From NCBI RefSeq assembly GCF_007747215.1, contig NZ_CP036273.1, forward strand, positions 3,146,322 through 3,210,321: 64,000 nucleotides of DNA, in the 5' to 3' direction. Shown piece by piece: positions 1 through 64,000 of the stretch (position 1 is the stretch's first letter; every line of letters starts with the position of its first letter). The position numbers were made by a program, and so were the translations under genes. A model generated the notes under the pieces. It did no database searches and had not been told where the DNA came from. It worked only from the letters and a program-made list of their open reading frames with translations. The DNA comes from Urbifossiella limnaea. Its GTDB lineage: Bacteria > Planctomycetota > Planctomycetia > Gemmatales > Gemmataceae.

Positions 1-12
1 AGAGGGACCGAC

Positions 13-1200
13 ATGGGCGGCGTCCTGGCGAACGAGGCCGAGCTGTACTTCGACCGGGGCGGGCCGGTCCAGCGGTTCTTCCACCGGCTCGCCCTGCGCC
101 TGCGCGTGGACTTGACCCTCCGCGGTCGTATCCTCGGGTTCCTGGTCCTCACCTGGGTCCCGCTACTGCTGTTCGCCCTGATTGAGGGCCGCGCCCTCGG
201 CGCCTCGCCGAAGGAGTCACTGCTCCAGGACTTCGCCACGTACGTGCGGTTCTTCGTGGCCGTGCCCCTCCTCATCATCGCGGAGTTGGTCGTGGGGCCG
301 CGCCTCCGGGGGGCGGGGTTACAGTTCGTGCACGGCGGCCTGGTCCGGGCCAAGGACTTCCCCGCGTTCGACGGCGCGATCGCCCGCGCGGCGAAATGGC
401 GGGAGTCGGCGTGGGCCGATTTCATCATCCTGGGCGTGGCCGTGATCGTCTCGTGGACGGCGACGATTGACACGGTGTACGGGGAGGGGCTCGCGACCTG
501 GCGTTCGCCCACGCGGAGCGGCGGCCCCGGGGTGTCGTTGACCGGGCTGTGGTATCACCTCGTCGCCGTGCCCGTCCTGCTGTACTTCTGGCTCCGCTGG
601 CTCTGCCGTCTGCTCGTCTGGGGCAAGTTCCTGTGGTCCGTCTCCCGGCTCGACCTCGCCCTGATTGCCACGCACGCCGACCGGGCGGGTGGCCTGGGGT
701 TCCTCGGCACGGCGCACACCTCACTCGGGATCTTCGCCTTCTGCCTGAGCGCCGTCCTGAGCGCCGAGGCCGCCTTCCTCATCGTGTTCGAGCAGGTCGA
801 CATCGAGACGTTCAAGGTCCCGTACGCCGCGCTTCTGGTGGTCGCCGAACTGCTCCTGCTCGGGCCGCTGCTCGTGTTCGTCCCGATCCTGGTCCGGACC
901 CGGCTGGCGGCGTTGCGCGAGTACAGCCTGCTCGTGGACCGGTACAACCGGGGCTTCCACGACAAGTGGATCGGGGGGGCGGCCCCGGCGGACGAACCGC
1001 TACTGGGCAGCGCCGACATTCAGTCGCTGGCCGACCTGGGGAACAGCTTCCGGTTCATCCAAGAAATGACGGCCTACCCGTTCAGCGTGCGTGCGATCCT
1101 CCAGTTGGCGCTCGTGACGAGCCTTCCCTGCCTGCCTCTGTTGCTCCTGGTCATGCCGGTCGGCCAGATCATCGAACTGCTCGCCAAGGCGGTGGCGTAA
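13..1200 (+). CDS. Multi-pass membrane protein of unknown function
   Basis: I do not recognise a family. The 395-residue product has about six to seven strongly hydrophobic segments, for example near residues 40-60, 75-95, 135-155, 180-205, 235-260 and 275-300, plus a C-terminal segment after residue 355, so it is an integral inner-membrane protein. A short charged stretch near residues 300-345 should face one side of the membrane. The start follows a purine-rich GAGGGA about six bases upstream. No catalytic motif is apparent. It stands alone, and a gene-poor stretch follows it. Confidence 0.75.
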   Translation: MGGVLANEAELYFDRGGPVQRFFHRLALRLRVDLTLRGRILGFLVLTWVPLLLFALIEGRALGASPKESLLQDFATYVRFFVAVPLLIIAELVVGPRLRGAGLQFVHGGLVRAKDFPAFDGAIARAAKWRESAWADFIILGVAVIVSWTATIDTVYGEGLATWRSPTRSGGPGVSLTGLWYHLVAVPVLLYFWLRWLCRLLVWGKFLWSVSRLDLALIATHADRAGGLGFLGTAHTSLGIFAFCLSAVLSAEAAFLIVFEQVDIETFKVPYAALLVVAELLLLGPLLVFVPILVRTRLAALREYSLLVDRYNRGFHDKWIGGAAPADEPLLGSADIQSLADLGNSFRFIQEMTAYPFSVRAILQLALVTSLPCLPLLLLVMPVGQIIELLAKAVA

Positions 1201-1588
1201 CTACGGGACAGACGAGTTGGCGCGGATCGATCCTGGGAACGATGTGCGAAGCGTCTGGGCTGGACTCGGAATCGACAGTTTGGTTCGGAGGGAAGAGCCC
1301 CAGCCGTCCCGAGAGTCCGGACGCACTTCCTGGTCGGCATGGCCGCGGATCGGCTGGGCGGCCGGGGGAGGCGCCACGGTTGCCCAAAATTGATGGCACA
1401 CCAGTACAGCCGCGGCAACCATGAGACCGAGGTGCGGGATGATCACCGCTTGGTCTCGTCGGCCACGGTCCAGGTGCGGTACTGCCGCGTCACCATTCAC
1501 CCCCGTTCGCCAAGCGGAAGCGATACGGTCCGCTGTTGCTGAGCGTTATCCACGTTCACGAGCGGGGGATACACGGTGGCAAACCGCC

Positions 1589-1644
1589 TTCCACAGTCCG
1601 TTCCACAATCACTGTGGAAGTTCCACAATTCCAAGCCATTCCAC
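1589..1644. repeat. Cluster of TTCCACA repeats
   Basis: TTCCACA occurs at 1589, 1601 and 1621 in direct orientation, with the inverted copy TGTGGAA at 1613-1619 and a weaker ATTCCACG near 1637-1644. The copies at 1601 and 1621 share TTCCACAAT. Short spaced repeats next to a tRNA 3' end could be integrase arm sites or iterons; this is inference. Confidence 0.55.
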
Positions 1645-1733
1645 GCAACGCATGTTGACCCCTGCACGACCGGCGGGTAGGGTGGAAATGCTGGAAAACG
1701 TAGTGGTTCGGAGTGTTTTCGGGTCGATCGTCG

Positions 1734-1780
1734 CTGGCCTTGGGAGCAGGAGGCCGTCGGTTCAAATCCGGCCGCCCCGA
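1734..1780 (+). pseudogene. 3' fragment of tRNA-Pro (anticodon arm to acceptor end)
   Basis: Reading 5' to 3', an anticodon arm with loop CTTGGGA (anticodon TGG, proline; one mismatch in the stem) is followed by a five-base variable loop. Then comes a T arm with stem GTCGG/CCGGC around loop TTCAAAT, the seven-base acceptor strand CGCCCCG and discriminator A. No matching CGGGGCG acceptor strand or D arm lies upstream, so this is only the 3' half of a tRNA. Such fragments typically remain where an integrative element inserted at a tRNA gene. No CCA follows. Confidence 0.6.
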
Positions 1781-1794
1781 CTGACTTGGGCACT

Positions 1795-2640
1795 TCAGTC
1801 CGACGCCGGGTGCGCCTCCAGGAACCGGGCCACCACACGGGCGAATTCCTCGCTGGCGAGGTTGTGGCCGGCACCTTCCGTGCGATGAAGCTCCTTCGGC
1901 TCGTTCGAGGCGTGGAACAACGCCTCTCCCTGCCAAAAGGGCACGACGTGGTCGTCGGTGCTGTGACCCACGAGCAGGGGCCGGGTGCAACGGCCGATCC
2001 GCGCCAGGCTGTCAAACCGCGACCGCATGAGCGTGTGCGTCGGCAGCCACGGGTAGTGGCTCTTGGCCGCGGCCGGTAGCGTCGTGAACGGGCACATCAG
2101 CACCAGCGCCCGGTGCTCGTGCCGCGTCGCCGACTCGACCGCGACGCCGGTGCCGATCGATTCCCCGAGAAGAATCACGTGCCGCGGCGGAATCTTGCCC
2201 TCGGTCGTGAGCCAGGCATACGCCGCGTCGCAGGCGGCGTAGCAGCCAGCTTCCGTCGGCGAGCCGTCGCTCTTGCCGTAGCCGGGGTAGTCGTACATCA
2301 GCACGCCGGCGTCGGTAGCATTGTTCAGGTACAACGCCAGGTCGCCGCGGTACGACAGGTTCCCGCCGTTCCCGTGTGACGCCAGGAACGCCCCCGCCTC
2401 CGGCCGCGTCGGCGGCAGCCACCACGCGTGTAACTTCGTGCCGTCGGCCGAACTGAATTCGACATCCCGAGTCCGCCGGTCGGCCGGCTGCAGCCACGCC
2501 TCCGCGGCCGTGTGCGGGTGGAACACGAGTTTCGATTCGAGAAACAGGAACACGGCCACCACCGCGACGTAGATGCCGGCGTAGACGAGAATGCGCTTTA
2601 GTAAGAAGCGAGCCGCGCGGCGCCGGAGCGACTCGCTCAC
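1795..2640 (-). CDS. Membrane-anchored alpha/beta hydrolase
   Basis: A 281-residue serine hydrolase of the BEM46/YfhR-like type. An N-terminal hydrophobic segment (about residues 16-36) anchors it. The fold motifs are an oxyanion region SHGNGGN, a second motif DYPGYGKSDG, the nucleophile elbow GESIG, an acid in GHSTDD and a late histidine in GAGHN. I chose the GTG start at 2640 because it overlaps the TGA of aroDE (GTGA), which indicates translational coupling; a longer upstream reading would only be aroDE out of frame. The substrate is unknown; a lipid or peptide ester is plausible. Confidence 0.8.
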   Translation of the reverse strand: MSESLRRRAARFLLKRILVYAGIYVAVVAVFLFLESKLVFHPHTAAEAWLQPADRRTRDVEFSSADGTKLHAWWLPPTRPEAGAFLASHGNGGNLSYRGDLALYLNNATDAGVLMYDYPGYGKSDGSPTEAGCYAACDAAYAWLTTEGKIPPRHVILLGESIGTGVAVESATRHEHRALVLMCPFTTLPAAAKSHYPWLPTHTLMRSRFDSLARIGRCTRPLLVGHSTDDHVVPFWQGEALFHASNEPKELHRTEGAGHNLASEEFARVVARFLEAHPASD

Positions 2641-4181
2641 GCCGTCTCCTCGGTGTCGAGTGCCCGGGTCAGCGGCGACAGCGCCTTTCGAACGATGCCG
2701 CGCATCGCCTCCAGGTCGGGTGTCTGGCCGGTGAATAGCTCCACCTGCCGGGCGGCCTGCCGGACGAACATGTCGACACCGGTGATGGTGTCGCACCCGC
2801 GGGCTCTTGCCTCGCGGATCATCAGCGTCGTCTCGGGGTTGTAGATGGTGTCGAACACCGTCACGCCCGGCTTCATGACGCTGACGTGGACCGGGCTCTC
2901 GTCCACGTTCGGGTGCATGCCGACCGGCGTGCAGTTGATGAGCACGTCGAAGAAAACGCTGTGCCGGGCGTGCCAGTCGAGCGTCTTGCAGTTCACCTCC
3001 TCGGCCAGGGCGTGTGCCCTCTCCGGCGTTCGCGCCGCGATGGTGATGTGCGCGCCTTCCTTGTGCAGAGCGTGGCACACCGCCCGCGCCGCCCCGCCGG
3101 CCCCGAGCACGAGCACGGCGCACTGGCTCAGCTGCACCGGCTTGCCGTCCGACCCGGTCTTGCCCCGGACGTGCTCCCTCAGCGAGTCGATGGCCGCGTG
3201 GTAGTCCGTGTTCGCGGCCGAGAACTTGCCGTCGGGCAGCCGCACCAGCGTGTTCGCGGCGCCGGTCTGCTCCACCGTCGCGTCCTTCTCCCGGGCGATC
3301 GCCGCGGCCGCCTCCTTGTGCGGGATGGTGACGCTGTACCCCTCCACCGGGATCTGCCCGTACTCCTCCACGGCCTGCGGGAACTGCCCGCGCGGGATGC
3401 GGAACGGCAGGTAGATCGCGTTCAGCTTCATGCTGCGGTAGACGTGGTTGTGTAGCACGGGGCTGAGGCTCTGCCCCACCGGGTCGCCGGCGACGCCGAA
3501 CACGCGCGTGTTGGCGTCGATGGACCGCACGGGGTAGGTGGTGCGGAACTCCTCCAGGCTGGGCAGGCCGGGGGCGATGCCGCGCTCCTTGTTGAACGCG
3601 GCGTAGATGAACGGCGCGCCGTACTTCAGCGACAGGTAGCGGCTCGGCGCCCCCACGTCGCCCATGCAGAACGCCACGGTCGGCTTCGGCGCCGCCTTCT
3701 GGAGCCGCAGCACGCGGGCCACGTCGGCCGGGCTCTGCGCCATGACGGCGAGCTTGTACACGTCGCCGTCGAGTTTCAGCATGTCGGCGTACAGGTCTTC
3801 CAGGTTGTCGGGGGTCTCGTTGAGGTTGTGGTAGCTCACGATCCGCTTCACCGGGCCGAACCGCGGGATGGCCTTGGCGATGTCGTGCTCCAGGTCCACC
3901 CACTCGAACGCGCCGGAGACGATGGCCTGGCGGATGATCGTCTGGCGTTCTGTCTCGGTGCCGGGGTATCGGCCGCCGTCGGAGGGGCGGCGCAGGGTGG
4001 CTACCCAGGGGCACTGCTTGACGGGGGTGAAGCGCTTGAACTCGACGGCCTTGGCGAGGAAGTCGAGCCGCAATTCGATGAACTTGGCCCCGCGCTTGAC
4101 GGCCTCCTGGAGCTCGGCGGTGATCATTTTGTGCCGGGTCCGGCCGATCACTACCAGCACCCGGTCCGGTCCCACGGACAT
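2637..4181 (-). CDS. aroDE: Bifunctional 3-dehydroquinate dehydratase / shikimate dehydrogenase
   Basis: The 514-residue product carries out steps three and four of the shikimate pathway in the cytoplasm. The N-terminal half is a type I dehydroquinase with ELRLD at residues 36-40, the catalytic His118 in SYHNLNETP and the Schiff-base Lys143 in DVYKLAVMAQ. The second half, from about residue 228, is shikimate dehydrogenase with the SLSP substrate motif, Lys289 in VTIPHKE, Asp326 in ANTDYHAA and the nucleotide-binding LGAGGAARAV near 359. This fusion is known in plants, Chlamydiae and planctomycetes. It is cotranscribed with the downstream hydrolase. Confidence 0.93.
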   Translation of the reverse strand: MSVGPDRVLVVIGRTRHKMITAELQEAVKRGAKFIELRLDFLAKAVEFKRFTPVKQCPWVATLRRPSDGGRYPGTETERQTIIRQAIVSGAFEWVDLEHDIAKAIPRFGPVKRIVSYHNLNETPDNLEDLYADMLKLDGDVYKLAVMAQSPADVARVLRLQKAAPKPTVAFCMGDVGAPSRYLSLKYGAPFIYAAFNKERGIAPGLPSLEEFRTTYPVRSIDANTRVFGVAGDPVGQSLSPVLHNHVYRSMKLNAIYLPFRIPRGQFPQAVEEYGQIPVEGYSVTIPHKEAAAAIAREKDATVEQTGAANTLVRLPDGKFSAANTDYHAAIDSLREHVRGKTGSDGKPVQLSQCAVLVLGAGGAARAVCHALHKEGAHITIAARTPERAHALAEEVNCKTLDWHARHSVFFDVLINCTPVGMHPNVDESPVHVSVMKPGVTVFDTIYNPETTLMIREARARGCDTITGVDMFVRQAARQVELFTGQTPDLEAMRGIVRKALSPLTRALDTEETA

Positions 4182-4232
4182 GACCCGCCCCCCGCCCGAA
4201 GTCGTTGCGATGGCATTACCTTAGCACGACCC

Positions 4233-4264
4233 GAAAACGAAAACAGGGGGCGCGAGCCCCCTGT
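4233..4264 (-). terminator. Rho-independent terminator after rpmG
   Basis: A nine-base perfect stem, ACAGGGGGC / GCCCCCTGT (4243-4251 and 4256-4264), has a four-base loop. Read on the minus strand it is followed by TTTTCGTTTT. It lies 29 bases beyond the rpmG stop. Confidence 0.75.
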
Positions 4265-4292
4265 GTCCGTGCCGTCGAGTGCTACCGTTCGG

Positions 4293-4463
4293 TTACAGCT
4301 TGCTGGCTTCCTTGTACATCACGACCTTGCGGACGATCGGGTCGTACTTCCGGAGCTGGATGCGCTCCTTGGTGTTGTTGCGGTTCTTCTCGGTGAAGTA
4401 GCAGTGGTCGCTGGCCTCGCTCTTGAGCTTGATGGTCGAGCGGGCCTCCTTCGCCTTGGCCAT
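4293..4463 (-). CDS. rpmG: 50S ribosomal protein L33
   Basis: A 56-residue basic protein with the L33 signature, including YFTEKNRNNT, RIQLRKYDP and a C-terminal VMYKEASKL. It binds 23S rRNA near the E site of the large subunit. It has only one cysteine (Cys21), so it is the zinc-free form that lacks the paired CxxC motifs. A GGAGG about six bases before the ATG supports the start. It is transcribed alone, divergent from the glycosyltransferase gene, and ends in a strong hairpin terminator. Confidence 0.92.
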   Translation of the reverse strand: MAKAKEARSTIKLKSEASDHCYFTEKNRNNTKERIQLRKYDPIVRKVVMYKEASKL

Positions 4464-4583
4464 CGCGGCCTCCGGGGGGTGTGAGGGGGCAGCACCGGGG
4501 CGGTCCCCGGCGGTAGACTGAATACCTTAGCGGGTTCCGGTCGAAAGGAGGAGGGGGGAATCTTCGCGGAACCTGGAGAACCC

Positions 4584-5645
4584 ATGACCGGGACGGCGGT
4601 TTGCCTCGGCCTTCTCGCCCCCGCCACCGCCGTCGCGGCGACCCAGGCCGCGCTCGCCGCCCTCGGCCGCTTCCCCCGTCGTCGCCAATCCCCGCAGTCC
4701 GCCCAGCTTCCGGCGATCGTCGTGCTGATCCCGGCGCACGATGAGGAAGGCAGTCTTAGTCGGGCGCTGAGATCGGTCGCCGAGCAGGAGCACCCGGCCG
4801 TCCGCGTCGTAGTCGTCGCCGACAACTGCACCGACCGCACGGCCGACGTGGCGGCCGGGTATGGGGCGCGCGTCGTGACTCGTTCCGACGCCGCGCGCCG
4901 CGGGAAAGGGTACGCCGTCGCTGCGGGGCTGCACGCACTCCGGGACGACTCGTTCGACGCCGTCCTGATCCTCGACGCCGATTGCACCTTGAACCGCGCC
5001 GCGCTCGCGGAGATCGCGACGACGTTGGCCAGCGGCGCCGGAGTGGTGCAGGCGAGCTTGCGGTCGTTGAACGCCGACGCCGGGCCGGGTGGGTTCGTTG
5101 CCGCGGTCGGGTCCGTGGTCGATGCCGCGGTCGCCGCCGGGCGTGAGCGCCTCGGCTTCCGCGGCCGATTGCGTGGCACCGGTATGGCATTCTGCCGATC
5201 GGCCCTCGGACGTGTCCGCTGGGCGACGGCGAGTCCGGTTGAGGACGCCGAGTACGAGCGGCAGCTGCGGGACGCCGGGCTGTGCGTGCGCTACTGCCCG
5301 GGCGCCGAGGTGTCGGCCGCCGCCCCGCCGCGGCTCAAGGACCTGTGCCGCCAGCGCCGCCGCTGGGCTGCCGCGGGGCCGGCAGAAAGCAAGCCGCTCG
5401 GGCTGGTGCTGGCGGCTGCGGCGGTGACGGCTGCGCTGGCGCTGAGTCAGTTCGTCGGATGGGCGTGCGCGCTGGCGGCGACGCTGATTCTGCTCTACGG
5501 CAGTGCGGCCGCCGAAGTGGGGCTGACGCGCCGGCGGCTGGGGTTCGCGCTGGCGGCACCCGTGGTCGTCGGGCGCCTGGCGTGTGTCGCCGTGGCGGGG
5601 TGGCTGAAGCCGGACCGCGGGTGGGAGCCGGCCCGTGCCGGGTGA
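4584..5645 (+). CDS. Family 2 glycosyltransferase, membrane-associated
   Basis: A 353-residue processive-type GT2. The N-terminal hydrophobic stretch (residues 5-27) is followed by the GT-A nucleotide-binding start VVLIPAHDEEGS (46-57), the metal-binding DAD (131-133), the catalytic ED (220-221) and QRRRW (257-261). Hydrophobic C-terminal segments from about residue 272 place it in the inner membrane. It shares 11 bases with the next gene, a NodB-type deacetylase, so the pair probably makes and modifies a surface polysaccharide, as in poly-N-acetylglucosamine synthesis. A GGAG lies before the ATG. The sugar is not predictable. Confidence 0.87.
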   Translation: MTGTAVCLGLLAPATAVAATQAALAALGRFPRRRQSPQSAQLPAIVVLIPAHDEEGSLSRALRSVAEQEHPAVRVVVVADNCTDRTADVAAGYGARVVTRSDAARRGKGYAVAAGLHALRDDSFDAVLILDADCTLNRAALAEIATTLASGAGVVQASLRSLNADAGPGGFVAAVGSVVDAAVAAGRERLGFRGRLRGTGMAFCRSALGRVRWATASPVEDAEYERQLRDAGLCVRYCPGAEVSAAAPPRLKDLCRQRRRWAAAGPAESKPLGLVLAAAAVTAALALSQFVGWACALAATLILLYGSAAAEVGLTRRRLGFALAAPVVVGRLACVAVAGWLKPDRGWEPARAG

Positions 5646-6261
5646 TCCTGCCGTGATCGCCGGCGTCGTGCGTGGCTCGACGCGCCCGAATCTCTTGAAG
5701 CGGCTGGTGCTGCCCCCCGGTCCTGCCGCCGAGCCCGGCCGCGTGCGGCTCACGTTCGACGACGGCCCCCACCCCGCGTACACCCCGGCCGTCCTCGAAC
5801 GCCTCGCCGCCCACGGCCACGCCGCCGCCTTCTTCCTGGTCGGCCGCCGCGCCGCGTCCGCGCCCGAATTGCCGGCGACGATCCGCGCCGCGGGGCACGT
5901 CGTCGGGAACCACACGTTCAGCCACCCGCGGCTCCCGTGGCGTGACACCGCGGTGTCACATGCCGAATTGAGCCGCTGTCAACGCCTGCTTCCCGACGCG
6001 ACGCACTTCCGCCCGCCGTTCGGCCGGCTGACGCCGGGACTCTGGCGCGCCGCCCGCCGGCTCGGCCTCACGCCGGCGGGGTGGTCGCTCGACCCCCACG
6101 ACTGGCGCTGCCGCACGCTGGCCGACGCCGCCGCGTGCGCCCGCGGCCTGCTCGCATCGGCCCGGCCCGGAGACGTGATCCTGCTCCACGACGACCGGCC
6201 CACGGTGCTGCCGTTACTGGACGTGCTCCTGCCGGGCCTCCGCGACCGCGGCCTCGTCTAG
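5635..6261 (+). CDS. Polysaccharide deacetylase (NodB homology, CE4)
   Basis: A 208-residue metal-dependent deacetylase that removes acetyl groups from an amino-sugar polymer. NodB motifs appear in order: TFDDGPHP (catalytic Asp42, metal Asp43), HTFSHP (metal His93 and His97), RPPFGR near 126, DPHDW near 153 and LLHDD near 184 with the last catalytic histidine. No signal peptide is obvious, so it may act on a membrane-linked product at the cytoplasmic face or be coupled to the upstream glycosyltransferase. The GTG start overlaps that gene's end and has a GGAG eight bases upstream. Confidence 0.88.
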   Translation: MPGDPAVIAGVVRGSTRPNLLKRLVLPPGPAAEPGRVRLTFDDGPHPAYTPAVLERLAAHGHAAAFFLVGRRAASAPELPATIRAAGHVVGNHTFSHPRLPWRDTAVSHAELSRCQRLLPDATHFRPPFGRLTPGLWRAARRLGLTPAGWSLDPHDWRCRTLADAAACARGLLASARPGDVILLHDDRPTVLPLLDVLLPGLRDRGLV

Positions 6262-6273
6262 AATGTCGGCGTG

Positions 6274-7509
6274 ATGTCCGACCTCGACGCCCTCGTCCGC
6301 GCCGTCCTCGACCGCCCCGACGACGACACCCCGCGCCTCGTCTACGCCGACGCCCTCGACGACCTCGGCGACGCCGGCCGGGCCGCGTTCGTCCGCCTCC
6401 AGGTTGAAGCGGCCCGCGGCGAGGCGTGGGAATCGGCGGCGATCCGCGCCCGCTGCTTCCGCGGGAATCCCGGCGAGGAGTGGTGGAACTCGCTGCCCGA
6501 ACTACCCCACGGCCTCCAGTGGGCGATGCCGCCGTTCCGCCGCGGCTTCCCCGCGGCCGTTCAGGCCACCGACGGGGCCGCGTTCGTCGCCGCCGCGGGC
6601 ACGCTGTTCGACATCGCTCCCGTGGAGTCGCTGGAACTATTGTCCACCCCCGCGGGCGGTGTCGCCGCACTGGCCGCGTGCCCGGGGCTGGCCCGACTTC
6701 GCCGACTCGTGATTCGCGCGGGCCTCGGGCAGGCGACGGCCCTCGTCCTGCTGAACTCGCCCCACCTGGCCGCGCTCGACGAACTGGTGATCGGCGCCGC
6801 CCTCACCTCGGCCCAGACGGCGCGGGCCGTGACGGCGTCGCGGGCGTTTCGACGACTTCGAACGTTTTCCTACCGTGACGAGTCTCAAGGAGGGGCGCTG
6901 GTGTCGGCCCTCGCCGCTCTCCCCGACCCGCCGCCTCTGCGGTCGCTCGACCTCCAGGGGAACCGCCTCACGCCCGCCGGGTTGCGCCGGCTCTTCGACT
7001 CGCCGATCGCGGCCGGGCTGGAATCGCTCGACATCTCGGACAACCACCTCGGGGCGGACGGGTTCCACGAACTGATCGTCCGCGACCCGCTCCCCGCGCT
7101 CCGCCGGCTCGACGCGATGCGGACCGGCCCCGGCACCGCGGGCGTCGCGGGGTTGGCGGGGCAGCCGCTGTTGCGGCGCGTCAGAGTCTTGAATTTCGGC
7201 GGCAACGCACTTCGACCCGTCGTGGGCACCGTCCTACGAGCGATGCCCCTGAGCGAGATTCGCGTCCTCGACCTGCGCGACAACCGCCTCGGCGACGAGG
7301 GCGCGACTCAACTCGCCGGGGCGCGGTGGCTGACGGGACTGCTTCAACTGGACCTGTCAGAGAATGACATTGGCGCGGCCGGGGCCGAGGCTCTGGCGGC
7401 GGGACACGAGTTGGGCGGACTGATCGAGCTCGATCTGGGTGGGAATCCGATTCCGAGTACGTCTCGGAAGGCTCTTCGCGACCGATTCGGCGACCGCGTG
7501 TTGCTCTGA
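6274..7509 (+). CDS. TIGR02996-domain leucine-rich-repeat protein
   Basis: The 411-residue protein opens with the Gemmata-type repeat-companion domain (DALVRAVLDRPDDDTPRLVY, then ADALDDLGD, residues 5-33). Leucine-rich repeats follow, clearest from about residue 215 on (for example SLDLQGNRLTPAGLRRLF and VLDLRDNRLGDEGATQL), of the ribonuclease-inhibitor type with about 24-28 residues per unit. It is probably a cytoplasmic scaffold for protein interaction; the partner is unknown. In this lineage the companion domain heads many repeat proteins. An ATG one codon after GTG 6271 was taken as start. It is 12 bases from the deacetylase gene. Confidence 0.85.
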   Translation: MSDLDALVRAVLDRPDDDTPRLVYADALDDLGDAGRAAFVRLQVEAARGEAWESAAIRARCFRGNPGEEWWNSLPELPHGLQWAMPPFRRGFPAAVQATDGAAFVAAAGTLFDIAPVESLELLSTPAGGVAALAACPGLARLRRLVIRAGLGQATALVLLNSPHLAALDELVIGAALTSAQTARAVTASRAFRRLRTFSYRDESQGGALVSALAALPDPPPLRSLDLQGNRLTPAGLRRLFDSPIAAGLESLDISDNHLGADGFHELIVRDPLPALRRLDAMRTGPGTAGVAGLAGQPLLRRVRVLNFGGNALRPVVGTVLRAMPLSEIRVLDLRDNRLGDEGATQLAGARWLTGLLQLDLSENDIGAAGAEALAAGHELGGLIELDLGGNPIPSTSRKALRDRFGDRVLL

Positions 7510-7542
7510 CCGACGGAGCCAGGGCGTAAACCGACAGTGAGT

Positions 7543-8937
7543 TCATTGCCCGGGGGACGGCCAGAATCGGTCCGCCTCGCGTTTCAGGGCGCCCCACGCC
7601 TGCCATTCTTCGACCGTCGGCATGTCGGGGCCGTCCACCAGGGCGCGAAGGTGGTCCAGTTCGCGCATGCGGGTCATCGCCGCGGCTCTGGCGTGGGGCG
7701 TTGAGTCGTCGCCGGTTGACATCATCCCGACGGACGCACCGACGCGGCGGGCCAGGGCGTCGATCTCGGCGCGGGCCGCGGCGCGGTGCCGGTCGCGGTG
7801 CGGCTCGCTGACGAGCCACACCCGCTGCGTCGCCCACCGCGCCGCCCTCGCCGCCTCCGGCCGCAGCGGCTCGGCCACAGCCGCGGGATCGACCGGCTTC
7901 GGCTTGTAACGCAGCGGCGCCCACTCGTCGCCGTACCACATCGCGGTCAGCAGCCCGGCCACGCAAAGTGCCGGGGTCAGGACCAGCAGCCCGGAGGCGA
8001 GCAGCTTCCACGGTCGGGGGTTGAAGCGGATCGCGTTTAGGAGCCCGGCGCCGACGAAGCCGACGAGTCCGCCGGCGGCGTGGCCCTCCCAACTGACCTG
8101 CGGCAGGAGGCAGACGCCGGCGTTGAGCAGGAACGCGAAAAGTAGTCGACGGCCCATGTCGGCGGCGAGGTCGGCCGGAAGGTCGTCGCGGAAGTGGACG
8201 TACCACGCCAGCACGGCCCCCATCAGCCCCCAGATAGCGCCGGACGCGCCGGCCACGATGACTGGCACGTCGCCGGGGCCCTCGAGCGGCCGCGCCGCCA
8301 TCGCCGCCGTGGACGCGGCGACGCCGGCGAGGACGTACAAAAGCACCGCCCGCCAGCGGCCCCAGAACAACTCGGCGGCAGGGCCGGTGGTGCCGAGGAG
8401 AATCATGTTCAGGGCGATGTGCCAGAACCCGGCGTGGACGAACATGCTGGTGCCGAGCCGCCACCACTGGCCGTTCAGCAGGTCCTGCGCGGAAACCGCC
8501 CCGACCCGCTCCAGGACGCTGACCCACGGCGCCCCGAGCGCCCCGGCCGGCGACTGCTTCCACTTCAGCGCCACGGCGACCCCGACCGCGTACCACAGGA
8601 CGTTCAACCCGATGAGGACGGGCGTGACGAGTGGCGGGCGGAAGTCGAGGAGGCCGGCGAGCGTGGGGGAGACGGGCTCGAACCCGGCCGGCGTCGGTAC
8701 GACGGCGCGGGCCGCGACGCGCTCGCCGTCCGGCGTTGCGACGTACCCCTGTCCGGCGCCCTTCTCCCACGCCGCGACGCGGACGAGGCCGGCGTTGCGC
8801 AACTCGGCGAGGGCGTCGTCGAGTGCCGTGCGTGGGGCGCCGGTCAACTTGACGTGTGCGGAGGGGAACCAGGGCCGGCCGGCGGCGACGACGGCGCGGA
8901 GTATCGCGTCGGCGCTGGGCCGGTCGTCGGCGGGCAT
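7543..8937 (-). CDS. Rhomboid-family intramembrane serine protease
   Basis: The 464-residue product joins a soluble N-terminal domain of about 90 residues, which looks like a small winged-helix fold, to a rhomboid core. The core holds HAGFWHIALNM (His168, His173, Asn177), the nucleophile Ser232 in GASGAIWG and the catalytic His286 in WEGHAAGG, with about six membrane helices between residues 100 and 345. A soluble tail of about 110 residues follows. It should cleave single-pass membrane proteins within the bilayer; the substrate is unknown. A GAGG before the ATG supports the start. Confidence 0.87.
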   Translation of the reverse strand: MPADDRPSADAILRAVVAAGRPWFPSAHVKLTGAPRTALDDALAELRNAGLVRVAAWEKGAGQGYVATPDGERVAARAVVPTPAGFEPVSPTLAGLLDFRPPLVTPVLIGLNVLWYAVGVAVALKWKQSPAGALGAPWVSVLERVGAVSAQDLLNGQWWRLGTSMFVHAGFWHIALNMILLGTTGPAAELFWGRWRAVLLYVLAGVAASTAAMAARPLEGPGDVPVIVAGASGAIWGLMGAVLAWYVHFRDDLPADLAADMGRRLLFAFLLNAGVCLLPQVSWEGHAAGGLVGFVGAGLLNAIRFNPRPWKLLASGLLVLTPALCVAGLLTAMWYGDEWAPLRYKPKPVDPAAVAEPLRPEAARAARWATQRVWLVSEPHRDRHRAAARAEIDALARRVGASVGMMSTGDDSTPHARAAAMTRMRELDHLRALVDGPDMPTVEEWQAWGALKREADRFWPSPGQ

Positions 8938-9112
8938 GGGGGCACCTCGGTCGCCAGGTTCTCGGCGTCATTGTGCCGAACGGGCGGGGGGTTGTCGATC
9001 GGAACCGGACGGGTTTCATTGGGTCGATCGCACGCCGCCCTGTTGACGACTGGGGGTGGTGCTCCTACGATGGTTTCTTTCCGCGACCGCGCCTACCGCT
9101 GGTCCCCGCAGA

Positions 9113-9991
9113 ATGTCGCCGGCCCCGCTGTCGTCCGCCGCGTTCGCCGACGCCGTCCTCCGGCTGTCGCGCGTCCGCGGGCCGGTGGTGGTGAAGCTCG
9201 GCGGCAGCGCGATGGAAGACCCAGCCGCGACCGACGCCTGTCTGCGGTCTGTGGCGACGCTTCACCTCCTCGGCGTTCCCGTGGTGCTGGTCCACGGCGG
9301 CGGCAAGCCGATCGACCGGGCCATGGCCGACGCCGGCCTGACGCCGCGGAAAGTCGCCGGCCGCCGCTACACGGACGATGCAACGCTCGCCATCGTGAAT
9401 CGCGTCCTTGGCGACATCAACCGCGACCTGGTCCGCCGGCTCGAGTCCCTTGGCGTGGACGCCACCGCGCAGATCGATGCGGATTACTTCCCGCTCCACG
9501 GCGAACTGTTGAAGCTGCCGAACCCCGGTGGCGAGCCGATCGACCTGGGCTGGGTCGGTTACGTCACCGCGGTCGATACTGCGCCGCTGACGGTCGAAGT
9601 GATCGAGCGCGGCGAAGTGCCCGTGATTCCGTCACTCGCCGAGTGTTCGGAGTGTCCCGCGGGTCGGCTCAACGTCAATGCCGACACCGCGGCATCCGCT
9701 GTGGCAGGCGCGCTTCAGGCTGAAAAGGCAGTCTTCCTCACCGACACGCCCGGCGTTCTGCGGAACCGCCACGAACCCGCGTCACTGATCCCGCGTCTGA
9801 CCGAAGTCGAGTGCCGCGCACTCATCGCTTCTGGGGTGATCGACGGCGGCATGGTGCCGAAGGTGGAGGCGTGCTTCGAGGCGCTTGCCGCCGGGGCGCA
9901 GTCCGCTCTCATCCTCGACGGCCGGGTGCCGTACTCGCTCCTCGACGTGTTCCTGCACGACCGCTTCACCGGGACCGAAATCACCCGGTAG
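9113..9991 (+). CDS. argB: Acetylglutamate kinase
   Basis: A 292-residue amino-acid kinase that phosphorylates N-acetylglutamate in arginine synthesis. The N-terminal VVVKLGGSAM and LVHGGGKPID glycine-rich loops bind ATP and substrate; the NVNADTAASAVAGAL motif and the GVIDGGMVPKV stretch are characteristic of ArgB. The ATG at 9113 gives the family's usual length; an upstream in-frame start at 9056 would add 19 unlike residues. It leads the arg cluster, with argD 13 bases downstream. No clear arginine operator was recognised upstream. Confidence 0.93.
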   Translation: MSPAPLSSAAFADAVLRLSRVRGPVVVKLGGSAMEDPAATDACLRSVATLHLLGVPVVLVHGGGKPIDRAMADAGLTPRKVAGRRYTDDATLAIVNRVLGDINRDLVRRLESLGVDATAQIDADYFPLHGELLKLPNPGGEPIDLGWVGYVTAVDTAPLTVEVIERGEVPVIPSLAECSECPAGRLNVNADTAASAVAGALQAEKAVFLTDTPGVLRNRHEPASLIPRLTEVECRALIASGVIDGGMVPKVEACFEALAAGAQSALILDGRVPYSLLDVFLHDRFTGTEITR

Positions 9992-10004
9992 CCTCGGAGC
10001 CCCC

Positions 10005-11213
10005 ATGCCCGCGACCGACACACTGACCAGCCCCCAGGTCATCGACCTTGCGAAGCGCTTCCTGATCGGCAACTACACGCGGTACCCGGTGTGCCTGGTC
10101 CGGGGCGAGGGCTCGTGGGTGTGGGACGCCGAGGGGAACCGCTACCTCGACTTCTTCCCCGGCTGGGGCTGCGGCATCCTCGGCCACTGCCCGCCGCGCG
10201 TCGTGGAGGCAGTGCGGGAGCAGGTGAACACGCTCATTCACGTCCCGAACACGTGGTACACCGAGCCGCAGGCGTTGCTGGCGCAGGCGCTGTCGGAGCG
10301 GACAGACTTCGGCGGCGTGTGCTTCTTCTGCAACAGCGGCGCGGAGGCGAACGAGGCCGCGATCAAGCTCGCCCGCCTGAACGGCAAGCCGAAGGGGAAG
10401 TACAAGATCCTCACCTTCACCGGCAGCTTCCACGGCCGGACGATGGGTGCGCTGTCGGCGACGGCGCAGCCCAAGTACCACGCCGGCGTCGAGCCGATGC
10501 TGCCGGGTTTCGTGTACGCCCCGTTCGGCGACCTGGCCGCGGCCGAGAAGGCGATCGACGCCGAAACCGCCGCCGTGCTGCTCGAACCGATCCAGGGTGA
10601 GGGCGGCATCAACCTGCCGCCAGCCGGGTTCCTCGAAGGCCTCCGCGAGCTGTGCGACCGCCACGGCATGCTGCTGATGCTCGACGAGGTGCAGACCGGC
10701 ATGGGCCGCACCGGCGCGTGGTACGCCCACCAGCACTGGAACGTGAAGCCCGACGTGGTGACGCTGGCGAAGGCGCTGGCCGGCGGCGTGGCGATGGGCG
10801 GCGTCATCGCCACGCCCGAGGTCGGCGAAAAGCTGAAGCCCGGCACCCACGCCGCGACCTTCGGCGGTAACCCGCTCGCCGCCCGCGCCGCCCTCGCCAC
10901 CATCGAGACGATCGAGCAGGACGGCCTGCTCGACCGCGCCGTCCGCATCGGCGAGCGGTTCGCCGCTCGGTTCAATGCCCTGAAGGCGAAGTGCCCCCAC
11001 GTCCTCGACGTGCGAGTAAAGGGGACGATGATCGGCGTCGAGCTGGCGACCGACGGTGCGGCCGTGGTGCAGGAGTGCCTGAAACGCGGCCTGCTGGTGA
11101 ACGCCACGCACGGCACCGTGCTCCGCCTGCTGCCGGCGATCAACCTCGCGGACGAGCAGATCGACGAGGGCTGCGACATCCTCGACGACGTGATCCTGAA
11201 CCTGAAGGCGTGA
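10005..11213 (+). CDS. argD: Acetylornithine aminotransferase
   Basis: A 402-residue class III PLP-dependent aminotransferase that converts N-acetylglutamate semialdehyde to N-acetylornithine. It has the CNSGAEANEAAIKLAR cofactor loop (residues 109-124), FTGSFHGRT near 138, EPIQGEGG near 194, the LMLDEVQTGMGRTG signature near 224 and the PLP-lysine K256 in LAKALAGG. A GGAG five bases before the ATG fixes the start. It sits between argB and argF in an apparent operon. A succinyl-diaminopimelate aminotransferase side activity, as in other ArgD enzymes, is possible. Confidence 0.92.
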   Translation: MPATDTLTSPQVIDLAKRFLIGNYTRYPVCLVRGEGSWVWDAEGNRYLDFFPGWGCGILGHCPPRVVEAVREQVNTLIHVPNTWYTEPQALLAQALSERTDFGGVCFFCNSGAEANEAAIKLARLNGKPKGKYKILTFTGSFHGRTMGALSATAQPKYHAGVEPMLPGFVYAPFGDLAAAEKAIDAETAAVLLEPIQGEGGINLPPAGFLEGLRELCDRHGMLLMLDEVQTGMGRTGAWYAHQHWNVKPDVVTLAKALAGGVAMGGVIATPEVGEKLKPGTHAATFGGNPLAARAALATIETIEQDGLLDRAVRIGERFAARFNALKAKCPHVLDVRVKGTMIGVELATDGAAVVQECLKRGLLVNATHGTVLRLLPAINLADEQIDEGCDILDDVILNLKA

Positions 11214-11241
11214 GCCTCCACAGTCTGGTTTCGATTCACCG

Positions 11242-11268
11242 GAGCCCGCGGGCAGAACCCGCGGGCTC
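11242..11268. repeat. Intergenic hairpin between argD and argF
   Basis: An 11-base perfect inverted repeat GAGCCCGCGGG / CCCGCGGGCTC has a five-base loop in the 80-base argD-argF gap. It has no U tract, so it may stabilise or attenuate the mRNA rather than terminate. The CGGGCTCGCC end resembles other hairpins in the window. Confidence 0.6.
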
Positions 11269-11293
11269 GCCACCTTGAAGGGGTTGAACCCCG

Positions 11294-12205
11294 ATGACGC
11301 ACTTCCTGAACCTCATCGACCTGTCCGCGGACGAGGTCAAGCACCTGCTGACCGAGGCGGCCCGGTTGAAGACCGCGCACGCCCGCGGCATCCCGACGCG
11401 GACGCTCGCCGGCAAGGTGGTCGGCCTCATCTTCGAGAAGCCGAGCCTGCGGACGCGGGTGAGCTTCGAGAGCGGCATCGCGCACCTCGGCGGCACGTCG
11501 CTGTACCTGCCGGGGAACGAGGTCGGCCTCGGCTGGCGCGAGACGCACGCCGACTTCGCCCGCACCATCGCCCACTACCTCGACGCGCTCGTGCTGCGCG
11601 TCTACCGTCACGACACCCTGGACGCGGTGGCGCAGCACGCCTCCGTCCCGGTCATCAACGCGCTGTCCGACTGGTCGCACCCGTGCCAGGCGCTCGCCGA
11701 CCTGCTGACGATCCAGGAGCTGTTCGGCTCCGTGGAGGGCCGCACGGTGGCGTTCATCGGCGACGGCAACAACGTGGCCCGGTCGCTGGCCGTGGGCTGC
11801 GGCCGGCTCGGGGCGAGGTTCGTCCTCGGCTGCCCCGCCGGCTACGGCTTCGACCCGAAGTTCAAGGCCGACTACGTGGCGCGGGTGGCGAAGGACTTCC
11901 CGGCCGAGGTGAACGACGCGGCCGCGGCGGTGAAGGGGGCGGACGTGATCTACACCGACGTGTGGACCAGCATGGGCCAGGAGGCCGAGCGCGAGGAGCG
12001 GCTGAAGAAGTTCGAGTCGTTCCAGGTGAACGCGAAGCTGCTGGCCCAGGCCGCCCCCGGGTGCAAGGTGCTGCACTGCCTGCCGGCCCACCGCGGCGAA
12101 GAGATCACCGACGACATCATGGACGGCCCCGCCGCCGCCGTGTTCCCGCAGGCCGGCAACCGCCTCCACACCCAGAAGGCGGTGCTGGGGTGGCTCCTCA
12201 AGTAA
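11294..12205 (+). CDS. argF: Ornithine carbamoyltransferase
   Basis: A 303-residue transcarbamylase that joins carbamoyl phosphate to ornithine to make citrulline. The phosphate-binding loop FEKPSLRTRVSFE, the HPCQALADLLT carbamoyl-phosphate motif and the ornithine-binding HCLPAHRGEEI are present; the loop has SLRTR rather than the commoner STRTR. A small palindrome GGGGTTGAACCCC (11281-11293) abuts the ATG and could modulate ribosome access. The gene follows argB and argD and precedes rph by 11 bases. Confidence 0.93.
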   Translation: MTHFLNLIDLSADEVKHLLTEAARLKTAHARGIPTRTLAGKVVGLIFEKPSLRTRVSFESGIAHLGGTSLYLPGNEVGLGWRETHADFARTIAHYLDALVLRVYRHDTLDAVAQHASVPVINALSDWSHPCQALADLLTIQELFGSVEGRTVAFIGDGNNVARSLAVGCGRLGARFVLGCPAGYGFDPKFKADYVARVAKDFPAEVNDAAAAVKGADVIYTDVWTSMGQEAEREERLKKFESFQVNAKLLAQAAPGCKVLHCLPAHRGEEITDDIMDGPAAAVFPQAGNRLHTQKAVLGWLLK

Positions 12206-12216
12206 CCTGGTGACCC

Positions 12217-12936
12217 ATGCCCCGCCCGAACGGCCGCCGACCCGACCAACTCCGCCCGCTCTCCTTCGAGCGCGGCTACACCGGCAACGCGCCCGGCTCG
12301 GTCCTCGTGCGCTGCGGTCGGACGGCCGTGCTCTGCACCTGCTCCGTCGAGCCGAAGGTGCCGGACTTCCTCGTCGGAAAGGGAAAGGGCTGGCTCACCG
12401 CCGAGTACGGCATGCTCCCCGGCTCGACGCACAGCCGCAAGCCGCGCGACAAGGCGGGTAAGGTGGACGGCCGCGGCGTCGAGATCCAGCGGCTCATCGG
12501 TCGCAGCCTGCGGGCCGTCGTGAACCTCGCCAAACTCGGCGAGCGCACCCTGTGGATCGACTGCGACGTGCTTGAAGCCGACGGCGGCACCCGCACCGCG
12601 GCCATTAACGGGGCGCTCGTCGCCGTCGTGGACGCCGTCTCGAAGGTGCAACTCCCCGTGCGCGAGGTCATTTCCACGAGCGTCGGGGCGGTGAGCGTCG
12701 GCGTCGTGGACGGCGAGCCGCGGCTCGACCTGGAGTACGTCGAGGACGTGGCCGCGGACGTGGACCTGAACCTCGTCATGACCGGCGCCGGGGCGTTCAT
12801 CGAGGTGCAGGGGACCGGCGAAGAAGCCACGTTCTCGCGCGACGAACTCAACCGCCTGCTCGAACTCGGTGAGGCCGGCATCCGCAGCATCACCACCGCC
12901 CAGCAGGCCGCCCTCGGCGACCGCTGGCCGTTCTGA
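12217..12936 (+). CDS. rph: Ribonuclease PH
   Basis: A 239-residue phosphorolytic 3'-5' exoribonuclease that trims tRNA 3' ends. The N terminus [12 protein letters not shown] carries the phosphate-binding arginines. [17 protein letters not shown] and the [17 protein letters not shown] stretch with the [14 protein letters not shown] motif are typical of RPH. Length matches the family. It trails the arg operon by 11 bases and is probably read through from it. A GC-rich hairpin follows. With most tRNAs lacking an encoded CCA (see the tRNA-Leu here), trimming before CCA addition would be needed. Confidence 0.93.
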
Positions 12937-12958
12937 TCATTCCGATCGCTTTCATTGT

Positions 12959-12991
12959 GTGCCGCCGACCCCCCCGGGGGGTCGTGGCACG
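12959..12991. terminator. GC-rich hairpin after rph
   Basis: GTGCC and CGACCCCCC pair with GGGGGGTCG and GGCAC around a small internal loop, starting 23 bases after the rph stop. There is no clear U tract on the plus strand, so termination strength is uncertain. Confidence 0.5.
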
Positions 12992-13043
12992 CATTGAGTC
13001 AAATACACAAATTCATGTCGAAGCTACGTTGAGGCGCAACTCC

Positions 13044-13778
13044 TTATCGCTCTGCCAAATACATCAACGCCCCGTCCGCCAGAAGGGCATGTTCCGGTTC
13101 GGGCATCTCGGCCGCGGGTCGGAGTCGGAGCGCACGGGCGTCTTGGAGCCGTCTCAAACCCTCGTGGAAACTCGGCAGCGTGAGCTCCGGGTAGCGACCG
13201 TGGACGGCGGCGAAGAGCTCCGGTAGCGGGCACGCCGAGCCGTGCCCGACCGAGCGCCGGCGGTCGAGGCATTCGAGCGCCCACGCGGCCCACGGTACGA
13301 CGCCGGTGAGCGTGTCGGAGACGGCCGGTGCCTGCAACTCGCTGCGGCGGATCGCGGCGTCGATGCGGTCGGCGAGGTCGTCCAGCCGGCGGAGCAGGGC
13401 GGCGGCGTGGCTCTCGAAGCGGGCCGACAGCTGCGCCACCTCCTGCCGCGCCTCGTCGAGCCACGCCGGGACGCCGGCGCGGGTCGCGGTCAGCACGTCC
13501 TTCAACTCCAGCAGCGCGGCCCGCGGCGAGTCGTGTTCGTGTACGAACGGCGCCGCCTTCGGCGTCGCCGTCACCCACTCGGTGATGATCTTGCCGCGGA
13601 CCTCCGTGCGGACCGTTTCGAGAAGCCCGTCCTTCAGCGCCGCCAGCGCCACCTCCGCCGACTCGCCGGTGCGCGACGGGAACAGGCCGGGCAGCTTGCC
13701 GGAGCGGAACAGGCGGTGCTCGCCGGGTGTGGCGAGTGCGGCCTTGAGCGCGGCGAGCAGAACGTCGGGGGCGTCCAT
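13044..13778 (-). CDS. Hypothetical protein, possible winged-helix C-terminal part
   Basis: I do not recognise this 244-residue soluble protein. Residues 1-90 contain LLAALKAAL and ALAALKDGLLETVRTE helices. Residues 95-160 form a long amphipathic, probably coiled-coil helix. The last 80 residues (PELFAAVHGRYPELTLPSFHEGLRRLQDARALRLRPA) read like a winged-helix domain. That layout suits a small regulatory or DNA-associated protein, but no function can be assigned. It is divergent from trpS with a 72-base gap, so both promoters must lie there. Confidence 0.7.
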   Translation of the reverse strand: MDAPDVLLAALKAALATPGEHRLFRSGKLPGLFPSRTGESAEVALAALKDGLLETVRTEVRGKIITEWVTATPKAAPFVHEHDSPRAALLELKDVLTATRAGVPAWLDEARQEVAQLSARFESHAAALLRRLDDLADRIDAAIRRSELQAPAVSDTLTGVVPWAAWALECLDRRRSVGHGSACPLPELFAAVHGRYPELTLPSFHEGLRRLQDARALRLRPAAEMPEPEHALLADGALMYLAER

Positions 13779-13850
13779 GCGGGTGTCCCGGGGGTGAACC
13801 GGGCGTACTGTAACCGTGTCCCGTCGGAAAAGGAAAGCCCGGAGCCGTCG

Positions 13851-14933
13851 ATGCCCGCCCCGCAGTCCCGCCCGCGCATCCTCAGCGGCGTCCAGCCGTC
13901 CGGCAAGCTCCACATCGGCAACTACTTCGGCGCCATCAAGCAGCACATCGCCCTGCAAGACGAGGGCGAGGCTTTCTACTTCATCGCCGACTACCACGCC
14001 CTCACCTCGCTGAGGGGCGCGGAAGACGCCGAGGCCGGTGCCGCCGCGAAGAACAAGAGTTTGACTGCCCGCCCGGCCCGTGAGATCCTCCGCGACAACG
14101 TCCGCGACGTGGCCCTCGACTACCTCGCCCTCGGCCTCGACCCGGCGAAGGCCACCTTCTACCGCCAGTCGGACGTGCCCGAGGTGTGCGAGCTGGCGTG
14201 GTTCCTGTCCACCGTCACCGGCATGGGCCTGCTCGAACGGGCCCACTCGTACAAGGACAAGGTGGAGCGCGGCATCGCCGCCGGCGTCGGGCTGTTCACC
14301 TACCCGGTGCTCATGGCCGCGGACATCCTCATCGTGCGGTCGCACCTCGTGCCGGTCGGCAAGGACCAGGTGCAGCACCTGGAGATGACCCGCGACATGG
14401 CCGGCTACTTCAACCAGGCGTACGGCGAGGTGTTCCCGGTGCCGAAGGAGCGGCTCGGCGAGGCGGCGGTGGTGCCCGGCACGGACGGGCAAAAGATGAG
14501 CAAGAGCTACGGTAACACGATCGACATCTTCGCCGAGGGGAAGGCGCTGAAGTCGGCCGTGATGGGGATCAAGACCGACTCGACGCCGGTGGACGAGCCG
14601 AAGCACCCGGACGCGTGCAACGCCTTCGCGCTCTACCGCCTGTTCGCCGACGGCCGGGAGGTCGAGGAGATGGCCGACCTGTACCGCGAGCCGATGCGCG
14701 GGGCCGACGGGCGCGGCGGCCGGCCGTTCGGGTACGGCGACGCGAAGCAACTGCTGCTGGCGAAGATCGAGGCGTACTTCGCCGACGCGCGCGAGCGCCG
14801 CAAGGAACTGGTGCGGAACCCGGCGCTGGTGGAGGAAGTGTTGCAAGCCGGGGCGAAGCGGGCGCGTGAGGTGGCCCGCGTGACGATGCAACTCGTGCGG
14901 CGGGCGGTCGGGATGACGGACCGGCCGACTTGA
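13851..14933 (+). CDS. trpS: Tryptophan--tRNA ligase
   Basis: A 360-residue class I aminoacyl-tRNA synthetase that charges tRNA-Trp. The HIGH-type motif reads KLHIGNYFGA near residues 20-29; the KMSKS motif is exact (DGQKMSKSYGN). GKDQVQHLEMTRDMA, involved in tryptophan and ATP binding, is also present. The ATG at 13851 gives the expected length and places MPAPQSRPRILSGVQPSG at the N terminus. It is a monocistronic gene divergent from an unknown, and it ends in a 21-base inverted repeat. Confidence 0.94.
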   Translation: MPAPQSRPRILSGVQPSGKLHIGNYFGAIKQHIALQDEGEAFYFIADYHALTSLRGAEDAEAGAAAKNKSLTARPAREILRDNVRDVALDYLALGLDPAKATFYRQSDVPEVCELAWFLSTVTGMGLLERAHSYKDKVERGIAAGVGLFTYPVLMAADILIVRSHLVPVGKDQVQHLEMTRDMAGYFNQAYGEVFPVPKERLGEAAVVPGTDGQKMSKSYGNTIDIFAEGKALKSAVMGIKTDSTPVDEPKHPDACNAFALYRLFADGREVEEMADLYREPMRGADGRGGRPFGYGDAKQLLLAKIEAYFADARERRKELVRNPALVEEVLQAGAKRAREVARVTMQLVRRAVGMTDRPT

Positions 14934-14939
14934 TGTGAG

Positions 14940-15018
14940 GGCGAGCCGGGGGCGTCAGCCCCCGGGTTTTCCTTCGAGCGCGGAGAGAGAATCTGGCGGC
15001 TGACGCCCCCGGCTCGCC
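14940..15018. repeat. Nested inverted repeat (21-base arms) after trpS
   Basis: Arms 14940-14960 and 14998-15018 are perfectly complementary. The left arm also starts its own hairpin, CCGGGGGC/GCCCCCGG, just downstream. The GCGAGCCG outer end is shared with the hairpin at 22378. It probably ends trpS transcription and looks like a REP-type intergenic element. Confidence 0.75.
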
Positions 15019-15168
15019 ACGCGTTCGCGCCCGGCGTGAACTGTGCCCGGCTCACGCCCCCCATCCCGCAAAACCCGTCCGACGGACCAATTCCTGTCCT
15101 AACCTTGAGTGAGCCGGAGCCGCCGGGCCACCCCGGACGGCGGCGACCGGCTGCCAACGGCTCCAATC

Positions 15169-17730
15169 ATGCCGCGTTCGTCCGCCCCGTCCGAGGGTGC
15201 AGTCGTCGGCGTCGCCTGCCCGCACTGCGGTCACCGCCTCACGCTCCGCAACGCGAAACCCGGCCGCTTCCGGCCGAAGTGTCCGGGGTGCGCGCGGGCC
15301 TTCCTCCTGACCGTGCCGACGAACGCCGGCGACGGTTGCGCAGTCGCGGAGATTGCGGATCCCGCGACGGCCGCGGAGGCGAACGGGCAGACGATCGCGC
15401 ACCGCCCCGCGACGCCGGTCCAGACGCCCGCGCCGAAGTCGCAAATCGATCCCGCCCCGCCGCAGGTTCGACCCCAAGAACCGCGGTTCGCCCCACCACG
15501 CGCCAGTGTCCCCGGCTACCGCGTCGAGAAAGAACTCGGCCGCGGCGGGATGGGGACCGTGTACCTCGCCCGCCAGCTGTCGCTGGACCGGCCGGTCGCG
15601 CTGAAGTTGATGGCGAAGCGGTACGCGGCCGACCCGAAGTTCGTGGCCCGGTTCACGCGAGAGGCGTTCGCCGCGGCCCGGCTGTCGCACCCGAACATCG
15701 TCCAGATTCACGACATCGGGGAGGCCGACGGCGCCCGCTTCTTCAGCATGGAATACGTGCCCGGCCGGTCGCTCTCGGACCTGATCGCGGAGCGCGGCAA
15801 GCTCGACCCGGAGACGGCCGTCGGCTACGTCCTCCAGGCCGCCCGCGGGCTGCGGCACGCCCACGACCGCGGCATGGTCCACCGGGACGTGAAGCCCGAC
15901 AACCTGCTCCTCGACGGCCAGGGGCTCGTCAAGGTCGCCGACCTGGGGCTCGTCAAGGTTCACGGCGACGACACGCCGGCCGCGTCGACCGGCCCCGCGT
16001 CGTCGCGGCCCGACCTGACCGGGTTCCGGATGGCCCTCGGCACGCCGGCGTACATGTCGCCGGAGCAGTGTCGCGACGCCACCGCCGTCGACCACCGGGC
16101 CGACATCTACTCGCTCGGCTGCACCCTGTACGTGCTCCTCACCGGTCGCCCGCCGTTCGACGGGACGACGGCGGTGGAGGTGATGAGCAAGCACGCCTAC
16201 GAGCCGCTCGTGCCGCCGGAGCGGATCGTCGCCCGGGTGCCGGCCGAGCTGTCGTCGGTCATCCTGCGGATGATGGCGAAGGACGCCGCCGAGCGGTTCC
16301 CCGACATGGGCGAGGTCGTCCGCACGCTCGAGGACTGGCTGGGCGTCCGCTCCGCGGCCGGCGGGTTCGTGCCGCGCGAGGAGCAGATCACGCGGCTCGA
16401 AGGGTTCGCGCACGCCTTCGTCACCGCCCCCGCGGCGGTGCTCCGCGGGCGCGTCGTCGCCGGCGGGGTGGTCGGAACGGTGGCGCTGGCGGGGCTGTTG
16501 CTATTCTTCGGGAAGCTGGTGTGGGCGTTCGCTCTGGTCGCAGCGCTGGCCCAGTTCGGACTCGCGTCCTTCGTGTTGAACGGCCTGTCGGCCCGCGGAC
16601 CGGTGTTCACGCGGGTGCGCCAGTTCGCCGCCGGGCTGGGCTGGGCGGACCGCGGCATCGCCGCCGCGGGCGCGGGGTTGTTCGTGCTCCTGCTCGCCAT
16701 GTCGGGTGCGTTCTGGCACACGGCAGCGGCCGGCGTCGTCGGCCTCGGGCTGGCGCTGGCCGTGCGCCGCTGGCTCGACCGGCGGGCGGAGGCGCAGCGG
16801 GCCGACCCACTCCGCGGCACCGAGCGCCTGGTGCGGCAGCTGCGGGCGCAGGGGCTGGACGAGGACGAGGTGCGGCTGTTCGTCGCCCGCTTCGCGGGGC
16901 GGTACTGGGAAGAATTCTTCGAGGCGCTGTTCGGCTACGAGAGCAAACTCCTGACCCGAGCCGTGCTCCTCCGCGGCGGGTCGGCCGGCCGGCGGGAGAA
17001 GTTCGCCGCGTGGCGCGAGCCGCTGCTGGCGCTCATCGACCGCGTGGAGCGGGTCCGGCGGGAGGCGCGCGACCGGCGCCTCCTGGAAGCCGTGGAGCGC
17101 GAGCGGTTGCAGGCCGAGGGCGTGGGCCGCGCCGAGGCCGAGCGCCAGGCGGCCGTCGCGGCCGCGGCGATCGTACGCGAGGCGGAGCGAGTCCGACGCG
17201 TCGCACCTGCCGCGGCGGCACCCGCCGCCGACTTCGACTTCGCACCGACCAGCCCGAACCTGTTCACGCGCGTCGTCGGCTGCTGCGTCGGCCCTGCGGT
17301 TCGTGCACTCGGCGCGGCCGTGCTGCTGGCCGGGTGCGGGCTGTGGGCACACCAGAACGGGTTGTTGCCGGGGATGGAGGCGGGCCGCCGGGCCGTGGCC
17401 GCGGTGGAGGCGCAAGACCTGGGAACGCTGCACGAGGTGGCGTCGGAGGCGGGGAAGGTCGTGGCCGCTCCGCTCGTCGTGGACGGCGTGCCGGCGGGGC
17501 TGACGGCGTGGGCCGACAGCTGGAACGTCGGCCTCGCCGGCCTGCTGCTGCTGGGGTCGCTGTGCTTCCGCGGCAACCTGATGGGGCTGCTCGTACTCGC
17601 CGGGGCGGGTCTGGTCGTGGCCGGGCACCACCTCGGCATCCAGACGGTCGAGCCGCTCCGCGAGTCGCACGTCGGGCTGATGCTTGGCTCCGTCGTCGCG
17701 TTCGTCGGCTTCCGCACCGGCACTCGCTAG
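15169..17730 (+). CDS. Serine/threonine protein kinase with zinc ribbon and membrane-spanning C-terminal half
   Basis: The 853-residue product starts with a zinc ribbon (Cys17/Cys20 and Cys38/Cys41), a proline-rich linker, then a Hanks-type kinase domain at about 116-375. The kinase has GRGGMG, Lys146, HRDVKPDN (HRD 238-240), DLG in place of DFG (258-260), GTPAYMSPEQ and DIYSLG. The remainder has two membrane blocks (about 415-530 and 675-845) around a charged helical region rich in Glu/Arg. The extended membrane C terminus without recognisable sensor repeats is unusual. The ATG at 15169 was preferred to one at 15109 because it puts the ribbon near the N terminus. Confidence 0.88.
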   Translation: MPRSSAPSEGAVVGVACPHCGHRLTLRNAKPGRFRPKCPGCARAFLLTVPTNAGDGCAVAEIADPATAAEANGQTIAHRPATPVQTPAPKSQIDPAPPQVRPQEPRFAPPRASVPGYRVEKELGRGGMGTVYLARQLSLDRPVALKLMAKRYAADPKFVARFTREAFAAARLSHPNIVQIHDIGEADGARFFSMEYVPGRSLSDLIAERGKLDPETAVGYVLQAARGLRHAHDRGMVHRDVKPDNLLLDGQGLVKVADLGLVKVHGDDTPAASTGPASSRPDLTGFRMALGTPAYMSPEQCRDATAVDHRADIYSLGCTLYVLLTGRPPFDGTTAVEVMSKHAYEPLVPPERIVARVPAELSSVILRMMAKDAAERFPDMGEVVRTLEDWLGVRSAAGGFVPREEQITRLEGFAHAFVTAPAAVLRGRVVAGGVVGTVALAGLLLFFGKLVWAFALVAALAQFGLASFVLNGLSARGPVFTRVRQFAAGLGWADRGIAAAGAGLFVLLLAMSGAFWHTAAAGVVGLGLALAVRRWLDRRAEAQRADPLRGTERLVRQLRAQGLDEDEVRLFVARFAGRYWEEFFEALFGYESKLLTRAVLLRGGSAGRREKFAAWREPLLALIDRVERVRREARDRRLLEAVERERLQAEGVGRAEAERQAAVAAAAIVREAERVRRVAPAAAAPAADFDFAPTSPNLFTRVVGCCVGPAVRALGAAVLLAGCGLWAHQNGLLPGMEAGRRAVAAVEAQDLGTLHEVASEAGKVVAAPLVVDGVPAGLTAWADSWNVGLAGLLLLGSLCFRGNLMGLLVLAGAGLVVAGHHLGIQTVEPLRESHVGLMLGSVVAFVGFRTGTR

Positions 17731-18380
17731 CGGCCGACCAGCAGGAGGCGGCCGTCGGCGAGCGTCAGCTTCCAGCCGGCGGCCACGCGCTCGACGCGGC
17801 TCGCGCCGTATGACAGCCGCAGATCGAGCGCCTGCCGCACTTCAGCGTCGTCCCACATCTCGCCCGCCGGAACCCGCGGCGGCAGCACCCGCCCCACCAA
17901 CTCCGCGAGGCCCGGCGGCGTCGGCGTGACCGGCAGCAGGACGCCGTTGGCGTCGAGCAACCGAGGCTCGCCGGCGGTCGTGGTCACGGCCAGAACCGGC
18001 GTGCGGAAGCGGAGGGCGGCGCGGACGCCGCCTGGTACGGCCGTCACGGCTTCCACCGACTCGACCCACGGGTGCCGGGCGAATCCGGCCGCGAGGCGGT
18101 CGCGGTCGGCGGCGTCCAGCGCGCTGACGGTCTCGGGCAACTCGCCCGCGTACCGGACCTCGGCGAGGAACGTCGCCCGGTCGAGGCCGGGCGGGGAGTC
18201 GCACGTGATGTCGGCGAACGGAACGCGGTAGCGGTCGCGGCCGCCGATGCGGCGGAGGGCGTCGCCGCCGATTACGTTCAATGTGACCAGCACGGCCGCA
18301 GCCACGGCGAGCGTGATGAGGACGGCGAGACCGGCCCGCCACCGGCGTTGAGGCGGGGCGGGCGGCTTGCGGCGCGGCAC
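17727..18380 (-). CDS. FtsQ/DivIB-like POTRA membrane protein
   Basis: A 217-residue bitopic protein with a short basic cytoplasmic tail, one membrane segment (about residues 17-38) and an extracytoplasmic part. That part starts with a POTRA-like stretch (FLAEVRYAGELPETVSALD, then HPWVESVEAV and RAALRFRTPVLAV) and continues into the beta region seen in FtsQ. It lies directly downstream of a murB-like gene, the order found in division and cell-wall clusters. In FtsZ-less planctomycetes a divisome or wall-linkage role is inferred, not shown. Its stop shares the CTAG tetranucleotide with the convergent kinase gene. Confidence 0.65.
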   Translation of the reverse strand: MPRRKPPAPPQRRWRAGLAVLITLAVAAAVLVTLNVIGGDALRRIGGRDRYRVPFADITCDSPPGLDRATFLAEVRYAGELPETVSALDAADRDRLAAGFARHPWVESVEAVTAVPGGVRAALRFRTPVLAVTTTAGEPRLLDANGVLLPVTPTPPGLAELVGRVLPPRVPAGEMWDDAEVRQALDLRLSYGASRVERVAAGWKLTLADGRLLLVGR

Positions 18381-18389
18381 GGCGGCCTC

Positions 18390-19271
18390 CTACCAGACGT
18401 GCAGTTCGCGGTCGAGTTGCACGCCCGTCCGCTCCTTGACCCGGGCCCGGACGTGATCGACCAGTTGCAGGATGTCGGCCGCGGTCGTACCGGGGTGGGC
18501 CACGACGTAGTTCGCGTTCCGCTCGCTCAGTTCGGCCCCGCCGACGCGGGACTTCGCCAGCCCGGCCCGGTCGATGAGCGCGGCCGCGGTCTTCCCCGGC
18601 GGGTTGTGGAACAGCCGGGCCGCGTGCTGGAAGCTCAGCGGCTCGGTCGTCTTCCGCACGATCCACGACTTCCGCATCCGCTTGAGGATCGCCGCCGGGT
18701 CGTCGCGGTCGAGGGCGAATTCGACGGCGAGAATGACCGGCTCGTCCAGGTCGCTGCCGTGTTCGGAAAAGGTCAGCTCCTCGCGGGTGCGGGTCTGCAC
18801 CTTGCCGGCTTCCGTCAGCACGGTTACGCTGCGGACGGCCTGCGCGATCTCGCCCGACTTGTCGCCGACGTTGCAGCGGACGCTGCCCCCGACGGTGCCG
18901 CGGATGCCGACGAGCGTTTCGAGCCCGGCGAGCCCCTGGCGGACGGCGAAGGCGATCAGGTCGAACAGCTGGCCGCCGCCGCCGGCGACGACCTTCTTGC
19001 CGTCCCACTCGATCATCGTGAACGCGGCCGACGTGAGGCGCACGACGGCGCCGGGGACGGGGTCGTCGCGGACGAGGAGGTTGAAGCCGCCGCCGAGCAT
19101 CCGCACGGGGATGCTGCCGTCGCCGCACACCTTCAGCACGGCGCGGAGGTCGTCCACGTCGGTCGGTTCGACGAGGAACTCGGCCGGCCCGCCGATCTTG
19201 AGTCGGGTGTGCGGGGCGAGCGGCTCGTTGCGGCGGGTGATCTCGGGGAACTGGTCGGCCAGCGAGGGCAT
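18390..19271 (-). CDS. murB: UDP-N-acetylenolpyruvoylglucosamine reductase-like protein (MurB family)
   Basis: A 293-residue FAD-binding protein of the MurB family, which reduces enolpyruvyl-UDP-GlcNAc to UDP-MurNAc. It has HTRLKIGGPAEFLVEP, the flavin loop LGGGFNLLV, GIRGTVGGSVRCNVG and the C-terminal PPGKTAAALIDRAGL, with a final Glu in LDRELHVW. Two catalytic positions look altered: the usual GSxFKNP serine is Arg219 (AARLFHNP) and the YRxS arginine region reads SEHGS. It may be a divergent or non-catalytic homologue. The start at 19271 gives MPSLADQFPE; 19289 is an alternative. An FtsQ-like gene follows 9 bases on. Confidence 0.8.
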   Translation of the reverse strand: MPSLADQFPEITRRNEPLAPHTRLKIGGPAEFLVEPTDVDDLRAVLKVCGDGSIPVRMLGGGFNLLVRDDPVPGAVVRLTSAAFTMIEWDGKKVVAGGGGQLFDLIAFAVRQGLAGLETLVGIRGTVGGSVRCNVGDKSGEIAQAVRSVTVLTEAGKVQTRTREELTFSEHGSDLDEPVILAVEFALDRDDPAAILKRMRKSWIVRKTTEPLSFQHAARLFHNPPGKTAAALIDRAGLAKSRVGGAELSERNANYVVAHPGTTAADILQLVDHVRARVKERTGVQLDRELHVW

Positions 19272-19385
19272 GGGGCGGCTCCGAACCACGGTATGGGGGA
19301 CAGTTTATCGCGCCCCGGCCGTTAATCCCGCCGGCCGGGCGCAGTTGACATGGCGAAGGCCTGTCACCCGCCCGGAGGGCCGACG

Positions 19386-19847
19386 ATGAAGCTGTTGGAG
19401 CAGGTGCTGTTCTGGGTTCATGGCATGTCCGCGGCCGCGTGGTTCGGCGCGATCTTCTACCGGTTCGCGGTCGTGGACGGGAAGGCCGCCCGCTACTTCA
19501 CCGACGCCGCCGACTACGAGCGGTTCTGCACCCACCTCGCCCACGGGATGCGCTACGTGGTGACCGCCGGGATGCTCACCTGCGCCGCGTCGGGGTTCGC
19601 CCTCGCGGGAGTGCGGTGGACCCCCGACAGCGCTGGGTGGCTCGGGCTGATGGCGGCCAAGGTGGTCGTGCAGGTCGCCGCGGTGGGGCTGTTCGTGTAC
19701 GTGTCCTACGTCCACTGGCCGTGGCGGAGCATGGCCGCGCCAGACGAGTCGGCCCGCTACCGCCGCGAAGGGCAGCGGCTGGCGGGCGCGATGGTGGCAC
19801 TGTCGGGGCTCGGCTTCCTTCTCGGGCAGGCGTGCCGGCTCTACTAG
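19386..19847 (+). CDS. CopD-like four-helix membrane protein
   Basis: A 153-residue integral membrane protein with four helices (about residues 5-25, 55-80, 88-110 and 130-150) and conserved-looking histidines in WVHGMSAAAWFG, THLAHGMRY and YVHWPWR. The pattern resembles the CopD/haem-binding membrane family linked to copper uptake or tolerance. It faces, tail to tail, a cysteine-rich copper-storage-like gene and shares the CTAG stop overlap with it, which supports copper handling. The start follows GGAGGGCCGACG, with a GGAGG about eight bases upstream. Confidence 0.68.
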   Translation: MKLLEQVLFWVHGMSAAAWFGAIFYRFAVVDGKAARYFTDAADYERFCTHLAHGMRYVVTAGMLTCAASGFALAGVRWTPDSAGWLGLMAAKVVVQVAAVGLFVYVSYVHWPWRSMAAPDESARYRREGQRLAGAMVALSGLGFLLGQACRLY

Positions 19848-20314
19848 CGCGACGCGGCCTGCGGGCGGGTGTGGGCCAGCATGTCGCGGCAGGCCTTCTC
19901 ACACTTGCGGCACTCGTCCGCGCAGCGCTTCATCATCGGGTCGGCGGCGTGCTTCTCGCAGGCGTCGCCGCAGCGCTTGCACACGTCGGCGCAGGCCTGA
20001 CAGATGGCGTCGGAGTACGGCCCGGAGCGGGCGGTGATCGCCGACGCGGCCGCGCACACGGTCGCGCAGTCCTGACACGTCCGCACCGTTTCCAGGTGCT
20101 CCTTCTTGCCGTCGGCCACCAGGCGGGTGCAGTGCGCGCCGCAGGCCTCGCACAGCCGGGCGCAGTCGTCGCAGGCCTTGGCGCAATCCTGGAAGTGCTG
20201 CGCGTGCTCGTGGGCCTTCGGTTGCGCCTTGCTTTCCTGAGCACGGCCGGTGCCGAGGCTCACGAGGCCGGCGGCGGCGAAGCCGAGTACGGCGGCGAGG
20301 GACAGGCGGGACAT
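19844..20314 (-). CDS. Exported four-helix-bundle copper storage protein (Csp-like)
   Basis: A 156-residue protein with a Sec-type signal (about residues 1-26) and a mature part rich in spaced cysteines: CAKACDDCARLCEACGAHC, CQDCATVC, CQACADVCKRCGDACEKH and CADECRKCEKAC. Repeated CxxxC/CxxC spacing along helices is the hallmark of Csp copper storage proteins, where Cys side chains line the bundle core and bind many Cu(I). The exported form matches Csp1-type. GGAGGAAT six bases before the ATG fixes the start over the upstream one at 20422. Confidence 0.83.
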   Translation of the reverse strand: MSRLSLAAVLGFAAAGLVSLGTGRAQESKAQPKAHEHAQHFQDCAKACDDCARLCEACGAHCTRLVADGKKEHLETVRTCQDCATVCAAASAITARSGPYSDAICQACADVCKRCGDACEKHAADPMMKRCADECRKCEKACRDMLAHTRPQAASR

Positions 20315-20402
20315 GACATTCCTCCGGGGGAGCGGAACCGGGCGATAGTCCGCGAACCGTGTGCCCGATTTCTGTGCGAGGGCCAAAATGTGACGCCGGC
20401 GC

Positions 20403-20431
20403 TTGACGTATAACTTTTTCATAACTAGTAT
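20403..20431 (+). promoter_or_regulatory. Sigma70-type promoter for the DUF1559 gene
   Basis: TTGACG (20403-20408) and TAGTAT (20426-20431) are separated by exactly 17 bases, in an AT-rich patch that stands out in this GC-rich window. It lies about 60 bases before the ATG at 20491. Confidence 0.65.
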
Positions 20432-20490
20432 CGATGTCGAGAGGCGGATTTCATTCTGTCATTCCGGCCCGACCGATCCGGGGGTTCGCC

Positions 20491-21393
20491 ATGAGTCGCC
20501 GCCGCGGGTTCACGCTGATCGAGCTGCTGGTCGTCATCGCCATCATCGCCGTGTTGATCGGGCTGCTGTTGCCCGCGGTCCAGAAGGTCCGCGAGGCCGC
20601 CGCCCGGACGCAGTGCCAGAACAACCTCAAGCAGGTCGGCATCGCCATGCACGCCTACCACGGCGCGTACGGGTACTTCCCGCCCGGCTACACGTCGGGG
20701 GCGCCGTCGCCGAACGCCGAGGGCACCGGACCGGGCTGGGGCTGGGGGGCGCACCTGCTGCCGTTCATGGAACAAGAGCCGCTCTACCGGCAGGCGAATC
20801 TCGCGCTCGACATTTCACACCCGTCCAACGCCGCGGTCCGCACCACGAGTCTGAAGGGCTATCTGTGCCCCTCGGACGCACCCCGCGCGCCGACGTTCAC
20901 GGCCGTGGCCGACGGCGGCGCCGCGATCTGCGAGGTGGCGTTCGCCAACTACGTCGGCCTCGGCGGCGTCTACGAGGTGACGGACAACCCGGACGTGAAC
21001 ACCGGCGTGCTGCTCCGCAACAGCCGGTTCCGCGTCGCCGACATCACCGACGGCACGTCCGGCACGCTGATGGTCGTGGAGCGCACGAGCCGCCGGTCGC
21101 CGATGACGACGTGGGTCGGGGCGGTGACGAACAGCGTGAACCCGCCGGTGACTCCCGGTTACGACGACGAGGGGCCGCCGACGCTGTGCCTGACGAACGT
21201 GGGCGAGCCGGACGAGGGGCGGACGCCGAACAACCCGCTGGTTCACGTGGAGGACGCCGGCAGCCAGCACACCGGCGGCGTCAACGCCCTGTACTCGGAC
21301 GGCTCCGTCCGCTTCATCCGCAACACCATCAGCCCGGTGACGTGGTCCGCGCTCGGCACACGGGCCGGTAGCGAAGTCGTCACCGACAACTGA
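20491..21393 (+). CDS. DUF1559 protein with type IV pilin-like N terminus
   Basis: A 300-residue planctomycete-type prepilin-like protein. The start MSRRRGFTLIELLVVIAI is a class III signal: cleavage by a prepilin peptidase after Gly6, with Glu at position five of the mature form and a hydrophobic helix. The C-terminal part has the DUF1559 hallmark HTGGVNALYSDGSVRF (the H-x-DG box). These proteins are highly duplicated in planctomycetes, and their role in pseudopili or the cell surface is not settled. A strong promoter lies upstream, so expression may be high. Confidence 0.9.
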   Translation: MSRRRGFTLIELLVVIAIIAVLIGLLLPAVQKVREAAARTQCQNNLKQVGIAMHAYHGAYGYFPPGYTSGAPSPNAEGTGPGWGWGAHLLPFMEQEPLYRQANLALDISHPSNAAVRTTSLKGYLCPSDAPRAPTFTAVADGGAAICEVAFANYVGLGGVYEVTDNPDVNTGVLLRNSRFRVADITDGTSGTLMVVERTSRRSPMTTWVGAVTNSVNPPVTPGYDDEGPPTLCLTNVGEPDEGRTPNNPLVHVEDAGSQHTGGVNALYSDGSVRFIRNTISPVTWSALGTRAGSEVVTDN

Positions 21394-21403
21394 GGCCGAA
21401 CCG

Positions 21404-22372
21404 ATGTCCGCCTCACCCGCCGGCCGCCGCACGCTTGTGGCGGCCGGCGTCGTTCTGCTCGTGGCCGCCGCCGGCGCCGCCTGGTACTTCACCCGCGGCG
21501 ACGAGGTCGCCACCCTGCGCGGCCACCGCGGGCCGGTCCGTGCCGTCGCCTTCGCCCCGGACGGCACCCTCGCGTCCGGCGGCGACGACGGCACGGTCCG
21601 CCTGTGGGACACGGCCGGCCGGCGCGAACTCCGCTCGCTCGCCGGCCACTCGGGGCGGGTGCGGGCGCTCGGCTTCGCGGCCGGTGGCGTGCTCGCGTCC
21701 GTCGGTGACGACCACACCCTACGACTGTGGGACTGGCATGCCGGAACCGAGATCGGGACCGCGCCCGGAGGCGCGAAGGCACTCGAGTCGCTGGCCGTCT
21801 CGCCGGACGGCAGCGTGGTCGGGGCCGGCGGCGTGGAAGGCGTCGTGCGGTTGTGGAACGTCGCGGACCGGTCGCCGTTGAAGGCGCTGACCGGGCACAA
21901 GAAGCACGTCCACGCGCTGACGTTCCTACCCGACGGCAAAACTCTGCTGTCCGCTGGCGACGACGGCACCCTGCGCGTGTGGGACTGGCAGAAGGGGGCC
22001 GCGGCCGGTCAACTGGCGATCGGCCCGCGGCACGTCCACTCACTCGCGGTGTCGCCCGCCGGGGATGTGGTGGCTGCCGCGACCGGGGCCGGAGTCAAGC
22101 GCTGGGCGTTGTCGGGGCGGACGGAGTTGCCACCGCTGGAAGGCTCGGGCATGGCGGTCGGCGTGGCCTTCGCCGGAGACGGGTCGGTGCTCGCCACGAC
22201 GCACGAGGACGGCACCGTCCGCGTGTGGGGGGCCGCCGACGGCAAGCAACTGACGAGCTACCGCGGGCACGACAAGGTGGTGCTGGACGCGGCCGTGTCG
22301 CCGGACGGGCGGCTGGTCGCCACGGCCGGCGGGGACGGCACGGTGAAGCTGTGGCCGGTGCCGGGACGCTAA
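21404..22372 (+). CDS. WD40-repeat protein with N-terminal membrane anchor
   Basis: A 322-residue protein with an N-terminal hydrophobic signal-anchor (about residues 10-29) and seven WD40 units, starting at LRGHRGPVRAVAFAPDG and ending VATAGGDGTVKLWPVPG. This is enough for one closed seven-blade beta propeller. Blades carry recurrent GH and (L/V)W(D/N) pairs such as TVRLWD and TLRLWD. It probably acts as an extracytoplasmic scaffold. It is ten bases from the DUF1559 gene and has GAGG before the ATG, so the two may be cotranscribed. A 34-base-arm hairpin follows directly. Confidence 0.88.
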   Translation: MSASPAGRRTLVAAGVVLLVAAAGAAWYFTRGDEVATLRGHRGPVRAVAFAPDGTLASGGDDGTVRLWDTAGRRELRSLAGHSGRVRALGFAAGGVLASVGDDHTLRLWDWHAGTEIGTAPGGAKALESLAVSPDGSVVGAGGVEGVVRLWNVADRSPLKALTGHKKHVHALTFLPDGKTLLSAGDDGTLRVWDWQKGAAAGQLAIGPRHVHSLAVSPAGDVVAAATGAGVKRWALSGRTELPPLEGSGMAVGVAFAGDGSVLATTHEDGTVRVWGAADGKQLTSYRGHDKVVLDAAVSPDGRLVATAGGDGTVKLWPVPGR

Positions 22373-22377
22373 AACAC

Positions 22378-22454
22378 GGCGAGCCGACCGCCGTCAGGCG
22401 GCGGGTGAGGCGTTACTGCTGCCTCACCCGCCGCCTGACGGCGGCCGGCTCGCC
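22378..22454. terminator. Very long hairpin between convergent genes
   Basis: Arms of 34 bases (22378-22411 and 22421-22454) match with one G-T exception around a nine-base loop. It starts six bases after the WD40 stop and ends 13 bases before the end of the convergent haem-protein gene. It can act as a bidirectional terminator. Its GGCGAGCCG outer end matches the element at 14940. Confidence 0.78.
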
Positions 22455-22467
22455 TGGCGCTACGTTG

Positions 22468-25400
22468 TTACTTCTGCTTCAGCGAATCCAGATACTCGAT
22501 CAGGTCCACGAACTCCGACGGCGCCATCGCCGCGGCCTGCCCCTCGGGCATGCTGCTCTGCTTCAGCGCCACCCGCGTGTCGATGTCGTCCAGGCGGATC
22601 ACCCGCCGCATCATCCCGTCGAAGATCGTCAGGTCGGTCTTGTTCTCGGTCACGAGCAGCCCCGTCACCGTCTTGCCGTCGAGCGTCACGATGCGGGTGG
22701 ACACGTACTTGGCGTCCACCTCGGCGTTCGGGTCGATGATCGACTCGATGATCTTGGTCCGCGGCATCTTCGCGGCCACGCCGGCGAGGTTCGGGCCGTA
22801 GTCCTGGCCGTCGCCGTTGCCGACCTTGTGGCACGCGATACACCCGCGGGTGAACACCGCCCGGCCGTTGGTCGCGTTCCCCTTCAGGCCGGCGAGTGCG
22901 GTCATGGCGCGGTTCTTGACCTCGGCCGGCTGCGGCTCCGCCGACAGCAGAATCCGCAGGTGCGGGGCCGCGGCGCCGCCGGCCTTCGACGACGCCAGGA
23001 TGCCGACCATTAGTTCTTCCGCGGCCTTGTTGTCCTTCACCTTCCCGGCCAGGAACGTCGGCCGCCACGTCGCCTCGGTGGCCCCCAGCGACGCTTCGAG
23101 CGTGTACTTCGTCCAGTAGTCGAGCGGCATCCGCGCCGCCGCCAGCATGGCGTCCGTCGATTCGGTCGAGTTGAAGAAGCTGAGCCCGCGCAGCGCCTCG
23201 GTGCGGACGCGCGGGTGTGGGTCAGTCGCCGCGGCCTTGAGAATCGGCAGCGCGTCCGCGATGTAGCCGCGGTCGTCGGCCGCGACGCGAACCGCCGCCG
23301 CGCGGGCCTCGTGGGCCTTTGACCCGAGCACTGCCTTCAGCAGCTCCGGCTGTACGGCGTGGTGACCCTGCTGCACCCACAGCGCCTCCGTCCGTAGCCG
23401 CTCGAAGTCCTTCCCGTTGGGGTCGAGCTTCGCTACCCACTGCGACGTGCCGGCCAGCACCTCCGCGGTCGGCCGGTCGCGCAGCTCGCGGCGGGCGTTG
23501 TACCTCGTTCGCCACTCGTACTCGGTGAACTGGTTCAGCAACTCGGGCACCGTCTTGCCGAACTGCGTCACCGGCGTCAGCGGCTGCTTGTCCACGCCGA
23601 TGAGCCGGTAGACGCGGCCGCGGGTGTGGTCGCGGCTCGGGTCGCGCTGGCTGTACTGCATGTGGCCGATGAGGGCGTTGGCCCAGTCGCCGAACCACAG
23701 CGCGCCGTCCGGCCCGATGTGCGGGTCGGCCGGGCGGAAGTGCTTGTCCGGCGACTTCACCAGGTCCGAGTTCTTGCCGTCGGCCCCCTTCACCCGGGTG
23801 CCCATGAACCCGGCCCCGTCGTCCCTCATGGTGTAGCGCGGCAGGCCGTTCAGGTTGATGACGCAGGCGTAGGTGAACTGCTTCTGCACCTCGTCCGGCA
23901 GCGCCCGCGACACGAGCCACTCGCTGCCGAGGTTCGGCCGCTCGCCGTTGGGGAGGATGAAGTTGATGCCTTTACGGCCGCTGAACTGCGCCCCGGAGAG
24001 CGGCGTGTCCCACGTCTGGTTGGCGGTGGTGCCGTCGCCGACGATCCCCTGGCCCCACTCGTCGAACACGTAGCACCACATGTTGTACATGCCCGGCAGG
24101 CTGAACTGCCGCACCTTCTGGTTCCGCGGGTCGATGACGTACGTGCCGCCCGCCCCCTGGCTGCGGTGCGGCCCGAACGGCGTCTCCAGCGTGGTGCTCA
24201 TGGCGATGCCTTCGAGCAGGTGGAGGTAGCCCCCCGGACCCCACTCCCAGCCGCCGCGGTGGTGCGTGTCGTCGCTCGCCCAGCCGTCGAACAGGTGAAC
24301 CACCAGGTCGGCCTTGCCGTCGCCGTCGGTGTCCTTCAGCCACAGGATGCGCGGCTGATCCATCACCAGCACGCCGCCGTTCCAGAACTCGAATCCGGTC
24401 GGGCAGTGGAGCTGGTCGTAGAAGACGGTGCTCTTGTCCGCCTTGCCGTCCTTGTCGGTGTCCTCCAGGATCACGAGCTTGTCGTTCGGCTTCGGGTCGC
24501 CCGGCTTCCACAGCGGGTAGTTCGGCATGCACGACACCCACAGCCGGCCCTTGCTGTCGAACCCGAGCTGCACGGGCTTGGCCAGCTCGGGGAATTTCGT
24601 CTCGTCCGCGAACGGGATGATGCGCATGCCCGGGGCGACGGCCGCGGTGCGGACAAACTCCTCCGGCGTCTGGTACTTCAGTTCGCCGGGGTTCTCGCTG
24701 TACTTCTGGCCGGGCTGGCCGAACCGCGTCGGCGGGGTGAACAGCTCGCCGGTCTTGCTGTCGTCCACGCCCGCGGACACCGCCTTGCCGGCGGCGATGT
24801 CCCAGACGTAGCGGTCGCGCACGGCCGCCATCGCGCGGAGCTTGGCGTACTCCTTCGGGAACGTCTCGGTGTCGTAGGTCCGCCGGCCGCCGTAGACGTA
24901 CCAGCCGTTGAGCATCCGGTAGTCCTGCTGGTGCACGAACGACTTGTCCACCACCGCCGCCCGCAACCGAGCGTCGATCGCCGGGGGCGGCCCGCCGAAC
25001 AACTTGCCGTACAGTAGCGCCGCGAGGAACAGGTCGCCGTCCTCGTTGAGGTGGCAGCCATTAATGGTGAACTGGAGTCCGGGCTGAGCCTGGAACATGG
25101 CGAGGGTGTCGGCGAAGGCGTCCACGAACGCCAGCTTCCGCCGGTCGGCCACGGCCTTCACCGCGGCGGCGTACAGCTTCAGGTTGTCGTTCTCGGCCTT
25201 GCCCGACGGCAGGAAGCGCTGATCGACCGGGAGCGTCGGCGTGATGCCGAGCGCGGGGTCGGGCGCCTCGAAGGCGACCGGCGACACCAGCACGAAGCGC
25301 GGCTTGCTGCCGCTGCTGTCGCGCTGGTACTTCCGGCTGTAGTCGTCGAGGAACCGCTCGTAGTCCTGCTCGAACTTGGCGACGCCGTCCTTGCCCGCGA

Positions 25401-25815
25401 ACGACTCGTTGAAGCCGAAGAAGCACAGGAACGTGTCCGGCCCGAAGGCGTAAAGCGGGTCGTCGATCTTGGTGTAGTCGCCGGAGCGCTGCTGAATCGC
25501 CACCTCGTCCGCGGGGCGGCCGAAGTTGCGGACGACGAGTTGCTTGTCGGCGAACCGCTTGTGCAGCATCGCCTCGAAGTTCCCGAACAGGTTCATCCGC
25601 TCGGCCGTGCTGTTGCCGACGAGCGCAATCCGCTCGCCTTGCAGCAGCGCGAGCGGCAGCGCGCTCGGCGGCAGCTCGGGCCGCTTCGGCCGGTCGGCGG
25701 TCTGCTTGGGCTCGGCCTTCTTCTTCTGGGCGTCGGCCCCGGACGGGGCGTAGGCCGAGAATGCGACCGCGGCCGCGAACAGCGCGGCGGCGCGGGCCAG
25801 CTTCGGGAGGGGCAT
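22468..25815 (-). CDS. PVC-type haem-binding protein with N-terminal SGNH hydrolase domain
   Basis: An exported 1115-residue protein: signal peptide (1-28), an SGNH/GDSL-like hydrolase domain (about 55-270, with GNSTAERMN as block I), a glucose/sorbosone-dehydrogenase-like beta propeller (about 380-740, for example GRLWVSCMPNYP), HEAT-like repeats (about 760-950) and a cytochrome c domain with CIACH near residue 990. It ends in a TLDGKTVTGLL-type module. The architecture is planctomycete-typical and suggests periplasmic sugar oxidation combined with ester removal from polysaccharides. The substrate is unknown. Confidence 0.87.
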   Translation of the reverse strand: MPLPKLARAAALFAAAVAFSAYAPSGADAQKKKAEPKQTADRPKRPELPPSALPLALLQGERIALVGNSTAERMNLFGNFEAMLHKRFADKQLVVRNFGRPADEVAIQQRSGDYTKIDDPLYAFGPDTFLCFFGFNESFAGKDGVAKFEQDYERFLDDYSRKYQRDSSGSKPRFVLVSPVAFEAPDPALGITPTLPVDQRFLPSGKAENDNLKLYAAAVKAVADRRKLAFVDAFADTLAMFQAQPGLQFTINGCHLNEDGDLFLAALLYGKLFGGPPPAIDARLRAAVVDKSFVHQQDYRMLNGWYVYGGRRTYDTETFPKEYAKLRAMAAVRDRYVWDIAAGKAVSAGVDDSKTGELFTPPTRFGQPGQKYSENPGELKYQTPEEFVRTAAVAPGMRIIPFADETKFPELAKPVQLGFDSKGRLWVSCMPNYPLWKPGDPKPNDKLVILEDTDKDGKADKSTVFYDQLHCPTGFEFWNGGVLVMDQPRILWLKDTDGDGKADLVVHLFDGWASDDTHHRGGWEWGPGGYLHLLEGIAMSTTLETPFGPHRSQGAGGTYVIDPRNQKVRQFSLPGMYNMWCYVFDEWGQGIVGDGTTANQTWDTPLSGAQFSGRKGINFILPNGERPNLGSEWLVSRALPDEVQKQFTYACVINLNGLPRYTMRDDGAGFMGTRVKGADGKNSDLVKSPDKHFRPADPHIGPDGALWFGDWANALIGHMQYSQRDPSRDHTRGRVYRLIGVDKQPLTPVTQFGKTVPELLNQFTEYEWRTRYNARRELRDRPTAEVLAGTSQWVAKLDPNGKDFERLRTEALWVQQGHHAVQPELLKAVLGSKAHEARAAAVRVAADDRGYIADALPILKAAATDPHPRVRTEALRGLSFFNSTESTDAMLAAARMPLDYWTKYTLEASLGATEATWRPTFLAGKVKDNKAAEELMVGILASSKAGGAAAPHLRILLSAEPQPAEVKNRAMTALAGLKGNATNGRAVFTRGCIACHKVGNGDGQDYGPNLAGVAAKMPRTKIIESIIDPNAEVDAKYVSTRIVTLDGKTVTGLLVTENKTDLTIFDGMMRRVIRLDDIDTRVALKQSSMPEGQAAAMAPSEFVDLIEYLDSLKQK

Positions 25816-25861
25816 AAAGGGACGGCTCCGGCGGGCGGGAGGGTTCGCGGCTTAGTGTACC

Positions 25862-26812
25862 TCACGACTTCGTGAACGGGAACCGCCCCGGCCCGCGCGG
25901 CTTCGGCGGCCCGTACCCGCCGGCCTTGTCGTAGGCGCGGACGTAGTCCACCAGCATCTCGGCCGGGAACGGGGTGTTGCGGTCGGGGTTGCCGAGGAAC
26001 TGGCCGCCGACGGCGACGTTCATGATGAGGTAAAACGGCTGGTCGAACGGCGCCGGCCACGGCAGCAGGTCCGATTCCGCGGTGGGGTTCACGCCCTTGG
26101 TACCGGCCACTTTGCCGCTCGACCACCAGAACGAGTGCGAGCCGTAGACCTTGCCATCGACCGACCACCGAAACTCGCCCGGCTCCCACTCGACGCCGTA
26201 GACGTGCCAGTCGGCGATGGTCTGCCCTGCGGGGAAGACGTGCTCGCGGCTCGTGTGCGTGTTCGCCGGCCAGCGCGACCCGTAGTGGAGCGTGCCGAGC
26301 ACCTTGGTCGGCTCCTGCCCGCGGGCCTCCATCACGTCGATCTCGCCGGAGGTCGGCCACGGGCCGTACTTGTCGTCCTGCGGCAGCATCCACAGCGCCG
26401 GCCACACGCCCTTTCCGGTCGGCAGCTTCGCCTTGAACTCGACCTTGCCGAACTTCTGGGCGAACAGCGCCGTGCCGTCGCGCTTCTTCGACCGCAGCCG
26501 GGCCGACGTGTACCCGCAGCCGTGCAGCGACTCCTTCACCGCGCGGACGTGCAGGTGGCCGTCCTTCACGAAGGCGTTGCTCGGCTCCTTCGTGTAGTAC
26601 TGCAGCTCGTTGTTGCCCCAGCCGCTGATCCACTGGTTGGCGTCGTAGTTGAAAAACCCGTTGCCCAGGTCGAAGTCCCACTTCGCGGGGTCGATCGTGG
26701 TGCCGTCGAACTCGTCGGCCCAGCTCTGTTTCCAGTCGGCCGCGGGTTGCGCGTCGCCGGGTGTGGCGGGGAAAAGGCCCGCGACAAGGGCAAGGAGGAG
26801 GAGGCGGCGCAC
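25862..26812 (-). CDS. Glycoside hydrolase family 16 (beta-glucanase/laminarinase type)
   Basis: An exported 316-residue endo-glycosidase with a signal peptide of about 22 residues and the GH16 catalytic motif GEIDVMEARG. Nucleophile Glu157, Asp159 and acid/base Glu162 are all present. Aromatic residues lining the cleft (WALWMLP-type WPALWML, then SFWWSSGK) fit a beta-1,3 or beta-1,3-1,4-glucan substrate; agar or carrageenan specificity cannot be excluded. The start is GTG with GGAG eight bases upstream. It follows the 75-aa membrane protein gene by 15 bases, so it may be read from the large operon upstream. Confidence 0.88.
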   Translation of the reverse strand: MRRLLLLALVAGLFPATPGDAQPAADWKQSWADEFDGTTIDPAKWDFDLGNGFFNYDANQWISGWGNNELQYYTKEPSNAFVKDGHLHVRAVKESLHGCGYTSARLRSKKRDGTALFAQKFGKVEFKAKLPTGKGVWPALWMLPQDDKYGPWPTSGEIDVMEARGQEPTKVLGTLHYGSRWPANTHTSREHVFPAGQTIADWHVYGVEWEPGEFRWSVDGKVYGSHSFWWSSGKVAGTKGVNPTAESDLLPWPAPFDQPFYLIMNVAVGGQFLGNPDRNTPFPAEMLVDYVRAYDKAGGYGPPKPRGPGRFPFTKS

Positions 26813-26827
26813 GGGAAACTCCGGGAG

Positions 26828-27055
26828 TTAAACGGGAGCCGCGATGAGGCCGATGAACCCCATGAGCGCGGCGACCGCGGCGAAGATGAGCAGCGTGACC
26901 CACCAGCCGGGGAAGGTGGACGGCGGCGCCGGTGGGGCGTTCGGGTCGGGCGGCGGGTCCTTCACCATGCCGCCGAGTACCAGCACCAGGCCGACCAGAC
27001 ACAGGCTCGCCAGCAGCCTACACACCGGCGGCAGGCACGCGAACGGCGGCGTCAT
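26828..27055 (-). CDS. Small two-helix membrane protein, last gene of the FtsH-like cluster
   Basis: A 75-residue protein with two hydrophobic helices (about residues 11-31 and 50-72) joined by a proline-rich loop DPPPDPNAPPAPP. No family is recognised. Its ATG overlaps the TGA of the 1131-aa gene (ATGA), which suggests translational coupling and membership of the same system, perhaps as a membrane tether or an effector. A small toxin-like role is possible but is not shown by any motif. Confidence 0.65.
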   Translation of the reverse strand: MTPPFACLPPVCRLLASLCLVGLVLVLGGMVKDPPPDPNAPPAPPSTFPGWWVTLLIFAAVAALMGFIGLIAAPV

Positions 27056-30000
27056 TCGCCCGCCCCGTCGCGCCGGGCCGCGGCCATGTCGCGGTGGATG
27101 CGGCGGCGGATCAGGAACTCGTCGTCGGCCAGCCAGCCGCGGACCGCGGGGCCGAGGGCGAAGTCGTCCGTGACCACGGCGCGGACCACCGTGTCCACCA
27201 ACTCCAGCGGCTTGAGCGTGAAGTAGCGGTTCGTGGAGCCGGTGGTGGAGACGCGGTCGAGTTGCTGGAACAGTTCTTCGAGCCGGCCCAGGGCGACGCG
27301 CGGCGGGGCGAACCCGAGCGCGTCGGCGTAGCCGATGGCGAGCTCGGTACGGTCGCGGTCGTCGTCCGATTTCGGCGCGAACAGGAGGCGCCGGCGGGCG
27401 TCGTCGAGGAGGCGGGTCGCGGCGTCGTCGTCGCCGGCGGCGAACCAGCCGACCGCGATGCCGAGCCGCGCCGGCGGCAGCGGGGCGTCGGCGGGCCAGT
27501 TGCCGCGGTCGGGGTCGAGTCGGTCCAGAATCGCCGCCGAATCGGCCGACATCCCCAGCTTGTGGAACGCCCGAAACACCGGCCTCGCGGAGCGAACGAG
27601 CGCGGCGCGGACGGTCGCCTGGGCGCCCGCGTGGCGGGCCAGGTAGTCGGCCACGGGCCGCAGTTCTGCCGCGAGCCCGTACCGCGCCGCGGCCCCGGCG
27701 GCGCCGACGAACAGCCGGGCCAGGTACTTCGGGAGTCGGTCGACGCGCTCGGCCTCCGTCCACCGGCCGACCTGAAGCCAGGCGTCGAACCACGTCGCCG
27801 CGGGGACGACGTGGCCGAGCGTCTCGCGGACGGCCCCTTCGTCGAGCCGACCGGAGGCGTCGAGCAGCGTCAGGGCCACGCGCGGCACGGTGGCCGAACA
27901 CGGGTCCGCGGCGCAGACGTCGAGTAACTCGCGGGCCTCCCGCCGGCTCGTGGTGGGGTCGGTGTTGTCCGCGAGCAACTGTAACCGTTCGCCGAGCCGG
28001 TCGGTGCCGCGGACCGGGCGCACGTCGTACCCGCGGAAGCCGACGCCCTCGCGGACCGGTTCCAGGACGCGCGAGTGGTCGCGGAGCCGGTCCACGGCGT
28101 GGCGCGCGAGCAGCGGCAGGGCGTCGTACCGCGGCAGCAGGTCGGCCGGGATGCCGCCGGCCGGCGGGCGGCCGTCCTGCACACCACGAATGCGGTCGGC
28201 GAACAGGCCGGACAGCACCGCGTGCGTCTCCGGCTCGACGCCCGGCCCCGCGGCCCGGCCCAGCGCCTTCCGCGCCCGCGCCGCCCAGTCCACGGACAGC
28301 GACCGCTCGCCGAGGCAGCCGAGCCCCCACGCCAGCATCAGCTGCGCGTACGCGGCCGTGCATTCGGTCTCGGGGTCGATGCCGACCGCCCGCAGCCGGC
28401 CCGCCGGGCCGAGTCGTTCGACCCAGTCCACCACGGGCTTCTTGACGCGGACGAGCCAGTCGCGGGCGGTGCGGAACCGCTCGGGCGACGCGGTGCCGTG
28501 GAAGCGGAGGAACGACGGCCCGTCCAGGTCGAGCCCCGGTCCCTTCTCGCGGAGACGGGCCACGAGTCGGTCGCGCCACCGGGCCAGCCCGAGGGCGTCG
28601 CCGCCGCTCAGCCGCGTCGCCCCACGCCGGGCCAGCCACGCGGACCGCGCCGGCAGGTCGTCGAACCGCTCGTCCAGCAGCGCGAGCACGCGCGGCAACT
28701 CGCCGATAAGTTCGGCCGGCGGCTGCGCCGCGAACGCGGCGCGGGCGGTGTACGCGGCCACGACGCGGGCCACCCCGACGCGGCCGGGGTCGGCGAGCAA
28801 CCGCTCGAGCGGCTCGGCCGGCGGGCGGCGGGCGGAGCGACATTCGGCCGCGTACCACTCGTCGAGCCAGTCCGTCGGCGGGGCGTCGGCCTCCCACGCG
28901 GCGTTCGCCCAGCACACCGCCGCATCCCCGGCGTTCCCGGTCGCCCCGTACACGCCGGCGAGTTCCGCCCACGCCGCCGCCCGCTCTTCGGGGCCGAGCC
29001 GGTGAACTGACCGCACGAGCCGGGCCTCGAGTTGCTGTCGCCGGGCGGCGCGGTCGGCACCGTGGAGCAGGACATCGACCGACGCCGCCGGACTCGCCGG
29101 CCTCGTTGCCGCCGCCGCGCTCGGCCGCGGCGCCGTGGGTTTGGCGGGTCGCCATGCGGCTAGCCGGCCGAGCGTGCGGGACAGCCACCCGCCGTGCGCA
29201 GCCGGATCGAGCTGCGACTCGTCCAGTGGGTACGCCGGCAGGGGCGCGAGTTCGACCTCGTCGAGGGTCGTGTCGTCGGCTTCGTCCGGCGTGTCGGCAT
29301 CGAACCCGGCGAGAGCGAACGGGTCCGGCCACACGCCCGAAGCGACCAGCGGCGTGGCGGTCGGGGCGGTGTACGACACCCAGCCCGTGAGCGGCCGGAA
29401 CGCCGAGCGCGGGACGGATCGCGTTACGAGTTCCGCGCCGGCGGCGTCTGCCCAGGTGAGATGATCGTCGCGGATGTTCAGCAACCGGGCCAACTCACGC
29501 GGGCGGAGCGGAGGGTGAAGTGCGTGACCGGCCGGGACGAAGCACCCGGCCGCCAGCGGGTCCGGCTGATAGCCCCTGAGCAGAATCGGCAGCGGCCCAG
29601 CGGCGGGGCCCGCGCACCGGACCACGAGCCCGTCCCGGCAGACGGCCACCTCGTACCCCGCTAGCGTGCGCTCCGCAGCTTCCCGGCAGAGCTGCCGCAC
29701 TGCTTCGGCGTCGGCGTTCGGCACCACCCACAACTGCGGCTCCGCCGGCTCGGCCGACCGACGCAGCCGGACTCGGACCTCGATGCGGGGTAGTACGCGA
29801 TCCGGCGGCCGCGCGGTTGCGGGGCCGGCGACGGCGAACGACTCGAGTTTGGGGTCGGGGACGCCGGCATGGAACGTGACCGACCGCGGCGGCCGCAGCA
29901 GCAGGACGTGGCCCGGCGGCAACGTGAAGCCGTCGGGGTACGGGTGCTCCCACCCCGCGATTACCCAAACGCCGCGGGCCTGCTCGGTAAACAGCTCGAC

Positions 30001-30447
30001 TCCCGGTTCGGTCGCGCGATCGACCAGGTCGGCCGGCGGGTTCTCGCAGCGGACCCACGTCCGCCGGTCCTCGCCGGGCAGTTGTCGCACGCCGACGGGC
30101 CGCGGCCCGCCGCGGGAGAGTGCGCGAAGGAATCGACCGACGAGTTCGTCCGGCAGCTCGAACAGCACTTGGTTACCGAGCGGGCCGGTCGCGGGTCGCA
30201 GGGGCAGGAGCTCGGCCCAGCCGCCGACCTGTTCGGGGGTGGGGTGACCGCCGCCGAGCGTCTGCACGCCGAAGCGGCCGAGTGCGGCGAGCGTCGATTG
30301 CGGGATCGGGGCGGCAGGTTCGACCCAGAGGCGGCCGAGGGCGTCCCACCCGGCGCGGGCCGGGGCGGCGGTCACCGCGGCCGGCAGCACCCCGCTGGCG
30401 AGCACCAGCCGGAGGGCGTCGGGGTTCGGGAAGAAGAGCGCCGGCAT
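27052..30447 (-). CDS. Giant hypothetical protein, paralogue B of tandem pair
   Basis: This 1131-residue protein has no signal peptide or membrane helix. It aligns by eye with its 1159-aa neighbour: the N-terminal module FFPNPDALRLVLASGVLP, a GRLWVEP strand, RSAFRPLTGWVSY near 350, a repeat-like helical segment GDAAVCWANAAWE near 500, and the C-terminal box WLADDEFLIRRRIHRDM. The second half reads as alpha-helical repeats of TPR/HEAT character. I infer a cytoplasmic adaptor or substrate-recognition subunit of the FtsH-like system. It is 42 bases from paralogue A. Confidence 0.72.
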   Translation of the reverse strand: MPALFFPNPDALRLVLASGVLPAAVTAAPARAGWDALGRLWVEPAAPIPQSTLAALGRFGVQTLGGGHPTPEQVGGWAELLPLRPATGPLGNQVLFELPDELVGRFLRALSRGGPRPVGVRQLPGEDRRTWVRCENPPADLVDRATEPGVELFTEQARGVWVIAGWEHPYPDGFTLPPGHVLLLRPPRSVTFHAGVPDPKLESFAVAGPATARPPDRVLPRIEVRVRLRRSAEPAEPQLWVVPNADAEAVRQLCREAAERTLAGYEVAVCRDGLVVRCAGPAAGPLPILLRGYQPDPLAAGCFVPAGHALHPPLRPRELARLLNIRDDHLTWADAAGAELVTRSVPRSAFRPLTGWVSYTAPTATPLVASGVWPDPFALAGFDADTPDEADDTTLDEVELAPLPAYPLDESQLDPAAHGGWLSRTLGRLAAWRPAKPTAPRPSAAAATRPASPAASVDVLLHGADRAARRQQLEARLVRSVHRLGPEERAAAWAELAGVYGATGNAGDAAVCWANAAWEADAPPTDWLDEWYAAECRSARRPPAEPLERLLADPGRVGVARVVAAYTARAAFAAQPPAELIGELPRVLALLDERFDDLPARSAWLARRGATRLSGGDALGLARWRDRLVARLREKGPGLDLDGPSFLRFHGTASPERFRTARDWLVRVKKPVVDWVERLGPAGRLRAVGIDPETECTAAYAQLMLAWGLGCLGERSLSVDWAARARKALGRAAGPGVEPETHAVLSGLFADRIRGVQDGRPPAGGIPADLLPRYDALPLLARHAVDRLRDHSRVLEPVREGVGFRGYDVRPVRGTDRLGERLQLLADNTDPTTSRREARELLDVCAADPCSATVPRVALTLLDASGRLDEGAVRETLGHVVPAATWFDAWLQVGRWTEAERVDRLPKYLARLFVGAAGAAARYGLAAELRPVADYLARHAGAQATVRAALVRSARPVFRAFHKLGMSADSAAILDRLDPDRGNWPADAPLPPARLGIAVGWFAAGDDDAATRLLDDARRRLLFAPKSDDDRDRTELAIGYADALGFAPPRVALGRLEELFQQLDRVSTTGSTNRYFTLKPLELVDTVVRAVVTDDFALGPAVRGWLADDEFLIRRRIHRDMAAARRDGAGE

Positions 30448-30489
30448 GACTGGAATGTAGCTCGAAAAGGGCGCCCGGCCAACGCCGGC

Positions 30490-33400
30490 TCACGCCCCGG
30501 CCCGGTGCAGGTCGGCGTGGACCCGCTTGCGGACCAGGTACTCGTCGTCGTCCAGCCACTTCTTCCCGGTCGGCCCGAGGGCGAACTCGTCGCTCACCAG
30601 CGCCCACACCACTTCTTCGATAACCCGCACGTGGAACAGCGAGAACGCCGAATTCCCGGTCCAGGAGTTCCCCAGGTTCTTCCCCTCGAACCGGTGGAAG
30701 AGCTCGCCGATGCGCCCGAGGCCCAGCTCGGCCGGTCCGTGGCCGAGGGCGGCGACGTAGGCGCGGAGCAACTCCGCGAGCGGCTTCGCCATCAGAGTGT
30801 TCTTCACCCACCTGCCGCCGAGCAGCTCCTCGCGGGCCACGTCGAGTAGCGGTACGGCACGGTCGATCATGCCGAACGTCAGCTGCCCGCCGGCCAGGGT
30901 CAGGAGCGTTTGCAGCGCCGCGGACCAGCTGTCGGGCCGGGCCGAGAACTTTCGCCGTAAGGCGTCCGGCGTCGCGCCCTGAAGGACCTCCGCCTGGAGG
31001 CGCGTGAGAAACCGATCGACCTCGTCGCGGAGGCCGAGCCGCTTCAGGCCGCGGAGGAACGCCCCGGCGACGATGTTGATGAGCTTGTACCGCGCCTCCT
31101 CGGGGCGGGACCGGAGCAGCGCCGCGAACCCGTCCACGACCGGCCGCAGGAGATCGGTGCGACCGAAGTGTGCGGCGGCGAACACGGCCCGCTCGACGAG
31201 TTCGCCCTGCCGCCGGAGCACGTCCGCGGGTTCGCCCGCCGCCGGGGGCTTCGCCGCGAGGCCGGCTAGTACGCCGGGGACGAGCCGCAGGAGTTCCGCC
31301 GCGAGCGCCTCGCCCGCCCGGCCGGCCAGCGGTAACGCTTCGTGGAGCAGGTAGAAGTGGACTTCCCGGAGTTCCTTGCCGGGGAAGCCCTCGCGCGCCA
31401 GCTTCCGCACCTTGTCCGCCAGCCGGGCGGGTTCGCGGAGTTGGGCCAGCGTCAGCAGTTCCTTGCGGAGCGGGTCGGAGTACGCGGTGTTGAACATCAC
31501 GTAGGCGTCCCGCGACTCCTCCGGGTCCACCACCCGCGACACCTCGCGCATCTTGTCGATGTGGTGCGTCGAGGTCTTGAACGGGTTGTCCGACTTCTCC
31601 CCCTGTCGCCGGCTCATCTCCACTTTGCCCTTCTGTACGATCGCGTCGAGGGCGTCGAGGACGGGCGTCGGCAGCGGCCCGGCGTGCGGCCTGCCGGCCG
31701 CCGCGTCGGCGACGCGGTGGGCGAACGCGCCGTGCAGGAACCCGGCCGTGACCGACGCCGCGACGGCGTCGAAGCTCTTGTTGAGCTGCCAGTCCTCCGG
31801 CACCGGCCGGACCATCACACGCCCGGCGGCGTCCACCAACTCTTTCGCGGCGGCCGCCTCGCCGAGCCGTGCGAGGGCGAAGGCGAAGAACAGGTCCACG
31901 TAGGGCACGGTCGGCGGGTGGTGGCCGACCCACGCCCGCGCCGCGGCGTGCAGGTCGAGCGCCTTCTCGCGCACCGCTACCATTCGCTCCGCGTCCCGCA
32001 GGCCGGCGAAGCGGAGGAAGCCGGGCAGGTCGCGCTCGGCCCGCAGCCCCTGTGTCAGGAGTCGTTCGAGCAGCCGGTCGCGGGCGCGGGCGAGCCCCTT
32101 CTGGTCGCCGCCCGCCAGCTTCGCCAGCCTGGCCGCGGCCAGCCACACGGCGCGGATCGGCAGCGCCTCCTGGTGCGCGTCCACGTACTTCTGCACCGCC
32201 GGCAGCCGCGTCGCGAGCCACTCCGGCAGCGGCGACCGCGACGACGCGGCCAGGAACGCCGCCACCGCCGCCCGCGGTTCCGCGACCGATGGTGAGCTGC
32301 CCTTCAGCTTCGCGTCGAGCTCGGCGGGGCCGACCGGGCGGCCGGCCAGCTGCGGGAACTCGGCCGCGGCCCACGCCGCCTCCCACTCCGGGTGCGGCTC
32401 GCCGTGCTCCCACAGCGCGTTCAACCAGCACACCGCGGCGTCGGAGGTGGCATCGCCGGCGCGGCTGAACGCCTCCGCGAGTTTGGGCCACAGGGCCGTC
32501 CGCTCCGCGGAGTCGAGCGGCCCCTCGACCGCCAGGAACTCCTCGGCCAGTTCCTTCGCCCGCAGCTTCCACTCGTTCGGCGCCACCACCTCCGGCGCCG
32601 GCGCGACGTAGGAAGTTGCTTCGGGCTTCACCAGCTTCGGGCGCGTCGCCTTCGTTTTCGGGGCGGCTGGCTCGGGGACGGGCACGTTGTCCTTCGCGGT
32701 CGGCTCGCGGTTCGATTTGTCGGGCTTCGGCGGCGGGCCGCCGGCGTCGGTGCAGACGAAGTGTTCGAAGTCGAACCGTGTCGCCCCGATCCACGCCGCG
32801 AGCGGCGCCTGCTCGGCCTCGATGACGTAATCGACCCAGTCCTCCAGCGACCGGAACGCCGCGTCCGGCACGCTCTCGGGCGTGAAGCCGGACGCGCCCG
32901 AAGGGTAGAGCCAGACGACGCGGTCGGGGTCGTCGGCGAGGAGCCGACGGACGGCGTCGCGCCGTAGCTGCGGGTGGAGCCGACGGCCGACCGGGAGGAA
33001 CAGGTTCGGCAGCTTCCAGTACGGCTTGAACGCGACGGCCTTCTCCAGCGCCAACTCCGGCGGCGCGAGTTTGGACGGCCGCGTCCGCAGCACCGCGACG
33101 CGGGTGCCGTCGGCGGCCGCGGCGACGGCGAACATCAGCCGCTGCGTCAGCCGCTCGTCGGCGTCGCGGACGAGGGCGTCGAGCTGGCCGACGGGGTCGT
33201 CGCGGAGCACCCACAACTCGGCCACGTCGGCCGCATTGCCGGCGGTGAGGCGGAGCGGCACCGACACCGGCTCCGGGGTCGGGGCGGGCTCCCACGCCAC
33301 CGGCGCCGCCGGCAGCGGGAACTCGGTCAGCTCGTACACGTCGTGGAACGGGGCGGCGTCGAGGAACTGCCAGGTCGCGGGCGCGGTCAGCAGCGCGAAC

Positions 33401-33969
33401 TGCCCCTCGGCGACGCGGAGCTGCGCGGCGAGCGGGTGCGTGTAGCCGAGCTCGACCCACACCCGCGGCGCGCGTTCGAGGTACGCCCGCATCCCGCCGG
33501 CCGGCCCGTCGAGCGCCCGCAGCAGCGTGTAGTACGGCGGGCCGATCACGCGGAGCAGCACGCGGCGGTCGTCGCCGTCGGCCGCAAACCAGCGGAAGCC
33601 CTGGCGGTCGTTGCCGAGCCGCAGCAGTTCCGTGACGACGGCCGGCAGGTCGTCCGCGCTCGGCAGCTCGAACAGCACCGCGGCCCCGCTCGCCACCTCG
33701 GGCGTGCCCGACTCCTTCGCCAGGGGCACGAGTTCGACCCAGCTGCCGACCTTGCGGATGTCGTCGGAGCCGTGCCGCTTCGAGCCCTTAACGCCGAGCC
33801 GGTCGAGCACCTTGAGCGTCGTCTTGGAGATGCTTTGCGTCGGCTCGACGTACAGCCGGCCGTGCGCGTCCGTGCTGACGGCCGCGGGGGCGAGCGTGAC
33901 GTCGGCGGGGACCAGCCCGGTGGTGAGGGCCAGGCGCACGGCTTCGGGGTCGGGGAAGTGCAGGATCAT
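30490..33969 (-). CDS. Giant hypothetical protein, paralogue A of tandem pair
   Basis: A 1159-residue soluble protein homologous along its length to the next gene: LHFPDPEAVRLALTTGLVP at the N terminus, GRLYVEP, AFRSLEDWVDYVIEAE near residue 380, SDAAVCWLNALWEHG near 515 and WLDDDEYLVRKRVHADL at the C terminus. A lysine- and proline-rich linker (about 420-470) separates a beta-rich N-terminal part from a long helical-repeat part. It resembles the large accessory proteins of FtsH ternary-type loci, but I cannot confirm the family. It starts ten bases after the 87-aa gene. Confidence 0.72.
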   Translation of the reverse strand: MILHFPDPEAVRLALTTGLVPADVTLAPAAVSTDAHGRLYVEPTQSISKTTLKVLDRLGVKGSKRHGSDDIRKVGSWVELVPLAKESGTPEVASGAAVLFELPSADDLPAVVTELLRLGNDRQGFRWFAADGDDRRVLLRVIGPPYYTLLRALDGPAGGMRAYLERAPRVWVELGYTHPLAAQLRVAEGQFALLTAPATWQFLDAAPFHDVYELTEFPLPAAPVAWEPAPTPEPVSVPLRLTAGNAADVAELWVLRDDPVGQLDALVRDADERLTQRLMFAVAAAADGTRVAVLRTRPSKLAPPELALEKAVAFKPYWKLPNLFLPVGRRLHPQLRRDAVRRLLADDPDRVVWLYPSGASGFTPESVPDAAFRSLEDWVDYVIEAEQAPLAAWIGATRFDFEHFVCTDAGGPPPKPDKSNREPTAKDNVPVPEPAAPKTKATRPKLVKPEATSYVAPAPEVVAPNEWKLRAKELAEEFLAVEGPLDSAERTALWPKLAEAFSRAGDATSDAAVCWLNALWEHGEPHPEWEAAWAAAEFPQLAGRPVGPAELDAKLKGSSPSVAEPRAAVAAFLAASSRSPLPEWLATRLPAVQKYVDAHQEALPIRAVWLAAARLAKLAGGDQKGLARARDRLLERLLTQGLRAERDLPGFLRFAGLRDAERMVAVREKALDLHAAARAWVGHHPPTVPYVDLFFAFALARLGEAAAAKELVDAAGRVMVRPVPEDWQLNKSFDAVAASVTAGFLHGAFAHRVADAAAGRPHAGPLPTPVLDALDAIVQKGKVEMSRRQGEKSDNPFKTSTHHIDKMREVSRVVDPEESRDAYVMFNTAYSDPLRKELLTLAQLREPARLADKVRKLAREGFPGKELREVHFYLLHEALPLAGRAGEALAAELLRLVPGVLAGLAAKPPAAGEPADVLRRQGELVERAVFAAAHFGRTDLLRPVVDGFAALLRSRPEEARYKLINIVAGAFLRGLKRLGLRDEVDRFLTRLQAEVLQGATPDALRRKFSARPDSWSAALQTLLTLAGGQLTFGMIDRAVPLLDVAREELLGGRWVKNTLMAKPLAELLRAYVAALGHGPAELGLGRIGELFHRFEGKNLGNSWTGNSAFSLFHVRVIEEVVWALVSDEFALGPTGKKWLDDDEYLVRKRVHADLHRAGA

Positions 33970-33979
33970 GCGACGGGGG

Positions 33980-34243
33980 TCAACCGGGGTTGCTGGACTT
34001 GTGCCGCTGCGGGGCGTCGGGCTCCGCGGCCGGCGCGGCCGGCTCGCGCGCCGGCTCGCGCACGATCACGATCTCGCCGAGGTCCTCGGCGTTGACGCCC
34101 TTGCCGACGAGCTTCTCGACGAGCGTGCGGTGCAGGTTCTCGTGCTCGACCGGCAGGGCGTCGGGGTCGGAGTCGAGCTTCACGATGATGTTCTGCTTGC
34201 CGCTGTCCGGGTCGCGGCGGAGCAGGATGGTCATGGTCGCCAC
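33980..34243 (-). CDS. Small 87-aa protein of the FtsH-like cluster
   Basis: The protein has a beta-hairpin-like start (TILLRRDPDSGKQNIIVKLDSD), a helical middle (HENLHRTLVEKLVGKGV) and a disordered Ala/Pro tail. No family is recognised; its size and position between the AAA+ peptidase and the giant proteins suggest a dedicated adaptor. The GTG at 34243 has GGAG six bases upstream and was preferred to ATG 34234. Gaps are 13 and 10 bases on either side. Confidence 0.65.
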   Translation of the reverse strand: MATMTILLRRDPDSGKQNIIVKLDSDPDALPVEHENLHRTLVEKLVGKGVNAEDLGEIVIVREPAREPAAPAAEPDAPQRHKSSNPG

Positions 34244-34256
34244 GGCGGGCTCCGGG

Positions 34257-36422
34257 TCAGGACGGCTTGGCGGGGTCGGGCACGGCCGGGCCGGGGGCGC
34301 CCACGTCGGCCGGGAACTTGGCCCGCAGCTCGGCGACGATCTCGGCCACCCGCCCGCCCTCGATCGTCTTCTTCTCCAGCAACTCGTCGCGGACCCGAAC
34401 CAGGTCGGCCTTGTGCTTCTTCAGGATGGCCGCGGCGCGGGCCTGGCACTGCACGATGAGCGTGTTCACCTGCCGGTCGATGGCCTCGGCCTGCGACGCG
34501 GACAGGACCTCGCGGCGGCCGTCCTTGTCGCGGAACGTGCGGAGCGGGGCGGCCAGGCTGCTCATGCCGAGCGTATCGACGAACACGCTGGCCAGCTCGG
34601 TGGCGCGGGCCAGGTCGGAGCGCGGGTTGCCGAACCCGCTCGCCCCGGTGGACACGTCGCCGAGCACGAGCCGCTCCGCCTCGATGCCGCCGTACAGCAC
34701 CGTGAGGATGTCGAGGAGTTCGTTGCGGCTGTGGCCGATGCGGCGCTTGTCGTGCTTGAACGCGGTGAAGAACGGCGCCCACGGCATGTCGCTCTGGATG
34801 GTCACCTTCTCGGGCGGCGGGTGGTTCGGGCAGAAGATCGCGCACACGAAGTGCCCGGCCTCGTGGGTCGACACCATGGCGGCGTCGTTGTCGGCCAGCT
34901 CGACCTTGTCCTCGAACTCGGACAGCGCCCGCTCGATGACTTTCGGCGTGGTGGCGTCGGTGATTTCGTCGCGCATCCGCAACCGGGCGACGGCGCGGCA
35001 CAGGGCGTTCAGGTGGTCGCCGCTGAACGGCGTGCCGGTCGGCGTCATGTAGTTGTCGCCGGTCCGGCGGACGGAGTAGTCGAGTGCCTCGTCCGTCATC
35101 TTCAGCCGCATCTTGCGGTCGTAGATGGCGAGGATGTCCTTGCGGTCGTCGTCGTCGGGGTAGGGAATGTGGAGGTGGAACTCGAACCGGCCGGGGCGGA
35201 GCAGGGCGGGGTCCAGGCTCTCGACGAAGTTCGTGGTGCCGACGACGAAGACGAGTTCGTCCTTGTGGAAGCCGTCCATTTCGGTGAGGAGCTGGTTCAC
35301 CATCGAGTGCTCGACGCCGCTGCCGGTGTACGTGCCGCGGGCGGTGGCGAACGAGTCCAGCTCGTCGAACACGATGATCGACGGGGCCGACTGCCGGGCC
35401 TTGTGGAAGATTTGCCGCAGGTTCTCCTCCGACTCGCCGACCCACTTACTCTTCAGTTCCGGCCCGGACACCACGGTGATGGCCGCGCCGATGCTTGCGG
35501 CGATGGCCTTGGCGAAGTACGTCTTTCCGGTGCCGGGCGGCCCCCAGAAGATCATCCCGCGCGGGATCAGTTCTTCGAGCCGGGCCACGTCGTCGGCGTC
35601 GGTCGCGGCGTCGCGCTTGCGGAGCACGTCGAGGATCTCGGCCTTCAGCCGCTGCTTCACCTTGGCGTAGCCGCCGATGTCGGCGTCCAGATCGACGGTC
35701 GGAATCTCCATCGCGCCGGACAGCGTGGCCTGCCGCAACTGCGTGTAGGCCCGCTTCGGGTCGGCGGGGTAGTCCTCGCCGTCCAGCGTGCTCAGGAGCT
35801 TCCGCAGGCGCACTGCGTTGACGCCGGACACGTACTTGTACAGCTGCAGCGGCGAGAACGTCTTGCCGAACTTCCGCGACTCCTTCTGCGTGACGAGGTG
35901 CTTCAGCTTCGTGCGCGAGATGCCGAGGATGCTGACCCAGTGCGGGAACAGGTTCTCGATCACCTTCGGGAGCGGGAACGACGGGTCTTTGAACCCGAGC
36001 CACACAAGCTCCGGGTTTTCGTACAGCAGCGGGATCACCTCCCGCGCCTCACCCGTGAGTCCGCCCTGGCTGGTGGTCAGCAGGTCGAGGTGCGGTAGCA
36101 CCACGACGCGCCGCTCGACCGCGCCGCGGACGGCGTCGCGGAGCTGGCCGATCATCGTGCCGATGAGCCCCTGCTGCACCGCCCCCTGGGTCGCGCCGTC
36201 GCGGGTGCGGCCGTCGAGGTACAGGCACTGGAGCTTGAACTCTTTCAGCCGGGTCCGCAGGTTCAGATAGAGGTACGGGGCGAGTTCCTTGTCGCACTCG
36301 ATGAGGACGGGCAGCCCGCGGACGAGCCGGCCGGCGACCTCGGCCAGCTCCTGGGCGTACGCCGCCTCGACCGCCTGGTCGGCGGACAGGTCTTTCGGCA
36401 GGAGGTTCTCGACCAGGTTCAT
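34257..36422 (-). CDS. Soluble FtsH-like AAA+ ATPase / zinc metallopeptidase
   Basis: The 721-residue protein has no membrane helix, unlike ordinary FtsH. Residues 1-215 look like a degenerate AAA domain without a P loop (RRVVVLPHLDLLT as a Walker-B-like strand), as in Ycf46. The active AAA domain has Walker A GPPGTGKT (294-301), pore loop KWVGES, Walker B IIVFDELD (about 349-356) and RPGRFEFHL. The peptidase domain has HEAGH (520-524), GGIEAERLVLGDVSTGAS and the third zinc ligand Asp603 in RSDLARATELA, so proteolysis is probably active. It should unfold and degrade chosen proteins, with neighbours as recognition subunits. Confidence 0.9.
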   Translation of the reverse strand: MNLVENLLPKDLSADQAVEAAYAQELAEVAGRLVRGLPVLIECDKELAPYLYLNLRTRLKEFKLQCLYLDGRTRDGATQGAVQQGLIGTMIGQLRDAVRGAVERRVVVLPHLDLLTTSQGGLTGEAREVIPLLYENPELVWLGFKDPSFPLPKVIENLFPHWVSILGISRTKLKHLVTQKESRKFGKTFSPLQLYKYVSGVNAVRLRKLLSTLDGEDYPADPKRAYTQLRQATLSGAMEIPTVDLDADIGGYAKVKQRLKAEILDVLRKRDAATDADDVARLEELIPRGMIFWGPPGTGKTYFAKAIAASIGAAITVVSGPELKSKWVGESEENLRQIFHKARQSAPSIIVFDELDSFATARGTYTGSGVEHSMVNQLLTEMDGFHKDELVFVVGTTNFVESLDPALLRPGRFEFHLHIPYPDDDDRKDILAIYDRKMRLKMTDEALDYSVRRTGDNYMTPTGTPFSGDHLNALCRAVARLRMRDEITDATTPKVIERALSEFEDKVELADNDAAMVSTHEAGHFVCAIFCPNHPPPEKVTIQSDMPWAPFFTAFKHDKRRIGHSRNELLDILTVLYGGIEAERLVLGDVSTGASGFGNPRSDLARATELASVFVDTLGMSSLAAPLRTFRDKDGRREVLSASQAEAIDRQVNTLIVQCQARAAAILKKHKADLVRVRDELLEKKTIEGGRVAEIVAELRAKFPADVGAPGPAVPDPAKPS

Positions 36423-36468
36423 GGGCTGTTGTCGCCGTCAGCAGGGGGTGGATGGCGGGCGCGGGGTG

Positions 36469-37041
36469 TCACACTTCGATCGTGATCGTCAGCGACCCGC
36501 TCGCGGCGTCCTCGCTGATCTCCTTGACGGTGCCGAGCTGCTTGGCCTTCTCCTTCAGCGCGTCGCGGGTCACCTTGTTGACCACGTCCGCGACCTCGGG
36601 CTGAAGCTCTTGCAGCTTCTTCTCCAGTCGGTCCGTCGCCTCCTTCTGGAGGTCCGACTGCTTCTCGTCGAACCGCTTGTCCAGGTCTTGCTTCAGCTGC
36701 TCGCGGACGCGGTCGCGGAGGCTCGTCTCGGTCGGCCCCACGTCGTTGAACCCGGTCGCGTCGCGCTTCGCCTCCTGCTCCACCGTCGCCTCCGACTCGG
36801 CCTTCACCGTTACTTCCCCGCTGCACGGGTCCACGGTCACGGTGGTGGAGCCGTCCTTGCGCACGAGCGTGCCGTCGGGCTGCTCCTCGAAGCCGCGCTC
36901 CTTCAACTCCTGGCGCAGCAGCGTGGCCATGTCCTCGGGCGGGAGGATTTCGAGGAGTTCGAGCGTGGTGCCGATCTCGTCCCCGGCCTTGAGGTGGCGC
37001 GTCTCCGACTCCTTCACGCTGATCCGGTACGCTCGGCTCAT
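36469..37041 (-). CDS. Coiled-coil protein of the FtsH-like cluster
   Basis: A soluble, highly charged 190-residue protein. Residues 1-85 form a compact alpha/beta part (LELLEILPPEDMATLLRQEL, then ERGFEEQPDGTLVRKDGSTTVTVD), residues 95-160 a long coiled coil rich in Lys/Asp/Glu, and the C terminus a strand SLTITIEV. A conserved small module of Ycf35/DUF1257 flavour is possible, because such proteins accompany Ycf46-like ATPases, but I am not confident. It lies 46 bases upstream of the AAA+ peptidase gene in the same operon. Confidence 0.68.
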   Translation of the reverse strand: MSRAYRISVKESETRHLKAGDEIGTTLELLEILPPEDMATLLRQELKERGFEEQPDGTLVRKDGSTTVTVDPCSGEVTVKAESEATVEQEAKRDATGFNDVGPTETSLRDRVREQLKQDLDKRFDEKQSDLQKEATDRLEKKLQELQPEVADVVNKVTRDALKEKAKQLGTVKEISEDAASGSLTITIEV

Positions 37042-37065
37042 GGCACCCTCGTCGTCGGCTGTCGC

Positions 37066-38133
37066 CTATGTTCGGAGTGGCTCGATCGCCTCGACCGCGG
37101 CCCGGGCGCGGGCGGCGACGCGGTCGCCGCCGGCCGCCTCCCAGTCCTGCTTCCACAGCTGGCTCGCGGCGTACCCTTCGTCGAAGTAGCCGACCGCCCG
37201 GTACTTCTCCTGCCAGCTGGCAAGCACCGCCATCTGCCGCGGCAGCGCCACCGCCGCGCGCTGGGTGTCGAGCCGGTCGGCGAGCCGGGCGGGACCGGGG
37301 CCGCCGAGGCCGCTCGTCCAGAACGCCGGCAGGAGGTCATTCTGGAACAACCCCGCGTTGGCGTGCAGGACGAACCGCGCCAGGTCGGGCCGACCCGCGC
37401 TTTCAGCCGCCCCCAGGTACGCCGCGAGGCCCGCCGCCTCGGCTCGGCCCTGCTGCCGCATCCGCCGCCAGTCGTCGATCTGCCCCTTCGCCCGTTCGGC
37501 CCGTAACCAGCGCTGCGTCAGCAGCGGTTGTAGGCACTCCAGCATCACCGCCCGCTCGCCGGCGAACATCGGAGCGAAGTCCGGCGGCGCGGGCTCGGCC
37601 TCGTCCGCCAGGTCGGCCGCCGAGCCGAGCCAGGCGAACCGGTTCGACCGGAACGCCGCCTTCCGCCTCAACACGGCCGCGACCTCGGGGTCCGGCCGAC
37701 AGGCCTCGAACGCCAGCCAGAAGAAGAACTCGTCGGCCGCGGTCAGGTCCGCGGGCGGGGCGTCCCACGGGGTCCGCGTGTCGTGAACCCGCTCGGCCGT
37801 CGCCCACAGCAGGAACTCGACCACGTGTGGTGAGAACGTCAGTGCCCGCTCGTCGAGCGGGGTGCGGTCCCACGCCCGACCCGACTTCGGCTGCCCACTG
37901 CGGAGGTGGCGGTCGGCCCGCCAGCCGCCGGCGCGGACCAGGAACAGCACGCACGCCTTCGCCAGGCTGTCCTGCACCAGTTCGACGGCGTTGCGGCTCA
38001 GGCACGCGGGGCGGGTGTGGCTCGTGCGGAGGAGCTTGTAGCCGTCCTCCGCGGGGAAGCGGCCGAGACAAAACCTCACCAGCCGGATCAAGTCGGCCTC
38101 GAACTTCGACAACGGGCGCGGGGCGTCGGTCAT
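37066..38133 (-). CDS. 355-aa hypothetical protein of the FtsH-like cluster
   Basis: A soluble, mostly alpha-helical protein with no motif I recognise. Notable stretches are SKFEADLIRLVRFCLGRFP at the N terminus, VVEFLLWATAERVHDTRTPW and DEFFFWLAFEACRPDP in the middle and WQEKYRAVGYFDEGYAASQL near the end. The ATG at 38133 overlaps the stop of the radical-SAM gene (ATGA), so the two are translationally coupled; the longer in-frame start at 38262 is therefore rejected. Likely a specific subunit of the system. Confidence 0.72.
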   Translation of the reverse strand: MTDAPRPLSKFEADLIRLVRFCLGRFPAEDGYKLLRTSHTRPACLSRNAVELVQDSLAKACVLFLVRAGGWRADRHLRSGQPKSGRAWDRTPLDERALTFSPHVVEFLLWATAERVHDTRTPWDAPPADLTAADEFFFWLAFEACRPDPEVAAVLRRKAAFRSNRFAWLGSAADLADEAEPAPPDFAPMFAGERAVMLECLQPLLTQRWLRAERAKGQIDDWRRMRQQGRAEAAGLAAYLGAAESAGRPDLARFVLHANAGLFQNDLLPAFWTSGLGGPGPARLADRLDTQRAAVALPRQMAVLASWQEKYRAVGYFDEGYAASQLWKQDWEAAGGDRVAARARAAVEAIEPLRT

Positions 38134-38765
38134 GACGCGGCGCCCGCGACGGGCGTGCGGCGCCACCCCTTCCACAACCCCGCGGCGGCCCCGGCCGGGA
38201 AGCCGTTCACGGTCACCTCGCCGCCCCGGACGCGGATTTCGAGCGTGTTTCGCTTCCGCCACTGGTCGTCGAAGCGGTAACGATTGGTGAGGAAGTGAAT
38301 GCCCTGGTTGCGAGAGCCGATCCAGCGGCGCTCGGTGTCCGGTTGGTCGCGCAGGTACGGGCCGTCCACGAGGATGTCGGTGCGGTCGAGCAGGCCGGCG
38401 GCGTCGGGTCGGTCGCGGAGCTGGTCGAGGGTGTAGCCGCTGAACACCATCACGCTGAGGTTCAATAACCGGGCCGCGTCCGCGAGTTCAACTGCACCGA
38501 CAGGGTGGGAGAAGGGCTCCCCGCCGAGCAACGTGATTCCCTCGACGCCCTCGCGGTCACGGGCGCGCTCCATCTCGTCCGCTACGTCCGCCACCGTGCG
38601 CTGGTCCCCGCCGTCGAACGGCAGGAACTCGGGGTTGCAGCAGCCGGGGCAGCGGAGGGGGCAGCCCTGGAACCACACCGCGAATCGCTTCCCCGGCCCC
38701 TCCGCCTCGGTACACGCCACCACCTGGGCGATGCGCACCGTCGGCTGTTCGGTCGTGCGGGTCAT
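38130..38765 (-). CDS. Radical SAM activase-like protein (single 4Fe-4S domain, NrdG/PflA type)
   Basis: A 211-residue protein with the CxxxCxxC cluster motif (Cys35, Cys39, Cys42 in GCPLRCPGC), the aromatic FQG before it, and GITLLGGEPF as the SAM-binding GGE motif. Size matches NrdG-like activating enzymes that install glycyl radicals, yet no glycyl-radical enzyme or anaerobic reductase gene is near. It may modify a protein of this cluster instead. It is 40 bases downstream of rtcA and coupled to the next gene by ATGA. Confidence 0.85.
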   Translation of the reverse strand: MTRTTEQPTVRIAQVVACTEAEGPGKRFAVWFQGCPLRCPGCCNPEFLPFDGGDQRTVADVADEMERARDREGVEGITLLGGEPFSHPVGAVELADAARLLNLSVMVFSGYTLDQLRDRPDAAGLLDRTDILVDGPYLRDQPDTERRWIGSRNQGIHFLTNRYRFDDQWRKRNTLEIRVRGGEVTVNGFPAGAAAGLWKGWRRTPVAGAAS

Positions 38766-38805
38766 GCGGGGTCCGTTCCGGAGCGTACCCCCCGATTATA
38801 CCCCA

Positions 38806-39843
38806 TCAACCGGGCGCCGGCGCCACCCTCACCGTGCCGGGTTCGCCCTCGCGGCCCTCCAACACCACCTCGCGATCGACGAACGCCCGCACGGTGTCGA
38901 TGTTCGTTGTCAGGTGGCGCGTCACCTCCGACGTGCGGAAGGTGCTGCCGTCCGGCGAGAACACCAGCGGCAGGAGGAGTTGGTCAGCGGAGTGCGGGTC
39001 GACCGGGGCGGCCGCGGCGCGGTAGCGGAGGGCCTCGTCCGCGGCGTCGTCGGCCACCGATTCGGCCGGCTTACCGCGCTCGCCCAGGCCGAAGAACAGT
39101 GTCGGCACGGGTGCCTGCCGGAAGATCACCGCGGCCACGGTGCCGGGGTTCGCGGCCTCCCACTCCTCCAGCGGAATATGCGACTCGACGCCGTCCGCCT
39201 TCAGGCGCACCGACAGCCGCCGGGCTTGCCTGCGGGCGATCCCTTCGGGCAGTCCGGCGACGGCCGAGAAGCCGCCGGCGGTGGTCAGCTCGGGGGTGGT
39301 CGTGAGGGTCATTCCGCGGACGCGGGTACACGGGTGGATGGTGGCGCGGACCTCGCCGCCGCCGCGCGGGTAGAAGCCGGGGCGGATCATCTCCTGGTCC
39401 AGGTCAATGCCAAGCCGCTTCAGGTAGCCGCCCCAGGTGGTGGTGTTGAAGTGGTAGCACGGGGCGTGCGTGTTGTGCGTGCCGCCGGTGACCGTGACCG
39501 TACTCGGCGCGTCGCCCCGAAGGGCGAGCGGCAGCGCGACCGTGTGCAGCACCAGCGACGTGGACCCGGCCGTGCCGATGGAGAAGGTGTAGTTCCCCGC
39601 CTTCACCGGCCCCGGCTCGAAGTACAGCACCGCGGAGCCGACCGAGGCGCCTTTGTAAATCGCGCCGCAGATCGCGCCCGCGGCCTTCACGCACATCAGG
39701 TGCTGCGGCTGGAGCCCCGGCTTGGGGCGGTTCGCCCGGATGTTCAGGAGCTTGAACGGCCGGGCGGTGAGGGCGGCGAGCGCGAGGGCGCTGCGGAGGA
39801 TTTGTCCGCCGCCTTCGCCGCGGCTGCCGTCGAGTTCGATCAT
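38806..39843 (-). CDS. rtcA: RNA 3'-terminal phosphate cyclase
   Basis: A 345-residue enzyme that converts RNA 3'-phosphates to 2',3'-cyclic phosphates using ATP. The N terminus IELDGSRGEGGGQILRSAL is diagnostic. LQPQHLMCVKAA, GTAGSTSLVLHTVALPLA and the adenylated histidine in DPHSADQLLLPL are all present. ATG 39843 gives a start like E. coli RtcA; 39888 is possible. No rtcB or rtcR is in the window. It heads the minus-strand run that continues into the FtsH-like cluster, so RNA damage could be one input. It is divergent from the DUF2293 gene. Confidence 0.9.
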   Translation of the reverse strand: MIELDGSRGEGGGQILRSALALAALTARPFKLLNIRANRPKPGLQPQHLMCVKAAGAICGAIYKGASVGSAVLYFEPGPVKAGNYTFSIGTAGSTSLVLHTVALPLALRGDAPSTVTVTGGTHNTHAPCYHFNTTTWGGYLKRLGIDLDQEMIRPGFYPRGGGEVRATIHPCTRVRGMTLTTTPELTTAGGFSAVAGLPEGIARRQARRLSVRLKADGVESHIPLEEWEAANPGTVAAVIFRQAPVPTLFFGLGERGKPAESVADDAADEALRYRAAAAPVDPHSADQLLLPLVFSPDGSTFRTSEVTRHLTTNIDTVRAFVDREVVLEGREGEPGTVRVAPAPG

Positions 39844-39942
39844 GCCGGCTGACACACCCGTGCTCCGCTTGTTCCCCACGTCGGACACGCGGCGGCCACG
39901 CCGGGTTCAGATTACGCCGCCCGCCGGCCGATCCTACCCCGC

Positions 39943-40635
39943 ATGTCCGACCAGACGCTGACCGCCCGCCCCGGCCCAACCGACCGCACCGTCCGCACCG
40001 CCGACGGCAAGGTGATTCCCGTTCCCGACGGCTGGGAACTGCTCCCGCCCGGCGACCCGGGTGTGACGCGCCGCGTGAAGGCCGCCGGCCCGAGCTGGAC
40101 GGTGCAGGAGCAGCGCGGCCGCAAGGTGTTCTCCCGCGGCGTGTGGGCTCCCGCCGCGACCATCGCGGCCGTGCGCGCCGAACTGGAGGTCGAACGCGCC
40201 GACCCGGCCTACGCCCGCAAACTGGCCGCGGGCGCGAAGCGGCGGGAGGCGGCACAGGCGGAATACGTCGAGGACTTCACCGCTGCCGTGCGGGACTACC
40301 TGCGGTTCGATGCGCGGTATGCCGATCTGGCGGGCCGCTTCGCGGTTGCCGTCGCGGCGCACGCCACGCCAGTCGGTAGCGGTACGGTGGCCCGTACGAA
40401 GCGCATCCCCGTCGAACGGCGGGCGGAGGCGGCGGTCATCGCCTGGCTGCGCCACCAGACGACGGCCTACGACGACATGCACGTCGCGCGGGTGAAGGGG
40501 GCTCGCCGCGAGGTGCGGCGGAAGCTGGCGGCGGGGTCGAAGGCGTTGCTCGACCGCTACCGGCGGGGGGAGCCGGTGCCGCCGACGGGATGCGTTCTCG
40601 AACGTGGGCTCGCGAAGGCGGCGCGGGCGGGGTGA
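39943..40635 (+). CDS. DUF2293 domain-containing protein
   Basis: A 230-residue soluble protein. The C-terminal part (about residues 145-205: VERRAEAAVIAWLRHQTTAYDDM then RRKLAAGSKALLDRYR) matches the DUF2293 pattern, with the HxxTxYD motif. The N-terminal part is a short beta-rich segment (ADGKVIPVPDGWELLPPGDP). The domain's function is not established; its basic helices could contact nucleic acid. It is a single gene divergent from rtcA, and its end is four bases from the convergent PhyH gene. Confidence 0.78.
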   Translation: MSDQTLTARPGPTDRTVRTADGKVIPVPDGWELLPPGDPGVTRRVKAAGPSWTVQEQRGRKVFSRGVWAPAATIAAVRAELEVERADPAYARKLAAGAKRREAAQAEYVEDFTAAVRDYLRFDARYADLAGRFAVAVAAHATPVGSGTVARTKRIPVERRAEAAVIAWLRHQTTAYDDMHVARVKGARREVRRKLAAGSKALLDRYRRGEPVPPTGCVLERGLAKAARAG

Positions 40636-40639
40636 CGCG

Positions 40640-41476
40640 TCACTCCTCGGTCGGCCGCGGCCGGTTGGCCCAGTGCGCCGGCGGCGGGCCGGCCACGACC
40701 ACGCCCTTGTCGGCCCAGCCGAGGTGGGCCGTCACGTCGGACGCGGTGTACCGCAGCGTCAGCCCGCAGCGGCGGCGCGACGACGTGTTCATCTCCGACC
40801 CGTGCAGCAGCAGGTCCGAGTGGAGCGACGCCTCGCCGGCCTTCAACTCGACGTAGACCGGGTCGCCGTACTTTTCGACGCCCGGCACCGTCAGGTTCAG
40901 CACGTTACTCTCGTCCTGCTCGCTCAACTGCCACGTCAGGTGGCCGAGGACGTGCGTCCCGGGGATGACGCGCATGCAGGCGTTGCCACGGTCGGCGTCG
41001 TCGATGGCGAGCCACACCGTCACCGCCTTGCTCGGCGAGAGCGGCCAGTAGCTCGCGTCCTGGTGCCAGCTCACGGCCTTGCCGTCGCCCGGCATCTTGC
41101 AGAAGAAGTGGGACCCCCACGCGATCACGCCCGCCCCCAGCAGGTCCGACACGACCGCGACGATCCGCGGGTTCGTGAGGATGTCCCACACCCGGCCGTG
41201 CCGCAGGTGGGCCGAACTGATCGAGTAACTGTCCTTCCCTTCGGCCGCATATCGGGCCAGCAACTGGTCGAAGTAGCAGCGGATGTCGGCGGCTTCCTCG
41301 GGGCTGAAGAAGCGGAACGGCTTGAGGTAGCCGTCGCGGTTGAATCGCGCAATTTGCTCCGGCGTGAGCACCTTCGGCTGCTCGTTGACCGACGGGTGAA
41401 ACGAGAGGTCGCGCGGGATGTTGGAGAGTTCGTCCTGGCCGAGGACGGCACGGAACGCGGTCGGTGCGGCGTTCAT
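40640..41476 (-). CDS. Phytanoyl-CoA dioxygenase (PhyH) family protein
   Basis: A 278-residue Fe(II)/2-oxoglutarate-dependent oxygenase. The metal triad is seen as His138 and Asp140 in SWHQDASYW and His225 in LLHGSEMN; Arg in SSRRRCGLTLRY should bind 2-oxoglutarate. Typical features also include FNRDGYLKPFRFFSPEE and IPGTHVLGH. The substrate is not predictable, as family members hydroxylate lipids and small metabolites. The ATG at 41476 was chosen because upstream sequence reads poorly and holds a 14-base palindrome at 41511. Confidence 0.86.
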   Translation of the reverse strand: MNAAPTAFRAVLGQDELSNIPRDLSFHPSVNEQPKVLTPEQIARFNRDGYLKPFRFFSPEEAADIRCYFDQLLARYAAEGKDSYSISSAHLRHGRVWDILTNPRIVAVVSDLLGAGVIAWGSHFFCKMPGDGKAVSWHQDASYWPLSPSKAVTVWLAIDDADRGNACMRVIPGTHVLGHLTWQLSEQDESNVLNLTVPGVEKYGDPVYVELKAGEASLHSDLLLHGSEMNTSSRRRCGLTLRYTASDVTAHLGWADKGVVVAGPPPAHWANRPRPTEE

Positions 41477-41510
41477 GGGATGGCTCGGGAGGAGAGACAG
41501 TGGCGAAATT

Positions 41511-41524
41511 GATTCTATAGAATC
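41511..41524. promoter_or_regulatory. 14-base perfect palindrome upstream of PhyH gene
   Basis: GATTCTATAGAATC is a perfect, AT-rich palindrome 35 bases before the ATG at 41476. On the minus strand it contains a TATAGAAT -10-like element, so it may be an operator overlapping the promoter. Confidence 0.45.
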
Positions 41525-41547
41525 GGTGGCGGCGTCGTCCAACACGA

Positions 41548-41575
41548 AAGCCCGGGGACGGCTGTCCCCGGGCTT
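41548..41575 (-). terminator. Terminator hairpin after the metallophosphoesterase gene
   Basis: A 12-base perfect stem, AAGCCCGGGGAC / GTCCCCGGGCTT, has a four-base loop, 19 bases beyond the 41595 stop on the minus strand. It is followed by TTTCGTGTT. It separates the catabolic block from the PhyH gene. Confidence 0.7.
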
Positions 41576-41594
41576 CAACAGCGGCGCCTGACAG

Positions 41595-42641
41595 CTACTT
41601 GGCCGCGACCGGCGCCGTCCACGTCTGCGGCGTCCAGCCGCCGGTCTGGTAGTTGTCCGGCGTCGCGTACTCGCGGACGGTGGTGCGGTCGGCCCCGATC
41701 TCGACGTAGTAGAACGCCTGAGCTTGCATGGCGAAGTGAGACCCGTTGTCCACGTTGAACACCGGGATGCCGGCCGCCGCGGCGCGGTTCGAGCCGTCCC
41801 ACCGGAACACGTTGCGGGCGTGGGTGTGGCCGTAGAACACGGCCGCCACGTTGTACCCCTTCAACACGTCGTGATAGCCCTTCACGTCGGCCGGGTCCCA
41901 CTCGCGGGCGGTCGCCGCGGCGTCGGGCACGTCGGTCGGGCCGGCGTAGCGGAGCATGTCCACGTGGTGCAGGATCACGACCGGCCGGCCGGACGTGCCG
42001 ACCTTTTCGCGTAGGTCGGCGGCGAGGAAGTCGAGGCTGTCCAGCGGCGCATACCGCCGGCGGCGCGTGATGGCCGGTACCTGCCCGACCACGATTCCGA
42101 GCGCGACGCCGTGGACGAGGCCCCAGTCCCAGGAGTAGTGGACGCCGTTTGGCGACACGTTTACGACCCCGGGCCGGCGGCGGTTGCGGGCGGCGATCTG
42201 CTTCACGACGAGACCATCGCCGCGCGGCGAGTCGTGGTTGCCGTGGACCTCGTAGACGGGGAGTTTGAGCCGGCCGTCGGTGCCGGTGAGGCCGAAGTCG
42301 GCGGCGAAGGCGTTCCACTCCGTTTCGTGCGCCGCGACGTTCGGCTTGTCGCCGGTGTCGATCAGGTCGCCGGCGTGGAGGAGGCCGCGCGGCGTGCGCA
42401 CCGTGCCGCCGCCAGCGGTGGCGGGGATGGCGGTGCCAGGGAGGCGGTTGAGCGTATCGACGAGCCGCGTCGTGACCGGCCCCGAGCGCGAGTCGAGTTT
42501 CTTCACGTCCTCGCGGTCGGCGAGGTAGTGCGTATCGCCGACGACGAAGAACGACACCGGCTCGTCGGCGGGCTGCGCACCGACGAGCCCCGGCGCGACG
42601 GCGCCGGCGGCGATGAACTCACGGCGGGAGAGGGCGGGCAT
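41595..42641 (-). CDS. Exported metallophosphoesterase
   Basis: A 348-residue calcineurin-type phosphoesterase with a Tat-like start SRREFIAAGAVAPGLVGA. Dimetal motifs are in order: GDTHYL, GDLID, GNHDS, the ILHHVDML histidine and GHTHARN. It would hydrolyse a phosphoester outside the cytoplasm; the substrate is unknown. GGAG six bases before the ATG supports the start. It is the last gene of a block with DUF1501 and PSCyt/DUF1553 proteins, 14 bases after the DUF1501 gene. Confidence 0.87.
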   Translation of the reverse strand: MPALSRREFIAAGAVAPGLVGAQPADEPVSFFVVGDTHYLADREDVKKLDSRSGPVTTRLVDTLNRLPGTAIPATAGGGTVRTPRGLLHAGDLIDTGDKPNVAAHETEWNAFAADFGLTGTDGRLKLPVYEVHGNHDSPRGDGLVVKQIAARNRRRPGVVNVSPNGVHYSWDWGLVHGVALGIVVGQVPAITRRRRYAPLDSLDFLAADLREKVGTSGRPVVILHHVDMLRYAGPTDVPDAAATAREWDPADVKGYHDVLKGYNVAAVFYGHTHARNVFRWDGSNRAAAAGIPVFNVDNGSHFAMQAQAFYYVEIGADRTTVREYATPDNYQTGGWTPQTWTAPVAAK

Positions 42642-42655
42642 GGGCGCTCCGGGGG

Positions 42656-44128
42656 TCAGATGATTTGGCGGATCGGCTCCGCGCCCTCGACGCCCACCAG
42701 TTTCTGGTCGAGGCCGCCGTAGAAGTAGCTCAGCCGGTTCGGGTCGAGGCCCATCTGGTTGAGAATCGTCGCGTGCAGGTTCTTGACGTGGAACCGGTCC
42801 TCGACGGCGTTGTTCCCCAACTCGTCCGTCTTGCCGACGCTCACGCCGCCCTTGATGCCGCCGCCGGCGAGCCACATCGTGAACCCGTACGAGTTGTGGT
42901 CGCGGCCCGTCCCCTGGGCGTACTCGGCCGTCGGCTGCCGACCGAATTCGCCGCCCCACACCACGATCGTCTCGTCGAGCAGCCCCTTCCGCTTCAAGTC
43001 CTTCAGCAGCCCGGCGACCGGCTTGTCGGTCGCGCCGGCGTGCTTGCCGTGGTTGCGGACCATGTCCGTGTGGGCGTCCCAGTTGTCGTCGTTGTGGGCT
43101 CCGCCGCTGTACACCTGCACGAACCGCACCCCGCGCTCCACGAGCCGGCGGGCGAGGAGGCACTTGCGGCCGAAGTCGTCCGTCTTCTCGTCGCCGATGC
43201 CGTACAGCGCCTTCGTCTCGGCCGTCTCCTGGGCGAAGTCCACGGCCTCGGGGGCGTGCTGCTGCATCTTGAACGCCAGCTCGTAGCTGGCGATGCGAGC
43301 CGCCAACTCGGTGTTGTCGCGGCGCGCGGCCAGGTGCTCCTCGTTCTTCTCCTTCAGCCGGTCGAGCAGGGTGCGCTGTTGCTCGCGGGTGAAGCCGGGT
43401 GGCGGGGCCAGGTCGTGGATCGGGGTGCGGTCGGCGCGGATGACGACGCCCTGGTACGCCGCCGGCATGTAGCCGCTCGACCAGTTCTTCGGCCCGCTGA
43501 TCGGCCCGCCGGTCTTGTCGAGCATGACCACGTACCCGGGCAGGTTCTCGTTCTCACTGCCGAGGCCGTACGTGACCCAGCCGCCGAGGCTCGGGTGGCC
43601 GCTGAGGATGCGGCCGCTGTTCATCATCAAGAGGGCCGAGCCGTGAATCGGGCTCTCGGCGTACAGCGAGTGGACGAACGCGATGTCGTCCACGCAGCTG
43701 CCGACGTTCGGGAACAGGTCGCTGACGAGCTTGCCGCAGCGGCCGTAGGGCTTGAACTGCCACTTCGGGCCGACCACACGTCCCTCGGCCTTGTGGCCGC
43801 CGCGGCCGAACGTGCGCACCGGGATGGTACGGCCGTCGAGCCGATACAGTTCGGGCTTGTGGTCGAACGTATCGACCTGGCTCGGGCCGCCGTAGCAGAA
43901 GATGAAGATGACCGACTTCGCCTTGGCCGGGAACATCGGCGGCTTCGGCGCCATCGGGTTGACGAACGACCGCGGCGGTGCGGCGGGCGCGGGGCCGTCC
44001 TGGGCCGCGGCTCGGGGGAAGAAGCCGTCGCGGTCGAGTTGCGAGGCGAGGGCCAGGCCGGTGAACCCGGCGCCGGCCTCCCACAGAAACTCGCGGCGGG
44101 TGCGGCCGCAGAACTGGTTTCGGGACAT
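42656..44128 (-). CDS. DUF1501 protein (Tat-exported, sulfatase-like fold)
   Basis: A 490-residue protein with a twin-arginine signal (RTRREFLWEAGAGFTGLALAS, RR at 10-11). DUF1501 features include FIFCYGGPSQVDTFDHKP, SGRILSGHPSLGGWVTYGLG, GGAHNDDNWDAH and WGGEFGRQPTAEYAQGTGRDHN near the end. The family is related to alkaline-phosphatase-like metal enzymes, but its activity is not established. In planctomycetes it is almost always paired with a PSCyt1/DUF1549/DUF1553 protein, as here (38 bases upstream). GAGGAG before the ATG fixes the start. Confidence 0.9.
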   Translation of the reverse strand: MSRNQFCGRTRREFLWEAGAGFTGLALASQLDRDGFFPRAAAQDGPAPAAPPRSFVNPMAPKPPMFPAKAKSVIFIFCYGGPSQVDTFDHKPELYRLDGRTIPVRTFGRGGHKAEGRVVGPKWQFKPYGRCGKLVSDLFPNVGSCVDDIAFVHSLYAESPIHGSALLMMNSGRILSGHPSLGGWVTYGLGSENENLPGYVVMLDKTGGPISGPKNWSSGYMPAAYQGVVIRADRTPIHDLAPPPGFTREQQRTLLDRLKEKNEEHLAARRDNTELAARIASYELAFKMQQHAPEAVDFAQETAETKALYGIGDEKTDDFGRKCLLARRLVERGVRFVQVYSGGAHNDDNWDAHTDMVRNHGKHAGATDKPVAGLLKDLKRKGLLDETIVVWGGEFGRQPTAEYAQGTGRDHNSYGFTMWLAGGGIKGGVSVGKTDELGNNAVEDRFHVKNLHATILNQMGLDPNRLSYFYGGLDQKLVGVEGAEPIRQII

Positions 44129-44166
44129 CGATCAACTCCTCGCGGAGGTCGTGTGCGGGCGGGGTG

Positions 44167-46701
44167 TCAGTCGAGGTAGACGAACTCGTTCGTGTTCAGC
44201 AGCAGCAGACAGTACCGGGCCAGCGCCGTGCGCTCGTCCAGCCCGTGGCGCGATCGCTGGTCGTTCACGAACGCCACGTCCTTCGCCACCTCGGCCGGCG
44301 GGGGCGTGCGGCCGGTCGTGAGGCGGACGGCGCGCGTCACCTGCGCGGGAACGTCGCCGGGCGACTCGCGCTGGAGCCGGACCGCGAACGTGACCGCCTG
44401 CTCGTTCGTGAACTCGCCGTTGAGCAATCCGAGCGCCTGTGTCGGCACCGTCGTCGTGTAGCGGACGGGGCAGCTGTTGTCGGTGTCGGCCTGGTCGTGC
44501 GTCGCCAGGATCGGCACTTGCAGCGACCGCTTCACACCGACGTACACCGTGCGGCGGTTCGCCTCGTCGCCCTTCGTCTCCGGCCACCCCTGGCCGGGAA
44601 CCGACTGCCCGGCCAGCACCTCGCGCGGGATCTTCGGGTAGACGCTCGCGCCGAACATCTTCGGGTTCAGCGAGCCGCTGACGGCCAGCACCGAGTCGCG
44701 GACCTCCTCGGCCGTCAGCCGCCGCATCGGGAAGCGCCACAGCCTAGTGTTCGCCGGGTCGGCTCGCAGGTTCGTGTCGTCGCCGGCGGACGCGAGCTGG
44801 TACACGGCCGAGGTCATGATGAGCTTGTGGAGGCGCTTCAGCGTCCAGCCGCCGTCAACGAAGTCGGCGGCGAGCCAGTCGAGCAACTCGGGGTGCGTCG
44901 GAGCCTCGCCGAGCTTGCCGAAGTCGTTCGACGACGGCACGATCCCGCGGCCGAAGTGCCCCTGCCACACGCGGTTCACCATCACCCGTGCGGTCAGCGG
45001 GTTGTCCTTCGACGCGATCCAGTTCGCCAGCACGGTGCGGCGGCCGCTCGTCTTAACGCCAGCCGGCGGTGCGGGGATGGTCGGGTCCGGCACGCCGAGC
45101 ACTTGCGGGAAGCCGGGCTGGACCTCGGCCCCCTTGGCGTGCGGGTTGCCGCGCGGGAGCACGAACACGGCCGGCGGCCGCGGGTCGCAGTTGTTCACCG
45201 ACAACGCGAACTCCTGCCCGAGTGGCCGCGGCCGCTTCTCCAGCTCGGTGCGGTCCTTCTTCAGCGCCACGTAGTCGGCCTTCTCGCGGGCGCTGAGGTA
45301 GCCGGGCACCTTGGCCACCACCTGCGGCCGGTCCGGGCCCTCACTGGCACGCTGGTCCTCGGCGGGCATCTTCTTGATGGCCGCGTCCTCGACAGCCCGC
45401 ATCTTCGTCGTCAGGTCGGCGACCTTCGCCTGCCGCTCCAGCAACTCGGCCTCGTACACCTTCCGCCGCTCGGGCGGGGTGATGTCGGTCATGTTGGTGC
45501 TGGACGACACGCCGCGGGTGTCGCTGAACGGGCGGATGTCGCGGAAGAACGACAGGAACCGATAGTAGTCGGCGTGCGGGAACGGGTCGGCCTTGTGGTC
45601 GTGGCAGCGGTTGCAGTTCAGCGTGATGCCAAGAAACCCCTGGCCGGTCACGGTCACGAGGTCGTCGTAGCCGTCGTAGAGCGCTTGCTTGGGGTCGGCC
45701 GGTTCGTCGTCCCAGATGCCCAGCCGGTAGAACCCGGTGGCGATCACGGCCTCCGGGTTGTACCCGGGCAACTCGTCGCCGGCGAGTTGCTCTTTGACGA
45801 ACACGTCGAACGGCTTGTCCGCGTTGAACGCCCGGATGACGTAGTCGCGGTACCGCCAGGCGTACGGCTTGGGGCCGTCGCGCTCGTAGCCGTTCGTCTC
45901 GGCGTAGCGGACCACGTCGAGCCAGTGGCGGCCCCACTTCTCGCCGTAGTGCGGCGACGCGAGGAGGGCGTCGATCAGCTTCGGCCAGGCGTCCGCCGCC
46001 GGGTCCTTCACGAAGGCGTCCACCTGCTCCGGCGTCGGCGGCAGCCCCCACAGGTCGTAGTAGGCCCGGCGGACGATCGCCGCGCGGTCGGCGGGGCGTA
46101 CGGGGCGCAAATTCTTCTCGTCGAGCTTCGCCAGGACGAAGGCGTCGATCGGCGTCTGGACCCACGCCGGGTTCTTCACCGCCGGCACGGCGGGGCGCTT
46201 CACCGGCTGGAACGCCCAGTAGCGCTTCGCCTCCTCGGTGACGACGCCGCCCTTCTCCTTGTGCTTCGCCCCGCCCTTCGCGGTCAGCTTGTCGGCGGGG
46301 TAAGGAAGGCCGGCGCCGACCCACTTCCGCAGGACGGCGATGTCCTTGTCGGGGAGCTTGCCCTTGGGGGGCATCCGCATCGACTCGTCCTTGTAGTCCA
46401 CGGCCTTGAGGAGCAGGCTGGCGGCGTGGGTCTTCAGGTCCACGGCCGGGCCGGTGTCGCCGCCTTCGAGCACGGATTCGCGCGTGGCGAGGCTGAGGCC
46501 GCCCTTGATCTTCTCGTCCGCGCCGTGGCACTTGAGGCAGTTCGCGGCCAGGATGGGGCGGACTTCCTTCTCGTAAAAGTCCACGTCGGCCTGGGCGAAC
46601 GCCTTCGGCGCGGCGGCGGGCTGACCGCCGGCGTGGCGGACGGTCAGCCCGGCGGCGACGGCCCCGAGGGCGACGGCAGCGGTGAGGCGGGTGCGAAACA
46701 T
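44167..46701 (-). CDS. Planctomycete cytochrome c / DUF1549 / DUF1553 protein
   Basis: An exported 844-residue protein: signal peptide (about 1-25), a PSCyt1 haem domain with CLKCHG near residue 53, DUF1549 (about 180-390, WVQTPIDAFVLAKLDEKNLRP and HWLDVVRYAETNGYERD) and DUF1553 (about 560-815, NPLTARVMVNRVWQGHFGRGIV). It is probably a periplasmic redox protein of polysaccharide breakdown; its chemistry is not known. ATG 46701 starts the signal peptide. It is transcribed with the DUF1501 gene. Confidence 0.9.
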   Translation of the reverse strand: MFRTRLTAAVALGAVAAGLTVRHAGGQPAAAPKAFAQADVDFYEKEVRPILAANCLKCHGADEKIKGGLSLATRESVLEGGDTGPAVDLKTHAASLLLKAVDYKDESMRMPPKGKLPDKDIAVLRKWVGAGLPYPADKLTAKGGAKHKEKGGVVTEEAKRYWAFQPVKRPAVPAVKNPAWVQTPIDAFVLAKLDEKNLRPVRPADRAAIVRRAYYDLWGLPPTPEQVDAFVKDPAADAWPKLIDALLASPHYGEKWGRHWLDVVRYAETNGYERDGPKPYAWRYRDYVIRAFNADKPFDVFVKEQLAGDELPGYNPEAVIATGFYRLGIWDDEPADPKQALYDGYDDLVTVTGQGFLGITLNCNRCHDHKADPFPHADYYRFLSFFRDIRPFSDTRGVSSSTNMTDITPPERRKVYEAELLERQAKVADLTTKMRAVEDAAIKKMPAEDQRASEGPDRPQVVAKVPGYLSAREKADYVALKKDRTELEKRPRPLGQEFALSVNNCDPRPPAVFVLPRGNPHAKGAEVQPGFPQVLGVPDPTIPAPPAGVKTSGRRTVLANWIASKDNPLTARVMVNRVWQGHFGRGIVPSSNDFGKLGEAPTHPELLDWLAADFVDGGWTLKRLHKLIMTSAVYQLASAGDDTNLRADPANTRLWRFPMRRLTAEEVRDSVLAVSGSLNPKMFGASVYPKIPREVLAGQSVPGQGWPETKGDEANRRTVYVGVKRSLQVPILATHDQADTDNSCPVRYTTTVPTQALGLLNGEFTNEQAVTFAVRLQRESPGDVPAQVTRAVRLTTGRTPPPAEVAKDVAFVNDQRSRHGLDERTALARYCLLLLNTNEFVYLD

Positions 46702-46746
46702 GGCAACGTGTCCGGCGGGCGGGAGTGTCACGGGGGTTTCTGGCCG

Positions 46747-46790
46747 CCGCTTGCGGCGTGGCGGCGACTACGCCGCCACGCCGCAAGCGG
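46747..46790. repeat. Perfect 20-base inverted repeat
   Basis: Arms CCGCTTGCGGCGTGGCGGCG and its complement (46747-46766 and 46771-46790) flank a four-base loop between two co-directional minus-strand genes. The CCGCTTGCGGC core recurs in the element at 58776. It lacks a U tract; mRNA stabilisation or partial termination is likely. Confidence 0.72.
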
Positions 46791-46798
46791 ACTCGTCC

Positions 46799-49700
46799 TC
46801 AAGGCGATTCCACGGTCACGGCCATGACGACGGGCGCGCTCGCGTCCGGCCCCTTCACGAACTCGATCGCTCGAATCACCACATCGGGCCGCCGCGGCGT
46901 CACGGCCAGGTAGCGCACCTGCTGTCCGCCGCGCATCCCGAACGCGAACTGCGACCCCGGCACGTCCACCCGCCGGATGTAGTCGGCGAAGTGGACGCCG
47001 TTGACGAGGTCGTGGTCCTCCGTCTTGCCGTCCTCGTAGCGGAGGCGGACCGTCATGCTCACCGACCCCTTCGGGATCGCCGGGAAGTTCCAGCCGCCGA
47101 TCCCGCTGAGCAGGTGGAGCGCCTTCGCCTTCCCGGCGTAGGGGAGCGACACGCTCCTGGGCATGTCCGGGGCGCGCTTGCCGTTCGGGCCGTACAGCAT
47201 CACCGCATTCTTCGTCTTGTCCCCCTGCGGGTCCAACAGCAGGAACGGCACGCCGTTGAACGTCTTCGCCTTCCAGTCGGGGAAGACCAACCGCTCGGCC
47301 GTGCCCGCGTCCTCGAAGAACATCCCCTTCGTCGTCACGACCGTGGCCACGCGGTCGAGCGGCACGGGGACGTACTTCCCCTTCTGCGTCAGGAACTCGA
47401 GCAGGTCCGTCAGCTCGGTCGGGTTGATCTGCTTCTCGAACCCCTCCGGCATCAGCGACTTGTCGGTCTCGGCGAGCGTCTCGATGTCGTCGCGAGAAAG
47501 TGGGTGCCGCTTCCCCTCGGCGTCCACGACCTCCACCGACGTCTTCGTCTCGCCCGCGAGAAGCCCCGTGAGCGAGCGGCCGTCCAGGGTCACGACGCGG
47601 TACGCCTTGTAGTTCCCCTCCACGCTCCGCGACGGGTCGAGGATGTGGATCAGCAGCTCTTCCTTCGGGTGAACCGACATGCCGGTCAGGTCGGGGCCGA
47701 CCTGCGTCCCCTCGCCGGCGTACTTGTGGCACTTCGCACACTGGGCCGTGAACACCGTCTTCCCCTTCGCCACGTCGCCCGCCTTGGAGATGACGTGGTG
47801 CAACTCGTCGATTACCTTCTGCCGGTCCGGGCTCGGCAGTCCGCCGCCGAGGGCGAGGAGTTTCTGCGCCCGCGCGGCGACGGCCTTGTCGGCGTTGTTC
47901 GCCAGCGCCGTCTTCTGGTCGAGGGCGAGGAGGTCGAACCGAAGCTGCCCCTTCTCGACGGCGTCGAGGAAGGCCGCGGCCGAGTCGGGGCGGCCGAGCA
48001 CCAGCCGCAGCGCGGCGGGGCGGGCCGTCGTGGGCAGTTCGCGGAGCCGGCCGACGACCGCTGGGCCGACCGCCTTCGACCGCGACGAACTCAGCGCTTC
48101 GAAGATGCCGGCCGCGACCGCCGGCGGCGTCTGCGGCGTGATCGCGGACAGCAGCTTTGCCGCGGCGTCGTTGTCGTCGGGGCGGAAGTCCATCGCCGCC
48201 TTCGCGGCGTCGATGCGGTCGGCGTCGGCCGCCTTGGCATCGGCGGCGGTGGCGAGGAAGCCGGCAACAACCCCCGCGATCTGGGCGTCGAGCCCCTTTA
48301 CGCCGCCCGCCGCCGCGAACCGTAGGAGCTTGCCGCGGGCGGAGGGGGCGAGCTTGCCGAGGAGGTCGCCGACCGCCTTATCGCCGTCCGGGGTCAGAGT
48401 CAGCGCCTTCCCGGCGGGCCACCCGGCGGCGAGGCCGGCGAGGATGGCATCGTCCGCCTTCGGGTTCGTGCCGAGGCTCCGCAACAGTTGCTCGACGGGC
48501 GACGGCCCCGCGGCCGGCTGGGCCGCCGTACCGCCGGTCGGGGCTCCGACCGGCGCCGGACCGATGCCCTTGGCCGGCGGCGCCTTCGGGTTCGTGGCAA
48601 ACGTCCGCGCCACCAACTCGACCACCTTCGCGGACGCCGGCGGCAGCGTTCGCTCCTTCGGGGTCGCGGCCACGGCCGTCAGGAAGTGTAACGGATGCGC
48701 CACGCCGGCGGCGGCGGTCGCGTCGGCGAGGCCGACCGGTTCGAGGAAGGCTGGGTCGCTCAGGTGCGAAGCGAGCACCCGGCTCAGGTTCGCGGCGTCG
48801 GTCAGGTCGGCGGTGGCGAGGAGGGCCGCGACGCGGACGGGCACGTCCGCGTCGGCGAACGGCGACCGCGGGGCCGTCGCGGGGATCAGCCCGTCGGCGT
48901 GCTCGGTCAACTTCGCCACCAGGCCGAGGTACCCGGCCCGGCGCACGGCCGCGGACGGGTGTGTGACCGCGGCCTGTACGAATTCCGTCAGCCCCTCAGG
49001 CACCGCCCGCGGGCCGCGGAGCCCGGACACGGTCCAGATCGCATGAACGGCGCCGGCATTCAGGCCGGTTTCGTCCACGGACTTGTCCTGCACCAGCTTC
49101 AGAAGCGCCGGCTCGACGTCGCGCTGGCCGCGCTCGACGAGCAACCGCTGGGCGTGGAGGCGCCAGCCGAGGTTCGGGTTCTTCAGCGCCTCGACCAACT
49201 CCAGAGGCGACGCCCCGGCCAACTTCGGGCCGACGTCGGCCTTGCCGTTATGGACGACGCGGTAGATGCGGCCGTGCGTCTTGTCGCGCAACTCGGTCTC
49301 ATAAGCGTTGCCCGGCCCGTTCTTGAACCCTGCTGGTGTCGGGTTGTGTTGGACGATGAAGTTGTACCAGTCGTTCACCCACATGTTCCCGTCCGGCCCT
49401 ACCTGGGCGTCGATCGGGGCGGCCCACTCGTCGTCGCTAGCCAGGATGTTCCAGCCGTAGGTGGCGGCGAACGTGGCCCCGTTCGGGCGAAGGGTGAAGG
49501 CCGCCGTCAGGTGCCCGGTCGGCTCGCTCACGAACGCCGTTCGGTTCCAGTACTCGCGCGGGTAGGTGCGGGCCGTGTACAGGGCGACGTGCGACGCCGC
49601 GGTGAACCCGCCGTGCCAGTCCACCTGGCGCACCTTGTCGGTGATCGGCTCCATGTGGTTGTCGGCGGCGATGTTCGGCAGCGGCCCGGCGCTCAACCCG

Positions 49701-51259
49701 CGGACCTTTTCCGTGTACCGATTCGGGATCGGCATGTGCACCAGCGGGCAGCCGTTGGCCGTGCTGCCGAACAGTTCGCCGGCCTCGTCGAAGTTCAGCC
49801 CCCAGGTGTTGTTGTTCGTGCTGCGGAGGAATTCCAGCTTCGCCACCTTCAAGGCGCCCGCATCGGCCTCGACCTTGAAGCGGTAGAAGCCCTGGCGGAA
49901 GTTCAGCCGCTCGCCGTTCACCTCGCCGTTGAACCCGGCGTAGCCGATCGCCCCGTACACCCAGTTGTCGAACCCGTAGCGGAGGTTACTCGGGCCGGCG
50001 TGGGTGTCGCCGGTGGACCAGCCGCGGAGGAGCTCCTGCCGCACGTCGGCGGTACCGTCGCCGTCCGTGTCCTTCAGGAACAGCGTCACCGGCGCCTGGT
50101 GGGCGATCACGCCGCCGGCGTACGGCAGAAGGCTGGTCACGATGCTGAGCTTGTCGGCGAAGGTGGTGACGGTGTCGCACTCGCCGTCGCCGGTCGTGTC
50201 GGTGCAGATCACGATGCGGTCGCGGCCCTGGCCGGCGGGCTTCAGCTCGTTCGGGTAGTCGAGCGACACGGATACCCACAGCCGGCCCTTCTCGTCCCAG
50301 GCCATCGCCAGCGGCTTGCCGCCCAGCTTCGTCTCGGTGACGAACGGCCGCACCTCGAACCCGACCGGGGTGACGTAGTGCTTCACGCTCTCGGCCGCCG
50401 GCAGGGGCTTCTGCATCCGGCCGCCCGGGTCGCCCTTGGCGCCCCCGCCCTTCTTGCCCCCGGGGTAGAACGGCACCTTCGCCGGGACGTACTCGAACGG
50501 CGCCAGCCCCTTCGCCTGCGTCGTCATGTCCGGGCGGTCGAAGAAGGTCCCCGCGAGCGCCGGGTCCTGGTTGCACGCCCACCGGACGCCGCGCTCCAGG
50601 AGGTTCTGGAAGCCGGGGTTGCCCCAGGTGCGCTGGTCGTGGCCCCACGCGGTGTAGAAGACGCGGCCCTTGCCGTGGGTGCGCGTCCACGTCCACGGCT
50701 CCTTCACGCCCGCTTCGTCGCGGACTTCGAGGAGCGTGCGGTCCTTTTCGTTGTGCTTGTGGTGGACGTAGGTCTCGTCCCAGCTCGTGAACGAGCGGTA
50801 GCCCTTGAGAATCGGGTGATCGGGGGCGACGGCCGTGGTGCGGAACGTGCCCGTGGTGTGGCTGCGGAACTGGGCGCCGACCAGGTCGATGTACGCCGGC
50901 GAGTTCAGGAAGCAGAAGCTGGCGCAATGGACGGGGATGAACCCCTTCCCGGACGCGACGTAGTCCAGCAGCGCCTTCTCCTGCTCGGGCGCGATCTTGG
51001 TGTGGTTGGCGTACACCATGAGGCCGTCGAACTGGTTCAGCTTCGCGGCGTTCAGGTCGTCCAGCTTGTCGGTGTAGGTGACGCTGATGTTGCGGGCGGC
51101 GAACACCGGGCGAAGTTGCTCGAAGCGCGCGGCGGGTTGGTGCCCGGCGGAGTCGCCAAGGAACAACAGCTTCAGCGGCGGCAGGTCGGCGCCGCGGCTG
51201 CCGCCGTTCACGACGAACCCGGCGAGCAGGGCGGCGATCAGCGGCGGGAGAGCACGCAT
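46799..51259 (-). CDS. ThuA / dehydrogenase-propeller / HEAT / cytochrome c fusion (PVC-type)
   Basis: An exported 1486-residue protein. After a signal peptide (1-24) comes a ThuA-like glutamine-amidotransferase-fold domain (about 27-235, YHLxx-less but with GFIPVHCASF and FYTAWGHDQRTWGNPGF), a sugar-dehydrogenase-like beta propeller (about 290-650, GRLWVSVSLDYPNE), HEAT repeats (about 670-1140), cytochrome c with CAKCH near 1171, and a C-terminal beta-sandwich resembling NPCBM carbohydrate modules (1330-1486). It is likely to bind and oxidise complex sugars in the periplasm. AAGGAG eight bases before ATG 51259 fixes the start. It is preceded by a ROK repressor gene. Confidence 0.87.
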   Translation of the reverse strand: MRALPPLIAALLAGFVVNGGSRGADLPPLKLLFLGDSAGHQPAARFEQLRPVFAARNISVTYTDKLDDLNAAKLNQFDGLMVYANHTKIAPEQEKALLDYVASGKGFIPVHCASFCFLNSPAYIDLVGAQFRSHTTGTFRTTAVAPDHPILKGYRSFTSWDETYVHHKHNEKDRTLLEVRDEAGVKEPWTWTRTHGKGRVFYTAWGHDQRTWGNPGFQNLLERGVRWACNQDPALAGTFFDRPDMTTQAKGLAPFEYVPAKVPFYPGGKKGGGAKGDPGGRMQKPLPAAESVKHYVTPVGFEVRPFVTETKLGGKPLAMAWDEKGRLWVSVSLDYPNELKPAGQGRDRIVICTDTTGDGECDTVTTFADKLSIVTSLLPYAGGVIAHQAPVTLFLKDTDGDGTADVRQELLRGWSTGDTHAGPSNLRYGFDNWVYGAIGYAGFNGEVNGERLNFRQGFYRFKVEADAGALKVAKLEFLRSTNNNTWGLNFDEAGELFGSTANGCPLVHMPIPNRYTEKVRGLSAGPLPNIAADNHMEPITDKVRQVDWHGGFTAASHVALYTARTYPREYWNRTAFVSEPTGHLTAAFTLRPNGATFAATYGWNILASDDEWAAPIDAQVGPDGNMWVNDWYNFIVQHNPTPAGFKNGPGNAYETELRDKTHGRIYRVVHNGKADVGPKLAGASPLELVEALKNPNLGWRLHAQRLLVERGQRDVEPALLKLVQDKSVDETGLNAGAVHAIWTVSGLRGPRAVPEGLTEFVQAAVTHPSAAVRRAGYLGLVAKLTEHADGLIPATAPRSPFADADVPVRVAALLATADLTDAANLSRVLASHLSDPAFLEPVGLADATAAAGVAHPLHFLTAVAATPKERTLPPASAKVVELVARTFATNPKAPPAKGIGPAPVGAPTGGTAAQPAAGPSPVEQLLRSLGTNPKADDAILAGLAAGWPAGKALTLTPDGDKAVGDLLGKLAPSARGKLLRFAAAGGVKGLDAQIAGVVAGFLATAADAKAADADRIDAAKAAMDFRPDDNDAAAKLLSAITPQTPPAVAAGIFEALSSSRSKAVGPAVVGRLRELPTTARPAALRLVLGRPDSAAAFLDAVEKGQLRFDLLALDQKTALANNADKAVAARAQKLLALGGGLPSPDRQKVIDELHHVISKAGDVAKGKTVFTAQCAKCHKYAGEGTQVGPDLTGMSVHPKEELLIHILDPSRSVEGNYKAYRVVTLDGRSLTGLLAGETKTSVEVVDAEGKRHPLSRDDIETLAETDKSLMPEGFEKQINPTELTDLLEFLTQKGKYVPVPLDRVATVVTTKGMFFEDAGTAERLVFPDWKAKTFNGVPFLLLDPQGDKTKNAVMLYGPNGKRAPDMPRSVSLPYAGKAKALHLLSGIGGWNFPAIPKGSVSMTVRLRYEDGKTEDHDLVNGVHFADYIRRVDVPGSQFAFGMRGGQQVRYLAVTPRRPDVVIRAIEFVKGPDASAPVVMAVTVESP

Positions 51260-51291
51260 CGCGGAAACTCCTTGGAGCGTCGTAGAGAGCA

Positions 51292-52473
51292 TTAGTTGTC
51301 TTGTGCCACGGCGTCGGTCAGGCGGCGGACGATGCCGGCGACCGCGCCCTGCCGCTTGCTCCCCTTCGCGGGGACGATGCGGCAGTCGGCGAACGCCGGC
51401 GGCAGGGCGCGGGCGGCCGCCTGCCGTACCACCTCGTCGAACAGGTCGGGGTCGGTCTCGAACAGGCGGGTGTGGATGAACAGCGTGGCCGGGTTGAACA
51501 GGTTCAGCACCGCCGCCACGCCTACCGCCAGGTACTTCACCGCCGCCCGCAGTTCGTCGGCCAGGTCAACGGTCCCGGCCCGCAATAGGTCCATCACCTC
51601 GTCCACGTCCACGTCGCGGCCGAGTTTCTCCGAGGCACGCAGGGCGAGTGCCCGGTCGCTGGCCACGGTTTCGAGGCAGCCGCGGTTGCCGCAGCCGCAC
51701 ACCCGGCCGCCGTCCGCGACCGCGGTCAAGTGCCCGACCTCGCCGGCCAGCCCGGAGTGCCCCGTGACCAGCCGGCCGCCGCTCATCACGCCGAGGCCGA
51801 CCCCGGTGCCCACGTCGAGCATGGCGAAGTCGTCGTGCCCTCGGGCCAGGCCGTACTCGCGCTCCGCGAGGCAGAGGGCGTGCGACTCTTGCAGCAGAGA
51901 ACACTCAATGCCGAGTCGGTCGGCCAGGTCTGCGGCGGGGGCGTGGCCGTTTGTGATCGGCAGGTTCGGCGACAGCACACCGCACCCTTTACGATAGTCA
52001 ACCAGCCCCGGAAGGCTCACCCCGAGTCCGAGCGTTCGCACGCCCGGCCGGGCGATCAGCTCGCGAGCGGCGGCCTCAAGCGCGTCCAGGAGCTTCGTGT
52101 AGCTCGTCGGCGTCGGAACGGTGACCAGGTCGGCGTGTAACTCGCCGTCGAGCCCGGCCGACACCACCTCGCAGTGCCCGCCGTCGATCGTCACGCCGAG
52201 CACCTGGGCCGTCGCGCTCGCCAGCCGGAGCCGAGGCGCGGGTCGGCCGCGGGCTGTCTCCGGTGCGTCGGCCTCTTCCAACAACCCCACCTTCAACAGT
52301 GACGCGACCGCCTTCGACACCGTCGGCGGGCTCAGGCCACACTCGCGCGCCACGTCGGCGCGTGAGAGCGGCCCGCGGTCCTGGAGTACGCGCAGGACCT
52401 GCCGCTCGTTGAGCCGCCCAACCTGCGACGGTCGGATGGTTGTGATCGTGGGCAGGGTGCCGGAGGGTGCCAT
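51292..52473 (-). CDS. ROK-family transcriptional repressor (NagC/XylR type)
   Basis: A 393-residue protein with an N-terminal winged helix (residues 18-80, QVLRVLQDRGPLSRADVARE and SPPTVSKAVASLL) and a ROK sugar-kinase-like domain. The latter has LGVTIDGGHCEV, the zinc motif CGCGNRGCLE, GTGVGLGVM and GHSGLAGEVGHL. It should bind a sugar or sugar phosphate and release DNA. A triple AT-rich repeat lies directly upstream, so autoregulation is likely. The fusion gene for sugar oxidation follows 32 bases on and is the obvious target. Confidence 0.9.
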   Translation of the reverse strand: MAPSGTLPTITTIRPSQVGRLNERQVLRVLQDRGPLSRADVARECGLSPPTVSKAVASLLKVGLLEEADAPETARGRPAPRLRLASATAQVLGVTIDGGHCEVVSAGLDGELHADLVTVPTPTSYTKLLDALEAAARELIARPGVRTLGLGVSLPGLVDYRKGCGVLSPNLPITNGHAPAADLADRLGIECSLLQESHALCLAEREYGLARGHDDFAMLDVGTGVGLGVMSGGRLVTGHSGLAGEVGHLTAVADGGRVCGCGNRGCLETVASDRALALRASEKLGRDVDVDEVMDLLRAGTVDLADELRAAVKYLAVGVAAVLNLFNPATLFIHTRLFETDPDLFDEVVRQAAARALPPAFADCRIVPAKGSKRQGAVAGIVRRLTDAVAQDN

Positions 52474-52505
52474 GATTACCCGCTAAGCTACGGGCTACGG
52501 CGGGC

Positions 52506-52540
52506 TTTGTAAAGCAGCTTTAGTAAAGTCGATTTACAAA
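52506..52540 (-). promoter_or_regulatory. Probable ROK operator
   Basis: Read on the minus strand: TTTGTAAA, five bases, TTTACTAAA, five bases, TTTACAAA. The outer copies form an inverted repeat; the middle copy is a near-palindrome (CTTTAGTAAAG on the plus strand). It ends 33 bases upstream of the ROK start. AT-rich TTTAC/GTAAA half-sites suit NagC/Mlc-like repressors. Confidence 0.6.
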
Positions 52541-53014
52541 TCACGCCGCGGGCTGCGTCCACCGCCTTTGCCGCCACGCTGCGAGGGCAAACCCCTGAAG
52601 AAACTTCACCTGTTCGGCCGTTATCGCGTCGCGTGGGATCGTCAGCACGGAGCCGTTGACGTGAAGCATCGTCCACGTCCGACCGCCCTCGGTGCGGTAC
52701 AGCTGAATCACGCCATCGAGGTACAGCCAGACGCGGTCGCCGCCGCTGAGAAGCCCCAACCGGTCGGCTTCGACCAGGACATCGACTGGACGGCGGGGGA
52801 CTCGGATCAGCTCAAGCAGGAAAGCGAAAAACTTGCGGCTTGTGAACGCCGGCCAGACCAGGAGCAGTAGGAACCACGGCGATACGGCGACGGCGAGATA
52901 GAGGATGCCGCTGCTGAACCCGAGGGCGGCCGCGCAGGCCGGGAGGTGCGGCGCACTCTCGACCGCGAGGCGGTCGCGTCGGCCGACTGCGTACTGTAGC
53001 CGGAACGGAACCAC
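52541..53014 (-). CDS. Hypothetical protein with two membrane helices
   Basis: A 157-residue protein. Two adjacent hydrophobic helices (about residues 25-62) are followed by a soluble part of about 95 residues that alternates beta-like strands (RVWLYLDGVIQLYRTEGG, TMLHVNGSVLTIPRD). It resembles small membrane proteins with a cytoplasmic YcxB/PH-like domain, though this is a weak guess. The GTG start has GGGAGGA about five bases upstream. It ends at the ROK operator, so it may share transcripts with the repressor. Confidence 0.68.
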   Translation of the reverse strand: MVPFRLQYAVGRRDRLAVESAPHLPACAAALGFSSGILYLAVAVSPWFLLLLVWPAFTSRKFFAFLLELIRVPRRPVDVLVEADRLGLLSGGDRVWLYLDGVIQLYRTEGGRTWTMLHVNGSVLTIPRDAITAEQVKFLQGFALAAWRQRRWTQPAA

Positions 53015-53151
53015 GAGCGTCCTCCCTGCTACGACCCGATGATAAGCTCCCGGCGCGGCGTGTCAAATCGTTCCGGTGGACAATGACGACTTGCCCCGGG
53101 GCGGGGGTTTCGCTTCAACTTCCCTTTCGTCGCCCCGCGGGAGTGCTTCGG

Positions 53152-54276
53152 ATGAGCCCGGCCGGCCCCGGCCCGAAGCGCGACCCGTGGTCGCCGCGGA
53201 TGTGGGAGGGGTCCGACTACCCCGCGTACCTGCGGCTCCTGGCCCGCAACCACTTCGCCGTCCACCCCCCGCAGTTGTACATCGCCGCCATCGCGTCGGT
53301 CGTCACGCTCGCCAACATGGTGGGTCGGTGGTTCACGACCGGCCTCCACGGCGACGCGGTGCGGCGCACGCAACTCGTCGGCCCGCCGGTGTTCGTGATC
53401 GGCCACTGGCGCACGGGTACGACGCTGCTGCACGAGTTGCTGTGCCTCGACCCGCGGTTCGCCAGCCCGACCTACCTGCAGTGCTTCGCGCCGAACCACT
53501 TCCTCCTGTCGGAGCGGCTGCTCAAGGGGCCGCTGAAGTTCATGGTGCCGGACAAGCGGCCGATGGACAACATGGCCGCCGGCTGGGACCGCCCGCAGGA
53601 AGACGAGTTCGCCCTGTGCCTGCTCGGGCTCCCCTCGCCGTACGCGGACATCGCCTTCCCCAACCGCCCGGCGGTGTTCCCCGGCTCGCTCGACCTGTCG
53701 GGGCTGACGCCGGCCCAACTCGCGGGCTGGAAGCGCGGCTTCCGCCGCTTCCTACAAACCGTGACGTACCGCGACCCGCGGCGGCTCGTGCTCAAGTCGC
53801 CGCCGCACACCGCGCGCGTGAGGGTGCTACTGGACATGTTTCCGGACGCGCGGTTCGTCCACATCGTCCGCGACCCGTACGTGGTGTTCCCGTCCACGGT
53901 GAACCTGTGGACCTCGCTCGGCCGCAAGCACGGGCTCCAGACGCCGAACGACCCGACCCGCATCCGCGAGAAGGTGTTCGCCGAGTTTCGCACGGTCTAC
54001 GACCGGCTCGAAGAGGCGAAGCCGCTCATCCCGGCGGGTCAGTTCCACGAAGTGCGGTACGAGGAGTTGGTGAAGGACACGCCGGGCCAAATGCGGCGCG
54101 TGTTCGACGCGCTGGAGTTGGGCGGGTTCGCCGACTACGAGCCGCGGCTGCGCGAGTACCAGGCGGCGACGAAGGGGTACGAGGCGAACAAGTATACGCT
54201 GTCGGACGCGGACCGCGCCGAGGTGACGGCCCGGTGGGGCGACGTGATCCGGCGGTACGGCTACAGTGCGAGGTGA
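53152..54276 (+). CDS. Sulfotransferase-family protein
   Basis: A 374-residue protein of the PAPS-dependent sulfotransferase type. The 5'-phosphosulfate loop reads FVIGHWRTGTTLLHELL (about residues 77-93). VLKSPPHTARVRVLLDMFPDARFVHIVRDPYVVFPST carries the 3'-phosphate-binding Arg/Ser and the family's second motif. It would move sulfate to a glycan, lipid or other hydroxyl. ATG 53152 with GGGAG upstream was chosen over 53083. It is next to sialidase and glycosyltransferase genes but transcribed alone. Confidence 0.85.
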   Translation: MSPAGPGPKRDPWSPRMWEGSDYPAYLRLLARNHFAVHPPQLYIAAIASVVTLANMVGRWFTTGLHGDAVRRTQLVGPPVFVIGHWRTGTTLLHELLCLDPRFASPTYLQCFAPNHFLLSERLLKGPLKFMVPDKRPMDNMAAGWDRPQEDEFALCLLGLPSPYADIAFPNRPAVFPGSLDLSGLTPAQLAGWKRGFRRFLQTVTYRDPRRLVLKSPPHTARVRVLLDMFPDARFVHIVRDPYVVFPSTVNLWTSLGRKHGLQTPNDPTRIREKVFAEFRTVYDRLEEAKPLIPAGQFHEVRYEELVKDTPGQMRRVFDALELGGFADYEPRLREYQAATKGYEANKYTLSDADRAEVTARWGDVIRRYGYSAR

Positions 54277-54297
54277 GCGCCAAGCGGCCCGCAATCC

Positions 54298-54819
54298 TCA
54301 ACTGAACAGCTTCGACAGTAGCCAGTACCCGAGCAGCGCCGTTCCCGCGCCGATGGCGAAGACCACCAGCAGCAGCCCGACCACGACCCACGTGCTCCCC
54401 CGGCGGGCGCGGTGGGGGTCTTCGAGCGTCTGCTCCAGCAGCCGGGCGTTCTTCACGTTCGCCTTGAAGCCGAGGTCCAACAGGTCGCCGGCGAACGGCA
54501 CGATGCCGACGAGTGCGTCGATCAGCTGGTTCAGCCCCATCCGCATCAGCACGCTCGTCGGCGCCCCGAGGCGGTGGGCGACGAGGATGATATAGCTGCC
54601 GACCAGCGAGCTCACCGTGTCGCCGACTCCGGGGATGAGCCCCAGCAGCGCGTCGAGGCCGAACGAGACGCGCGTGCCGGGAATCGTGACCGCCCGGTCC
54701 ATGATGTTCGCCAGTGCCCGCACGGCCGGCAGGGCGGCCTTGGGGTCCAGGTCGGTAATCAGCTCGGGGCGTGGCAGTGTGGTCGGCATGGGGTCTCCGG
54801 GTACGTCCGGGGTGTTCAT
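54298..54819 (-). CDS. DUF4112 membrane protein
   Basis: A 173-residue protein with the DUF4112 core (residues 35-135: LANIMDRAVTIPGTRVSFGL, DALLGLIPGVGDTVSSLVGSYI and VGIVPFAGDLLDLGFKAN) and a hydrophobic C-terminal helix (about 145-168). It is an inner-membrane protein of unknown function. AAGGGG precedes ATG 54819; 54789 is an alternative. Its ATG overlaps the TGA of the upstream DUF3817 gene, so the two are coupled. Confidence 0.86.
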   Translation of the reverse strand: MNTPDVPGDPMPTTLPRPELITDLDPKAALPAVRALANIMDRAVTIPGTRVSFGLDALLGLIPGVGDTVSSLVGSYIILVAHRLGAPTSVLMRMGLNQLIDALVGIVPFAGDLLDLGFKANVKNARLLEQTLEDPHRARRGSTWVVVGLLLVVFAIGAGTALLGYWLLSKLFS

Positions 54820-55160
54820 TGCAAACCCCTTGCCGAAGAACCCTCGGCCCGCTCCCGGTCGTGTTCGGGCTTCAGGAATTTGGCGTCGTACACGAACGTG
54901 CCACCCGGCAGGAGCGCAGCCACGAAGCCCCACGCCGCGGCGCTCCAGTGCCAGCGGCGGGCGGCCAGTGCCAGCAGGCCGGCGACGCCGAACAGCATGA
55001 ATAGCAGCCCGTGGGCCCAGCCGACGTACTTCACCGGCGCTGGGTTATTCCCGAGCGCTTCGACGTACTTGATCGGCATCGCCACGAAGAACAGGAGCAG
55101 GCACGACACGCCCTCCGCGAAGGCGACGACGCGGAGGCGGCCGACGGGGGTCGAGAGCAA
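54816..55160 (-). CDS. DUF3817 membrane protein
   Basis: A protein of about 114 residues with three hydrophobic helices and the DUF3817 pattern LRVVAFAEGVSCLLLFFVAMPIKY, VKYVGWAHGLLFMLFG and LLPGGTFVYDAKFL. No ATG or GTG exists between the end of the upstream sialidase gene and this motif; TTG 55160 is the best start and leaves a 29-base gap. The role is unknown; homologues resemble small membrane proteins encoded near sugar permeases. Confidence 0.78.
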   Translation of the reverse strand: MLSTPVGRLRVVAFAEGVSCLLLFFVAMPIKYVEALGNNPAPVKYVGWAHGLLFMLFGVAGLLALAARRWHWSAAAWGFVAALLPGGTFVYDAKFLKPEHDRERAEGSSARGLQ

Positions 55161-55189
55161 GGCGAGAACTCCGGGTGTGTCCGCCCATT

Positions 55190-56116
55190 TTACCGGAGTG
55201 TGGCCGGATCGACGCGAACCACCTTGATGTGCGTCCGGCGCCACGTGTAGGTCATCACCAGTTCGCCGGCCGCGGTCTCGATCAGGGCGGGGTACGAGTA
55301 CTCGCCCGGCTCCGTCTCCAGGTCGCGGACCTTCCGCCACGTCTTGCCGTCGTCCGCGGACACGCCCAGGCTGATCGGCGTCCGGGCGACCGCCGTCGGG
55401 TTGTAGATCATCACCAACTGGCCGGCCTTCGTGCGGACGGCGTCGATCCCGGCGCTGGGGTTCGGAACGTCGATTTCCTCCGACGCCGAAAACGTTCGGC
55501 CCCCGTCGGTGGACACCGATCGGCACACTTTCATCGTCCGCGACCGCATCAGCGCCACCACGCTCTTGCCGTCCGCCGTGGGGACGAGCGCCGGCTGAAT
55601 CTGCCCGAACAGCCGCGGCAGCGGGAACGGGTTCGACCGCGTCCACGACCGGCCGTCGTCGTCGGAGCGGTCGACGTAGGGCGTCCAGTTCCGGTAGCTT
55701 TCGACGCTCGTGCCCGCGAGGATGGCCCCGTCGGCGAGCTGGAGCGGCTTCGCCCGCACCGGGCCGTACATCGGCGTCGGCAGCATCCGCGGTTCGGTCC
55801 AGGTGCGGCCGCCGTCCGCCGAAGTGCGGTCGTAGCCGGTCCAGGTGTCGGGCTTCGGGCCGGCCTTGTACCAAAGGCGGAGCGTGCCCTTGGCGCTCTT
55901 GAACAGCACCGGGTTCCACGTCGGCTGGCCGGGCTCGCTGCCGACGACTGCGGGTTCGCTCCACGCCCGGCCGTCGAACGCGGACAGCCAGATTTGCACG
56001 TTCTTGGCGCCTTCGGCGTCGCCGGCGAACCACGCGGCGAGGAGCTTTCCCGGCTCGTGCTCGACGACGGTGGAGGCGTGGCACTGCTTGAACGGCGCCT
56101 TCTCGAAGATGAACAT
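55190..56116 (-). CDS. Sialidase-family glycosidase/BNR propeller
   Basis: A 308-residue six-blade propeller of the exo-sialidase-like family. The N-terminal GKLLAAWFAGDAEGAKNVQIWLS, repeated Asp-box-like SxDxGxTW elements (SADGGRTWTEP, SDDDGRSWTRS, STDGGRTF, SADDGKTWRKV) and GLLFKSAKGTLRLWYKAG-type strands (LFKSAKGTLRLWYKAG) fit. There is no signal peptide, so it may be cytoplasmic. Whether it acts on sialic acid or another sugar is unclear. It precedes DUF3817 and DUF4112 on the same strand. Confidence 0.83.
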   Translation of the reverse strand: MFIFEKAPFKQCHASTVVEHEPGKLLAAWFAGDAEGAKNVQIWLSAFDGRAWSEPAVVGSEPGQPTWNPVLFKSAKGTLRLWYKAGPKPDTWTGYDRTSADGGRTWTEPRMLPTPMYGPVRAKPLQLADGAILAGTSVESYRNWTPYVDRSDDDGRSWTRSNPFPLPRLFGQIQPALVPTADGKSVVALMRSRTMKVCRSVSTDGGRTFSASEEIDVPNPSAGIDAVRTKAGQLVMIYNPTAVARTPISLGVSADDGKTWRKVRDLETEPGEYSYPALIETAAGELVMTYTWRRTHIKVVRVDPATLR

Positions 56117-56193
56117 TGAGGTTCCGGGGCAAGGGGAGAGCGGGGTCGGCCGCTATCCTACCCGGGCACGACCGGGGACGCGAGGGGGGCGGG

Positions 56194-57090
56194 ATGGCGA
56201 CCGTGACGGCCGACGAATTCCGCACCGCCCTCGCTCGCTTCCGACGCGAGGCGCGGCCGGGCGTGGTCCACACGGGTCGCTACCGCCTCGGTTACCGGGC
56301 GTGGGGGAGCGGCCCGCCGGTGGTCTTCGTTCACGGCATGGCCGACGTCGGCCGGTCCTTCGTGATGGTCATGGCCGGCCTCGCCGACCGGTTCACCACA
56401 ATCGAATACGATCTGCCGAACGGCCTGACCGACGGCAGCGCCTTGGGTGGCTACACCCACCGCGGATACGTCACCGACCTGACCGCACTGCTCGACCACC
56501 TCGGCTTCCGGCGCGCCGCAGTGGTCGGCTCGTCGTTCGGTTCGACGATCGCGCTGGCGGCGCTCGCCACGTCCCCGGGGCGGTTCTCGCACGGGGTCTT
56601 GCAGGGCGGTTTCGCCCGCCGGCCGTTGTTGCGGTGGCAGCACCGCCTCGCACAACTCGCCCGCTTCTGGCCCGGCTACCAGGGTGACTGGCCGGCGATC
56701 CACGCCTTCGTGATGGCCCGCGTCGAGGCGCATCTGAAGGCGAATGTGCCACCGGAGGTTTGGCGGTTCTTCCTCGCCAACCACGGCCGCACCCCGTTCC
56801 GGGCCGCCGCGCTCCGGACCCTGACGATCGGCGCGACCGACCTCCGCCCGGTCTTGTCAGGGCTCCGGGTGCCGCTCCTGCAACTCGGCGGCGATCGCGA
56901 CCCGTTGGTGCCGAAGCAGTACGAACTTGAAGTCACGGCCGGGGTGCCGGGGGCGAAGCGGGTCGAGTTCGCGGAGTGCGGGCACTACCCGCAGTACACC
57001 CACCCCGGGCCGATGGCGCGGGCAATTGCGGCGCTCCTGGGTGAGCGGCTCCGGGCTTCCGACATTCAAGATCCCGCACCCCCGGATTAA
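56194..57090 (+). CDS. Alpha/beta hydrolase
   Basis: A 298-residue soluble hydrolase with oxyanion motif FVHGMADVGR, nucleophile elbow GSSFGS, a GGDRDPLVP acid loop and the final histidine in CGHYPQYTHP, so the catalytic triad is complete. The substrate is unknown, as for most such genes. ATG 56194 follows a G-rich GAGGGGGGCGGG and was chosen over 56116, which would read into sialidase start sequence. It is divergent from the sialidase gene. Confidence 0.83.
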   Translation: MATVTADEFRTALARFRREARPGVVHTGRYRLGYRAWGSGPPVVFVHGMADVGRSFVMVMAGLADRFTTIEYDLPNGLTDGSALGGYTHRGYVTDLTALLDHLGFRRAAVVGSSFGSTIALAALATSPGRFSHGVLQGGFARRPLLRWQHRLAQLARFWPGYQGDWPAIHAFVMARVEAHLKANVPPEVWRFFLANHGRTPFRAAALRTLTIGATDLRPVLSGLRVPLLQLGGDRDPLVPKQYELEVTAGVPGAKRVEFAECGHYPQYTHPGPMARAIAALLGERLRASDIQDPAPPD

Positions 57091-57162
57091 ACTTCTCCCA
57101 CCTCCCGCGAACCTCTCCCCGGTGCGACGAATCTACCGGTAGACCCCGTCGAGGTGACTGCC

Positions 57163-58770
57163 ATGGCGAAGCTGCGGATCGGCCGGGAGATCCTGAAGTC
57201 GGCGGTGGACCGAGCCATCCTGACCGAGGCCGAGCGGACCACACTCGAACGCCTCCTCGCCGGCGCCGCCGCGAAGGGGCCGGTCGCCGCCGAGATCGCC
57301 CAGATTCCGCCCCCGGCACTGCGGGCACTGCTGGACGACAGCCGGCTGTCGCCGAACCAGCGCGCCGTCATCGTCATGCACGTCCACGGCATGTCCGGGG
57401 CGAGCGGGTCGGACCGCGACCACGTCTACCAGACGGTCGTCGGTAACCCGGTCGAATTCGGCAGCACGTTCGCCATGCTCGGCACCAAGACGCCGAACGC
57501 CGAGCTGTTCCTCAACGGCCGGTGGTACCCGGTCACGCTGAACGTGCAGTTCCTGAACGACAACCGCGAGGGGAACCACCTCAGCAAGGGCGTTCTCGTC
57601 CACGGCACGCTGTCGCTGTGCGAAACGGCCTACGGCTTCAGCCGGTACGTCTACCCGGACCTGTTCCTGGACGACGCCGGCATGGCCCGCGAGCTGACGG
57701 TCCTTCAGGTGCTCAACCACTTCGGCTACCGCGGCGTGCAGGCCACGGCCGGCGAGTTCAACCTGAAGTTGCTCCGCGCCGAGCGCCACAGCCGCGAGCG
57801 CGGCAGCGTCGTGCTGGTGAGCGGCCCGGTGGTGACGATCAGCAACCGCTGGCTCCCCGGTCCGGAAAGCCGGGCGCTCGGCACCCTGGAGATGCCGCGC
57901 CGCTGCGTCGTGGAGGCCGAACTGGAAGTGGCGGAGGAGCAGCGGAACTACTACGCCCCCTACGGCGGCAGCCAGGAGGGGATGAGCCGGCTGCCGTTCG
58001 TCCGCGTGTTCAGCCTCGACACCAAGCAGTACGTCTACGCCGACGTGGACGACGTGCGCCCCTGCGAGTTCGACGAGGAGGCGATGGGGAAACTCCACCT
58101 CCCCGGCGAGATGCTCGGCATCCTCTCGCGGGTGTTCAACACCCCGGTCGAGGGGCTGTTCGGCGACGTGATCAAGGGGAAGCACGGCGGCGTGGTGATC
58201 CTCGCGGCCGGCAACCCCGGCGTCGGCAAGACGCTGACCGCCGAGGTGTACGCCGAGCAGACGCGGCGGCCGCTGTACGTGCTGGAGCTGGGCGAGCTCG
58301 GCACCAACGTGCAGCAGCTGGAGGAGAACCTGAACCGCGTGTTCGACCGCGTCGCCCGGTGGAACGCGGTGTTGCAGTTTGACGAGTGCGAAATCTTCCT
58401 TTCGCAGCGCGGCGAGGACCTGGAGCGGAGCGCGATCGTCGGCAGCTTCCTGCGGCTGCTGGACTACTACCAGGGCATCCTGTTCCTGACGACGAACCGC
58501 GCCGACGTGCTGGACCACGCGGTCCGCAGCCGGGTGATGCTGCGACTCGACTACCCGGACCTGGACCAGGCGGCGCGGGCGGTGATCTGGCGGACGATGC
58601 TGACGGCCGCGGGCTTGAGTCTTATCGACGGGGCGGTGATGGAACTGGCCGAGACGATACTGAACGGCCGGCAGATCCGCAACCTGACGCGGCTGGCGAA
58701 GATTCTGTACCCGGGCGGCGTCGTGACGCTGGACCAGATGCGCGGCGTGCTGCGGTACGGGTGCGCGTGA
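57163..58770 (+). CDS. AAA+ ATPase with large unrecognised N-terminal domain
   Basis: A 535-residue soluble protein. The first 340 residues are not recognised but include VGNPVEFGSTFAMLGTKTPN and a beta-rich part. The AAA core has Walker A GNPGVGKT (350-357), Walker B VLQFDECEIFL (403-413), sensor 1 LTTNR and arginine-finger region VRSRVMLRLDYPD. The single AAA module with an N-terminal domain resembles eukaryote-like AAA proteins (fungal TOB3-like), possibly protein remodelling. GAGG before ATG 57163 supports the start over GTG 57154. Confidence 0.85.
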   Translation: MAKLRIGREILKSAVDRAILTEAERTTLERLLAGAAAKGPVAAEIAQIPPPALRALLDDSRLSPNQRAVIVMHVHGMSGASGSDRDHVYQTVVGNPVEFGSTFAMLGTKTPNAELFLNGRWYPVTLNVQFLNDNREGNHLSKGVLVHGTLSLCETAYGFSRYVYPDLFLDDAGMARELTVLQVLNHFGYRGVQATAGEFNLKLLRAERHSRERGSVVLVSGPVVTISNRWLPGPESRALGTLEMPRRCVVEAELEVAEEQRNYYAPYGGSQEGMSRLPFVRVFSLDTKQYVYADVDDVRPCEFDEEAMGKLHLPGEMLGILSRVFNTPVEGLFGDVIKGKHGGVVILAAGNPGVGKTLTAEVYAEQTRRPLYVLELGELGTNVQQLEENLNRVFDRVARWNAVLQFDECEIFLSQRGEDLERSAIVGSFLRLLDYYQGILFLTTNRADVLDHAVRSRVMLRLDYPDLDQAARAVIWRTMLTAAGLSLIDGAVMELAETILNGRQIRNLTRLAKILYPGGVVTLDQMRGVLRYGCA

Positions 58771-58775
58771 CCTGC

Positions 58776-58825
58776 GCAGCCGCTTGCGGCTTCGCGCCGG
58801 GCAACGCGGAGCCGCAAGCGGCTGC
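58776..58825. repeat. 21-base inverted repeat after the AAA+ gene
   Basis: Arms 58776-58796 and 58805-58825 are complementary apart from one G-T pair. The core AGCCGCTTGCGGC matches the element at 46747. It lies six bases after the stop of the AAA+ gene and may end its transcript before the tRNA promoter. Confidence 0.72.
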
Positions 58826-58842
58826 ACTTCTCGCTGACCCTC

Positions 58843-58870
58843 TTGATTCGCGGCGGGAACCCGCCATAAT
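58843..58870 (+). promoter_or_regulatory. Promoter of tRNA-Leu
   Basis: TTGATT (58843-58848) and CATAAT (58865-58870) are separated by 16 bases and lie 12 bases before the mature tRNA 5' end. Confidence 0.6.
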
Positions 58871-58882
58871 TTCAGGAGCCGA

Positions 58883-58966
58883 GCCCAGGTGGCGGAATTG
58901 GCAGACGCACCAGCTTGAGGGGCTGGCGGTAGCAATACCGTGCAGGTTCAAGTCCTGTCCTGGGCA
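58883..58966 (+). tRNA. tRNA-Leu (anticodon GAG)
   Basis: An 84-base class II tRNA. Acceptor GCCCAGG pairs with CCTGGGC, with discriminator A. The anticodon stem CCAGC/GCTGG carries loop TTGAGGG (anticodon GAG), a long variable arm follows, and the T loop is TTCAAGT. No CCA is encoded. It reads CUC/CUU leucine codons. A clean promoter lies upstream and a terminator downstream. Confidence 0.95.
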
Positions 58967-58972
58967 CACCGA

Positions 58973-59007
58973 AAAGCCCACCCGTTCCGACGGGTGGGCT
59001 TTCTTCG
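58973..59007. terminator. Bidirectional terminator after tRNA-Leu
   Basis: A 13-base perfect stem AAAGCCCACCCGT / ACGGGTGGGCTTT with loop TCCG (58973-59002) is followed by CTTCGTT on the plus strand and by TTTTCGG on the minus strand. It serves both the tRNA and the convergent membrane protein gene. Confidence 0.88.
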
Positions 59008-60444
59008 TTACCGCAGTTCCACGACGGAGCCGTCGGGCCGCACCTCGAACGTGATCCCCGCCAGGAACTGCGGGTATCGCCACTCCTTCATCGCGGGTTC
59101 GTCGCCGACCAGATTCACGCGGTCGTTCCACATCCACGTCGCCGGCACGTTCGCCCCGCGGCCGTGGACCCACACGCACCACACGGTCGTCGCCGCGAGC
59201 GCGGCCAACGCCAACGCCCGGCGGCCGCGTCCGTCGTCGGCCAGCATCCCGCGCACGGCGAGCACCGTGAGCAACACGAACCACGGCAGCACGTCGCAGA
59301 AGTAGCGCGGCCCGTAGCTCCATCCGGCGTACCAGCCGACGTAGCACGAGAACACCGCGGTATGCACGCCGACCGCGAGGAGCGCCGGCGCCAACAGCGG
59401 CCGGTCGGGAAGCGTGCCGCGGAAGGCGACGAGCATTCCGGCGACGACGACCAGAAACGGGCAGTACACCAGCAGCCCGCGGCTCGGCGACAGCATCAGC
59501 CAGAAGAACCGCTCGGCCACGTCGCGGCCGTCGATCATCCCCGCCGTGTACACCGACGGCGGCGTCGGCGTGCCGAAGTAGACCAGGCTCGCGGCGACCA
59601 TCACAGCCACCCAGCTGCCGCCGCCGAGAATCAGGAACGCCAGCTGACGGCGGTTCCACACCAGCATGTAAGCGCCGACCGCGAGCCCGGAAATGGCCAG
59701 GTGCTGGCGGCAGAACGCGGCCCAGAACAGGCACGTCCCCACGCCGACGCCGAGGATCAGGTCGGAGCGCCACGTCGGTCGCGCGACACGCCGCCCGGCG
59801 AGCAGCAGCCCGATTGCCGCGCTGAGCCACACCGCGGCCCACGTGTGCGACCACAGCGACCGGGCCAGCGTGCTCCACACCGGCGAGCCGAACGCGAAGC
59901 CGACCGCGACGAGCGCCGCCGCCCACGTCGGCAGAACGGCCCGGCCGACGAGGTACAACAGCACGACGAGTAGCGCCCCGACCCGCGCCGCGACGCGCGT
60001 CTGAATCTCGCACTCGTTCGAGTAGCTGAGGTGGCCGTCGGCGTCGAGCGCGGACAGCCCGCGGGCGGAGTAGTGCTTGACCCACGGAACCGACAGCAGG
60101 ACGGAACCGTAGGGGTAGCCATAGTACAGGCGGCCCGAGCCCGCCGGGTGCGGCACGACGTGATACGGCAGGTCGCCGGCGGCCTGGTAGCCCGGGAGCG
60201 ATCCCCGCGCGGCGGCGTCCGTCGGCACGGTGGCGGTCATGTCGGGCGAGCCGGTCTTCGCGAGTGTCTCGGCGACGGCCATCGAGTACGCCGAGTCGCA
60301 CACCTGGGGCACGCCCGTCGAGCCGCGGTAGACGGCGTGCGACGCCCAGAACAGGGCGTAGATCACGACCGCATCGACGGCGAGCCGACCGAGCCTCGTC
60401 GGCGACAGCTTGGGCGAGCGGAGGCGGACGGGCGACGGCGTCAT
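59008..60444 (-). CDS. Multi-pass membrane protein, GT-C-type glycosyltransferase-like
   Basis: A 478-residue protein with about ten membrane helices. An early VCDSAYSMAVAETL loop, YGYPYGSVLLSVPW and the late CYVGWYAGWSYGPRYFCDVLPWFVLL segment recall GT-C mannosyl- or arabinosyltransferase-like proteins, but no metal-binding loop motif is certain. Its ATG overlaps the stop of the upstream GT4-like gene (60441-60444), so it joins the surface-glycan operon. It could use a lipid-linked sugar donor. Confidence 0.78.
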   Translation of the reverse strand: MTPSPVRLRSPKLSPTRLGRLAVDAVVIYALFWASHAVYRGSTGVPQVCDSAYSMAVAETLAKTGSPDMTATVPTDAAARGSLPGYQAAGDLPYHVVPHPAGSGRLYYGYPYGSVLLSVPWVKHYSARGLSALDADGHLSYSNECEIQTRVAARVGALLVVLLYLVGRAVLPTWAAALVAVGFAFGSPVWSTLARSLWSHTWAAVWLSAAIGLLLAGRRVARPTWRSDLILGVGVGTCLFWAAFCRQHLAISGLAVGAYMLVWNRRQLAFLILGGGSWVAVMVAASLVYFGTPTPPSVYTAGMIDGRDVAERFFWLMLSPSRGLLVYCPFLVVVAGMLVAFRGTLPDRPLLAPALLAVGVHTAVFSCYVGWYAGWSYGPRYFCDVLPWFVLLTVLAVRGMLADDGRGRRALALAALAATTVWCVWVHGRGANVPATWMWNDRVNLVGDEPAMKEWRYPQFLAGITFEVRPDGSVVELR

Positions 60445-62069
60445 ACGGCCCCTCGGAGTACGTCGAGCCGCGCCGTCATTCGTGCGCCGGCGGCCGCGGG
60501 CGAGAGCAACTCGCGCAGTTCACTGCGGCCGCGCTCGGCCTTCGCACGCGCCTCCGCCGGATGGTCGAAAACGCGGCGCAGCAACTCGGCGGCGTGCGCC
60601 ACCGACGGCTCGGCCCAGACGCAGCCCTTCGGGTACGGCGGCGTGTCGTCCTCGATCACGGTCCGGGTGTAGTCCACGAGGAAGCTGTTCTCCGGCGTCA
60701 TGAAGTCGAGGTTGCCGGAGTAGCCGGTAGCGATCGTCGGCTTGCCCAACAGCATCGCCTCGGCCATGGTCAGGCCGAAGCCCTCGGAGCGGTGCAGCGA
60801 GGCGTAGGCGTCCGCGGCGTTCATGAGCCCCAGCAACTCGTCGCGGCTCAAATTCTTGTCGATCAGTCGAACGCCGGCGTCGCGCGCCGCGGTGCGGAGT
60901 TCGCGCCACCAGTCGGGGTAGAACTCGCCCTGCGGGCTCACCTTGATCGCCAGCTCGACCGGCTCGTCGGGCCGGAACGCCCGCCGGAACGCCCGGATGA
61001 GAGCAACCGGGTTCTTCCGCGGCAGCCGGCTGTTCATGTCGAACACGAACAGAAACGTGAACCGGTCCGGCGACAGCCCGAAGTGCGTCTTGGGCCGTGG
61101 CGTGAACGCCGGCAGTCGCACCGCGGGGAGCATGGGGTACACCGGCTTGCCGAGCACGCGGAGGGCGTCGGCGATGAACCGCGTCGGCGCCCACACCTCG
61201 TCCACGTCGCGGCCGCGGTCGTGCCACGCGGCGGGCACTTCCTCCAGCTCCCAGAACCACACGGCCACGCGCTTCACGCCGGGTCGCGGGTGGAGGCCGG
61301 CGAGGCGGTACGCTTCGGGCACCGGCATGTCGAGGCCGGCGTTCAGCACCGTGACCGGGTGCGGTTCGAGCGACAGGAACGCGCCGCGGCGGCGGCCGTC
61401 GCGGTTGTTGCGGGTGGGGATGTCGCGCAGGGTCAGCGGCACGCCGACGGCCGCGAACGACTCGGCGACCCCGACCGCGGCCTGCTGGAGGCCGGAGACG
61501 TAGCGGAACAGGCCGAGCAGGTTCACGCCGTCGCCGCGGGCCGGGGGGAGGTCGCGCGGCAGCGTGGCGCGGCGGAGCCATCCGCTCTGGACGCCGTACT
61601 TCGCGGTGAGCCACTGCTTGAACGGTTCCCACCCCGCGGGCGTGAGCGCGTCCGGCTGCGCGGCCTGCCACTCGGGCTGCACCAGATACGTGGCCACGAG
61701 CCCGCGGTCGGGGGTCGCGTCGAGTTCGCGGAGGTACGCGAGTAGGTCGAGCGGTTGTGCGGGGATCGCGTCCCAACCGTGGTCGGCGTGCCAGCGCAAG
61801 AACGCGCCGCGCTGCGCCGGCGTGAGGCCGAGCGGGAAGTGCGTGCGGAGGTCGTCGCGCAGCTCGTAGAGCTGCTCGCCGCGGGCCGCGTCGCCGGTGC
61901 CGGTCGGCGGGGCGCCGAGGGCGCGGGTCACCAGCTCGGTGTCGGTCAGGTCGAAGAAGTGTTCGCGCCGCTCCCCGGCGAGCGCCAGCCGGACTCGCCG
62001 GCGGGCGGCGCGCGCGCACCGGCCCAGGCGGACGAGCAGGGGTGACAGTGGGGTGACACTCGGCGACAC
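60441..62069 (-). CDS. Family 1/4 (GT-B) glycosyltransferase
   Basis: A 542-residue glycosyltransferase. The C-terminal half has the GT4 donor-site features FVFDMNSRLPRKNPVALIRAF, LIDKNLSRDELLGLMNAADAYASLHRSEGFGLTMAEAML (E-x7-E motif) and GKPTIATGYSGNLDFM. The first 180 residues are a separate helical segment not seen in minimal GT4 proteins. The GTG start has GGAG upstream. It lies ten bases from the preceding glycosyltransferase gene. The donor sugar is unknown; product is probably a surface glycan. Confidence 0.87.
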   Translation of the reverse strand: MSPSVTPLSPLLVRLGRCARAARRRVRLALAGERREHFFDLTDTELVTRALGAPPTGTGDAARGEQLYELRDDLRTHFPLGLTPAQRGAFLRWHADHGWDAIPAQPLDLLAYLRELDATPDRGLVATYLVQPEWQAAQPDALTPAGWEPFKQWLTAKYGVQSGWLRRATLPRDLPPARGDGVNLLGLFRYVSGLQQAAVGVAESFAAVGVPLTLRDIPTRNNRDGRRRGAFLSLEPHPVTVLNAGLDMPVPEAYRLAGLHPRPGVKRVAVWFWELEEVPAAWHDRGRDVDEVWAPTRFIADALRVLGKPVYPMLPAVRLPAFTPRPKTHFGLSPDRFTFLFVFDMNSRLPRKNPVALIRAFRRAFRPDEPVELAIKVSPQGEFYPDWWRELRTAARDAGVRLIDKNLSRDELLGLMNAADAYASLHRSEGFGLTMAEAMLLGKPTIATGYSGNLDFMTPENSFLVDYTRTVIEDDTPPYPKGCVWAEPSVAHAAELLRRVFDHPAEARAKAERGRSELRELLSPAAAGARMTARLDVLRGAV

Positions 62070-62079
62070 GTCCGGCTCC

Positions 62080-64000
62080 TCAGGCGGCCCGCCGGGCGGC
62101 GGTGGGCGGCGCCGCGAGTGGCGTTCGAGCCCGCGGCCCCTGCCGGGCGGCGGACAGGATCACCGCGGCGTAGCGGTCGAGCATTTCGTTCTGCGTCAGG
62201 TGTAAGTCGAACGCGGCCCGCGACTCGGCGGCCATCTTCGCACGCAGGCCCGGGTTCGCGAGCACCTCGCGCATCCGCTCGGCGAGGCCGGCGGCGTCGC
62301 CGAACTCGAAGCGGAGGGCGTTCGCGCCCCAGAACACTTGCTCCGGTACGCCGTGAACGGGTGTCGAGAGAATGGGCAGCCCGAACGCCTCGGCTTCGAG
62401 TACCGCCCGGCTGAACGTCTCCATGTGGGACGTGCAGACGAACACGTCCGCGGCGCGGAGGTAGTCCGTCACACGGTCCGTCTCGGGCACCAGGTTCACC
62501 ATGCCGTCGAGACAGTGGCGGCGAACCAGCTCGCGGCAGTAGTCGGCGTACGGGATGCCGCTGCGGAGGCCGACCAGGTCGCAGGCGAAGTCGGTACGCT
62601 CGCGCGCCAGCCGCGCCGCGGCCTCGATCAGCGTGTGCTGCCCCTTCCGCTCGCAGACCGTGCCGACGGCGAGGAAGCGGACGGGGCCGGCGGGAAGTTT
62701 CCGGACCGGCGGGAAGGCAGCCGGGTCGAGCCCGTTGTGGATCACGCGGACGTTGCCGCGCGTGTTCAGGTGTGTGAACAGCGCCGCGGTGTCGTGCGAC
62801 GCGGGGATGACGCGCGCCGCCAACGCGAACGCCAGTTCGACGCGCATCCGCGCGAACGGCGGGAACAGCCGCACCAGGGTTTCCCGCGAGTAGCTTTCGT
62901 GGATGATCCACACCGCGGGGATGCCGGCCCGCGCGGCGGCTTCCACGAGCGGAAAGGTCGTCAGCGTGTTGGCGATCACCACTTCGGGGCGGTGCTGCCT
63001 CAGGACGGCGTCGGCCGTGCGGCGGGCGGCGCGGTACTCGGCGGGCGTCCACAGGCCGTCCACGAACCGGCGGCTCTGCGGCGTCTCGCGCACGTCCACG
63101 GGGATGCCGGCGTCGGCGTACACCGCCGCCCCCGGGCCGCCGAACGGCGACACGATCACGGGGGCGAGCGCGCCGCGGTCGCGCAGGCCCAGCACGATCT
63201 CGGACAGGTAGCGGGGCGCGCCCTCGGGGTTGTTCAGGTTGTGGGCCACGACCAGCGCCCTCACCGCCGGCCGCGTCGCCTCCGACGGCAGTGACAACGG
63301 GGCGTCACAGACCGGCTTCCACGGCGTGCGTTCGGAGCAGTTCGGGTTGTGGTACGGGTCGAGCAGCCGGCCGTGGGCGCGCCTCAGCGACAGGAGTTCC
63401 GACGGCAGGAACTCCGGCGGCGCGGCGCCCGTTCGCTTCAGTTCCGCACCCGGTACGACGGCGCAGCGGAGCCCGCGGCCACGCACGCGGAGCGAAAAGT
63501 CCACGTCCCACAGCGAGTGCGGGTAGCGGCGGGCGTCGAACCCGCCGAGTTGCTCGAACGTGTCGCGCCGCGTCAGGAGGCAGCGGCCGCTCACGACCGA
63601 CACGGTCCGCGTCACCTCGGCGAGGAAGTAGTAGCTGATCGCGGTCGGCTCCAGCCCCGCGAACGCCGGCGCGGGGGCGATGCCGTCGCGCATCCCGGTC
63701 ACGATCCCGGCGTCTATTCCGGCCCCGGTCGCGTCCACGATTCGGCCGCCGACGGCGCCGACGCCGGGAATTCGGAGGTTCGCTACGAGCCGCGACAGCC
63801 AGCGCGGGTCGGTCGGTTCGCAGCCGGCTTCGAGGAACAGGAGTAGGTCTTCCGTGCGGCCCGCGGCCATGCGGTTGAGCCGCTCGGCGGGCGGGTCGCG
63901 GTCGATCACCAGGTAGTCGGTGAAACCGCGGTACGCCGTCGTCTGCCGCAGCGCTCGCACCGTGCGCCGGGCAGCCTCGGCCTCGCCGCTCACGACCACC
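62080..64000 (-). CDS. Two-domain glycosyltransferase (GT2 + GT4), 5' end beyond window
   Basis: At least 640 residues are visible; the open frame runs off the window so the start is unseen. The visible N-terminal part is a GT2-type domain (LLFLEAGCEPTDPRWLSRLV, GGRIVD, SGRCLLTRRDTFEQLGGFD and a LWDVDFSLRVRGRGLR acceptor motif), followed from about 245 by a GT4/GT-B domain (VVAHNLNNPEGAPRYLSEI, VGTVCERKGQHTLIEAAARL, ADVFVCTSHMETFSRAVLEAEAFGLPIL). Two sugars may be added in sequence by one chain. It is the most upstream visible gene of the glycan operon. Confidence 0.85.
   Translation of the reverse strand, partial: VVVSGEAEAARRTVRALRQTTAYRGFTDYLVIDRDPPAERLNRMAAGRTEDLLLFLEAGCEPTDPRWLSRLVANLRIPGVGAVGGRIVDATGAGIDAGIVTGMRDGIAPAPAFAGLEPTAISYYFLAEVTRTVSVVSGRCLLTRRDTFEQLGGFDARRYPHSLWDVDFSLRVRGRGLRCAVVPGAELKRTGAAPPEFLPSELLSLRRAHGRLLDPYHNPNCSERTPWKPVCDAPLSLPSEATRPAVRALVVAHNLNNPEGAPRYLSEIVLGLRDRGALAPVIVSPFGGPGAAVYADAGIPVDVRETPQSRRFVDGLWTPAEYRAARRTADAVLRQHRPEVVIANTLTTFPLVEAAARAGIPAVWIIHESYSRETLVRLFPPFARMRVELAFALAARVIPASHDTAALFTHLNTRGNVRVIHNGLDPAAFPPVRKLPAGPVRFLAVGTVCERKGQHTLIEAAARLARERTDFACDLVGLRSGIPYADYCRELVRRHCLDGMVNLVPETDRVTDYLRAADVFVCTSHMETFSRAVLEAEAFGLPILSTPVHGVPEQVFWGANALRFEFGDAAGLAERMREVLANPGLRAKMAAESRAAFDLHLTQNEMLDRYAAVILSAARQGPRARTPLAAPPTAARRAA

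Follow-up and report, generated by a model that had tools for sequence, protein, structure and literature searches.

A Soluble FtsH-Like Protein of Urbifossiella limnaea Is a Probable Protease Component of a Dispersed FtsH-ivWA-MoxR Ternary System

Introduction

FtsH is defined as a membrane-anchored AAA+ protease. The window analyzed here, a 64-kb stretch of the Urbifossiella limnaea genome, encodes a protein with an AAA domain and an M41 zinc peptidase of the FtsH type, in which the first-pass annotation found no N-terminal transmembrane hairpin. The locus raises the question of what an FtsH-like protein does away from the membrane, whether its peptidase works, and how substrates would reach it.

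FtsH-ivWA-MoxR ternary systems were described as subsystem 3 of the MoxR-vWA systems by Kaur, Burroughs, Iyer, and Aravind (2020; PMC7159879). The published FtsH component has two FtsH-type AAA domains, the first without P-loop and Walker B, and occurs in deltaproteobacteria, actinobacteria, and planctomycetes (PMC7159879). It is termed a chaperone, and neither M41 nor solubility is discussed in the main text (PMC7159879). A role in biological conflict was proposed for the systems, and linkage of MoxR and vWA to the FtsH gene served as a criterion for discovery, not as a functional requirement (PMC7159879). The fvm families are the Pfam names for domains of these systems. A literature search found no experimental study of them, an absence that by itself proves nothing.

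Results

The gene for the FtsH-like component (34257..36422, reverse strand; 721 aa) is an exact and open reading frame that starts with ATG at 36422 and ends with TGA at 34257. It encodes a degenerate AAA+ domain (35718..36383; residues ~14-235), an active AAA domain (residues ~240-505), and an M41 zinc peptidase (residues 511-695). Pfam places AAA at residues 290-421 (1e-41) and Peptidase_M41 at 511-694 (4.8e-27). Ka/Ks against close relatives is at most 0.30 in all three domains, which argues that the frame is more than a chance one. The genome is a single contig of 7.8 Mb and also encodes a canonical FtsH (L001), so the FtsH-like component is not the housekeeping FtsH. A further short reading frame (L003, G000:C1:988043-988303) carries an M41-like domain with HEAGH and has no AAA domain.

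Active-site motifs are those expected of a canonical FtsH motor and peptidase. The active AAA domain has Walker A (GPPGTGKT, 35520..35543, residues 294-301), Walker B, and the SRH arginines, and its pore loop is SKWVGES (residues 325-331), of the KWVGES type first reported. The peptidase has the HExxH motif as HEAGH (34851..34865, residues 520-524) and an Asp as third zinc ligand, D603 (34614..34616), both of which the first-pass annotation had called intact. Residues K300, D353, E354, R409, and R412 of the motor are invariant in all 30 M41-bearing members, as are H520, E521, H524, and D603 of the peptidase, from Planctomycetota to Myxococcota. The M41 domain has a Ka/Ks of 0.07-0.19. It is nevertheless the least conserved main domain, with a mean identity to the window protein of 48% compared to 80% for AAA; this divergence might fit adaptation to differing substrates.

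Some relatives have no M41 domain at all (L103, L029, and L030). The first, in a proteobacterial MAG, is a double-AAA protein whose locus resembles the beta-propeller subtype in cis: it also encodes bpMoxR, fvmX2, part of an fvmX7, and a WD40 protein that probably ends in a vWA domain. The other two are paralogues from the genus of the window (in genomes G002 and G003), in which Walker B has changed from FDELD to FKELD and GKT to GKR. No further fvm gene was matched within 20 kb around either paralogue (L237, L238). Given that M41 varies most among the main domains and that some relatives lack it, some of these systems may not need proteolysis.

Membrane anchoring was assessed by hydropathy and from predicted models. 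The most hydrophobic 19-mer of the FtsH-like component averages 1.43 on the Kyte-Doolittle scale and corresponds to the helix behind Walker A (residues 302-320). The maxima of relatives, 1.3-1.9, fall in the same segments of the AAA core, mostly near residues 302-313 or 391-403. The N-terminal transmembrane hairpin of canonical FtsH is absent by hydropathy and from the secondary structure of the models, and neither approach revealed a hidden transmembrane segment. The missing hairpin had thus been read correctly.

In place of the hairpin stands a domain whose ~215 residues had been taken for a P-loop-less AAA domain. Residues 1-216 match no Pfam or NCBIfam model. A structure predicted from an alignment of 29 such N-terminal domains (pLDDT 90.7) has an alpha/beta core with five strands followed by a helical lid, and it matches the AAA+ domains of p97 D1 and proteasomal Rpt subunits with Z ~13 over ~203 residues, in agreement with the initial reading. 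The P-loop is missing in all 29 aligned members, most of which have LIECDKE at that site, and the Walker B DE is likewise missing in all 29, most having VLPHLDLL. Despite these losses, K45 and L112-D113-L114, near the expected P-loop and Walker B sites, are invariant, which suggests that the domain serves in structure or docking and is not merely decaying.

The full-length model is that of a monomer and of moderate quality (pLDDT 75, pTM 0.51). Residues 241-698 match FtsH (Z 23), residues 508-709 match the isolated FtsH protease domain (Z 19, rmsd 2.5), and residues 15-504 match the tandem-AAA proteins Rix7 and Cdc48 (Z 14-16). The peptidase fold is therefore retained in the predicted structure. 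FtsHi motor complexes are also among the best structural matches.

Neighboring genes form a run on the same strand in the order RtcA, radical SAM, fvmX6, fvmX5, FtsH-like component, fvmX3-analog, fvmX7, fvmX7, and are tightly spaced, with -4 to 46 nt between genes. Upstream of the FtsH-like gene are fvmX5 (36469..37041; PF20003, 1.6e-76), fvmX6 (37066..38133; PF20004, 2.8e-140; start reset to the ATG at 38133, overlapping the radical SAM stop by 4 nt), and an NrdG-like radical SAM gene (38130..38765) whose CxxxCxxC is conserved in relatives. Downstream are fvmX3-analog (33980..34243; PF20002, 7.8e-33; 87 aa) and two fvmX7 genes (30490..33969, PF20005, 4.3e-106, 1159 aa; and 27052..30447, PF20005, 2.2e-54, 1131 aa), all on the reverse strand. 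The two fvmX7 genes are in tandem here, and in several relatives with MoxR in cis the place of the second is taken by MoxR. The order of the run is kept in related genomes and has a shorter form in Myxococcota; the nearest named related locus (L095) is in a Singulisphaera MAG, and others are in Gemmataceae. A WD40 beta-propeller protein is encoded near the locus on the opposite strand (21404-22372), and nothing ties it to the system. For the locus, PADLOC matches were either weak or general to AAA proteins (IetA, TRIP13).

The run is headed by a loosely linked gene for RNA 3'-phosphate cyclase, RtcA (38806..39888, reverse strand; PF01137, 4.6e-70). It keeps the conserved His of HLxTNI and lies 40 nt upstream of the radical SAM gene, a layout shared by about a dozen relatives. 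RtcA was considered as a core partner and dropped; it is present in 21 of 25 relatives with the FtsH component and in 13 of 34 without it (within-family p 0.03), and in several genomes it is located elsewhere. RtcA may tie the locus to RNA repair, but the statistics within the family are weak.

MoxR and vWA genes were not found in the 64-kb window. Both are encoded elsewhere in the genome: bpMoxR at G000:C1:4157084-4158103 (PF20030, 1.4e-61) and ivWA at G000:C1:4250614-4252035, which matches PF19997, the "vWA domain found in the FtsH ternary systems" (6e-39), and PF19996, the helical N-terminus (7.7e-25). The two genes are ~93 kb apart, and each is ~1 Mb from the FtsH-like gene. In relatives the partners can be adjacent. 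By profile, MoxR directly follows X7 in seven loci (L081, L086, L092, L093, L094, L098, and L099), with an unusual P-loop, GPPGTAKS or a near variant. The divergent vWA gene, ivWA, directly follows MoxR in one of these (L092), and MoxR and ivWA are neighbors in genome G018. A system without MoxR-vWA was therefore rejected, since MoxR follows X7 in those relatives and both partners are present in trans in the window genome.

Co-inheritance was evaluated across 59 genomes by Fisher's test, with genomes treated as independent and relatedness ignored: MoxR is present in 24 of 25 genomes with the FtsH component and 3 of 34 without it (p 3e-12), and ivWA in 25 of 25 and 4 of 34 (p 8e-13). X5 follows the same pattern (25/25 vs 1/34). 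Within the family alone, the same test gives p values of 8e-6 for MoxR, 6e-6 for ivWA, and 7e-9 for X5. The few exceptions come mostly from assemblies that are fragmented or incomplete. Four genomes have ivWA and no FtsH component (G036, G001, G020, and G022). Three of them look like gaps or partial data: the contig stops just after X5 in G036, G001 is 84% complete, and G020 is in 790 contigs with 7% contamination. In the fourth, G022 (95% complete), X3-analog, X7, and MoxR are in cis (L243), and no FtsH component was found within 20 kb around them or in a search of the genome.

Discussion

Judged by its sequence and neighbors, the FtsH-like protein belongs to a kind already known, as the FtsH component of a ternary system (FtsH-ivWA-MoxR) in its simpler subtype with a helical ivWA. 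The initial reading was incomplete in this respect, having recognized neither the published system nor the flanking fvmX5, fvmX6, fvmX7, fvmX3-analog, and radical SAM genes. Our additions are modest: conservation of the protease site, solubility, and partners that are unlinked yet co-inherited. Because MoxR and ivWA are present in the genome and co-inherited with the FtsH component, the ternary system is complete and split over three places. Searches based on gene neighborhood will thus undercount complete systems.

By profile score the motor is nearer to CDC48, above all D2, than to FtsH, though the literature classes it as FtsH-type. Taken alone, the AAA part reaches 206 bits with CDC48 and 159 with FtsH, and each of the 15 family members gains 19-37 bits more from the CDC48-D2 profile than from an FtsH profile made for this analysis. 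The SKWVGES pore loop is CDC48-D2-like, and the tandem AAA layout is that of CDC48. It is thus quite possible, if somewhat short of an even chance, that a CDC48-like tandem AAA protein with a dead D1 and a live D2 gained an FtsH-type M41 domain, an origin compatible with our main explanation. However, the AAA-M41 arrangement is that of FtsH, and in AAA trees, rebuilt after the very long outgroup of the first tree was left out, a grouping of the family with FtsH is compatible with the best tree. Derivation from CDC48 was dropped as a proven origin, since the AU test decides for neither grouping; the one with CDC48 D2 is not rejected (p-AU 0.37). More tentatively, the whole may be a dispersed machine in which a soluble double-ring zinc protease, made of a CDC48-like motor with a dead first ring and an FtsH-type peptidase, is fed by an unlinked but strictly co-inherited MoxR-vWA pair.

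FtsHi pseudo-proteases have lost active-site residues of the kind that are retained here. Because none of the 30 sequences has lost a zinc ligand or the catalytic E521, the FtsH-like component is probably a working protease. It could instead act as a chaperone or disassembly motor that keeps M41 mainly as a hexamerization disk, as in FtsHi, and several observations fit such a function: the conservation of M41 is the lowest among the main domains, relatives without it exist, and FtsHi motor complexes are among the top structural matches. The component was also named a chaperone by Kaur et al. (PMC7159879). We consider this unlikely, as a domain kept purely for scaffolding should have lost some of these residues, the zinc ligands and the catalytic Glu. 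An intact peptidase would turn the presumed chaperone of the ternary systems into their probable proteolytic output. A mere second FtsH that lost its anchor and serves general quality control would account for the M41 and AAA domains but is very improbable, given the separately encoded canonical FtsH, an N-terminus that is an AAA+ domain and not a deleted transmembrane segment, and the position of the gene in a conserved fvm run co-inherited with MoxR and ivWA.

The FtsH component of this helical-ivWA system is thus likely a soluble hexameric protease supplied by MoxR-vWA and the X proteins. In the proposed mechanism, the FtsH-like component would assemble into a soluble hexamer, with a non-hydrolyzing AAA ring on top as a possible platform for docking. 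Below it, an active AAA ring would thread substrate by its aromatic pore loop (W327) into the M41 zinc-peptidase chamber underneath, the presumed site of proteolysis. MoxR and the divergent vWA protein, with X3-analog, X5, X6, and X7, would choose the substrate, remodel it, and pass it on, so that delivery by partners replaces the membrane anchoring used by FtsH. Solubility and the intact M41 site support the cytosolic protease proposed earlier; the different substrate delivery proposed with it is a fair supposition, to which MoxR-ivWA and the X proteins can now be added as candidates. A cytosolic AAA+ protease fed by MoxR-vWA is the most likely reading of the locus. A soluble FtsH relative with a second, dead AAA ring would also be a natural case in which to test how substrate entry depends on the membrane anchor and on a ring upstream.

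Scattered genes that are co-inherited and kept through one family seem less typical of mobile defense islands. This pattern would therefore leave room for a developmental or housekeeping role.

Comparison with known systems places the protein closest to the published FtsH ternary systems. It shares with them an inactive AAA domain followed by an active one; fvmX5, fvmX6, fvmX7, fvmX3-analog, and a radical SAM gene as neighbors; bpMoxR and an ivWA with helical N-terminus in the same genome; and a planctomycete host. It differs from the published systems in that MoxR and ivWA are unlinked (~1 Mb away) and in the RtcA cyclase at the head of the run, which is not mentioned in PMC7159879. With FtsH, m-AAA, and i-AAA proteases (M41, TIGR01241) it shares an AAA motor directly followed by M41, the same ligands, and the fold (Z 23). 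Unlike FtsH, it has no transmembrane hairpin and has an additional degenerate AAA domain; its pore loop reads W-V-G-E-S compared to F-V-G-V-G, and its score with NCBIfam FtsH_fam is 253 bits, far below the cut-off of 600. Like CDC48/p97/VAT and Rix7, it has two tandem AAA domains, and its AAA sequence is closest to CDC48 D2 profiles. In contrast to these unfoldases, its first AAA domain has neither P-loop nor Walker B, it has no CDC48 N-domain, and it carries its own peptidase; with its first AAA domain degenerate, it scores 207 bits with NCBIfam CDC48, for which the cut-off is 802.

Follow-up and report, generated by a model that had tools for sequence, protein, structure and literature searches.

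Two adjoining candidate transcription units: rtcA and the FtsH/fvmX gene cluster of Urbifossiella limnaea

In Urbifossiella limnaea, rtcA and the FtsH-like gene cluster that follows it are best read from their sequence as two adjoining transcription units, each with a promoter of its own and with probable read-through from the first into the second (probability about 0.7). The first unit would be rtcA alone, under an upstream motif of its own that may be ECF-like. The second would run from a small radical-SAM gene (rSAM) through fvmX6, fvmX5, the FtsH-like gene, an fvmX3 analog and two fvmX7 genes, and would be started by its own promoter; the putative -10 box of this promoter is in the rtcA-rSAM gap in U. 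limnaea and, in most relatives, over the stop codon of rtcA. Transcripts of rtcA would probably also read into the second unit because no terminator stands between the two, and an own promoter and read-through can coexist. This reading builds on the gene order and its conservation, on the conservation of the motifs and on a kept histidine of RtcA, with promoter activity, read-through and functional coupling as its predicted part.

rtcA precedes a cluster akin to FtsH ternary systems

Positions refer to the window, the whole 64-kb stretch of DNA that was analysed. The features of the locus, in their order along the minus strand, are:

39884..39909, minus strand: TGAAC-N16-GTGTC, candidate promoter motif of rtcA (putatively ECF-like)
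38806..39843, minus strand: rtcA, RNA 3'-terminal phosphate cyclase, 345 aa (PF01137, E=4e-70; PF05189; TIGR03399), with its ATG at 39843
38795..38800, minus strand: TATAAT, candidate -10 box of the rSAM-led operon
38130..38765, minus strand: radical-SAM protein (rSAM), 211 aa, NrdG-like but below the NrdG cut-off (PF13353, PF04055; Fer4_12 and Radical_SAM)
37066..38133, minus strand: fvmX6 protein, all-helical in its predicted model (PF20004, E=1.9e-140; model pLDDT 92.5)
36469..37041, minus strand: fvmX5 protein (PF20003, E=1.6e-76)
34257..36422, minus strand: FtsH-like AAA+ protein with M41 peptidase domain (PF00004 and PF01434)
33980..34243, minus strand: fvmX3-analog protein (PF20002)
30490..33969, minus strand: first fvmX7 protein, modelled with an alpha+beta N-terminal part and a helical-repeat C-terminal part (PF20005, E=4.3e-106)
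27052..30447, minus strand: second fvmX7 protein (PF20005, E=2.2e-54)

As the initial annotation had stated, rtcA ends 40 bases before the radical-SAM gene on the same strand (gap 38766-38805). The ATG of fvmX6 overlaps the stop codon of rSAM by 4 bases; the scan of the fvmX6 protein took in two further codons, up to 38139. The flanking genes are unrelated by annotation, with DUF2293 (on the other strand) and PhyH upstream and GH16 and DUF7133 downstream.

The accessory domains PF20002, PF20003, PF20004 and PF20005 (the last twice) score over their cut-offs, and Pfam names them 'FtsH ternary system'. As far as the main text of Kaur et al. (2020, PMC7159879) describes the simple FtsH ternary systems, the locus shares with them the FtsH-like AAA+ protein, the fvmX domains, the small radical-SAM gene and a planctomycete host, but differs from them in having no MoxR, no recognised vWA, and rtcA alongside. 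PF07726 (MoxR) has no match in the window and 14 elsewhere in the genome, and the scanned proteins of the locus gave no vWA match, a divergent vWA being possible. Because MoxR and a recognised vWA are missing at the locus, we do not file the cluster as a full member of the FtsH ternary systems. The word 'rtca' does not occur in the text of PMC7159879, and our literature search returned no paper on rtcA with an FtsH/fvmX cluster, an earlier listing in the supplementary tables of PMC7159879 being possible.

FtsH ternary systems are described in PMC7159879 with a protein that has two FtsH-type AAA+ domains, the N-terminal one inactive and the second active. The FtsH-like protein here has one AAA match, at residues 290-421, plus the M41 domain, and its residues 1-240, read by eye, may be a degenerate AAA fold. 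A separate 156-aa Peptidase_M41 match elsewhere in the genome (L202:1005-1484, plus strand) starts 6 nt after a TATAAT. The fvmX6 model is predicted to be all-helical and that of fvmX7 to join an alpha+beta part to helical repeats; no PDB structure matches either of them at E<=0.001. A role of rSAM as NrdG or glycyl-radical activase was considered and rejected, since the protein scores 90.8 bits against TIGR02491 (NrdG; cut-off 126.1) and the genome holds no match to the glycyl-radical partner PF01228.

The placement of rtcA is conserved in the family

We surveyed 95 genomes of the family Gemmataceae. The fvmX6 domain occurs in 61 of them and RTC in 62, with both in 53, fvmX6 only in 8 and RTC only in 9, a co-occurrence above expectation (53/8/9/25, Fisher p about 4e-9, uncorrected for relatedness; genomes counted across the family are related, not independent). 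In 39 of the 53 genomes with both, rtcA lies directly upstream of fvmX6 and is co-oriented with it; the two matches are separated by 677-1013 bases, and rSAM stands between them in all 39. The remaining 14 are not adjacent: 13 are clearly apart, and G038, with match fragments on different contigs, is undecidable. The check proposed at the outset, conservation of rtcA at this place, came out in favour for most relatives that have both genes, and a position elsewhere in relatives, named beforehand as evidence against a joint operon, is found in this minority only. The genes next upstream in the window, DUF2293 and PhyH, served as a control and each recurred in 1 of 80 fetched regions. The placement of rtcA at the cluster is far beyond chance. 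The commonest other neighbour matches ALAD (15 loci, all of them linked ones).

rtcA and rSAM also occur as a pair away from fvmX6 in five genomes (G004, G037, G039, G044 and G051), and at 11 loci rSAM heads the fvmX6 cluster with no rtcA in front. On a tree of fvmX6 (57 rows of 59 matched loci, leaving out L097, truncated by a contig end, and L150, whose match was weak and partial), the full arrangement occupies 38 rows, which are scattered across the family and take in the pair at the midpoint root. It requires 7 changes against a shuffled mean of 16.2; the tree has partial support and its midpoint root is for drawing only. We infer that the arrangement is ancestral within the family, with several losses or moves since.

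Beyond the family, fvmX6 is over its cut-off in 2 of 392 genomes of the phylum, that of U. limnaea included, and a scan of genome contigs gave 43 fvmX6 loci, all with planctomycete titles. The distant relative G105 has fvmX6-like, fvmX5, FtsH, fvmX3-analog and fvmX7 genes, with rSAM and rtcA not in view, and two Pirellulales-type loci (L186 and L188) have rSAM-fvmX6 with no rtcA in view, which suggests that rSAM, and then rtcA, may have joined the cluster later. Single loci vary further. G105 carries a P-loop protein between its FtsH and fvmX3-analog genes (L149:3507-4247, minus strand) that by eye seems to resemble a zeta-toxin-type kinase. Another locus (L095, G050) reads RtcA-rSAM-X6-X5-X7 with no FtsH or fvmX3-analog match between X5 and X7, and its FtsH may have been lost or moved. 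The second fvmX7 gene of G027 (L084:1198-4712, minus strand) is in several frames, a pseudogene or an assembly error.

A TATAAT box is kept between rtcA and rSAM

The TATAAT at 38795-38800 (minus strand) is the only one in the 64-kb window on either strand, where shuffles give 0.20, and it ends 29 nt before the ATG of rSAM. The initial annotation had overlooked it. We compared 44 rtcA-rSAM junctions (39 linked and 5 pair loci) and found the box at 37, overlapping the rtcA stop codon in 27 (TA|TAA|T), lying 36 bases upstream of it in 1 and downstream in 9. The 7 junctions without the box include L140, where a misplaced anchor was counted as a miss and the true junction also lacks it. Upstream of rtcA, by contrast, TATAAT occurs in 1 of 59 cases, and at each other core junction at most once (rSAM-X6 1/50, X6-X5 1/56, X5-FtsH 1/47, FtsH-X3analog 0/36, X3analog-X7 1/31, X7-X7 0/16). 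The box holds its position near rSAM, and its offset from the rtcA stop varies. It persists at 5 of 11 loci, Limnoglobus roseus among them, where no rtcA precedes rSAM, and is rare where rSAM does not follow rtcA (1 of 14 near the stop, leaving aside a 15th RtcA truncated at the end of its contig). It thus accompanies rSAM, as separate units would predict.

At 9 of the 37 junctions, 5-8 nt separate the end of the box from an in-frame ATG (starts assigned by rule). This spacing recurs in the genome of U. limnaea, where TATAATN6ATG has 5 sites, each of them at a plausible gene start, and its reversed counterpart has none; GGGTATAAT has 8 sites against 0 in the control. Both observations favour a start signal of the second unit. 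As the main text of PMC12340547 describes the leaderless -10 promoters of Deinococcus-Thermus, the same layout, with a box just 5' of the start and no visible -35, is seen in these 9 of 37 relatives, unlike the candidate box in the window with its 29 nt. For groups with few SD motifs, among them the one planctomycete that it examined, PMC5397173 describes signals consistent with leaderless mRNA, with ribosomal protein S1 or with both. Of the sigma70-type features at the junction, the -10 is perfect and conserved and the -35 is at random level: no -35 box was found with the junction TATAAT, its scores being no better than those of random windows. Together with the 7 junctions lacking the box, this weighs against two units. 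We regard the junction TATAAT as a conserved -10 element with presumptive promoter activity.

The alternative is a single operon headed by rtcA, in which only the rtcA promoter drives everything from rtcA through both fvmX7 genes. It accords with the shared strand, the 40-base gap and the 39 of 53 genomes in which the genes are adjacent and co-oriented, and the lack of a terminator claimed at the outset was borne out: no terminator-like site was found on the minus strand in 36300-40800, and the junction folds no better than shuffles (z=0.21), so that a terminator or hairpin there was rejected. Moreover, rtcA and rSAM overlap by 4 bp (ATGA) in five genomes, one of them (G092) in the same genus, which suggests a common transcript in those genomes and speaks against a promoter of its own for the second unit there. 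A single operon would not, however, account for the conserved TATAAT that 37 of 44 rtcA-rSAM junctions contain and that is also kept where rtcA is missing, nor for the 11 loci with rSAM-X6 and no rtcA in front, and we consider it unlikely. Stop-start coupling through TAATG was also rejected, the ATG being out of frame in several loci (read from distances). The initial annotation had rtcA heading the operon, barring a separate promoter between the two genes. Its same-strand, conserved position stands, and co-transcription is favoured where the genes overlap; sequence nevertheless strongly indicates such a promoter at most junctions.

A different motif accompanies rtcA

Upstream of rtcA lies a motif distinct from TATAAT. 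Among 56 readable rtcA upstream regions (three truncated rtcA genes were dropped), GAAC-N19-TC occurs in 33, against a background of 3.2% per 100 nt, and the longer GAAC-N16-GTGTC in 20, against 0.06%; the patterns were picked after viewing the sequences, so these figures are descriptive. GAAC-N19-TC is present in 23 of 36 linked, 9 of 15 apart and 1 of 5 pair loci, so that the GAAC motif, unlike TATAAT, accompanies rtcA linked or apart. Its absence from 23 of the 56 regions counts against the two-unit reading, as does its -10 half. ECF promoters have AAC at -35 and CGT at -10 as their hallmark, in the description that PMC8103513 gives in its main text; the -35 half of the rtcA motif fits this and the -10 half has no clear CGT match. 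A sigma54 (-24/-12) site upstream of rtcA was rejected, the best scores being about those of random windows.

The genome of U. limnaea holds 12 TGAAC-N16-GTGTC sites, and the reversed pattern occurs twice. One of the 12 lies immediately ahead of a class I (W/Y) tRNA synthetase gene (window 13795-13820, plus strand), another immediately ahead of a tRNA-Leu gene (L211:1501-1526, plus strand). The rtcA-type sites may possibly mark a small RNA-related regulon.

RtcA appears intact and stands apart from RtcB and RtcR

RtcA scores 327 bits against TIGR03399 (cut-off 250). The histidine of RHLTTN, which we take to be the catalytic residue of RtcA, is kept in 58 of 58 readable RtcA proteins of the family (59 rows, one gapped at the site), and rtcA apparently encodes an intact RNA 3'-phosphate cyclase. 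The claim that rtcB and rtcR are not present here proved right for the ten proteins of 27052-41539 in the domain scan, none of which matched RtcB or RtcR. The sole RtcB of the genome, at C1:2993625, is single-copy and lies 190 kb from rtcA beside an archease; RtcA probably serves RNA-end repair with this unlinked RtcB-archease pair. The idea that rtcB travels with rtcA was rejected, none of the 80 fetched regions containing rtcB. RtcR was not found in the genome of U. limnaea and occurs in 1 of the 95 family genomes, G071, where it shares a contig (L137, contig C162) with a divergent RtcA and the fvmX6 cluster is absent. With rtcA and rtcB unlinked and RtcR nearly absent from the family, rtcA here is not part of a classical RtcR-run operon. 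Compared with the rtcBA operon under RtcR as set out in the main text of PMC7790460, the likeness lies in an RtcA cyclase with its histidine kept and an RtcB in the genome; the differences are the unlinked rtcA and rtcB, the lack of a detected RtcR and another upstream motif.

Discussion

A functional link between RtcA and the protease cluster is plausible but unproven. The linkage could instead arise from rtcA being held in place by an rSAM promoter that overlaps its 3' end, or from inherited order, with no shared function, to which we give somewhat less than even odds. The -10 box over the rtcA stop codon at 27 of 44 junctions fits this, as do the rtcA genes found unlinked or without fvmX6. 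The co-occurrence of rtcA and fvmX6 above expectation speaks against it, and so does the rtcA-rSAM pair found away from fvmX6 in five genomes; three of these (G037, G039 and G044) keep the pair with no TATAAT at the junction, so a buried promoter does not explain the pair.

Alternatively, RtcA could be a working part of the FtsH cluster and couple RNA breakage to proteolysis by making or mending RNA ends that are sensed, or left behind, by the complex. The spread of the linkage over the fvmX6 tree and the persistence of the rtcA-rSAM pair apart from fvmX6 would agree with this, as would the rarity in the family of RtcR, which is known to sense RNA ends with a cyclic phosphate. In Salmonella, RtcA-made ends serve as a signal, according to PMC7790460. 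Yet no RtcA was detected in 8 of 61 fvmX6 genomes, it is not adjacent in 14 of 53, the distant G105 cluster has neither rSAM nor RtcA in view, and the fvmX6 and fvmX7 models, matching no solved structure, offer no recognised RNA-related fold; we hold this role to be rather doubtful. More speculative still, and in our judgement a long shot, is a specific scheme in which RtcA and the small radical-SAM protein act as a pair and feed an FtsH/fvm protease complex that lacks MoxR; with RtcR absent, this complex would sense RtcA-made 2',3'-cyclic phosphate RNA ends as a damage signal and respond by targeted proteolysis.

The locus places an RNA-end cyclase beside a predicted conflict-type FtsH cluster in a family-wide neighbourhood, and a candidate promoter box at the end of the upstream gene, by its stop codon, has persisted through long divergence. 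Retention by a buried promoter and joint function can be tested against each other. If such a promoter alone binds the genes together, their linkage is uninformative on function; if the rtcA-rSAM pair works jointly, it would point to an RtcR-free RNA-damage response in Planctomycetota.
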